Shown: positions 1 through 26,385 of the stretch, piece by piece | Layout: every line of letters begins with the position of its first letter | Numbering within the stretch: the stretch's first letter is position 1 | Source: a virus | Strand: one strand, 5' to 3' | Virus record (IMG/VR): IMGVR_UViG_3300008107_000765 | Location: 1 to 26,385 of that record | Length of the DNA: 26,385 bases | Notes under the pieces: model-generated | Seen by the model: the letters and a program-made list of their open reading frames with translations, nothing else | Database searches by the model: none | Told to the model about the DNA's origin: nothing | Translations under genes and position numbers: made by a program

Positions 1-1
1 T

Positions 2-367
2 ATTGTAGCATTCGGACAGAAGACATTGCAAGATAAGGCTTCAGCATTAGATAGAATCAACGTAAGAAGATTACTTATCACTGTTAAGAAGTACATCGCA
101 TCTACATCTCGTTACTTAGTGTTCGAACAAAACACTTCTACAACTAGAAATAGATTCTTGAACACTGTAAACCCATACTTAGAAGCAATTCAACAAAGAC
201 AAGGTTTATACGCATTCAAAGTTGTGATGGATGAAACAAACAATACACCTGATGTTATAGATAGAAACATTATGGCTGGACAAATATTCTTACAACCGGC
301 TAAGACCGCTGAATTCATCGTAATTGATTTCAACATCTTACCAACTGGAGCAAGTTTTTCAGCATAA
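2..367 (+). CDS. Tail sheath protein, C-terminal part (5' truncated by window)
   Basis: The reading frame is already open at base 2 and ends at the TAA at 365-367, so only about 121 C-terminal residues are present; any start codon inside this stretch is internal. The residues match the C-terminal domain of gp18-type contractile tail sheaths: a helix rich in Arg and Lys, then a VVMDETNN segment, then an IMAGQIFLQPAKTAEFI strand and an ending close to DFNILPTGASF. The sheath polymerises around the inner tube and contracts to drive it through the host envelope. The tube gene follows 53 bases later, the usual sheath-tube order of T4-like phages. The identification rests on remembered family sequence patterns plus this order. 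Confidence 0.9.
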   Translation: MVAFGQKTLQDKASALDRINVRRLLITVKKYIASTSRYLVFEQNTSTTRNRFLNTVNPYLEAIQQRQGLYAFKVVMDETNNTPDVIDRNIMAGQIFLQPAKTAEFIVIDFNILPTGASFSA

Positions 368-387
368 TACTAAAAAACAGGTAAACG

Positions 388-396
388 AATATTTAT
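388..396 (+). promoter_or_regulatory. Putative phage promoter box TATTTATT upstream of tube gene
   Basis: AATATTTATT lies 24 bases before the tube start codon. The same core, TATTTAT[A/T], recurs mostly at 20-30 bases before seven other start codons in this window. Its role as a promoter -10 box is inferred from position and recurrence only. Confidence 0.45.
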
Positions 397-420
397 TAAT
401 ATAAATTAAAGGACAAAAAA

Positions 421-909
421 ATGGCAGAAATACTAGAGTTTGATAAGATGTTCTATACGAACTTCGAACCTAAGATGAAGAATCGTTATGTGATGGAGAT
501 TGACGGTATCCCATCATATATGGTAAAAGCGGCAGCTAGACCTTCAATTCAATTTGAGAACGTTGTGTTAGACCACATCAACATCAAAAGAAAGTTGCAA
601 GGTAAAGGTGAGTGGCAAGATATTACTGTTACTCTTTATGACCCGATTGTACCATCTGCAGCTCAGGCTGTTATGGAGTGGGTACGTTTGGGACATGAAT
701 CAATCACTGGTAGAAGAGGATACGCTGATTTCTATAAAAAAGATATCACATTCTATATGTTAGGTCCTGTTGGTGATAAAATTGAACAATGGACTATTAA
801 AGGTGCATTTATTCAATCCGCTAACTTTGGTGATTTAGCATTCGATTCTAACGAACCTGCTACTATTGAATTAACATTATCTTACGATTACGCAATTCTT
901 GAATTCTAA
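421..909 (+). CDS. Tail tube protein (gp19-like)
   Basis: The product has 162 residues, almost the same length as T4 gp19. It forms the inner tail tube through which DNA passes. Visible family features are the N-terminal FYTNFEPKMKNRYVMEIDG segment, the central KRKLQGKGEWQDITVTLYDP strand pair, the MEWVRLGHESITGRRGYADFYKKD helix region, and the C-terminal IELTLSYDYAIL strand. The ATG at 421 follows an A-rich leader with an AAAGGACA element 7-14 bases upstream, one of the few SD-like sites here. The gene is monocistronic in appearance: a putative promoter box lies at 388-396 and a strong hairpin terminator follows at 931, fitting a protein needed in high copy number. Confidence 0.93.
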   Translation: MAEILEFDKMFYTNFEPKMKNRYVMEIDGIPSYMVKAAARPSIQFENVVLDHINIKRKLQGKGEWQDITVTLYDPIVPSAAQAVMEWVRLGHESITGRRGYADFYKKDITFYMLGPVGDKIEQWTIKGAFIQSANFGDLAFDSNEPATIELTLSYDYAILEF

Positions 910-930
910 TCTAAGAAAAAACTATAAACT

Positions 931-963
931 AAAGGGATACTCGAAAGGTATCCCTTTTTTATT
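931..963 (+). terminator. Rho-independent terminator after tail tube gene
   Basis: A perfect 10-bp stem (AAAGGGATAC at 931-940 with GTATCCCTTT at 948-957) encloses a 7-base loop and runs into a T tract at 955-960. It separates the tube gene from the gp26-like gene. Confidence 0.9.
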
Positions 964-982
964 TCCAAATTTTTTAAATCTA

Positions 983-991
983 TGTATTTAT
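983..991 (+). promoter_or_regulatory. Putative phage promoter box TATTTATA
   Basis: TGTATTTATA ends 24 bases before the start codon of the gp26-like gene at 1016 and lies just after the terminator of the tube gene. It is one of eight copies of the TATTTAT[A/T] motif found in front of genes here. Promoter function is inferred. Confidence 0.45.
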
Positions 992-1015
992 ATATACAAA
1001 CAAACGTAGTTAGTT

Positions 1016-1789
1016 ATGAACGAAAATAAAAAATTTGATTTCCCAACGGAAATAATTGAACTTCCATCAAAAGGATTAGTCTACCCAGAGGGACACCCAC
1101 TAAGAAAAGGTACTGTTGAAATTAAGTACATGACTGCAAAGGAAGAAGATATTCTTGCTTCGCAAAATCTTATTAAAAAAGGTATAGTTTTGGATAAATT
1201 ATTTGAATCCGTAGTTGTTGAAACCGGTGTAAATCCAAATGATATTATTTTGGGTGATAAAAATGCTATTCTTTTAGCAACAAGAGTTTTAGGTTATGGA
1301 CCAGACTATGAAGTAGAAATAACAGACCCATTCAGTTTAGAAAAACAAAAAGTTGTAATTGACCTTTCTAAGATTCAAACAAAAGATGTTGATGATTCGT
1401 TATTAAATGAGAAAAATAGATATAAATTTAAACTTCCAAATTCTAAAAAAGAAATTGAGTTTAAATTATTAACTCATGGTGATGATATTGAAATAACTAG
1501 AGAACAACAAGCATTAGAAAGATTAAATAAAAACGTACAAACAAGTTCAGATGTAACAACCCGATTCCGTTATATGATTACATCGGTTGATGGTAAGGAG
1601 GATAGAGGTTATATCAACAAATGGATTTTAAATGAATTTTTAGCATTAGATACTAAAGCATTCAGAAAGTATGTAAAACAAATTACTCCTGATATGGATT
1701 TAACATTCGTATTCACTTCAGAGTTAACTGGCGAAACGGAGGCGCTGGATATCCCATTCGGGATTAACTTTTTTTACCCTTCCAACTGA
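1016..1789 (+). CDS. Baseplate hub assembly chaperone, gp26-like (zero-frame product)
   Basis: The product has 257 residues; T4 gp26 is about 208. The N-terminal motif ELPSKGLVYPEGHPL (residues 15-29) followed by EIKYMTAKEEDIL is typical of the T4 gp26 baseplate-hub family, which helps assemble the central hub rather than remaining a major tail component. Its position between the tube and tape-measure genes agrees. The frame ends in INFFYPSN and TGA at 1787-1789. Seven T bases at 1769-1775 lie just before this stop, and a second conserved-looking frame continues in the +1 (or -2) register to 1991, so a longer fusion product is likely (see the next entry). An indel in the T run would be an alternative explanation. 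Function is a family assignment from motif and order. Confidence 0.72.
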   Translation: MNENKKFDFPTEIIELPSKGLVYPEGHPLRKGTVEIKYMTAKEEDILASQNLIKKGIVLDKLFESVVVETGVNPNDIILGDKNAILLATRVLGYGPDYEVEITDPFSLEKQKVVIDLSKIQTKDVDDSLLNEKNRYKFKLPNSKKEIEFKLLTHGDDIEITREQQALERLNKNVQTSSDVTTRFRYMITSVDGKEDRGYINKWILNEFLALDTKAFRKYVKQITPDMDLTFVFTSELTGETEALDIPFGINFFYPSN

Positions 1790-1991
1790 TTATAAAGTCC
1801 AACTTCATACACAAATTTGGGAGTTGGTTTATTTTGGAAATGGGGGATTCAATTGGGCAGATGTTTATAATATGCCAATCCACCTACGAAAATTCTATTT
1901 TAACAAATTGATAGAATTTAAGAAAAAGGAAGCAGAAGAGGTTAAAAAGGCTCAAAGTAAATCAAAAGTACCTAAAGTGAGGATGCGTTAA
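1776..1991 (+). CDS. Frameshift extension of gp26-like protein (tail assembly chaperone type)
   Basis: This 71-codon stretch is open in the frame +1 to the gp26-like gene, from a stop at 1725-1727 to TAA at 1989-1991. It has no ATG before the one about 100 bases in, within an apparently continuous domain, so ordinary initiation would lose its first half. It reads as a real protein: LPTDYKVQLHTQIWELVYFG, then NGGFNWADVYNMPIHLRKFY and a Lys/Glu-rich helical tail. At C-TTT-TTT-TAC (1768-1777) the P-site tRNA-Phe on 1772-1774 can re-pair perfectly with 1773-1775 (+1) or 1770-1772 (-2). A shift there would give a product of roughly 324 residues. The stop codon lies inside the loop and stem of the downstream terminator, which supports 1991 as the true end. 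Two-frame tail chaperones are well known (lambda G/GT, Mu); use here is inferred. Confidence 0.6.
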   Translation, partial: TLPTDYKVQLHTQIWELVYFGNGGFNWADVYNMPIHLRKFYFNKLIEFKKKEAEEVKKAQSKSKVPKVRMR

Positions 1992-2006
1992 TCCTCACTT
2001 TTTTAT
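1974..2006 (+). terminator. Rho-independent terminator overlapping the stop of the frameshift ORF
   Basis: A perfect 11-bp stem (AAAGTGAGGAT at 1974-1984 with ATCCTCACTTT at 1991-2001), a 6-base loop that contains most of the TAA stop, and a T tract to 2004. Its placement marks 1991 as the end of the upstream unit. Confidence 0.9.
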
Positions 2007-2011
2007 TTGCG

Positions 2012-2020
2012 AATATTTAT
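2012..2020 (+). promoter_or_regulatory. Putative phage promoter box TATTTATA
   Basis: AATATTTATA ends 21 bases before the start codon at 2042, directly after a terminator, so new transcription must begin about here for the tape-measure operon. It is another copy of the recurrent TATTTAT[A/T] motif. Confidence 0.5.
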
Positions 2021-2041
2021 AGAATATAAACTAAGAATATC

Positions 2042-2257
2042 ATGTCCAATAAAAATAAACAAATTAATGAAGGTCTATTCGATGCGGCTGATAAATTCGT
2101 TGCTGCATTTTTTAAGGGATTGGAGAGAAATACTGCAAATCAAATAATTAAAAAAGCAGAAACTGCTAAATTACCACCTGAAGCAATTAAATTAATGAAA
2201 GATATTGAAGATAGAGGTGAGGAATTAAAAAGAATCGTAAAATCATTACAGAAGTAA
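2042..2257 (+). CDS. Small helical protein of unknown function, first gene of tape-measure operon
   Basis: A 71-residue, charged protein, predicted to be almost all helix. It has an NEGLFDAADKFVAAFFKGLE amphipathic segment in the first third and a Lys/Glu-rich second half (KLPPEAIKLMKDIEDRGEEL). I do not recognise a family. It is the first gene after the terminator at 1974-2006 and a putative promoter box, and it sits 7 bases before the tape-measure gene. A role as tape-measure chaperone or small baseplate component is suggested only by location. Sequence character matches its neighbours, so it looks like a real gene and not a chance frame. Confidence 0.75.
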   Translation: MSNKNKQINEGLFDAADKFVAAFFKGLERNTANQIIKKAETAKLPPEAIKLMKDIEDRGEELKRIVKSLQK

Positions 2258-2264
2258 ATTATAG

Positions 2265-4787
2265 ATGGCTGATAATACCAATATAGGAATACTCGAAAAG
2301 ATTAAAAAATTACGAGAGGATATAGCGGCTCTTCAAAATAAAGAAAAAGAGCTGACGGAGGCTGAGTCTGAAAATCTTACAAAGATGGAAACCAAGCTTT
2401 CAAAGCTTGTTACTATTCAAGAAAAAAGATTAAAAACGGCTTTAGGTACTAAACAAGCAGAGTTAGATTTAAGCGCAGCAATTTCGGCACAAGCTTCAGA
2501 GCTTAATTCAATTTCATCAATATATAAGGGATTAACAACATCACAAACTCAAAGTTTAAAAGTTGCACAAGCATCTTTAGTTTCAGTTCAGCAAGGATTG
2601 TTAGCTGATGAAACTAAAAAAGAAATTTTAAATAGTACTTTAACTGGTGTAACTGAATTACAAGGATTACAGCAAAAATTAGCAGAAAGTGGACCTGATG
2701 ATTTAGAAGTTCAACAATCTATTCGTGATGCATATAATTCTCAGTTAAATGGAATAAAAGAAACTATTACCGCTAAACAAACGTTGGGAGAAATCACAAA
2801 CGAAGAAGCTGATGCTTTGTTGCTAATGGTAAATTCTCAAGAGCAATCTTTACAAATTGCTGAAAAATATGCAACTGTATCTGCTGATACAAAAGATTAT
2901 TTACAATCACAAATAGATGTATATAAAGGTATTGGTAAAACACTTAGAGGTGTATTAAATACTGCTAAGATATTAACATCTGGGCCTGGTGGATTTTTTG
3001 GAGGATTGGCAATTGGTGCTGGTGTATTTGCTGAAAAATTAGGCGAAACTAGAGCACAATTGGGTGGTATATCTGAAATGGGTACAACTGCTTTAGCTTT
3101 CTTTGATGATAATGCTGTTGAAAATGCAAAAGAATTAGCAAACCAATTTGGTGGAATAAATAACGTATCAGCCGAATTACAAGCTTCAACATCATTGATA
3201 TCCGCAAATATGGGTATTAGTGGAACTGAAGCAGCTGGATTATTAGGTTCGTTTAGTAGATTAAATGGTAATAGTGAAGAAGCGGCTCTTAATTTAACAA
3301 AATCAACACAAGAGTTTGCAAAACAAAACGGAATAATTCCATCACAATTAATGGCTGATTTGGCAGGTTCTGCTGAAGAGTTTGCATTATTTGGAAAAGA
3401 AGGTGGTAAGAATCTTATAGAGGCTGGAGCAGCAGCTAGAAAGATGGGTGTATCACTTAGTACAATGACCGGTATTTCTGAAAACCTTTTGGATTTTGAA
3501 TCATCAATTACAAAAGAATTGGAATTGGGTGCTATGTTAGGTAAGAACATTAACTTAGACAGAGCACGTTCATTAGCTTATCAAGGTGATATAGCTGGTG
3601 CAACAAAAGAAACATTAGCAGCATTGGGTGGCGTGGATGCTTTCAACAAAATGGATTATTTCCAAAAGAAAGCAACGGCTGATTTATTGGGTACAACGGT
3701 TGATGAACTTCAAAAAATGGTAACTCAGCAAGAAAACGCAAATACAATTGGTGGACAACTTAATGAGAAGTTCAGTTTAATGGGTGAAACCTTAGATGCT
3801 GGGTTAAACAAATATTTAGGTACATCATTAAAATCATTGGGTGGTATGATAATGGCCGGAGCTCAGCTTGGCGGTTCATTTGCCCAAATGGGAGTTGATG
3901 TAAAAGGTATAGCACAAGGTACGGGAGGGTTCTTAAAAAATTTAGTAAGTGCGCCATTTAAAAAGATTGGTAGTTTATTTGGTGGTGGTGCAGCAGCTGG
4001 AGCTGGTGCATTGGGTGATAATAAAGTAAAAGTTCCCGATGGACCGGATGTAGGTAAAAAAGGTGGATTGATGGATTCTATGTCCAAAATTAAAATGAGT
4101 GAAGTTCTCAAAGGTGCGGCAGCAATGTTAGTTGTAGCAGCAGCTGTATTTGTATTTGGAAAAGCAGTTCAAGAATTTATGAAAGTAAGTTGGGAAGCTG
4201 TTGGTATGGCTGTGGTATCTATGTTGGCATTGGTTGGTGCAGTTGCTTTATTAGGAGCAATTATGACAAGTGGTGTTGGTGCAGTAGCAATATTAGCTGG
4301 AGCAGCGGCAATGTTAGTAATAGCAGCATCTGTATTGGTATTAGGATACGCTCTTCAGGCAATTGGAACTGGTTTTCAAATGATGAGTGCTGGTATAGGA
4401 ACATTAGTTCCAAATTTAACAATGGTCGGTGAAGCAATAATGGGTATGGTAACATTTATACCAGCAATAGCAGCATTATCATTAGCATTGATGGGATTAT
4501 CGGCATCATTGATAGCAGTTGGTGCTGCTGGTGTAATAGCATTACCTGGTTTATTAGCAGTAGCAGCAGTTGGTGCAATTGCAACTGGAGTTGGTTCATT
4601 ATTAGGAGTTGGTGGTGAAGAAGCGGGTGGTGAGGGTGCTAAAATGGATGAATTAATAACTGAAATTAAAGCACTAAGAGAAGATTTAAATGCTGGTAAA
4701 ATAGCTGTTTATATGGATGGTAGTAAAGTTACATCTGGAATTACCAAAGTTGTTAGTAAAGTATCTAGCAACTCATATGGAGGTTAA
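2265..4787 (+). CDS. Tail tape measure protein (gp29-equivalent)
   Basis: The product has 840 residues, the longest in the tail block. The N-terminal ~80 residues are strongly charged and coiled-coil-like (ILEKIKKLREDIAALQNKEK). The middle is Ala/Gly/Ser/Gln-rich helix. The C-terminal third (about residues 610-790) contains several long hydrophobic stretches rich in Ala, Val, Met and Leu, as in tape-measure proteins that insert in the host membrane on ejection. Tape-measure length sets tail length: at about 0.15 nm per residue the tail would be about 125 nm at most, somewhat longer than in T4, whose gp29 is about 590 residues. Its place between hub chaperone and baseplate/tube genes matches T4 gene 29. 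Start ATG is 7 bases after the preceding stop, which suggests cotranscription. Confidence 0.85.
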   Translation: MADNTNIGILEKIKKLREDIAALQNKEKELTEAESENLTKMETKLSKLVTIQEKRLKTALGTKQAELDLSAAISAQASELNSISSIYKGLTTSQTQSLKVAQASLVSVQQGLLADETKKEILNSTLTGVTELQGLQQKLAESGPDDLEVQQSIRDAYNSQLNGIKETITAKQTLGEITNEEADALLLMVNSQEQSLQIAEKYATVSADTKDYLQSQIDVYKGIGKTLRGVLNTAKILTSGPGGFFGGLAIGAGVFAEKLGETRAQLGGISEMGTTALAFFDDNAVENAKELANQFGGINNVSAELQASTSLISANMGISGTEAAGLLGSFSRLNGNSEEAALNLTKSTQEFAKQNGIIPSQLMADLAGSAEEFALFGKEGGKNLIEAGAAARKMGVSLSTMTGISENLLDFESSITKELELGAMLGKNINLDRARSLAYQGDIAGATKETLAALGGVDAFNKMDYFQKKATADLLGTTVDELQKMVTQQENANTIGGQLNEKFSLMGETLDAGLNKYLGTSLKSLGGMIMAGAQLGGSFAQMGVDVKGIAQGTGGFLKNLVSAPFKKIGSLFGGGAAAGAGALGDNKVKVPDGPDVGKKGGLMDSMSKIKMSEVLKGAAAMLVVAAAVFVFGKAVQEFMKVSWEAVGMAVVSMLALVGAVALLGAIMTSGVGAVAILAGAAAMLVIAASVLVLGYALQAIGTGFQMMSAGIGTLVPNLTMVGEAIMGMVTFIPAIAALSLALMGLSASLIAVGAAGVIALPGLLAVAAVGAIATGVGSLLGVGGEEAGGEGAKMDELITEIKALREDLNAGKIAVYMDGSKVTSGITKVVSKVSSNSYGG

Positions 4788-4796
4788 TAAGTAACA

Positions 4797-6995
4797 ATGG
4801 GAAAAACAATAGAAGAATTATTTAGAACCAAAGTCTTAGACAACGGACAAACCGCTGAAGCTAAGTATGAAATTAGAAATAGTAAGGATATAAGAATTAC
4901 TACTTCTAATGGAATTCTTAATGCTACAACTTTCCCATTAGTTCAAAAATTAAGAAATAGTAGTACATTAACTGCAAGATTAAGTGAAAAATTTTTAGAG
5001 GAAGAAGCAGTTGGTTTAAGAACAATCAGAGGGTTATCATCTCCCGTAATTTATGGTACTGATATAATCAGATTAAAAACCAGAACTACAAACATAAAAA
5101 CTGTAATGGCAGATGCTGCTGCAGGTGGTGAAGGTGATAATGGAATAATAGGAAATGCTATAAACAAAGTTAAAGATAAGGCACTTCAAATTACATCTAA
5201 ACTAGGTATTGCTTTTCCTGAAACAATGATTCCAACTAAAATATCTCAAAACGATAAATTTAAAGTTGGAAAAGAACCCGATACTATGATTACTCTTGCC
5301 GAAATTAAGAAAGATGCGGCTGGTAATTTAGTTGGAAAACTTTTAAAAGATAGTATCAAAGGAACTCCAAAACAAATAGCAAATGCAGCTATTGGTAATA
5401 GTATTCAGTTAGTAAAAGATTCGGTAAGAAAAAAATTATTTGGTAGTAGAAAGACTGGTGGTCAGAATTTAGCAGAACAAAATGTAGGCGAACCAACTTT
5501 ATATTATAGTACATTAAAGTATAGTTCTACAATAGATGCTTCGGCTGATGATGTAGCTGGTAGAAATGATTTATCCTCTGTATTAAAAAGTAGACAGGAT
5601 ATTGATAAAAAATTAGAAAAAAGTGGTGATACTGCTGCTAAAATTCAAGGAGGGCTATCAAACCCACCATCTGCCGATAAAATAACTCCACCACTTAGTG
5701 TAAATTCATTTGCTTCAACAAAAGATAAATTAAAATCAGTTGGTAAATCTTCAAAAGAAAAATTAAGTGGCGGTAGAAAGGAAGGGCAGCAAAAATTAGC
5801 AGGAAAAGGTGAAGAGGTTGTAAACAATCCAAATGTAAACACATTTGATTCTGAAATGACGTATCCAGATACTGTTGATAGAGCAGCAACTGATATTTCA
5901 TTAAGAAATGACCTTTCAACTAAATTAGCAGCTTTACAAGAGGCTATAAATAGTTCTGAAGGGGGTATAGCTTCAGGTGGACCTGATAGAAATGAAATCA
6001 AATTATATTCAACATTAAAAGATGAGAAAAAAACTTCTTTGTTGGTACAAAGAGGTCTTACTAACGTTGGGGATGCTATAAACCAAAAAATGCCATATGA
6101 TGGTGAAAGTTTAACGTTGGGTGATAGAACTTTGGATGATTATGATTTTATACCATTAAAATTCTATTCAGTAACTTCTAAAAAGACTGTACAATTTAGA
6201 GCAACTATTAGTGGATTGAGTGAAACAATATCTCCAACTTGGGATAGTGCAAAATTCTTAGGTTCTCCATTTAATCATTATACATATGGTGGTGTAGAAA
6301 GAAGTGTTCAGTTTAATTTCAAAGTTTATTCTATGAATGTTGCTGAACATATTATTGCTTGGGAAAAACTTAATTTTTTAACCGGATTAACATATCCTAT
6401 TGTATATAGTGATACAAGTACATATTTTAAACCACCATTTATTAAATTTACTTTGGGTAATCTTTATAAAGGTAAAGAGTGTTTTATTGAATCGTTATCA
6501 TATACAATAGATGATAATACACCTTGGGAAGTTGGTTCGGTGGGATTGCCAGAAGGTGCAAAAGTTAGAATAGATGGCAAGCAAGCTAAAGTTAGTGATT
6601 ATAAATTACCAACAATAGTTGATGTTGCAATTACTCTTAAATTTATTGAATCAAGAGCTAATACGGTAGCAAAATATGGATTTATTCCTGTAAATTTAGT
6701 TACAACTCCACCACAAAGTGAAAATAGTTTAGGAGCTGAGGTAGCTACAATAGATAGGGGTTCAGTACCATCTAATTCACCATTAAGTGTTAGAGAAGAA
6801 GATAACAGACAAATACAAAGAGGATTACCGGTAACACAACCAACGATTAATAGAAGAGTTGAGCCGGAAAAAACTCCAAATGTGATAGAAGAGGAAATAC
6901 AAGTTCCAACTCAAAATGAAAGCTATGAAAGTAGAGAAGAAGTAATTACTGAAGATTATTTTAAACAATTAGAAGCTTTAGGAATAACTAATTAA
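4797..6995 (+). CDS. Baseplate / tube-adaptor protein (in gp48/gp54 position)
   Basis: The product has 732 residues. It follows the tape-measure gene, where T4 has genes 48 and 54 encoding the tube cap and tube initiator. The C-terminal half (about residues 440-620) is beta-rich, with patterns such as TVQFRATISGLSETISPTW, HYTYGGVERSVQFNFKVYS and WEKLNFLTGLTYP, which resemble tube-like adaptor domains of contractile tails. The N-terminal half (about 1-400) is Lys/Ser-rich, low in hydrophobics and contains two copies of a ~70-residue unit (bases about 5412-5613 and 5742-5955). The last ~80 residues are polar and probably disordered. The gp48/gp54 assignment rests on gene order and fold-like impressions, not on clear similarity. 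It could instead be another baseplate adaptor. Confidence 0.55.
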   Translation: MGKTIEELFRTKVLDNGQTAEAKYEIRNSKDIRITTSNGILNATTFPLVQKLRNSSTLTARLSEKFLEEEAVGLRTIRGLSSPVIYGTDIIRLKTRTTNIKTVMADAAAGGEGDNGIIGNAINKVKDKALQITSKLGIAFPETMIPTKISQNDKFKVGKEPDTMITLAEIKKDAAGNLVGKLLKDSIKGTPKQIANAAIGNSIQLVKDSVRKKLFGSRKTGGQNLAEQNVGEPTLYYSTLKYSSTIDASADDVAGRNDLSSVLKSRQDIDKKLEKSGDTAAKIQGGLSNPPSADKITPPLSVNSFASTKDKLKSVGKSSKEKLSGGRKEGQQKLAGKGEEVVNNPNVNTFDSEMTYPDTVDRAATDISLRNDLSTKLAALQEAINSSEGGIASGGPDRNEIKLYSTLKDEKKTSLLVQRGLTNVGDAINQKMPYDGESLTLGDRTLDDYDFIPLKFYSVTSKKTVQFRATISGLSETISPTWDSAKFLGSPFNHYTYGGVERSVQFNFKVYSMNVAEHIIAWEKLNFLTGLTYPIVYSDTSTYFKPPFIKFTLGNLYKGKECFIESLSYTIDDNTPWEVGSVGLPEGAKVRIDGKQAKVSDYKLPTIVDVAITLKFIESRANTVAKYGFIPVNLVTTPPQSENSLGAEVATIDRGSVPSNSPLSVREEDNRQIQRGLPVTQPTINRRVEPEKTPNVIEEEIQVPTQNESYESREEVITEDYFKQLEALGITN
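5412..5613 (+). repeat. Internal protein-level duplication in baseplate adaptor, copy 1
   Basis: Encodes KLFGSRKTGGQNLAEQ, then a Y/T/S-rich strand, then AGRNDLSSVLKSRQDIDKKL. Copy 2 has the corresponding KLSGGRKEGQQKLAGK and SLRNDLSTKLAALQEAI. The copies are 330-342 bases apart and diverged at DNA level, so the duplication is old. Confidence 0.6.
5742..5955 (+). repeat. Internal protein-level duplication in baseplate adaptor, copy 2
   Basis: Second copy of the unit described for 5412-5613, with conserved Gly-Arg-Lys and Arg-Asn-Asp-Leu-Ser anchors. It lies in the polar linker ahead of the beta-rich C-terminal domain. Confidence 0.6.
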
Positions 6996-7014
6996 ATTAG
7001 AAATAATTATTAAT

Positions 7015-7302
7015 ATGAGTAGATACTTAAATAACAAAACTAAAAAATCAATTGATGGAAAAACTGTCTATACCCCAAAGGTATATCCAAATATTCCGTT
7101 GAGAGATGATGATGTTTATGTAGCTACTGAAACAGGAGACCGTTTAGATACATTGGCTTATGAATATTATGATGATTCATCTCTTTGGTGGATTATAGCA
7201 GCAGCCAATAATATACATAATGCCCCATTGGGTTTAAAAGATGGTACAATTTTAAGAATACCATTAAATTATATTGAGATAGAAAACAACCAAACTAAAT
7301 AA
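7015..7302 (+). CDS. LysM-like baseplate/tail protein (gpX or gp53-like)
   Basis: A 95-residue protein. Residues 34-85 have the layout of a tail LysM-type module: a VYVATETGDRLDTLAYEYY segment, then DDSSLWWIIAAANNI, a Pro-Leu-Gly turn and GTILRIPLNY. Such modules occur in P2-type tail protein X and in the T4 wedge protein gp53, where they hold baseplate parts together or contact peptidoglycan. The Trp-Trp-Ile pair and Ala-Asn-Asn are hallmarks. It is flanked by two large baseplate genes at 19 and 5 bases distance, so it is surely part of the same operon. The ATG at 7015 is the only plausible start. Which of the two named proteins it replaces cannot be decided from sequence alone. Confidence 0.75.
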   Translation: MSRYLNNKTKKSIDGKTVYTPKVYPNIPLRDDDVYVATETGDRLDTLAYEYYDDSSLWWIIAAANNIHNAPLGLKDGTILRIPLNYIEIENNQTK

Positions 7303-7307
7303 TTGTT

Positions 7308-9629
7308 ATGTCATCATTTCCTAATTTTTCGAACATATCAGACTATGTTCAGACTACTTTAAATTCAAGAAAAAAAGACCAGTTAAGTATAAGTGGATTA
7401 ACTGCATGGGTTAGAGTTGCTTCTGGTGTTGGTAATGGATGTGTATTATTATCGAATCCAAATTTTAGTATTTTTAAAGCAGCCGGTGATAAAACATTAC
7501 CAAGTATATACGGAAACTCAGCAAATTCTGGAGTTATTGGTGTAACATGGGATGGTACTGCAATATATGCATCTGGAGAAGCTCAACCATTAAAACCAAA
7601 ACCAAACATTACATCAATTGAAATAGATGAAGGTAGTGGTAATATTTCTCGTAAAGCAAGCTTTTCAATAAAAGTATATACTGAAGCTCAATTAAATGAA
7701 ATAACAAAATATTTCTTAGAACCTGGTTTTACAATTTATATAGAATGGGGTTGGAATCAAAAAGCATCATTAGCAACATATCAATCAACTCTTTCTGAAA
7801 GTTATATAACCGATACTCAAAACTTTGCAAAAATAAATGAGAGAAGAAGTAAGAGTGGTGGATTGTATGATTGCTATTTAGGATTTATAACTGGTGGTAG
7901 TATTGGTATGGATGGTGATGGCTGGGTTGTAAACATAAGTTGTACAGGCTTTACAGAATTACCAGCATACTTTATGGCAGCTGATAATATTGAAAAAAAG
8001 GGAGAAAAGATTGAAACTGCTGCAAAAAAATATCCAACTTATAAAGTTTTAAGTGAGCAAGATTTGGGTAAGAAAAGGTTTATGCAGATGTATAACAAAT
8101 TATCAAGTAATCGTCAAACTCAATTGGTAAAAGATTTAATAAGTAACGTTGATTCAAGAAAGATTCCAATGGCAAGTCCTGTTAATTTTATTAATTTTGA
8201 TGAGGCAGTTAAAAACGCTATTAATAATAAAACTGATGGTGCATTTTTTGGATTAATTCAAAATGATTCACAAGTAAGTGAAGGTGGTAAGTCTGTAAGT
8301 TTTCCAACCGGTACTAAAATTATTGGAGATGATGCTTTTATAAGATTTGGGGCACTAATTAAAATAATGAATAGTATTGGTATAGATGGTTATAAAATAG
8401 GAAATGAATTTGTTACAATGACAATTGATAGTTCTACAACAATCATATCAGCATTTCCAGAAATATTTAGTGCAGATAAATCAAAACTTTTTATACCAAA
8501 TAAAAATACGCCAAAATTTGATTTGGAGCAGGCGGCAACTAATGCAGAACCACAAAACACATATAGTGGAACATTTCCAAACAACGTAAAATATGGTGAA
8601 ATTGATATTCAATTTCCAAGTCCAAATGCGGTATCTAATGGTACAGCCGATGGTATAAAAATTGATTTTACAAATACAACTATAAAAGGTAGTACTATAC
8701 CTGCAGAGAAATGGGGTTGGTTAGATGACCTTTATGTAAATTTTGATTTTGCAAAAGGTATTTTAGAAACTAAAAACTTTGTTATTAAAGATGCCTTATA
8801 TCAAATACTAAATGGATTATCATCTGCCGCTGGTGGATTGTGGGATTTTCAAATAATCCAAGTACCATCACCATCAGCTGAAGTAACTGCAAATAATAGT
8901 GCTACAAAAGTTGGTGTTTCAAATTACATGCTAAAGATAGTTGATTTAAATTTAGTATCTAATACAACGTTTGATAATATCGCAACTTTTGATGTGTATG
9001 GATTAAATAGTATATTTACCGAAGCATCATTTGATATGGATATTAGTGGTGAGCAAATGAATAGGATTATTGGAAGTAGATTAGGTGGTGATGTAAACTC
9101 ATCAAGACCATCGTATGAAGGTAAACTATTCGCAACAGGTCTTACTGATAAGATTTTAAAAGATATTCAACTTCAAAGTAAAGAACCATCTTCAGATGAA
9201 GATGCTGGTGGTGAAGTTAAAAGTGAAGATGATGAAGTTCAAAAGAATTTAGAATTGTTTTTACAAAAAGTTGGTATTTTTCCAAAAATAAATTTAGAGG
9301 GAACAAGTGATTTTAGTTTAGCATTGGAAGAATTAATTTATATTGGATGTTTAAATGATTTGATGGTATTTGATGCAAAAAAAGTAGGAAATGATACTAC
9401 CACAGATGCAGCTGCAGTTTCTGTATTGTTACCAATTAAATTTACATTTACGGTACATGGTGTAAGTGGAATTAAAAGAGGTGATAAATTTAAAGTAAGA
9501 GGTATTCCAAGAAAATACGCAGACAATGGATTCTTCCAAGTATTATCTGTAAAGCATACAATTGATGATATGACTTGGAAAACTCAAATAGAAGGTGGTT
9601 TTAGACAGCAACAACAAAAGAAAGCGTAA
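7308..9629 (+). CDS. Large baseplate protein, probable hub component
   Basis: The product has 773 residues. An early segment (about 85-175) reads ITSIEIDEGSGNISRKASFS followed by PGFTIYIEWGWNQ, and a later one reads GDGWVVNISCTGFTELPAYF, as in hub-type domains that begin with a beta-barrel. The C-terminal ~70 residues (PIKFTFTVHGVSGIKRGDKF, then NGFFQVLSVKHTIDDMTWKT) resemble the last domain of baseplate hub proteins of the gp27/gp44/gpD group. An acidic insert (about 625-645) separates the parts. Its position, after the tape measure and LysM-like genes and before a small baseplate-type gene, agrees. It is probably the gp27-equivalent hub fused to extra domains; a purely structural wedge role is the alternative. 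Start ATG is 5 bases after the preceding stop. Confidence 0.55.
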   Translation: MSSFPNFSNISDYVQTTLNSRKKDQLSISGLTAWVRVASGVGNGCVLLSNPNFSIFKAAGDKTLPSIYGNSANSGVIGVTWDGTAIYASGEAQPLKPKPNITSIEIDEGSGNISRKASFSIKVYTEAQLNEITKYFLEPGFTIYIEWGWNQKASLATYQSTLSESYITDTQNFAKINERRSKSGGLYDCYLGFITGGSIGMDGDGWVVNISCTGFTELPAYFMAADNIEKKGEKIETAAKKYPTYKVLSEQDLGKKRFMQMYNKLSSNRQTQLVKDLISNVDSRKIPMASPVNFINFDEAVKNAINNKTDGAFFGLIQNDSQVSEGGKSVSFPTGTKIIGDDAFIRFGALIKIMNSIGIDGYKIGNEFVTMTIDSSTTIISAFPEIFSADKSKLFIPNKNTPKFDLEQAATNAEPQNTYSGTFPNNVKYGEIDIQFPSPNAVSNGTADGIKIDFTNTTIKGSTIPAEKWGWLDDLYVNFDFAKGILETKNFVIKDALYQILNGLSSAAGGLWDFQIIQVPSPSAEVTANNSATKVGVSNYMLKIVDLNLVSNTTFDNIATFDVYGLNSIFTEASFDMDISGEQMNRIIGSRLGGDVNSSRPSYEGKLFATGLTDKILKDIQLQSKEPSSDEDAGGEVKSEDDEVQKNLELFLQKVGIFPKINLEGTSDFSLALEELIYIGCLNDLMVFDAKKVGNDTTTDAAAVSVLLPIKFTFTVHGVSGIKRGDKFKVRGIPRKYADNGFFQVLSVKHTIDDMTWKTQIEGGFRQQQQKKA

Positions 9630-9630
9630 T

Positions 9631-9987
9631 ATGGATTTAGAAAGATATAATAATATATTAGTAAGTAAAAGAGAATTTACACAAATCAAAATTACTCCTA
9701 GCGTACCAACCCCAAACGATAATGATTATAAAAGGGGTTATATAGTTAGATATTTTGTACAAAAGGTAAATGATACAACTTCTCCTGTTTATGAGGTTAG
9801 TTCAAAATCACATAGTTCTTTTGTAAACAATTCTTTTTATAGTGTTGTATCTTTAGATTGGAGATTAACCGGAAGTGTTGAGCAAATAAAAGAATCTAAC
9901 TCAAACTCGGTAAAATTGGCTTCCGAAAGAATGAAAGCTATTTTGTTGTATCTTCCAAACTATTTGCAGTTTGCAAAGATTGGATAA
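9631..9987 (+). CDS. Small protein of unknown function at end of tail operon
   Basis: A 118-residue protein. I chose ATG 9631, directly after the preceding stop (TAAT-ATG), because the in-frame TTG at 9595 lies deep inside the upstream gene. The sequence has an ITPSVPTPNDNDYKRGYIVRYFVQK segment, followed by Ser-rich loops and a short C-terminal helix. I do not recognise a family. As the last gene of the baseplate run it may be a minor structural or assembly protein. Its last 50 bases overlap the end of the minus-strand gene at 9938-10957. Confidence 0.7.
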   Translation: MDLERYNNILVSKREFTQIKITPSVPTPNDNDYKRGYIVRYFVQKVNDTTSPVYEVSSKSHSSFVNNSFYSVVSLDWRLTGSVEQIKESNSNSVKLASERMKAILLYLPNYLQFAKIG

Positions 9988-10957
9988 TTTCTTCTTTATA
10001 CCTTTCGTATATACCACCATACTTATCCCAACAATTTCCATTAGTAAGTAATTCTTGTCCTGATTTTATAAGCATTTCTGCAATCTTTGGTAACTTACAA
10101 TTACACTCATCATTATTGATAAAATATTTAGCTCCCCATAAATGGTAATAACTTTCGTTAATCATTTCTTGAATAGACTTTCTATCTTCTTCTGCTGAAA
10201 ATCTATTAAAAAAAGCTGAATTGAATATTATTGGTAAAACTTGTCCTGAACGAAATATAGTATCAGTAGACATGTATTTTTCAACCAAAGCTCCTAACAT
10301 AGCTTGTTCGGCAAATATAACTGCTGCAGATGGGGCTATGTAAGAAGTAAGAATTCCATTTACAATAACATTATCTTTTAATAATTCTTCTGCTATGTTT
10401 ATAAACTCACCTTTATTATCTAATACAAAATTAAAATACCTTTGTGTGAATTCTTTTTTAAAAATTTCATTATTAAAATATAAAACGGCAGCATTAATTG
10501 GTGTAGAAATTCTAAAATAATACAACATATCGGATTCCCATTTAAATCCATTTGGGGTTGATATTTCATATGGTCTTGGATATACATTAGAAGTTTCTCT
10601 ATGTAAATAACCAAAATCAAAATGTTCAAATTCTTTTAATGGTCTACTATAAATTAAATCAGTATCTATAATAGCAAATGGTGTTGGTAATTTAGAAATA
10701 GCCCATATTTTGGGTGATGACCAAAATGCATCAGAAATTCTATCATATGGGTAATCATCAAATATATCCGTTATAACATCATCGTAGATATCCACCAATT
10801 CTAATGATTTAAAAATCTCAAATGATTTTTTATCTGTAAGTAAAATTATTGGTATTTTTGGATTTATCATTTTGTGTTTAATAACAGCATATAGTTGAAC
10901 TAAACATTCGTATGGAGAAATTTTAGTACTAATGATAAAAGAGTGGTAACATTTCAT
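9938..10957 (-). CDS. Glycosyltransferase-like protein (GT-A fold, GT8/DUF6734-like)
   Basis: A 339-residue protein read right to left, the only convincing minus-strand gene in the window. A Rossmann-like N-terminus is followed by PIILLTD (about residues 36-42), then FWSSPKIWAISKL and a metal-binding DxD-type AIIDTDLIYSRP (Asp98-Thr-Asp100). This order resembles nucleotide-sugar transferases of the GT8 type and DUF6734-like relatives. Expected role: transfer of a sugar from a nucleotide donor to an unknown acceptor, such as virion protein, phage DNA or host surface glycan. It overlaps the convergent gene 9631-9987 by 50 bases. Orientation, location among tail genes and isolation suggest a moron-like insertion. 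The start ATG is preceded by very AT-rich DNA without a clear promoter. Confidence 0.7.
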   Translation of the reverse strand: MKCYHSFIISTKISPYECLVQLYAVIKHKMINPKIPIILLTDKKSFEIFKSLELVDIYDDVITDIFDDYPYDRISDAFWSSPKIWAISKLPTPFAIIDTDLIYSRPLKEFEHFDFGYLHRETSNVYPRPYEISTPNGFKWESDMLYYFRISTPINAAVLYFNNEIFKKEFTQRYFNFVLDNKGEFINIAEELLKDNVIVNGILTSYIAPSAAVIFAEQAMLGALVEKYMSTDTIFRSGQVLPIIFNSAFFNRFSAEEDRKSIQEMINESYYHLWGAKYFINNDECNCKLPKIAEMLIKSGQELLTNGNCWDKYGGIYERYKEEIIQSLQTANSLEDTTK

Positions 10958-11008
10958 AATAACTCGTTATATACTTATATATATTAAGATGAATAAAAAG
11001 GTGAATTG

Positions 11009-11016
11009 ATATTTAT
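11009..11016 (+). promoter_or_regulatory. Putative phage promoter box TATTTATT
   Basis: Ends 21 bases before the ATG at 11038, in the intergenic space between two divergent genes. It is a copy of the recurrent TATTTAT[A/T] motif. Read on the minus strand it is AATAAATA, near the T4 late box, so it could also serve the minus-strand gene. Confidence 0.4.
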
Positions 11017-11037
11017 TAAAAAGTAATTTAAAATAGT

Positions 11038-11547
11038 ATGGCAATAGCTGCGGCAGGAGAAATATCATTTGGTACGATTAACCAAGAATTGGGAAGAAGT
11101 TTTACTGCGCTTATTGGTATTGATGAAGCGGAAAACGGAGTATATGCAACTATTAATACAAATAGCGCATTCAGACCGGACGCAGCCAATCCAGCTTCCA
11201 TATCAGAGTGGTATAGATATAATCATACGGCTGGACCATCGGTACAATGTACTTTTAGTCCATCTAACACTATAACACCAACCAGTAACAATTTAAATGG
11301 TTCATTGGTTATAACCGGTGTGCCTGGTAGTTTAGTTTTGAATGTATTTGGTGGTGCTTGTGCAAGGTGTTCAACCGAAGCATATTTCCAAATTAGTGGA
11401 ACTATTGTATTGGATGCATATGCAGGACCATATCAAAGTGTAACTTCATATAGCCATATGCAGGGTGTTGGTACGTTTACTACTTTCCATTTTGCAGTCT
11501 TTGGTGGTTCGTCTGGTAATATTTCTACTGTCAATTGTTACCAATAA
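11038..11547 (+). CDS. Beta-rich virion protein, tail-fibre/decoration type
   Basis: A 169-residue protein rich in Ser, Thr, Gly and Asn, with four Cys. The first ~70 residues follow a module seen in many phage structural proteins: ISFGTINQELGRSFTALIGI, then an acidic turn, NSAFRPDAANPASISEWY and a Tyr-Asn-His end. The remainder alternates short strands (TFSPSNTITPTSNN, GSLVITGVPGSLVLNVFGG) and resembles an Ig-like or adhesin fold. There is no signal peptide. I infer a virion surface or fibre-tip component. Location next to glycosyltransferases leaves open that it is a glycosylated adhesin. Start is fixed by the ATG after a promoter-like box. Confidence 0.6.
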   Translation: MAIAAAGEISFGTINQELGRSFTALIGIDEAENGVYATINTNSAFRPDAANPASISEWYRYNHTAGPSVQCTFSPSNTITPTSNNLNGSLVITGVPGSLVLNVFGGACARCSTEAYFQISGTIVLDAYAGPYQSVTSYSHMQGVGTFTTFHFAVFGGSSGNISTVNCYQ

Positions 11548-11551
11548 AAAA

Positions 11552-11583
11552 TTTGGAAATCTCAATTTTTTTCTATATATTTG
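11552..11583 (+). promoter_or_regulatory. Bacteroidota-type promoter for tmRNA
   Basis: TTTG at 11552-11555 and TATATTTG at 11576-11583 are separated by exactly 20 bases, matching the Bacteroidota primary-sigma pattern (TTTG, 19-21 bases, TAnnTTTG). Transcription should begin near 11590, about 12 bases before the mature tmRNA 5' end at 11602. Confidence 0.85.
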
Positions 11584-11601
11584 TAGAGTTCTTTAAAATA
11601 T

Positions 11602-11979
11602 GGGGATGACTGGAATTGATTGACAGGGTAAATCATTGCGATGATGCAAGCAGGGTTAGATGGAAATCCTTAAATACCTATCAAACAACAAACGCAGTTG
11701 AATTATCAACTATGACCTGGGAAGACGCAATGGCTTTCGTAGGTGCTGATTACGCTATAGCAGCCTAATCACCCTCCGCACTCATCGTGGGGCTTTAAAA
11801 AGAATGAGAAAACGGAGTACTGCTCGCTGACTCCTTAAATAAGAGTGGGGAACATTGATAATAATGAAATGTATAAAAACTTATTTATTTTGTCCATTTA
11901 GAAAAACGGACTAAGCTTGTGAATGAGTTCTTTAGTTTAACTGAACAAGACGCGGGTTCGAATCCCGCCATCTCCACCA
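11602..11979 (+). ncRNA. ssrA: Transfer-messenger RNA (tmRNA), one-piece, with encoded CCA
   Basis: This gene rescues ribosomes stalled on broken mRNA by acting first as alanine tRNA and then as a short message. The 5' GGGGATG (11602-11608) pairs with CATCTCC (11969-11975) as a 7-bp acceptor stem with one G-U pair, followed by A-CCA. A T-arm of five pairs (GCGGG with CCCGC) around TTCGAAT lies just before it. The tag frame ends at TAA 11766-11768 and reads ...GADYAIAA, with a GGT resume codon probable at 11742. Nested pairs CTCCG/CGGAG (11774-11778, 11813-11817) and CTCAT/ATGAG (11781-11785, 11804-11808) follow the stop. Length 378 is typical. It has its own host-type promoter, no terminator before the GT2 gene 9 bases later, and lies between phage virion and glycosyltransferase genes, so it is phage-borne. 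Confidence 0.95.
11742..11768 (+). other. tmRNA proteolysis-tag reading frame (GADYAIAA)
   Basis: The codons GGT GCT GAT TAC GCT ATA GCA GCC TAA give a tag ending in the Ala-Ala needed for ClpXP-type recognition, close to the YALAA endings common in bacterial tags. The resume codon is inferred from analogy; the frame is open further upstream, so the first residue is less certain than the end. Confidence 0.75.
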
Positions 11980-11988
11980 AATTTAAAA

Positions 11989-13020
11989 ATGAAAGTTACA
12001 GTAGTAGTCAGAACATATAATCGCCAAAAGTTTTTAGAAGAAGCTTTGGTATCAATAGAATTACAAACCCACAATAATTGGGAAGTTATTCTATTTGATG
12101 ATGGTGCGGATAATAATAATTTTGAAATTTATAAAAAATTCAAATTAAGAAATCCATCTAAACGAATTGTATATTTTACAACCAATACACAGCGAGAATT
12201 ATTTTCAAAAAGTTGGTTAATATCACCGGATTTGGCTGAAGGTGAAATAATTGTACGATTGGATGATGATGACCTATTAGTAAGAGATTCTTTGGAATTT
12301 TTAGTTAATCTATATACTAAAAACTCTGAATTAGATTTTTCATTTGGGTCTTGTGTAAATTTTACAAAAAAAGATGGACCAACTAAATTAGTTGAAACCC
12401 GTACACCATTTGAAATTGAAAAAGTACGTTCAACTTGGGCAGCGTATATAATTCCTAATAATCATCCTTGGAAACACCCTTGGAGATTTGTAGAAGATTA
12501 TTATGATGAACCACAACATTGGACATCTTTAATCCATTGTAGTAAGGCTAACATATTTTGTGTATATCACACATATGCTATGCGAACATCATCCATTAAA
12601 AAGGTAAAGGATAAAATCGAATTGAAATCTAAGTTTGCAGATGATTTAGAATTTTTAGGTAGTTTAGAATATTTGGGATTGGGATATAACTCCATAAAAA
12701 GAATACTATCTTATGTAAGGGTACATGATGAGGGGAGAGTTTCTGATGATGGCATTGAATACGATGGTACTAAAATGAGAGATGATATTTTGGAATTGAG
12801 AGATAATGTTGAATACCTAAGACCTTCTGGGTTTTTACCAAAGATTATTAATTTGGATTATGAAAAAAATCTAAATATGTCTATGGGTGTAACAAATACT
12901 ATAAAATCTGAATTCCGAAGATACTATAATCAAATTAAAAATACTATAAATCCGGTTGAAAGGAAAGAACTGCCTGTAAAATTAGTTGGTACGAATATAA
13001 ACTTAGATGTTTTATCATAA
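11989..13020 (+). CDS. Glycosyltransferase family 2
   Basis: A 343-residue protein with the GT2 GT-A fold. The N-terminal VVVRTYNRQKFLEEALVSI is followed by NNWEVILFDDGA (Asp37-Asp38, nucleotide binding), then IIVRLDDDDLL (Asp92-Asp95, the DxD metal site). The acceptor half has a WKHPWRFVEDYYDEPQHW loop and a FADDLEFLGSLEYLG segment. GT2 enzymes transfer a sugar from a nucleotide donor; the acceptor here is unknown. The ATG begins 10 bases after the tmRNA CCA without a promoter or terminator in between, so it is probably read from the tmRNA promoter. The polymerase promoter starts on the next base after its stop. With the minus-strand enzyme at 9938 it makes two transferases around the virion protein 11038. 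Confidence 0.88.
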   Translation: MKVTVVVRTYNRQKFLEEALVSIELQTHNNWEVILFDDGADNNNFEIYKKFKLRNPSKRIVYFTTNTQRELFSKSWLISPDLAEGEIIVRLDDDDLLVRDSLEFLVNLYTKNSELDFSFGSCVNFTKKDGPTKLVETRTPFEIEKVRSTWAAYIIPNNHPWKHPWRFVEDYYDEPQHWTSLIHCSKANIFCVYHTYAMRTSSIKKVKDKIELKSKFADDLEFLGSLEYLGLGYNSIKRILSYVRVHDEGRVSDDGIEYDGTKMRDDILELRDNVEYLRPSGFLPKIINLDYEKNLNMSMGVTNTIKSEFRRYYNQIKNTINPVERKELPVKLVGTNINLDVLS

Positions 13021-13052
13021 TTTGGTAAATCCGAATATTTTTCGTATATTTG
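13021..13052 (+). promoter_or_regulatory. Bacteroidota-type promoter for polymerase gene
   Basis: TTTG at 13021-13024, 20-base spacer, TATATTTG at 13045-13052, preceded by TTCG. The ATG at 13057 follows only 4 bases later, so transcription starts within a few bases of, or at, the start codon and the message is nearly leaderless. Confidence 0.85.
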
Positions 13053-13056
13053 TAAA

Positions 13057-14343
13057 ATGAAGGTTGTTGAATCTATTAGTGAATATAACGAATTAACGAG
13101 CATATTGGAAACTGAAGCATCTCTTTGGTATCCTATGTGGGTAGATAATGATAAGCACCCGCAAAACACTTCTCTTTCGTTCATATTCATACGAACCCTA
13201 ACCGATAGGTATATTGTACCACATCAACATACAGACGCTCTATCACTCTCTAATGAGCAAATAGCTGGTTTGTTGAATACTATTGGTGAAAAGTGGGTTT
13301 TCCAAAAGAAAAAGCTACTACAATCTTTTATTACACCAATTAGGGAAGGGTTGAATGATGTTGATACGGCTTACTTTTTAAAGTATAGCGAATCAATAGA
13401 TTACCAACAACCAATACAACACTTAGTAGCTCCTTTATTACACAAAGGTTATAAAGAGGATATCATTCAATCCATTCCCATTCTTAAATTGTGTGAAGCA
13501 ATAGAACCGCAATTGGTAAAACATATCAATGAAAAAAGTAAAACTTATAATTGGTATAATGATATCTTCATACCACTCCTTTCAGAAATCGAACAATTTG
13601 GAATTCGGGTCGATAGGGAAAAATTTACTGATAGATGGCCACAAGCCCTAAAACATCTAACTTCCGATAATTTGATTTATACGGAGTACAATCCATTTAC
13701 GGTGACCGGTAGACCATCCAATAGACATGGTGGTATCAACTTCGCAGCCTTAAACAAATCGGATGGGACTAGAGATGTATTTGTATCGGATGGGATATTT
13801 CTACAAATGGACTATGATGCATATCACCCACGTCTTATTGGTAAAATGATAGGATTCACCCTACCACAAACATCGGTTCACCAATGGTTAGCGGAGCAAT
13901 ATGGGTGTGATGTAGGTGAAGGTAAGGGTATTACATTCCGACTTCTATATGGTGGTATTGATAAGGAGTTTCACCAAATACCATACTTTAAAGCCGTAGA
14001 TGAGTGGATTCAAAAGGTGTGGGAAGAAACATCAAAAAACGGATATCTCCAAACCCGATACCGCCACATTCCACTTAAATGGATTGAAGAACCAAATCCA
14101 CAAAAGGTGTTCAATTATCTTTTACAAGCGCTGGAAACGGAGATGAACGTTGATAAGATGGTAGGTATAATGAACTATATTAAGGGTACTGGTATTAAAA
14201 TGAGGTTGTACACATATGATTCATTTCTATTTGATTATCCTGCTGATAGTGATACACAATCCGCAAAATCCCTAAAAAGTATCATTGAAGATGGTGGGTT
14301 TCCAATCAAAGCCAGTTGGGGAATTGATTACGGAAAAGTGTAA
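13057..14343 (+). CDS. Compact, divergent family-A DNA polymerase
   Basis: A 428-residue protein, about half of E. coli Pol I. Polymerase motifs are in order. Motif A is QMDYDAYHPRLIG (Asp252) followed by SVHQWLAEQYG, matching the Pol I D-Y-S-Q-I-E-L-R region and its IHRATA-like continuation. Motif B is GKGITFRLLYGG (Lys290, Tyr298-Gly299). Motif C is TYDSFLFDY (Asp388). Both metal-binding Asp and the motif-B Lys are kept, but the motif-A Glu is His257 and the motif-C Glu is Ser389. The first ~170 residues look like a worn 3'-5' exonuclease domain: MWVDNDKHP stands where D-x-E is expected. It has its own host-type promoter and no leader. T4 itself uses a family-B polymerase. Whether this is the replicative enzyme or an accessory one cannot be told. 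Confidence 0.78.
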   Translation: MKVVESISEYNELTSILETEASLWYPMWVDNDKHPQNTSLSFIFIRTLTDRYIVPHQHTDALSLSNEQIAGLLNTIGEKWVFQKKKLLQSFITPIREGLNDVDTAYFLKYSESIDYQQPIQHLVAPLLHKGYKEDIIQSIPILKLCEAIEPQLVKHINEKSKTYNWYNDIFIPLLSEIEQFGIRVDREKFTDRWPQALKHLTSDNLIYTEYNPFTVTGRPSNRHGGINFAALNKSDGTRDVFVSDGIFLQMDYDAYHPRLIGKMIGFTLPQTSVHQWLAEQYGCDVGEGKGITFRLLYGGIDKEFHQIPYFKAVDEWIQKVWEETSKNGYLQTRYRHIPLKWIEEPNPQKVFNYLLQALETEMNVDKMVGIMNYIKGTGIKMRLYTYDSFLFDYPADSDTQSAKSLKSIIEDGGFPIKASWGIDYGKV

Positions 14344-14348
14344 GGTTT

Positions 14349-14356
14349 ATATTTAT
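14349..14356 (+). promoter_or_regulatory. Putative phage promoter box TATTTATA
   Basis: Ends 23 bases before the ATG at 14380, in the 36-base gap after the polymerase gene. It is a copy of the recurrent TATTTAT[A/T] motif, followed by AGTATATACAAA as at 991-1000 (TATATACAAA). Confidence 0.45.
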
Positions 14357-14379
14357 AGTATATACAAAAATATGCTATA

Positions 14380-14991
14380 ATGAAAAGATTCCTATACATT
14401 CTCCCTTTCCTAATTATTGGACTATTTGGAGCAGCTCAACAAAGTGATGTTGTAAGAGTGAAAAATGAAGTTTTTGAGGTAATGTACTCTCAATCTTTAG
14501 AACAACCCCTTTATATAAAGTATCGTTCTACAAACAGACCTACAAATGTTAATAGAGGTCATATGAATTTTTATACTGAAAAAAGTATTAAAACTTCGGA
14601 TGATATGGATTACAAAGGAAACATATATGATAAAGGACATGGTGCACCGGCTGCAACATTTTCTGATAATGAAACAAATTTAAAACAAACGTTTTCTTAT
14701 TTAAATTCAATAATGCAAGACCAATACCTTAATAGAGGTGAGTGGAGATTATTGGAAGAGCAAGAAAGAAAATGGGATGATAAGGAATCATTGACAGTAA
14801 TTATTAATTTAAACTTTGATAATCCAGCTAAAAGAGTTCCTACAAATGCAGCAATTCCTTCAAAATTACACAAACATATCCACTTTGAAAAATCAAACGT
14901 ATGGAAATGTTATTCATTCCCAAATGCAAGACCTGATAAAGGTTGGGAATCTTACGAAGTAAAATGTAACCAAAAGGAACATAAATTTTAA
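14380..14991 (+). CDS. DNA/RNA non-specific endonuclease (NUC1 family) with signal peptide
   Basis: A 203-residue protein of the beta-beta-alpha-metal nuclease type. The N-terminal MKRFLYILPFLIIGLFGAAQQ has a basic start, a hydrophobic core and a small-residue cleavage region near residues 18-20, so export is likely. The active-site motif is YDKGHGAPA (catalytic His87; the family has D-R-G-H). The downstream NSIMQDQYLNRGEW (Asn109, Gln113, Asn118, Trp122) matches the Mg-binding helix, followed by the usual Leu-Glu. Expected role: cutting DNA or RNA in the periplasm or outside the cell, such as host DNA released at lysis or DNA of a competing phage. It is preceded by a phage promoter-like box, and the next gene starts 6 bases after its stop. 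The Arg-to-Lys change is conservative. Compartment and target are inferred. Confidence 0.85.
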   Translation: MKRFLYILPFLIIGLFGAAQQSDVVRVKNEVFEVMYSQSLEQPLYIKYRSTNRPTNVNRGHMNFYTEKSIKTSDDMDYKGNIYDKGHGAPAATFSDNETNLKQTFSYLNSIMQDQYLNRGEWRLLEEQERKWDDKESLTVIINLNFDNPAKRVPTNAAIPSKLHKHIHFEKSNVWKCYSFPNARPDKGWESYEVKCNQKEHKF

Positions 14992-14997
14992 TAAAGT

Positions 14998-17900
14998 ATG
15001 ACGGTAGAGAACATAATAAATGAAATCCTTATAGAATGGGCTTATAGAGTTGATAATGGAACACCTAGCCCAAAAAACGATGAACATATTTCGGTTTTAT
15101 CTGAAGTATTAAGCGAAATGGGTTTATCTGCGATTAAGGATGAATTATTACAAAACCTTAGAGAAGAAGAAACTAAATACAAAAATCCAGCACTAAATAA
15201 AATTGTTAAATACAAAAGTAAAGATGGTGAGGATAAAGAAGGTGTAGTTGGAAATCTTTTAAGATTGAAAAGAGGAACACCTGGTAGAGAAGCAGCTGAA
15301 AAAACCTTACCACCTGAAGGAACTCCGGAAAGAGATAGTATGGATAATGAGTTAGGTTCTCAGAAAAAAGGTACAACTCAAGCTCAAAAACCTTCAGCTG
15401 AAAAACCAGCAGCAGATGCTGATACAAAAGCAGCACAATCTAAGATGTTTACTGATGACCCTGCTGCAAAAGCATCGGTTGAAAAGGAAAAAGATACAAT
15501 GGATAAGATAGCTAAAGCAGATGCTGAAGCTGATTCTGAAAATTCATTTGTAAATAAATTAAAAAACAAATTAAAGAGTTGGGGTAGTGAAGAGAAAAAA
15601 TTCTTCCAAAATGGTGAACATAAGCCAGGTTCTGAAACCCGTAGAACATTAGGTGAAGCTATTAAAGATAAAGCAAAATCAGTTGGTATAAAGATAGCAA
15701 CAACCGCAGTATTTGGTGCTGCTATGGGTGGATTATCACATGGAGCCGCTTACTTTGCTAAACACGTTGCCGTAGAATTTATACCACACGTTGTTGGTGA
15801 AACACTTTTAAAAGGAGTTGGTAGAGCAGCAATATTTGCCGATGCAGATGGTGAAGCGGAAACTGAAGCAAATATGATAAAGTTTGCTGAAATGATTGCA
15901 GATGGTATTGAAAATATGGAGATGTCTCCTGAAGATTTAGAAAAAATTGTAGATGGTTGGAATACTCATAAAGCTGGGATTGTTTATGAATCAATTGAAG
16001 AAGCTGATGGGAAACAATTTGTAAATCCAGTTTTAAATAAAGTTATAAAATATAAAAACGCCAAAGGTGAAGATGCTGAAGGTTTAATTGGAAATTTATT
16101 AAGATTACCAAAAGAACACCCTGGTAGACAGGCGGCAGAAAGACAATTACCACCGGAGGGAAGTCAAGAAAGAGACCAATTAAATAAAGATTTGGGTTCG
16201 GAGAAAGATGGTAAAGAACAACCATCTGCGGAAACACAACCACAAGCCCAACAACCTGAGCCGCAGCAGACTAAGAGTATGTATTCTGATGACCCTGCTA
16301 TGAAGGCTATGTTGGATAAGGAAAAGGAAGTGATGGCTAAATTAGCAAAAGTTGATGAACCAACAACTCCTACCAAAACAACCGAACCAACTGATAAGAG
16401 TGGATTCCAACCAATAGATGCGGCAGATGTACAATCTGAAATACCACAAGCTGATACAGACGCTTTTAGTGGTTTTTCAACAATTGATACAATTTCAGCT
16501 GAACAAATGAAATCAATATCAATGAAAATTGATGATTTGGCTAGAATGGCTGATGAGGCTAAAGCTAAAGGTTTAAACGCACCTAATTTTAATTTGTGTA
16601 AAATAACTGTACCTGGTACAAATTTATATTGTGATAATAATTTAGGTATCCCAAGAGAAGAGATGCCACAATTCAAAGGTAAACCTCAAGCCGGCTCTAA
16701 AGCAGAAAGTATGCCAAAGGATGCTAGTGGTGAAGTTGATACCGAACCGGTGTTTAGAGAAATGTTGGCAAAGAAAGGTATAAAAGTAGTTGATACTGAA
16801 GTACCATCAGATGCTCTTAAAGCAACTCAATCGGAATTGGTTGGTGCTAAAGTAGCTGGTATGACCAAAGCATTAGAAAAAGACCCAGAACATCCAAAAA
16901 TTACTGCTCCAATTTATGTAAGTAGAGATGGATATGTAATAGATGGACATCATCGTTGGGCAGCAATGACATCTAAAGCAATTAAAGATGGTACTCCAAC
17001 AAATATGAAAGTTAGAGTCATTGATATGGATGCTAAAGATATTATACCAATGGCAAATAAATTTGCTGAAGAAATTGGAGTAGCAGCTAAGAAAGCAGAT
17101 GCTAACGCTGAAGCACCTACATTACCAAAAGATTTACAACCAAAAGTAACCGATGATAAAAAAGGTGAAACCGCACAAACTGCAAGTGGTAAAAGATTAT
17201 ATAGTTTAGGTGGAGGATATTATTCAGATAAGCCGGGTGGTGAGGCAAAATATATTAGAACCGAATCAGTATTAGAAAAAGCATTAGTTCAAGAAGATGT
17301 TCAATCATTATTCCTATTGTTTGAAGAAACTTTAAGTGGTGTAACTGGTAAGGGTGAACGAATCACAGTAAAAGTTCTTCCACAAAAAGCAGTTAAAACT
17401 GCAACTGCTCAAGCTAAAAAAGTAGCTGGGGCTGGAAAGGAAGAAATAAGTAAAAAGTTTAGTAACCAAACTATAAAGAAGGAAGTAGAAAAATTAAATA
17501 CTATGGATTCTTTGGTTGTTAGTTCTGATAAAGAAACCAAAACCAGAGTAAACATTCTAAAAAAGAATTGGTTAAAATACCTAAATGCTGATACTAAAGA
17601 GAAAAAAATAGAAGCCCTTAAAGAAATGGCTGAATATAATTTGATTGAAGGGCATGCTGGTGGTAAAAAGATATATCTTTCGGCAAATACAACATTACCA
17701 TATAAACACTTAACTGGTGGGGCTGGTACAACTGTAACCGAAGAAATGAATCAGTTAATTATAGATGCTGGTATTGATGTACCATTGAGAGGTGGTGCAA
17801 AGGATAGGGCTTTGGCTGATATGAGTGGAAAGCATAATGAAGCTGGTGTTGTATCTTACATATTCTCATCAAAAGAAAACAAAGATGCTTATGCAGCTAC

Positions 17901-18651
17901 TCAAAAAAGTTTTAAAGAATTAGGTGGAGATGAACCTAAGTTTGATAAAATCAATAAAAAAGCAGCTGAAAGTATTAAAGAATTATTACCAAAAGGTTCT
18001 AAAATAACTGGGGCTCAGCAAGTTGGTGGTGTTGGTAAAACAGCCTTAATGAAATTGGGTATTGACCCTAAAGTAGACCCAACTGATTTGGTGGTACATT
18101 ATACTAACCCAAGTGGTAAGCAGGATATTATGAAAGTATCTGCTAAAACATATTCTGACCCTAAAAATATAACAATGAAAAATTCCGGCGTTACAAATGC
18201 TGGTGAAGTTTATTTAGGGAGTATTGGAAAGTCCGTAGATGACCAAGTTTCTCTTTGGAGAAAGAAATATGCTTGGAATGATTCAATGACAGAAGAACAA
18301 AAAGCAGAAAAAAAGAAAAACCTAAAACAGGAATACCTTTCAGCTTTTAGTAAGAAAATGGTAGAATTAAGTAAAACCGAACAAGGACAAAAACAACTTA
18401 CCAAAATGTGGAAAGATGTTCATGGTTGTGGTAAGAATGTATATACTCAAATTATTAACAAAAATACTGGAGAGGTTGAAGTAAAATCACCTGATTATTA
18501 TTGTAATCCAAAACCACCATATGAAATTAAATATGATGGTGTTAAATTGGTTATCAATATGGGAGGACAAGATAATACGTTTATTCAAATCGATATGAAA
18601 ACGGAAGATAAGGGTTCGCCAAAATTACTATTTAGACACAGAACCAAATAA
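14998..18651 (+). CDS. 1217-residue multidomain protein: repeats, ParB-like motif, possible nuclease-like C-terminus
   Basis: The longest gene in the window; I do not recognise it as a whole. Visible order: a ~50-residue N-terminal module (EILIEWAYRVDNGTPSPKND); repeat 1 (about residues 63-125) and an MFTDDPA motif (150); a Lys/Glu-rich region; a hydrophobic Gly/Ala segment (about 230-280); repeat 2 (343-405) and MYSDDPA (428); a Pro/Gln/Thr linker; then a ParB/sulfiredoxin-like core, SRDGYVIDGHHRWAAM (642-657); a second linker; and a folded C-terminal ~400 residues. There, HNEAG (946-950), PTDLVVHY (1028-1035) and KVSAKTY (1046-1052) are spaced like the acid, Asp and (E/S)xK of PD-(D/E)xK nucleases, which is tentative. 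A virion-internal or ejected DNA-acting protein is a plausible guess. It follows the nuclease gene by 6 bases, presumably in one operon. Confidence 0.8.
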   Translation: MTVENIINEILIEWAYRVDNGTPSPKNDEHISVLSEVLSEMGLSAIKDELLQNLREEETKYKNPALNKIVKYKSKDGEDKEGVVGNLLRLKRGTPGREAAEKTLPPEGTPERDSMDNELGSQKKGTTQAQKPSAEKPAADADTKAAQSKMFTDDPAAKASVEKEKDTMDKIAKADAEADSENSFVNKLKNKLKSWGSEEKKFFQNGEHKPGSETRRTLGEAIKDKAKSVGIKIATTAVFGAAMGGLSHGAAYFAKHVAVEFIPHVVGETLLKGVGRAAIFADADGEAETEANMIKFAEMIADGIENMEMSPEDLEKIVDGWNTHKAGIVYESIEEADGKQFVNPVLNKVIKYKNAKGEDAEGLIGNLLRLPKEHPGRQAAERQLPPEGSQERDQLNKDLGSEKDGKEQPSAETQPQAQQPEPQQTKSMYSDDPAMKAMLDKEKEVMAKLAKVDEPTTPTKTTEPTDKSGFQPIDAADVQSEIPQADTDAFSGFSTIDTISAEQMKSISMKIDDLARMADEAKAKGLNAPNFNLCKITVPGTNLYCDNNLGIPREEMPQFKGKPQAGSKAESMPKDASGEVDTEPVFREMLAKKGIKVVDTEVPSDALKATQSELVGAKVAGMTKALEKDPEHPKITAPIYVSRDGYVIDGHHRWAAMTSKAIKDGTPTNMKVRVIDMDAKDIIPMANKFAEEIGVAAKKADANAEAPTLPKDLQPKVTDDKKGETAQTASGKRLYSLGGGYYSDKPGGEAKYIRTESVLEKALVQEDVQSLFLLFEETLSGVTGKGERITVKVLPQKAVKTATAQAKKVAGAGKEEISKKFSNQTIKKEVEKLNTMDSLVVSSDKETKTRVNILKKNWLKYLNADTKEKKIEALKEMAEYNLIEGHAGGKKIYLSANTTLPYKHLTGGAGTTVTEEMNQLIIDAGIDVPLRGGAKDRALADMSGKHNEAGVVSYIFSSKENKDAYAATQKSFKELGGDEPKFDKINKKAAESIKELLPKGSKITGAQQVGGVGKTALMKLGIDPKVDPTDLVVHYTNPSGKQDIMKVSAKTYSDPKNITMKNSGVTNAGEVYLGSIGKSVDDQVSLWRKKYAWNDSMTEEQKAEKKKNLKQEYLSAFSKKMVELSKTEQGQKQLTKMWKDVHGCGKNVYTQIINKNTGEVEVKSPDYYCNPKPPYEIKYDGVKLVINMGGQDNTFIQIDMKTEDKGSPKLLFRHRTK
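15184..15372 (+). repeat. Tandem-type protein repeat copy 1 in 1217-residue protein
   Basis: Encodes NPALNKIVKYKSKDGEDKEG, then GNLLRLKRGTPGREAAEKTL, then PPEGTPERDSMDNELGS. About 30 bases later comes MFTDDPA. Copy 2 begins exactly 840 bases (280 codons) downstream and has the same anchors. Confidence 0.9.
16024..16215 (+). repeat. Tandem-type protein repeat copy 2 in 1217-residue protein
   Basis: Encodes NPVLNKVIKYKNAKGEDAEG, GNLLRLPKEHPGRQAAERQL and PPEGSQERDQLNKDLGS, followed by MYSDDPA as in copy 1. Roughly two thirds of residues agree with copy 1, so the whole ~90-residue unit was duplicated within the gene. Confidence 0.9.
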
Positions 18652-18684
18652 ATTAGTAGTAAAAACTCCTTTCTATTAATTTTT

Positions 18685-18693
18685 AATATTTAT
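18685..18693 (+). promoter_or_regulatory. Putative phage promoter box TATTTATA
   Basis: AATATTTATA ends 20 bases before the ATG at 18714. It is a copy of the recurrent TATTTAT[A/T] motif; here it is followed by an SD-like AGAGGAG. Confidence 0.45.
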
Positions 18694-18713
18694 AATCAAA
18701 ATAGAGGAGATTG

Positions 18714-19118
18714 ATGAAAACCCAGTTATTATGTACTTTTACAACAAAGTCAGAACTTCAGAATACTCTTCAACAAATTAGAGAAATTTACCACATTGTA
18801 TATAACTATATTTATGTGTTGCAAAATAAATCTAATTTAGAAGAACTATTCATAACATACAATATTGATACGGCTTTTCAGCCGGAAACTCCATTGGAGA
18901 ATACCATTCTAATTCATAGAAAAAAGGAATCTAATACCTTATACACTATTAATGCTCTTAACGAATTGGTTAAAGAAGAAAATGGTGGAGTTTTAGACAC
19001 ATCTTTTGTGCTAAATTGGCAAAAATTTAAAAACTGTATTATCCTTACTAACGCTGAGGGTACTAAAAAAATTCAAACTAGAATTTTTGAAGTAATATCA
19101 TTTGGTGAGGAACAATAA
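18714..19118 (+). CDS. Small conserved-looking protein of unknown function
   Basis: A 134-residue protein. I prefer ATG 18714 to the in-frame TTG 18711 because AGAGGAG, one of the clearest SD-like sites in the window, is spaced 5-6 bases upstream of the ATG. The sequence has a KTQLLCTFTTKSELQNTLQQ start, a YIYVLQNKSNLEELFITYN strand-turn, then HRKKESNTLYTINALNELVK, and a C-terminal KFKNCIILTNAEGTKKIQTR. I have the impression that similar short proteins occur in other T4-like phages, with no known function. It lies between the 1217-residue protein and the endolysin and has a promoter-like box of its own. No membrane segment or catalytic motif is visible. Confidence 0.75.
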   Translation: MKTQLLCTFTTKSELQNTLQQIREIYHIVYNYIYVLQNKSNLEELFITYNIDTAFQPETPLENTILIHRKKESNTLYTINALNELVKEENGGVLDTSFVLNWQKFKNCIILTNAEGTKKIQTRIFEVISFGEEQ

Positions 19119-19178
19119 TTTTATGGTTATACGTTTTTAATAAAGTTATACAATTCGGATTAATTAAAAATAAAAATC

Positions 19179-20009
19179 ATGCTACTAAAAAGAGGTGACA
19201 ACAACGAAAACGTTAGATTGATGCAAGAAAAATTGGGTATCAGTCCAGCCGTTACTACTTTCGGACCTAAAACCGAAGAAGCTGTTAAGGCTTTTCAAAC
19301 AAAAAATGGATTAACACCAGATGGTATTGTAGGTGACAGTACTTGGGCTAAGATTATGGGAAATTCAGTACCGGCTCCAGCACCTGTTGTAATACAACCT
19401 GTTGGTGGATTAAAATTGGACAAGTTAAAAGGACATGTTCCTGATGCGGTAATTGCTATGATTCCAGACACCGCTGCTAAATTTGAAATTAATACTCCAT
19501 TGAGATTAGCACATTTCTTAGCACAATGCGGACATGAGAGTGGTGGGTTCAGAGCAACTCAAGAAAATTTAAATTATTCTGCAAAAGGTTTGATGGGTAT
19601 TTTCAAAAAGTATTTCCCAAGCGAATCTTTAGCTAAACAATATGAAAGAAAACCTGAAATGATTGCAAGTAGAGTTTATGCGGATAGAATGGGTAATGGA
19701 AATGAAGCATCTAAGGAAGGCTACAAATTCAGAGGCCGTGGATATATCCAATTAACAGGTAAACAAAACTATACCGCATTTGGTAAAGCAATTGGTGAAG
19801 ATATGACAGTTAACCCTGATAAAGTAGCATCTCATTACGCTTTACTTTCAGCAGCTTGGTTCTTCTCTAAAAACGGATTACATAAGATGGCAGATGGTGG
19901 AGCATCAGATGCTGTGGTTACTTCAATTACTAAAAGAGTAAATGGTGGTACAATTGGTTTAGCTGATAGAATTAAGCACTTTAAAGAGTACTATCAATTA
20001 CTTGCGTAA
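19179..20009 (+). CDS. Endolysin: peptidoglycan-binding domain plus GH19 muramidase/chitinase-like domain
   Basis: A 276-residue protein with two modules. Residues 1-60 form a PG_binding_1 domain: NENVRLMQEKLG, then GPKTEEAVKAFQTKNGLTPD, GIVGDSTWAKI. A short Pro/Ala linker follows (61-80). Residues about 85-276 form a glycoside hydrolase family 19 domain: FLAQCGHESGGF (catalytic Glu120 probable), ATQENLNYSAKGL (second acid Glu129 probable), FRGRGYIQLTGKQNY (185-199) and a late SITKRVNGG. It cleaves the glycan strands of peptidoglycan at the end of infection. There is no signal peptide, so a holin or equivalent must let it cross the membrane. It is the first gene of a three-gene lysis cassette; the next gene begins 12 bases after its stop. 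Confidence 0.93.
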   Translation: MLLKRGDNNENVRLMQEKLGISPAVTTFGPKTEEAVKAFQTKNGLTPDGIVGDSTWAKIMGNSVPAPAPVVIQPVGGLKLDKLKGHVPDAVIAMIPDTAAKFEINTPLRLAHFLAQCGHESGGFRATQENLNYSAKGLMGIFKKYFPSESLAKQYERKPEMIASRVYADRMGNGNEASKEGYKFRGRGYIQLTGKQNYTAFGKAIGEDMTVNPDKVASHYALLSAAWFFSKNGLHKMADGGASDAVVTSITKRVNGGTIGLADRIKHFKEYYQLLA

Positions 20010-20021
20010 TAAGAAATTATA

Positions 20022-20621
20022 ATGGCAAAGTACACAAAAGAACAAATTGAAAAAGCAGTAAAAGCAAAAGGATATGCTTGGTTTGATGATACTTCAAACA
20101 AAGGATATGACTTAAACATTATTGGTGTTAGAAATTCTTCAACTGGTAAAGCAGTAACTAACGCATTTGATGATGTTATTACTTTATCTTACAAAGAAAA
20201 CGGAAATTGGGTTTACAAAGAGTGGATGAACACAACAGACCCTGGAACAAAAGGTGTGAAGGAATATCACAACGCAGCTGGTGTAGCAAGATTAGTTCCG
20301 GGTCAATATAGAGGTTCACACACCATAGGTCTACATCAGGGTAAGTACGAAGCACTAAAACAACAAAAACCTGTTAAAGTGTATCGTGATGCAAATAAAG
20401 ATATGACTTATGATGAAAGTAAAATTCAAGAAGGAATATTTGGAATTAACATTCATAAAGCTGGTAAAGATTCTACATATGTAGAGAATTGGTCAGAAGG
20501 CTGTCAGGTTTTTAAAAGAGAAGCTGACTTCAATGAATTTATGACTATTTGCAAAAAGGCAGCTACTGTTTGGGGAGCATCGTTTACATATACTTTGATT
20601 GAATCGAAGGATATTGTATAA
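20022..20621 (+). CDS. L,D-transpeptidase-like (YkuD-related) protein, lysis-associated
   Basis: A 199-residue protein. The motif GINIHKAG (His145) followed by WSEGCQVF (Ser158-Glu-Gly-Cys161) resembles the active site of L,D-transpeptidase/YkuD folds, H-x(n)-S-x-G-C, in which Cys and His act on the stem peptides of peptidoglycan. In phages such proteins are annotated variously as peptidase or transpeptidase. Here it stands directly after an endolysin and before a small membrane protein, so a cell-wall role at lysis is probable; crosslink cleavage is the likeliest. The Arg that normally follows Cys in YkuD (GCIR) is Gln-Val here, which makes classical transpeptidase activity uncertain. There is no signal peptide. 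The ATG at 20022 is 12 bases after the upstream stop. Confidence 0.65.
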   Translation: MAKYTKEQIEKAVKAKGYAWFDDTSNKGYDLNIIGVRNSSTGKAVTNAFDDVITLSYKENGNWVYKEWMNTTDPGTKGVKEYHNAAGVARLVPGQYRGSHTIGLHQGKYEALKQQKPVKVYRDANKDMTYDESKIQEGIFGINIHKAGKDSTYVENWSEGCQVFKREADFNEFMTICKKAATVWGASFTYTLIESKDIV

Positions 20622-20764
20622 TGAGGACTAAGCGTGATTCTATTTTAGAACACATAGTAGTACCTTTGGTAATTGTTATGATAATTTTAGCATTTGCTTA
20701 TATAGCAGGACATGTGAAAATATCATACTCAACTAAAAAGACAGAACGTTATGAAGCGTACTAA
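20621..20764 (+). CDS. 47-residue single-pass membrane protein, holin candidate
   Basis: The ATG overlaps the preceding stop by one base (TAATG), a coupling typical of operons. The product begins MRTKRDSILEH, then has a hydrophobic stretch of about 20 residues (IVVPLVIVMIILAFAYIAG), then a basic, Tyr-rich tail of 16 residues. One membrane segment with a charged cytoplasmic end fits a small holin, or an i-spanin-like protein. Placed third in the lysis cassette and closed by a terminator at 20797, it is the only membrane-protein candidate to release or assist the endolysin here. The family is not recognised; the function is inferred from position and topology. Confidence 0.7.
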   Translation: MRTKRDSILEHIVVPLVIVMIILAFAYIAGHVKISYSTKKTERYEAY

Positions 20765-20796
20765 TAGTTTTTTTAAAATAATAAGAATGTGATAAG

Positions 20797-20823
20797 AAAG
20801 GGAGAGAAATCTCCCTTTTTTAT
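20797..20823 (+). terminator. Rho-independent terminator ending the lysis cassette
   Basis: A 9-bp perfect stem (AAAGGGAGA at 20797-20805 with TCTCCCTTT at 20810-20818), a GAAA tetraloop and a T tract. Directly downstream lie two host-type promoters. Confidence 0.93.
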
Positions 20824-20854
20824 TTGGTAGTATCAGATATTTTTCGTATATTTG
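20823..20854 (+). promoter_or_regulatory. Bacteroidota-type promoter, distal of two for gp32
   Basis: TTTG at 20823-20826, 20-base spacer, TATATTTG at 20847-20854, preceded by TTCG. It is about 79 bases upstream of an almost identical promoter; together they give the recombination/replication operon two starts. Confidence 0.8.
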
Positions 20855-20901
20855 ATGAAATCTATCCAAAAAATGTATGGATGAAAATATTTGAAAAAAG
20901 A

Positions 20902-20933
20902 TTTGGAAAGCTCAAATTTTATTCGTATATTTG
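20902..20933 (+). promoter_or_regulatory. Bacteroidota-type promoter, proximal of two for gp32
   Basis: TTTG at 20902-20905, 20-base spacer, TATATTTG at 20926-20933, preceded by TTCG. Transcription would start near 20940, giving gp32 a leader of about 89 bases. Confidence 0.85.
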
Positions 20934-20943
20934 TAATCTGATT

Positions 20944-20951
20944 ATATTTAT
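20944..20951 (+). promoter_or_regulatory. Putative phage promoter box TATTTATA in gp32 leader
   Basis: A copy of the recurrent TATTTAT[A/T] motif, here 77 bases before the gene and farther out than elsewhere. It would give gp32 a late start in addition to its two host-type promoters, or it may be chance in AT-rich DNA. Confidence 0.3.
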
Positions 20952-20961
20952 ATATGATAGG

Positions 20962-21028
20962 GGTGTAGGAAAGACACCATAATAAAACCATAAAACTTAA
21001 ACAAATTAAACTTTAAAACGTAAACAAA
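20962..21028 (+). promoter_or_regulatory. gp32 leader: small hairpin and G-poor unstructured tract
   Basis: GGTGT (20962-20966) pairs with ACACC (20974-20978). The ~50 bases that follow up to the ATG are nearly all A, T and C with almost no G, so they should stay single-stranded. T4 gp32 is known to bind an unstructured region next to a folded element in its own mRNA to repress translation. The similarity in layout suggests the same control here; it is not proven. Confidence 0.4.
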
Positions 21029-21859
21029 ATGGCTATTAATTTAGATGCAATCAAGAGCAGACTTAACAAACTGCAAAACACCCAAAGAAAAACTGTAGAA
21101 CTTTGGAAACCAGCACCGGGAAAACATCAAATCAGATTAGTTCCCTACAAGTTCAACAAAGAGAATCCTTTTATTGAACTTTTCTTTCACTACAACATTA
21201 ACAACAAAACTTACTTATCTCCAATGAGTTTTGGTAGACCTGACCCAATCGTTGAGTTTGCCGATAAACTTAAAAGAATGGGTGATAAGGAAGATTGGAA
21301 AGCAGCAAAACGTATGGAGCCGAAACTTCGCACATTCGTACCAGTATTGGTAAGAGGTGAAGAAGGTGAAGGTGTACGTTTCTGGGGCTTTGGAAAAACT
21401 GTATATCAAGAAATTCTTGGTTATATGGCTGACCCAGACTATGGTGATATCACCGACCAAAATGATGGTAGAGATATCGTTGTAGAAGTTGTATCTGCAG
21501 AAGATAGTGGTACATCATATCCTGTAACAACTATCCGTGTGAAACCAAAAGAAACTCCACTTGCTGAAAACAAAGAAGATGTGGAGAAATTTCTTAACTC
21601 TCAAGTAGAAATTACTGACCTTTACCAAGAACTTACTTACGCTGAATTAAAGAGTGTATTGGAAGGCTGGCTAAACCCATCAGCACAATCAGACGATGAA
21701 AAATCAGTATCAACTGAAACTCTTTCATCAACTGCATCCGATGATGATGATGAGGCACCTTTTGACACAACTCCAGCTCCAAAAGCTGAAGCTAAGAAAG
21801 AAGAAGCAAAGAAATTAGATGATGTTGCTTCAGCTTTCGATGACCTTTTTAATTCATAA
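21029..21859 (+). CDS. Single-stranded DNA-binding protein, gp32-like
   Basis: A 276-residue protein of the T4 gp32 type; T4 gp32 has 301. It coats ssDNA during replication and recombination and works with UvsX. The N-terminal basic segment (LDAIKSRLNKLQNTQRKTVE) corresponds to the cooperativity domain. The core (PGKHQIRLVPYKF, GVRFWGFGKTVYQEIL, GRDIVVEVV) is the OB-fold region. The C-terminus is Ser/Asp-rich and acidic, ending in DDVASAFDDLFNS, typical of the protein-contact tail. No Cys is present, so the zinc site of T4 gp32 is missing. It starts an operon with uvsX (15 bases apart) under two host-type promoters, with a leader that may allow self-repression. Confidence 0.9.
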   Translation: MAINLDAIKSRLNKLQNTQRKTVELWKPAPGKHQIRLVPYKFNKENPFIELFFHYNINNKTYLSPMSFGRPDPIVEFADKLKRMGDKEDWKAAKRMEPKLRTFVPVLVRGEEGEGVRFWGFGKTVYQEILGYMADPDYGDITDQNDGRDIVVEVVSAEDSGTSYPVTTIRVKPKETPLAENKEDVEKFLNSQVEITDLYQELTYAELKSVLEGWLNPSAQSDDEKSVSTETLSSTASDDDDEAPFDTTPAPKAEAKKEEAKKLDDVASAFDDLFNS

Positions 21860-21874
21860 AATAAGTAAGAATAT

Positions 21875-22993
21875 ATGGCAAAGAAAGAACTCGATTTAGC
21901 CGAAGTATTGGCTGAATCGCTAAACAAGCAATCCAAAGAACAAAAGGTAGCATACTTTTTGGATACTGAAGATGCTCCTACAAATGTAGAAGGTTGGATA
22001 TCAACCGGAGCATCGATGTTAGATGTGGCGATATCAAATCGACCATATGGTGGATTGCCTGTTGGTAGAATCACCGAAGTTACGGGTTTAGAGCAAAGTG
22101 GTAAGTCACTCCTATCAGCTCACCTTTTAGCTGAAACCCAAAAATTAGGTGGAGTAGCAGTTTTAATTGATACCGAAACCGCAGTAAGTAGAGAATTCTT
22201 AGATGCGATTGGTGTTGATGTATCAAAGCTACTTTATGTATCAGCAGATTCCGTAGAACAAATATTTGAGTTTATCGAAACTATCATTGAGAAAGTTAGA
22301 TTAACATCAAAAGACAAGTATGTAACGATAGTTGTAGACTCCGTTGCAGCTGCATCTACAAAAAAGGAAATGGAAGCTGATTATGATAAAGATGGTTACG
22401 CTACCGATAAGGCAATTATCATTTCCAAAGCAATGAGAAAGATTACCAATATGATTGGTAGACAAAAAATTACTTTGGTATTTACCAATCAATTAAGACA
22501 GAAAATGAACGCAATGGCATTCTCTGACCCTTGGACTACCTCTGGTGGTAAGGCACTTGCTTTCCACGCATCGGTTCGTTTGAGATTGAAGGGAATGGGT
22601 TCTATTAAAGGTAAAGATAAAAATGGTAACGAACATATTGTTGGTATTAAAGTAAGAGCACAGGTTATTAAAAACCGAATGGGACCACCACTTCGTTCCG
22701 CTGATTTCGATATCTTCTTTGATAGAGGTATTGATAACTATGGAGCATGGTTGGGTAGTTTGAAAGATAATAACTTAATCAAACAAGCAGGTGCTTGGTA
22801 CACTTACATTGATATTGAAACTGGAGAAGAGATTAAATTCCAATCAAAGGATTTTCCTGAGATTCTCCAAACTCGTGAAGATGTAAGAGACCAGATTTAC
22901 AAAAGAATTTGTGAATCGCAAATACTTCAATATAAAAACAGCTCACTTGATACTGATAACTTAATTGATAGTTCAGAAGTATTAGGTGACTAA
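21875..22993 (+). CDS. uvsX: RecA-like recombinase UvsX
   Basis: A 372-residue protein of the UvsX/RecA family; T4 UvsX has 391. The Walker A is GLEQSGKS (71-78) and the Walker B TIVVDS (151-156), followed by a Gln-type FTNQLRQKM segment (strand with the sensor). Downstream are a TSGGKALAFHASVRLRLK stretch and KNRMGPPLRSADFDIFFDRG, typical of UvsX. It forms filaments on ssDNA coated by gp32 and catalyses strand exchange for repair and recombination-dependent replication. The gene follows gp32 by 15 bases. No uvsY is evident in this window; the small gene that follows is not recognisably UvsY. Confidence 0.93.
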   Translation: MAKKELDLAEVLAESLNKQSKEQKVAYFLDTEDAPTNVEGWISTGASMLDVAISNRPYGGLPVGRITEVTGLEQSGKSLLSAHLLAETQKLGGVAVLIDTETAVSREFLDAIGVDVSKLLYVSADSVEQIFEFIETIIEKVRLTSKDKYVTIVVDSVAAASTKKEMEADYDKDGYATDKAIIISKAMRKITNMIGRQKITLVFTNQLRQKMNAMAFSDPWTTSGGKALAFHASVRLRLKGMGSIKGKDKNGNEHIVGIKVRAQVIKNRMGPPLRSADFDIFFDRGIDNYGAWLGSLKDNNLIKQAGAWYTYIDIETGEEIKFQSKDFPEILQTREDVRDQIYKRICESQILQYKNSSLDTDNLIDSSEVLGD

Positions 22994-23004
22994 AACAAAA
23001 TGTT

Positions 23005-23226
23005 ATGAATCAGAATTTAATTAATATGTTACGCACATCCGCTGAGGCTGATAGAGCAAAAGCACTTTTAACTTTAGAACTTTTGGGAACTAAAGCAGTT
23101 GGTATTGGTGACCATTCTACAAAAGATTTCTACAATAACGCTGAAGAAGCACTTCAGATGTTAGTAGATTCAGATGATAGGTTGGAAACTATTAACAAAT
23201 ATTTTGCAAATCAAATCAACGGATAA
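23005..23226 (+). CDS. Small helical protein of unknown function, between uvsX and FEN genes
   Basis: A 73-residue protein, mostly helix: NQNLINMLRTSAEADRAKAL, then TLELLGTKAVGIGDHSTKDF, then an acidic segment and KYFANQ. No catalytic or binding motif is seen. Its place 11 bases after uvsX and its single-base overlap with the next start (TAATG) indicate an operon with tight coupling. A recombination or replication accessory is possible, and its position would fit a UvsY-like mediator, but it is half as long as T4 UvsY (137) and shows no sequence likeness I can defend. Confidence 0.75.
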   Translation: MNQNLINMLRTSAEADRAKALLTLELLGTKAVGIGDHSTKDFYNNAEEALQMLVDSDDRLETINKYFANQING

Positions 23227-24269
23227 TGAAAGAACTCTACAAAAAATTACTTGGCGAGGTTGAGAAAGAGCACGAACTCAATCAAAATCGAACTAGAAAT
23301 GGTAGAGTTCTCATCATAGATGGACTCAATACCTTCATCCGTAGTTGGACCACCAATCCCACTATGAATGAGAATGGTGACCATACGGGTGGGGTAGTTG
23401 GTTCATTAAAATCAATAGGTTTTTCTATTCGTCAATTTAATCCAACACGTGTAATTATCATCTTTGATGGTAAGGGTGGTTCTACCAAACGAAAGCAAAT
23501 ATTCGAAGGCTATAAAGCTGATAGAGGTAAGAATCGTTTTAGGGTTAATAGACAATACCCAGAAATGATGACTCAAGAAGATGAGCAAGTTTCTATGAAA
23601 CGTCAATTCGTTTGGTTAGCAGATACTTTAGATTATCTTCCAATAACAACAATGATATACGATGGTATAGAAGCCGATGATACAATTGGTTATGTAGCAA
23701 AGCATGTCTTAAAGGAAGGTGAGGAATGTGTGATAGTATCAACTGATAAAGATTTCTTACAATTGGTAGATGATAAGACGAAAGTTTATTCGCCAACCAA
23801 AAAGAAATTTTATGATAGAGAGTTGGTAAAAGAAGAGTGGGGAATTTACCCACAAAATCTTTTACTATTCAGAACATTAGATGGTGATAATTCTGATAAC
23901 ATTCCTGGTGTTAAAGGATGTGGTTTAAAAACTGTACTAAAAAGATTTCCTGAAATTTCTGAAGATAGGTATGTGGAATTTGATGAATTTTTTCAATTAT
24001 GTGAAGATAGAAAATCAGAATCAAAGATTTATAATGATATATTAAATCAAAAAGATTTGGTTTTACGAAACAAAGAATTGATGCAATTAGCAGACCCAAA
24101 TATATCTGGTTCAGAAAAAATGAAAATTTTAGATAGGTTTAATGAACCAAACAAACCCTTTGATAAGATGGATTTCCTACGGGTTGGGATGAAATATAAA
24201 ATCCTTCAAAATTGGAACGATATAAACGATTGGCTTAAATCAACATTCGGTTCTATCGTTGTAAAATAA
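23226..24269 (+). CDS. 5'-3' exonuclease / RNase H of FEN-1 type
   Basis: A 347-residue protein of the T4 RNase H / 5'-nuclease family, which removes RNA primers and flaps from Okazaki fragments. The metal-binding acids appear in order: LIIDGLNTF (Asp32), a VIIIFDGKGGSTKRKQIFEG segment, YDGIEADDTIGY, VSTDKDFLQLV and the helix-hairpin-helix LDGDNSDNIPGVKGCGLKT. The C-terminal ~70 residues are helical and basic. The ATG overlaps the upstream stop by one base (TAATG). T4 RNase H has 305 residues; the extra ~25 N-terminal residues here are Lys/Glu-rich. The next gene has its own promoter. Confidence 0.9.
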   Translation: MKELYKKLLGEVEKEHELNQNRTRNGRVLIIDGLNTFIRSWTTNPTMNENGDHTGGVVGSLKSIGFSIRQFNPTRVIIIFDGKGGSTKRKQIFEGYKADRGKNRFRVNRQYPEMMTQEDEQVSMKRQFVWLADTLDYLPITTMIYDGIEADDTIGYVAKHVLKEGEECVIVSTDKDFLQLVDDKTKVYSPTKKKFYDRELVKEEWGIYPQNLLLFRTLDGDNSDNIPGVKGCGLKTVLKRFPEISEDRYVEFDEFFQLCEDRKSESKIYNDILNQKDLVLRNKELMQLADPNISGSEKMKILDRFNEPNKPFDKMDFLRVGMKYKILQNWNDINDWLKSTFGSIVVK

Positions 24270-24270
24270 A

Positions 24271-24302
24271 TTTGTATAATTCGTACAAATTTCGTATCTT
24301 TG
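24271..24302 (+). promoter_or_regulatory. Bacteroidota-type promoter for helicase gene
   Basis: TTTG at 24271-24274, 20-base spacer, TATCTTTG at 24295-24302, preceded by TTCG. It lies directly after the FEN stop; transcription should begin near 24309, about 12 bases before the helicase ATG at 24321. Confidence 0.8.
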
Positions 24303-24320
24303 TAAACTTACAATAACTAA

Positions 24321-25709
24321 ATGAATTCACAAGACACATTATCTAAATATGGGCAATCTTTTCAAACAAAGGTAATATCTGCGTTATTAACAGATGTTAA
24401 ACTTATGGATACATTGAGTGAAATAATCCATAAGAAATTTTTTGAATCGGAAGCAAATAAATGGATAATTGGTGAAGTAAAAAGTTATTACGAAGAATAT
24501 AAAAAAGCACCAACGTTAGATGTATTCAAAGTACAACTATCGAAGCTAGACAATTCATCAATTACTAAAACAATAGTAGAGCAGCTCAGAACAATATATA
24601 CCCAAGTTGGAAAAGAAGATTTGGATTATGTAAAAAATGAGTTTGCATCTTTTTGTAGAAACCAAAATCTAAAAGAAGTAATTGTACAATCAGTTGATTT
24701 ACTAAAAGCTGGAAACTACGATAAAATCAAAGAGCTTGTTGATAAAGCTATGAAAGTTGGAGTTGAAAGTGATTTAGGACATGATTACATTTTGGATTAT
24801 ATAAGTAGGGTTGATGAAATTGATAGAAGCACAGTTGCAACTGATTGGGAATGTGTTAATGAACTAATGGATGGTGGTTTAGGACCAGGCGAATTGGGAG
24901 TTGTTGTAGCACCATCTGGTGTTGGTAAGACTTGGGTTTTGGCAGCATTAGGGGCAGCAGCTGTTAAAGCTGGTAAGAGTGTTGTACACTATACATTAGA
25001 ACTATCCGAACACTATGTAGGCCAAAGATATGATACCATATTTTCTGGCGTACCATCTGCTGATTTAAAAGATAATAAAGATGAGGTATTGGAAAAAATT
25101 AAAAGATTAAAAGGTAAACTTTTAATTAAATATTTTCCACCAAAAGGAGTTTCATCTAAAAAGATTGAAGCTCACTTAGAAAAGATGATAGCAGCAGGTA
25201 ATAAACCTGATTTGATTATCGTTGATTACGCTGACCTTCTTCTTTCACATTCAAATAAATCAGACTCAACTTATGGTGAGCAAGGTGGTGTTTATATAGA
25301 CCTAAGAGGTATGGGTGGTGAATTGGGAATACCAATTTGGACAGCATCACAAACAAATCGTTCCGCAATCGATTCTGAAGTTATTGAGGCGGATAAAATC
25401 GCAGACTCATATGCAAAAGTAATGAACGCAGATTTCATTATGAGTATTAGTAGAAAATCAAAAGATAAGTTAAATAATACTGCTAGATTCCACATTATGA
25501 AGAATCGTTTTGGACCAGATGGGATTACATTCCCAGCCAAAATGGATACTAATAAAGGAATGATAGAAGTGTTCCAAGCAAATTCTTCTGATGGTATTAT
25601 AACTCAAAAACAAAGTGCTAATGGGGTTGAGATGGAAAGACAATTATTACACAAAAAATATGTGGAAAATATGCCATCAACTGGTGGTGTAAAAAAGGTT
25701 TCGTTTTAA
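24321..25709 (+). CDS. Replicative DNA helicase, gp41/DnaB-like
   Basis: A 462-residue protein close in length to T4 gp41 (475). The N-terminal ~150 residues are helical, as in DnaB-type primase-contact domains. The C-terminal RecA-like core has Walker A APSGVGKT (197-204), HYTLELSEHYVGQRYD, Walker B LIIVDYADLL (298-307), IPIWTASQTNRSA and a KNRFGPDG segment (the Arg finger region). It unwinds DNA ahead of the replication fork as a hexamer. The Walker B has Asp-Tyr where many DnaB proteins have Asp-Tyr-Leu-Gln, a normal variation in phages. It is transcribed from its own host-type promoter. The next start, at 25728, is 18 bases after its stop. Confidence 0.92.
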   Translation: MNSQDTLSKYGQSFQTKVISALLTDVKLMDTLSEIIHKKFFESEANKWIIGEVKSYYEEYKKAPTLDVFKVQLSKLDNSSITKTIVEQLRTIYTQVGKEDLDYVKNEFASFCRNQNLKEVIVQSVDLLKAGNYDKIKELVDKAMKVGVESDLGHDYILDYISRVDEIDRSTVATDWECVNELMDGGLGPGELGVVVAPSGVGKTWVLAALGAAAVKAGKSVVHYTLELSEHYVGQRYDTIFSGVPSADLKDNKDEVLEKIKRLKGKLLIKYFPPKGVSSKKIEAHLEKMIAAGNKPDLIIVDYADLLLSHSNKSDSTYGEQGGVYIDLRGMGGELGIPIWTASQTNRSAIDSEVIEADKIADSYAKVMNADFIMSISRKSKDKLNNTARFHIMKNRFGPDGITFPAKMDTNKGMIEVFQANSSDGIITQKQSANGVEMERQLLHKKYVENMPSTGGVKKVSF

Positions 25710-25727
25710 ATTAAAAAAAATACAATT

Positions 25728-25895
25728 ATGAAAAGTCAAGAATTATTTGAACAAATGAAAGCCCTTTTTGAAACTTTCGAAAAGGAGCACAATGGAGCAA
25801 CTAAAGCTGCAAAAGGCAGAGCTAGAAAAGCAATCGGTGAATTGAAAAAATTAGTAACTGATTACAAAAAAGCTTCTGTTGAAGAAAACAAGTAA
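25728..25895 (+). CDS. Histone H1-like protein of the Hc1 type
   Basis: A 55-residue, basic, wholly helical protein. The pattern is LFEQMKALFETFEKEH, then NGATKAAKGRARKAIGELKK, LVTDYKKA, as in the small Hc1-type histone-like proteins common in Bacteroidota, where a two-helix repeat with Gly-Arg-Ala-Arg-Lys binds DNA. Expected role: nonspecific DNA binding, whether to host or phage DNA. It follows the helicase gene by 18 bases and is closed by a strong hairpin that begins at its stop codon. Short length and Lys/Arg clusters are typical of the family. Function on phage DNA, such as packaging or replication control, is inferred. It might have been captured from the host. Confidence 0.75.
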   Translation: MKSQELFEQMKALFETFEKEHNGATKAAKGRARKAIGELKKLVTDYKKASVEENK

Positions 25896-25935
25896 AGTAG
25901 TATGGGGGGAGTTCGCTTCCCCCACTTTACTATTT
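25891..25935 (+). terminator. Strong hairpin terminator with UUCG loop
   Basis: TGGGGGGAG (25903-25911) pairs with CTTCCCCCA (25916-25924), one G-U, around a TTCG loop. AGTAAAG (25891-25897) pairs with CTTTACT (25925-25931) below a 5-base bulge. The T run after it is weak (ATTTG), so termination or mRNA end protection are both possible. Confidence 0.75.
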
Positions 25936-26041
25936 GATACACAAAAAACATTAAAATAAACTTATACATATATCCTTATATAATGGCAAAAAAAACTTTT
26001 CAAAAAGTTCTGCATTTCCATTTTCTTTTGGAGAGTTGATT

Positions 26042-26049
26042 GTATTTAT
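26042..26049 (+). promoter_or_regulatory. Putative phage promoter box TATTTATT upstream of nrdB
   Basis: GTATTTATT ends 30 bases before the nrdB start. The 25936-26079 interval otherwise shows only AT-rich DNA. It is the weakest of the eight copies in spacing. Confidence 0.35.
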
Positions 26050-26079
26050 TTAAACCAAAACATCTAATAGGATTACAAT

Positions 26080-26385
26080 ATGAGCAAATTATTTACCGAA
26101 AGAATTCCCTTTAAACCATTTGAATACCCAGACTACTATAATGAAGGTTGGTTGAAACAAATGCAAGCATTTTGGTTACATACCGAAATACCAATGCAAG
26201 GTGATGTAAAGGATTGGAATGAAAATTTAACAAAAGAAGAGAAGCACTTAGTAGGTAACATCCTATTGGGTTTTGCTCAAACCGAATGTGCAGTATCGGA
26301 TTATTGGACTGGTATGGTTACCAAATGGTTTCCAAAGCATGAGATTAGACAAATGGCAATGGCATTTGGTTCTCAAGAAACAATA
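26080..26385 (+). CDS. nrdB: Ribonucleotide reductase class I small (beta) subunit, 5' part
   Basis: The first 102 residues are present and the gene runs off the window. The sequence begins SKLFTERIPFKPFEYPDY, then a helix with Trp-Leu-His-Thr-Glu, EKHLVGNILLGFAQTECAVS and IRQMAMAFGSQE, matching the class I NrdB helical fold and its iron ligands: the Glu in FAQTE and downstream residues not reached. It makes, with NrdA, deoxynucleotides for phage DNA synthesis. Typical T4-like phages carry nrdA and nrdB in the replication region. The ATG at 26080 follows ATTACAAT and has no SD. The iron and Tyr-radical residues past the window edge cannot be checked. Confidence 0.9.
   Translation, partial: MSKLFTERIPFKPFEYPDYYNEGWLKQMQAFWLHTEIPMQGDVKDWNENLTKEEKHLVGNILLGFAQTECAVSDYWTGMVTKWFPKHEIRQMAMAFGSQETI

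Follow-up and report, generated by a model that had tools for sequence, protein, structure and literature searches.

Tail chaperones made by frameshifting are classical. In phage lambda, a single gene between the tail tube and tape measure genes gives a short and a frameshift-extended form (G/GT, or TAC-N/TAC-NC; PMC5009743). In T4, gp26 and gp51 are listed as hub-assembly chaperones (PMC3004832), and the TACs of T4-like phages, some apparently with −1 sites, were treated by Vladimirov et al. (Virology 2022), as relayed in PMC10885494 and PMC12846349. Tail genes with +1 frameshifts include those of Listeria phage PSA (CCC_UGA) and the tail chaperone of the archaeal myovirus HSTV-2 (PMC5009743). 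In prfB (release factor 2), a single P-site tRNA moves +1 at CUU_UGA. With 70S ribosomes, a hairpin placed upstream, adjoining the E-site, raises +1 slippage (PMC6321510); in these engineered constructs, and at the 5' stem loop of T4 gene 60 (PMC5009743), a stem-loop refolds behind the ribosome and pushes the frame forward.

Here we analyzed a window of 26,385 nucleotides from a virus (IMG/VR record IMGVR_UViG_3300008107_000765), in which the initial annotation had proposed a programmed ribosomal frameshift joining a gp26-like frame (ORF1) to a second domain in the +1 frame (ORF2). We consider it highly likely that the locus is a single tail-chaperone gene encoding a 257-aa TAC-N and, by a +1 slip at UUU, a 324-aa TAC-NC. 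The arrangement resembles lambda G/GT in having a short and an extended form of one gene at the same place, but the shift would be +1 instead of −1, the PF12322 core is far larger than gpG, and the candidate stimulator, a hairpin, lies 5' of the slip site. T4 gp26 and gp51 belong to the same protein family and resemble the short and the long form, respectively; T4 encodes them in two paralogous genes, −1 sites occur in S-PM2, KVP40 and others, and the window has a +1 site. As in prfB, a single P-site tRNA would move +1, and an immuto-like subgroup uses CUU_U, whereas the slip site contains no stop codon and a hairpin occupies the position of the Shine-Dalgarno (SD) sequence, of which the window has none at the RF2-type spacing of 3 nt upstream of the slip site. 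Compared by description, PSA uses a different codon, and PMC5009743 mentions no 5' hairpin for the PSA and HSTV-2 systems. In contrast to the engineered hairpins, the candidate hairpin is natural, lies in a tail gene and recurs in many phages.

Organization of the locus

ORF1 matches PF12322 above the cut-off (E 7e-6; 26.3 bits, cut-off 24.5) and phrog_150 (E 2e-11; 4.8e-12 for the fused protein), in line with its initial assignment as gp26-like. Its 3' end reads AAC TTT TTT TAC CCT TCC AAC TGA, and in the +1 frame no stop interrupts the stretch between the T run and TAA 1989-1991, whose translation is TLPTDYKVQLHTQIWELVYFGNGGFNWADVYNMPIHLRKFYFNKLIEFKKK... (Table 1). The T run, the zero-frame stop and the 71-residue +1 domain of the initial annotation were all reproduced at the positions in Table 1; the computed length of the predicted fused product is 324 aa, equal to the approximate length first given, and the ORF2 stop falls within the loop or 3' arm of the terminator-like stem, as had been noticed.

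Table 1 Features of the chaperone locus in the window and records used for comparison
Feature	Position or accession	Strand	Match or remark
Upstream neighbor, gp19-like tail tube protein	421..909	+	PF06841, E 1.8e-7; phrog_4542, E 4e-31
ORF1, short product of 257 aa, TAC-N-like	1016..1789	+	PF12322 T4_baseplate; phrog_150
Candidate +1 stimulator, 5' hairpin ATCCC-ATTC-GGGAT	1751..1764	+	4 nt ahead of T7, by the E-site
Slippery T7	1769..1775	+	P-site TTT 1772-1774, putative re-pairing with 1773-1775 (+1)
ORF2, +1 frame, 71-aa helical C-terminal domain	1776..1991	+	Homologue of the T4 gp51 C-terminus
Zero-frame stop TGA, end of short product	1787..1789	+	
Terminator-like stem-loop over the ORF2 stop	1974..2001	+	11 pairs, T tail
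71-aa small ORF between chaperone and tape measure	2042..2257	+	No significant match
Downstream neighbor, tape measure protein	2265..4787	+	phrog_4372 tape measure, E 2.3e-4
T4-superfamily −1 records	NC_006820, NC_020484, NC_025422, NC_027204, NC_005083, NC_013697		gp26-like gene with the gp51 C-terminal domain in its −1 frame, after T_TTT_TTY

The order tail tube, chaperone, tape measure is also found in the Flavobacterium phage immuto and in Bacillus SP-15. Because the gene sits between the tail tube and the tape measure, its sequence context indicates that the gene, although labeled a baseplate 'hub' part, very probably encodes the tail-assembly chaperone (TAC-N/TAC-NC) in a short and a long form. 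The initial annotation had regarded frameshifting in a gp26-type hub gene as notable; its comparison with lambda and Mu applies, but the hub label gives way to that of a tail-assembly chaperone.

The AlphaFold2 model of the fused protein has a pLDDT of 90.8, and the only stretch below 50 is residues 250-257 at the frameshift junction, modeled as a disordered linker ahead of a +1 part of three helices. The best match among solved structures is the HK97 tail assembly chaperone (gp13, 2ob9), a weak one (Z 4.9, rmsd 4.6, 90 aligned), and a Foldseek search against the PDB gave no significant match (2ob9 probability 0.16); the modeled likeness to the HK97 chaperone fold is suggestive only. The named BFVD matches are mostly T4-type baseplate or chaperone proteins.

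Elsewhere in the window, a 1217-aa ORF (14998-18651) carries two copies of a motif resembling NPxLNKxxKYKxxxGEDxEGxxGNLLRLxxxxPGRxAAExxLPPEG and is possibly virion-associated. Two ORFs that look glycosyltransferase-like by eye (9938-10957 on the minus strand and 11989-13020 on the plus strand) lie between the structural and replication genes.

Conservation of the junction

Scans of IMG/VR with each part separately gave 80 and 49 loci, and after further scans +1 junctions were parsed at 232 loci on ~190 contigs, the two initial scans having loci in common; no relatives came from scanning 84,980 bacterial genomes. Among the near relatives (39 distinct junctions), the zero-frame stop comes 5-6 codons after the start of the T run and the +1 domain lies beyond it. 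The initial annotation had named a fused frame with another T count, or loss of the downstream domain, as evidence against the frameshift; the near relatives instead keep the T7, the phase and the +1 domain. The sole near-relative junction lacking the intact arrangement, L057, has an earlier stop, and all others have an identical T7 in the same phase. The stop in L057 is a TAA inside ORF1 at about two-thirds of its length and is probably due to misassembly or to decay of this copy. In the T-run comparison that had been suggested, all near relatives but L057 have T7, but a run of exactly seven is not essential family-wide (TTC TTT T, TTT CTT T, TTT TTT C).

The arrangement is also present in isolated phages: Microcystis phage Mel-JY01, immuto, Rhodothermus phage RM378, Bacillus SP-15, Listeria LIS04, Streptococcus GXN1, Streptomyces BRock and Xanthomonas phiXF1. 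Beyond the zero-frame stop, third positions of the +1 frame vary most, and ORF2 has a pN/pS of 0.25 (0.30 for ORF1); by this sequence measure, the domain is under purifying selection. Homopolymers are error-prone in sequencing generally, and a miscounted T that splits one intact ORF, or a decaying gene, would be a rival explanation of the junction. The same phase in ~190 assemblies and in isolates from different laboratories already refutes this explanation, whose probability we regard as negligible. Since relatives share the T7 phase, pN/pS is 0.25 and the isolates were sequenced independently, the comparison confirms that the arrangement is neither chance nor sequencing error.

ORF2 might instead be a separate gene, whose translation would re-initiate at TTG 1824 or be coupled to the TGA. 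Such a start codon exists in the window, and in L232 and L237 (both ~3205-3500), which have no usable slip site, ORF2 is separate with its own ATG directly after the ORF1 stop; in these sequences, loss of the site accompanies gain of a start. Against this explanation, TTG 1824 lies inside the conserved ORF2 domain, the residues ahead of it (TLPTDYKVQLHTQIWE) are conserved, none of 34 relatives has a +1-frame ATG ahead of the domain or within its first 15 codons, and the same domain is fused in frame in T4 gp51. The earlier statement that the domain lacks a usable start thus stands, and a separate gene is very unlikely. A frameshift joining the two parts, as first proposed, is strongly supported by the retained slippery codon, phase and downstream domain.

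Direction of the shift

In the window and its clade, the domain is encoded in the +1 frame, unlike in the canonical −1 pattern (X_XXY_YYZ). The sites of the +1 family read TTT TTT T, TTC TTT T, TTT CTT T, TTC TTT C, AAC TTT C, CTG TTT C and TTT TTT C, and TTT TTT A was found once, in LIS04, with a third-position mismatch on +1 re-pairing. The requirement shared by these sites, UUU or CUU in the P site with U or C after it, favors single-tRNA +1 slippage. Across 33 clusters (70% identity), the slip codon is TTT in 30 and CTT in 3, whereas elsewhere in these genes TTC accounts for 91 of 314 Phe codons (preference for TTT, log10 P = −6.9, relatedness ignored). Because the slip codon was chosen by script as TTT or CTT, this enrichment test is partly circular, and the unfiltered junction lists are the real check; there, TTC is absent from the slip codon of every +1 member. 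A point against is that in nearly all members the A site holds TAC or TGG in the zero frame, so a stop codon would not be what pauses the ribosome.

The initial annotation left the register open between +1 and −2, and a −2 shift, in which tRNA-Phe moves back two bases on the T7 and adds one extra Phe, yields the same frame. It is possible on the window T7 and is listed for Mu (PMC5009743), for which this mode has been proposed; TTT is likewise enriched one codon before the slip codon (28/31), and TTT TTT A of LIS04 re-pairs better at −2. The relatives with TTC TTT T, TTC TTT C, AAC TTT C and CTG TTT C argue otherwise, as they would mispair at −2 and pair well at +1, and in three of these (TTC TTT T, TTC TTT C, CTG TTT C) proper re-pairing at −2 is not possible. 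Because the distant relatives TTC TTT TGG, GAA TTC TTT CGT and CTG TTT CGC pair properly only at +1, we favor +1 and consider the −2 shift improbable.

Transcriptional slippage, with the RNA polymerase dropping or adding Ts on the T7 so that some mRNAs carry the fused frame, is a further alternative. A+T-rich genomes do show such slippage, usually at longer runs, and T7 is present in most members. Yet phase and domain persist where the run is broken (TTTCTTT, TTCTTTT, CTGTTTC), and run length does not drift, which makes this source of the fused frame very improbable compared with a +1 shift on the ribosome.

RNA structure at the slip site

The minimum free energy (MFE) just 5' of the site is below that of synonymous controls in five clades (z −4.4 for the window clade, then −4.3, −5.6, −2.3 and −6.8). 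Control windows are mostly near zero, although the third clade has two upstream controls at about −3.3. In a scan of 58 non-redundant members, the MFE signal peaks at −42 to 0, and downstream windows also reach significant z-scores at several places. As relatedness inflates the z values and the synonymous controls ignore phylogeny, we place weight on the upstream peak, which exceeds controls of the same width, and on a covarying 3' helix described below.

The 5' stems ATCCC/GGGAT, ATTCC/GGAAT and ATACC/GGTAT preserve pairing despite sequence change, and one relative has a 9-pair stem. The stable 5' hairpins number 32, and in 28 of them the 3' end lies 0-4 nt ahead of the codon that precedes the slip codon, which places it against the E-site. 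In most clades, RNAalifold gave no convincing consensus pairing of the 5' element, as the hairpin registers differ between sequences. One subclade, the L106 group, has no 5' hairpin; instead, a 7-pair hairpin lies on the 3' side, with 12 doubly changed cells (0/500 shuffles as high). The energies of the 5' and 3' elements are anticorrelated (rho −0.52, to which clade structure contributes).

Hairpin 1751-1764 and its T tail are also scored as terminator-like in a scan, and the two could form an intrinsic terminator within the gene, unrelated to recoding. The 5' hairpin is nevertheless present where there is no T tract, in L130 (AAC TTT CTA) and BRock (CTG TTT CGC), and one subclade has the covarying 3' hairpin in its place; we regard a terminator as quite unlikely.

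An SD-like motif precedes just 3 of 21 genes in the window. This count would fit a Bacteroidota phage, although a motif count does not establish host identity. Given this scarcity and the result on upstream hairpins (PMC6321510), it is plausible, by analogy, that the hairpin substitutes for an SD. More broadly, we tentatively propose, at a little under an even chance, that in a large lineage of contractile-tailed phages a natural 5' mRNA hairpin refolding on the E-site stimulates +1 slippage at UUU_Y in place of an SD helix, and that at least one subclade has swapped it for a 3' hairpin.

Homology with T4 gp26 and gp51

ORF2 alone has no significant match in Pfam or PHROG, so its homology required profile-profile comparison. 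The ORF2 profile matches the C-termini of −1-class phages plus gp51 with an hhalign probability of 96.4 (E 1.3e-9), against at most 1.1 for 20 column-shuffled profiles. Firmicute ORF2 (SP-15, LIS04) is not significant against the gp51 set alone (probability 16) and connects only via the window group (90).

T4 gp26 and gp51 each match PF12322 over its full length, with a C-terminal extension only in gp51; by sequence, they are paralogues. In a first set, the phrog_150 core occurs once in each of 12 other phage records and 2 environmental records, and twice in T4. Every frameshift genome has one copy; T4 and four other gp51-bearing phages have two. In S-PM2, HTVC008M, Cr30 and phiM12, phrog_150 finds the core and a C-terminal part in an overlapping −1 frame, and inspection revealed the same −1-frame domain in KVP40 and phiW-14; all six sites are T_TTT_TTY. 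Most −1 sites have a purine-rich GGAGGG- or GAGGG-like element ~9 nt upstream (read by eye, without statistics), the spacing known for −1 frameshifting (PMC5009743), and some have strong 3' hairpins (z −4.3 in S-PM2).

In a tree of the cores (root not established, some long branches), the gp26 and gp51 copies cluster (95/92) inside the −1 T4-superfamily group. The +1 phages form a second large group, shared with the −1 jumbo phages Atu_ph07 and PA5oct, from which we infer that the direction of the shift changed in evolution. A later duplication appears to underlie the T4 arrangement, with gp26 as the short and gp51 as the long form; the heptamer is gone from T4 gp26 (GAG TTC TTT GAG).

Discussion

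The following mechanism would account for the locus. The majority of ribosomes would terminate at TGA 1787 and release the 257-aa short form, the putative counterpart of T4 gp26 and lambda gpG. In a minority, tRNA-Phe on the P-site UUU (1772-1774) would slip +1 onto UUU (1773-1775), probably stimulated by the 5' hairpin refolding against the E-site in place of the internal Shine-Dalgarno of prfB. The shifted ribosomes would reach TAA 1989 and produce the 324-aa long form, whose extra helical domain would make it the counterpart of T4 gp51 and lambda gpGT. By analogy with lambda, the short form may coat the tape measure, the extra domain may recruit tail-tube subunits, and both forms would depart before the virion is complete.

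No earlier report of the +1 branch or its hairpins was found in the open-access literature searched. The branch appears new, together with the RNA elements near its sites: in most clades a hairpin on the 5' side, against the E-site, and in another a covarying one on the 3' side. Public annotation treats the second domain as a separate gene in Mel-JY01 and includes just the end of the domain in immuto; in deposited genomes, the domain is misannotated or dropped. The branch provides a natural series of sites varying in slip codon, spacing and hairpin, in which hairpin-driven +1 slippage is directly testable.

The family also bears on two older observations. In 2010, cyanophage and marine vibriophage 'gp51' proteins were found to lack the first ~200 residues (PMC3037559); the cyanophage and KVP40 'gp51' would be short because their first part is encoded in the gp26-like gene, to which a −1 frameshift joins them. 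According to a 2016 recoding review, G-T frameshifting is conserved throughout the long-tailed phages, 'except T4' (PMC5009743); the core tree and the copy numbers place T4 gp26 and gp51 inside an otherwise frameshifting family.

What the first reader, a model, noticed from the sequence alone, without database searches (positions are those of the whole stretch)
14998..18651. 1217-residue mosaic protein with internal duplication, ParB-like motif and possible nuclease C-terminus
A single reading frame combines an N-terminal module, two ~90-residue repeats, a hydrophobic segment, a ParB-like core (DGYVIDGHHRWAAM) and a ~400-residue C-terminus with acid-Asp-SxK spacing reminiscent of PD-(D/E)xK nucleases. 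It resembles no single family I know. It could be a virion-internal or ejected protein that attacks DNA or interferes with host defence, and it sits next to a secreted nuclease.
Basis: partly seen in the sequence, partly recalled or inferred. Interest (0 to 1): 0.75.

Follow-up and report, generated by a model that had tools for sequence, protein, structure and literature searches.

The report
Phage head cargo polyprotein with nuclease
A virus of water bacteria seems to string several injected weapons (a membrane-seeking piece, a ParB-like enzyme and a DNA-cutting enzyme) into one long protein that its own head-maturation protease probably cuts into separate cargo proteins inside the virus head.

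Summary
The frame is real: full-length relatives exist, and L001-L003 are 96-97% identical. It has a duplicated segment, a hydrophobic module, a ParB-like core and a C-terminal module with invariant E948, D1030, S1048 and K1050. Structure prediction supports both fold guesses. The ParB part matches only ParB/sulfiredoxin folds. The C-terminus best matches MspI restriction endonuclease, modestly.

The new point is the organisation. Every module also occurs in relatives as a separate protein headed by a T4-like capsid-targeting peptide (M-I-K-L-x-x-L-L-x-E). Several of these lie between the prohead protease and capsid genes. In the window protein the T4 protease motif L/I-x-E occurs 11 times: five in the N-terminal 56 residues, two at the junctions between modules, four inside modules. 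Across relatives the junction sites occur in 15/19 and 18/19 cases (about 1.6 expected). A distant homologue of the ParB module is a mass-spectrometry-confirmed virion protein of phage LIMEstone1.

Best reading: a virion cargo polyprotein, targeted into the prohead, cut by the gp21-type protease into a membrane-active piece, a ParB piece and a nuclease, and ejected with the DNA. Cutting, packaging and activity are inferred, not shown. Polyvalent ejected proteins are known; processing through internal capsid-targeting/prohead-protease sites appears new.

The parts
14998..15165 (+). Residues 1-56: N-terminal element (EWAYRVxNGxPxPKN..H), proposed long capsid-targeting propeptide; holds five of the protein's eleven L/I-x-E motifs and ends NLRE|EE
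   Evidence: Profile A1 matches one ORF per relative record and the N-terminus of immuto26A_193 in the head cluster of cultured Flavobacterium phage immuto, E=1.4e-9; motif positions
15166..15522 (+). Residues 57-175: leader repeat 1 (YKNPALNKIVKYK..GNLLRL..PGR..AAE) plus linker
   Evidence: 36/61 identical to repeat 2; in L009:14362 the same leader directly follows a short N-terminal MIKLTNLLDE|
15523..15990 (+). Residues 176-331: hydrophobic/amphipathic module (T), with a 42-aa in-frame deletion relative to L001-L004
   Evidence: Present in stand-alone L009:14362-15507 and in many polyproteins; hydropathy; deletion
15979..16014 (+). Predicted prohead-protease site 1 and flanks: GIVYESIEE|ADG, cut after E335
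   Evidence: Matches T4 L/I-x-E (PMC9026906; position); strict-motif site within 35 aa after T in 15/19 relatives, 1.6 expected
16003..16404 (+). Residues 336-469: leader repeat 2 plus linker
16405..17121 (+). Residues 470-708: ParB/sulfiredoxin-like module; core DGHHRW around 649-654
   Evidence: PHROG 2859 E=4.5e-21 and ParB-like PHROG 2159 E=1.3e-4; AlphaFold model, top 11 PDB hits all ParB-N/Srx/Noc; at least 159 viral loci
17188..17325 (+). Residues 731-776: GGGYY tag and internal capsid-targeting-like element ESVLEKALVQEDVQSLFLLFE|ETL, predicted site 2 after E776
   Evidence: Site in 18/19 relatives, 1.7 expected; identity 0.58 at -6..-1 against 0.26 on both sides
17326..18648 (+). Residues 777-1217: nuclease-like module, PD-(D/E)xK-type (E948, D1030, S1048, K1050)
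   Evidence: 12-row alignment; AlphaFold pLDDT 84.3; Foldseek MspI E=8.7e-3 prob 0.95; cyanophage proteins E 1.8e-5 to 2e-2
14380..14991 (+). Neighbouring DNA/RNA non-specific endonuclease with signal-peptide-like start, 6 bp upstream; conserved neighbour, not part of the polyprotein
   Evidence: Pfam Endonuclease_NS E=1.3e-20; linked in 45 of 76 polyprotein loci

Best explanation
P0001 is a virion cargo polyprotein of a T4-related myovirus, probably of Bacteroidota. Its N-terminal ~56 residues act as a capsid-targeting propeptide that brings the chain into the prohead. During head maturation the phage's gp21-type prohead protease cuts after L/I-x-E at about residues 56, 335 and 776. This releases a leader plus hydrophobic piece (57-335), a leader plus ParB/Srx-fold piece (336-776) and an MspI-like PD-(D/E)xK piece (777-1217). 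They stay in the head and enter the cell with the DNA. There the nuclease and ParB enzyme act on DNA or nucleotides (host chromosome, resident plasmids or defence systems) and the hydrophobic piece may help passage through, or act on, the membrane. Shown here: module architecture, conservation, predicted folds, stand-alone relatives, head-cluster context, site placement. Inferred: cutting, packaging, ejection, catalytic activity, targets.
For: (1) Each predicted product exists alone, headed by a short CTS-like N-terminus: leader+hydrophobic = L009:14362 MIKLTNLLDE|A; ParB = L102/L103 MIKL(K/N)NLLIE|A and L014 MRLKNLLLE|A; nuclease = L074 MRNLYKTFTSLLFE|D. (2) In about ten loci the ParB protein lies close to the prohead protease (PF03420 hits in two parent records) and the scaffold/capsid genes. 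(3) L/I-x-E occurs 11 times: five in residues 1-56, two at the junctions (335, 776), four inside modules (220, 876, 884, 995); none in the long E-rich linkers. T4 gp21 cuts after L/I-x-E (PMC9026906). (4) Junction sites 15/19 and 18/19 against 1.6 and 1.7 expected, with a conservation island at the site. (5) The internal 11-mer KSTRLTSILKE of polyprotein L014 is the N-terminus of the next gene. (6) A ParB-module homologue is a mass-spectrometry-confirmed virion protein in LIMEstone1: GenBank ORF101, 149 aa; Table 2 row of 17.31 kDa, 35.57% = 53/149, 5 peptides. (7) The N-terminal profile finds a head-cluster gene in phage immuto. (8) Folds.
Against: A mechanical test on BLAST segment borders was negative (22 sites against 44 expected). 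The module-based test was designed afterwards, and its sequences are related. L/I-x-E is short, and four of the eleven sites lie inside modules. The window's own head genes lie outside the contig, so its protease is inferred from relatives. No proteomics exists for this phage. The LIMEstone1 protein carries no obvious CTS and is only 28% identical. The MspI match is modest (TM 0.26-0.37), its Pfam profile does not match, and the model rests on 12 sequences. The polyprotein gene sits in the tail/late region, not in the head cluster.
Confidence: 0.62

Rival explanations
1. An uncut polyvalent virion protein: the whole chain (minus perhaps its N-terminal propeptide) is packaged and ejected as one molecule, like N4 virion RNA polymerase.
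For: Large PLxRFG-annotated and structural proteins of F116-like Pseudomonas phages carry the ParB-module homologue. N4 vRNAP is packaged unprocessed (PMC5512222). L/I-x-E is short.
Against: Module-wise stand-alone CTS-led relatives and conserved junction sites are unneeded if the chain stays whole.
Confidence: 0.2
2. Not a virion protein: an intracellular late protein whose modules act during infection (DNA degradation, exclusion of rivals); the LLxE segments are ordinary amphipathic linkers.
For: The gene lies beside endolysin, ssb and recA-like genes, away from the head cluster. The LIMEstone-type homologues have no obvious CTS. One search was negative.
Against: Head-cluster stand-alone relatives, the MS-confirmed virion homologue, the immuto head-cluster N-terminus.
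Confidence: 0.12
3. The modules form a DNA-organising or DNA-condensing internal head protein; the nuclease-like and ParB-like folds are catalytically dead.
For: Some members of nuclease-fold families are binding-only (general knowledge). A nuclease packed with its own DNA needs control. No activity was tested; the fold match is modest.
Against: E948, D1030, S1048, K1050 and the ParB GHHR arginine are invariant across distant relatives, as expected of active sites.
Confidence: 0.06

Closest known systems
Polyvalent proteins of phages and conjugative elements (Iyer et al. 2017, PMC5512222), incl. phage P1 DdrB
   Same: Large multidomain protein with a ParB/Srx-fold domain and other DNA-targeting activity; predicted to be ejected with DNA; domains thought to be separated by proteolysis
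   Different: No metallopeptidase domain found; separation would rely on the prohead protease at L/I-x-E sites. ParB is joined to another DNase-like domain, which that paper reports as not seen. CTS-like elements are not part of that description
T4 internal proteins IPI-III and Alt with capsid-targeting sequences cut by gp21 (PMC9026906, PMC5694885)
   Same: Short N-terminal peptide ending in L/I-x-E; gp21-family protease and gp23-type capsid in relatives; ejected effectors
   Different: T4 proteins carry one cargo each; here several cargo modules in one chain with internal CTS-like elements and a ~56-residue N-terminal element
SPN3US/phiKZ head ejection proteins with long propeptides (PMC7411985, PMC5694885)
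   Same: Long N-terminal propeptides with several cleavage motifs removed by a gp21-like protease
   Different: Motif is A/S-x-E there; multi-module effector chains not seen in the passages read
LIMEstone1/ViI-type virion ParB-like proteins
   Same: Homologous ParB-fold core with conserved DG(S/H)HR; MS-confirmed in virions
   Different: 149-aa stand-alone protein with no obvious CTS and no nuclease
MspI restriction endonuclease (PDB 1sa3)
   Same: Best PDB fold match; D before one strand, SxK in the next strand of a hairpin in the model
   Different: 10% identity, TM 0.26/0.37; Pfam MspI profile does not match; larger, with an N-terminal helical part

Membership tests
Polyvalent protein (Iyer et al. 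2017) | Several domains of disparate biochemical activity in one polypeptide | tested here: met
   ParB/Srx fold and PD-(D/E)xK-like fold plus hydrophobic module
Polyvalent protein (Iyer et al. 2017) | Delivered with the DNA in early infection | not testable with these tools
   Only context and a distant virion-confirmed homologue
Polyvalent protein (Iyer et al. 2017) | Common MPTase (zincin) processing domain | tested here: not met
   No Pfam peptidase match in P0001 even at E<=1; the domain is common but not required in that class
ParB/sulfiredoxin superfamily | alpha+beta ParB/Srx fold | tested here: met
   Top 11 PDB fold hits all ParB-N, Srx, Noc or ParB; best E 0.033, prob 0.99
ParB/sulfiredoxin superfamily | Conserved active-site arginine | tested here: met
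   GHHR invariant in 28 rows; GSHR/GHHR in remote homologues
PD-(D/E)xK nucleases | Core fold with catalytic D and (D/E/S..)xK on neighbouring strands | tested here: met
   D1030 next to strand 222-227 and SxK in strand 233-243 of the model; best PDB hit MspI; residues invariant. Modest score
PD-(D/E)xK nucleases | Nuclease activity | not testable with these tools
   needs an assay
Pfam Endonuc-MspI (PF09208) | Match to the family profile | tested here: not met
   No match at E<=10 in five relative records
CTS-bearing substrates of gp21-type prohead protease | N-terminal peptide ending L/I-x-E | tested here: met
   Residues 1-56 with LRE|E and four more motifs; short MIKLxxLLxE forms in stand-alone relatives
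CTS-bearing substrates of gp21-type prohead protease | gp21-family protease in the same phage | tested here: inconclusive
   Found in relatives G001, G003, G010, G011; window record lacks the head region
CTS-bearing substrates of gp21-type prohead protease | Observed cleavage and packaging | not testable with these tools
   needs virion proteomics

The most novel reading that the evidence does not exclude
Aquatic T4-related phages make polyproteins for their ejected cargo: one translated chain holds several effector modules, separated by internal capsid-targeting and prohead-protease elements, so that one gene loads several different enzymes in fixed ratio into each head. The downstream modules are swapped between phages like cassettes at these sites.
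Probability: 0.5. Interest if true: 0.8.

Novelty: new variant of a known kind. Interest (0 to 1): 0.66.

Why it matters
If true, it gives a simple rule for finding ejected effectors: whatever follows an LLxE| element. It predicts many packaged enzymes in uncultured aquatic phages, including a PD-(D/E)xK-like nuclease family with no sequence match in 50,697 phage records. It also joins two known themes, polyvalent ejected proteins and T4 capsid-targeting, in one directly testable design: proteomics of a single cultured relative would decide it.

Tried and rejected
A first statistical test using BLAST segment borders as module borders was negative (22 sites observed, 44 expected). Those borders seem to fall mostly in linkers, so I redid it with profile-defined modules; the second test is therefore post hoc. 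A combined hydrophobic+ParB alignment for folding was discarded because MAFFT misplaced the hydrophobic fragments, so that module was not folded. Pfam and PDB sequence searches of the full protein and of the nuclease and ParB profiles gave nothing useful; ParBc_2 appears only below cut-off. No C-terminal relatives were found in bacterial genomes or, at sequence level, in phage records or two cyanophage records, although cyanophage proteins match by fold. MspI family membership was rejected. Papers on MspI catalytic residues were not found; my recollection that MspI uses Asp99/Asn117/Lys119 with the same spacing is a lead only.

Full report
What it is. The window is a 26-kb record of a T4-related myovirus (tail tube, tape measure, endolysin and T4-type ssb by profile; baseplate-like, RecA-like, RNase H-like and helicase-like genes by inspection). 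The ORF 14998-18651 is a real gene: L001-L003 encode it at 96-97% identity and L004 encodes a longer version.

Modules. By profile the protein reads: N-terminal element 1-61, leader repeat 61-121, hydrophobic module 178-329, leader repeat 341-401, ParB module 470-708, GGGYY tag 731-758, nuclease-like module 813-1217. These modules are shuffled among relatives. L007-L013 keep the front and the ParB module but have other C-termini; L005/L006 have the nuclease behind a different front; L010-L013 have the hydrophobic module after the ParB module. The ParB module is found in at least 159 viral loci.

Folds. The nuclease-like module was modelled with 12 relatives (pLDDT 84.3, pTM 0.64). The best PDB match is MspI restriction endonuclease (E 8.7e-3, probability 0.95), and no other match exceeds probability 0.33 among the 50 listed. 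Among viral models it matches uncharacterised proteins of T4-like cyanophages. D1030 lies at the start of a strand followed by a hairpin strand that carries S1048-x-K1050; these and E948 are invariant. The ParB module (pLDDT 79.8) matches ParB-N, sulfiredoxin, Noc or ParB in all of its top 11 hits. Both matches are modest in score but consistent with the motifs. The hydrophobic module was not modelled; its hydropathy is below a classical transmembrane helix in the window copy, and higher in some relatives.

Each module stands alone elsewhere behind a capsid-targeting-like peptide. L009:14362-15507 is MIKLTNLLDE| + leader + hydrophobic module. L102/L103 are MIKL(K/N)NLLIE| + ParB module and L014 is MRLKNLLLE| + ParB module. 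L074 is MRNLYKTFTSLLFE| + nuclease module. In record G003 the ParB protein lies between the prohead protease (PF03420) and the scaffold and capsid genes. In G001 a row of small genes, several with MIKLxx(L/I)LxE starts, fills the same place. T4 internal proteins carry 10-20-residue capsid-targeting sequences removed by gp21, which cuts after L/I-x-E (PMC7411985, PMC9026906).

Sites in the window protein. L/I-x-E occurs 11 times: at 9, 13, 36, 40 and 56 in the N-terminal element; at 335 (SIEE|ADGK) and 776 (LLFE|ETL), the two junctions; and at 220, 876, 884 and 995 inside modules. The long linkers, rich in E and K, have none. Several sites in one propeptide are also known in phiKZ, where they are thought to ensure removal (PMC9026906).

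Sites in relatives. In 19 non-redundant long proteins a stricter motif lies within 35 residues after the hydrophobic module in 15 (1.6 expected by position), and in 19 within 30 residues after the tag downstream of ParB in 18 (1.7 expected). Aligned at the second site, identity is 0.58 in the six residues before the cut and 0.26 on either side. These tests came after a negative first test on BLAST borders, and the sequences are related, so the counts are not independent. An independent hint: the internal 11-mer KSTRLTSILKE of polyprotein L014 is the N-terminus of the next gene (none of 2530 control N-termini had a 7-mer match, although a few chance 7-mers also appear among the CTS set).

Virion evidence from cultured phages. 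The ParB core has a homologue in hundreds of Ackermannviridae and other phages. In LIMEstone1 it is GenBank ORF101, 149 aa, marked as a confirmed structural protein. The published table lists a 17.31-kDa protein under ORF 102 with 35.57% coverage, which equals 53 of 149 residues, so the numbering appears shifted by one. The pairwise match is 28%, E 9e-15. The N-terminal element profile matches the N-terminus of immuto26A_193 in Flavobacterium phage immuto, E 1.4e-9, a few genes upstream of the terminase and in the same cluster as portal, prohead protease and capsid. This also suggests a Bacteroidota host for the window phage.

Mechanism proposed. Targeting by the N-terminal element, cutting at 56, 335 and 776, retention of three pieces of 279, 441 and 441 residues, ejection with DNA, then action on DNA or nucleotides and at the membrane. 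The architecture and site placement are shown; cutting, packaging, ejection and activity are inferred.

Relation to known systems. It works like the polyvalent ejected proteins of Iyer et al. 2017 (PMC5512222), which those authors suppose are separated by a metallopeptidase domain. No such domain was found here, and the prohead protease would take its place. They also report that ParB-like DNases in such proteins are not accompanied by other DNase domains; here one is. In the open-access papers searched, no work links polyvalent proteins with prohead-protease processing (only Iyer et al. held both terms, and the prohead protease only in the reference list). I therefore rate it a new variant of a known kind.

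Noticed in passing
about 15670-15690: In-frame 126-bp deletion in the window copy relative to L001-L004, removing 42 residues of the hydrophobic module.
   Followed up: partly
14380-14991: Endonuclease_NS gene with a signal-peptide-like start ends 6 bp before the polyprotein; linked in 45 of 76 polyprotein loci; the neighbourhood often also holds a polA C-terminal part, a 135-aa ORF, endolysin and ssb.
   Followed up: partly
13057-14343: 428-aa DNA polymerase C-terminal part (PHROG 17) as a separate gene among late genes; conserved next to the secreted nuclease in relatives.
   Followed up: no
L092:4882-9354 and G001:135646-139641: A second kind of long chain with a CTS-like start: in L092, near the terminase gene, a cytidylyltransferase-like domain (PF01467), the ParB module and a GNAT-like domain; G001 has the same GRFQPFH start.
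   Followed up: partly
L004 residues about 600-680: L004 carries an extra segment with a possible second ParB-like core (LVAGNTRLMSF) upstream of the main ParB module; no Pfam or PHROG match.
   Followed up: no
L007/L009 residues about 195-435: Another inserted module (DIVFVGEGG...WDGDELDVHDDQ...TIAGESH) shared by many chains; no Pfam or PHROG match in L009.
   Followed up: no
L014 residues about 600-930: Long proline-rich tail (PPPPPPPPP, GVKAKPPV repeats) in the G003 head-cluster ParB protein.
   Followed up: no
9938-10957 (-): A 339-aa reverse-strand ORF (weak DUF6734 match below cut-off) amid forward tail genes, possibly a glycosyltransferase-like gene.
   Followed up: no
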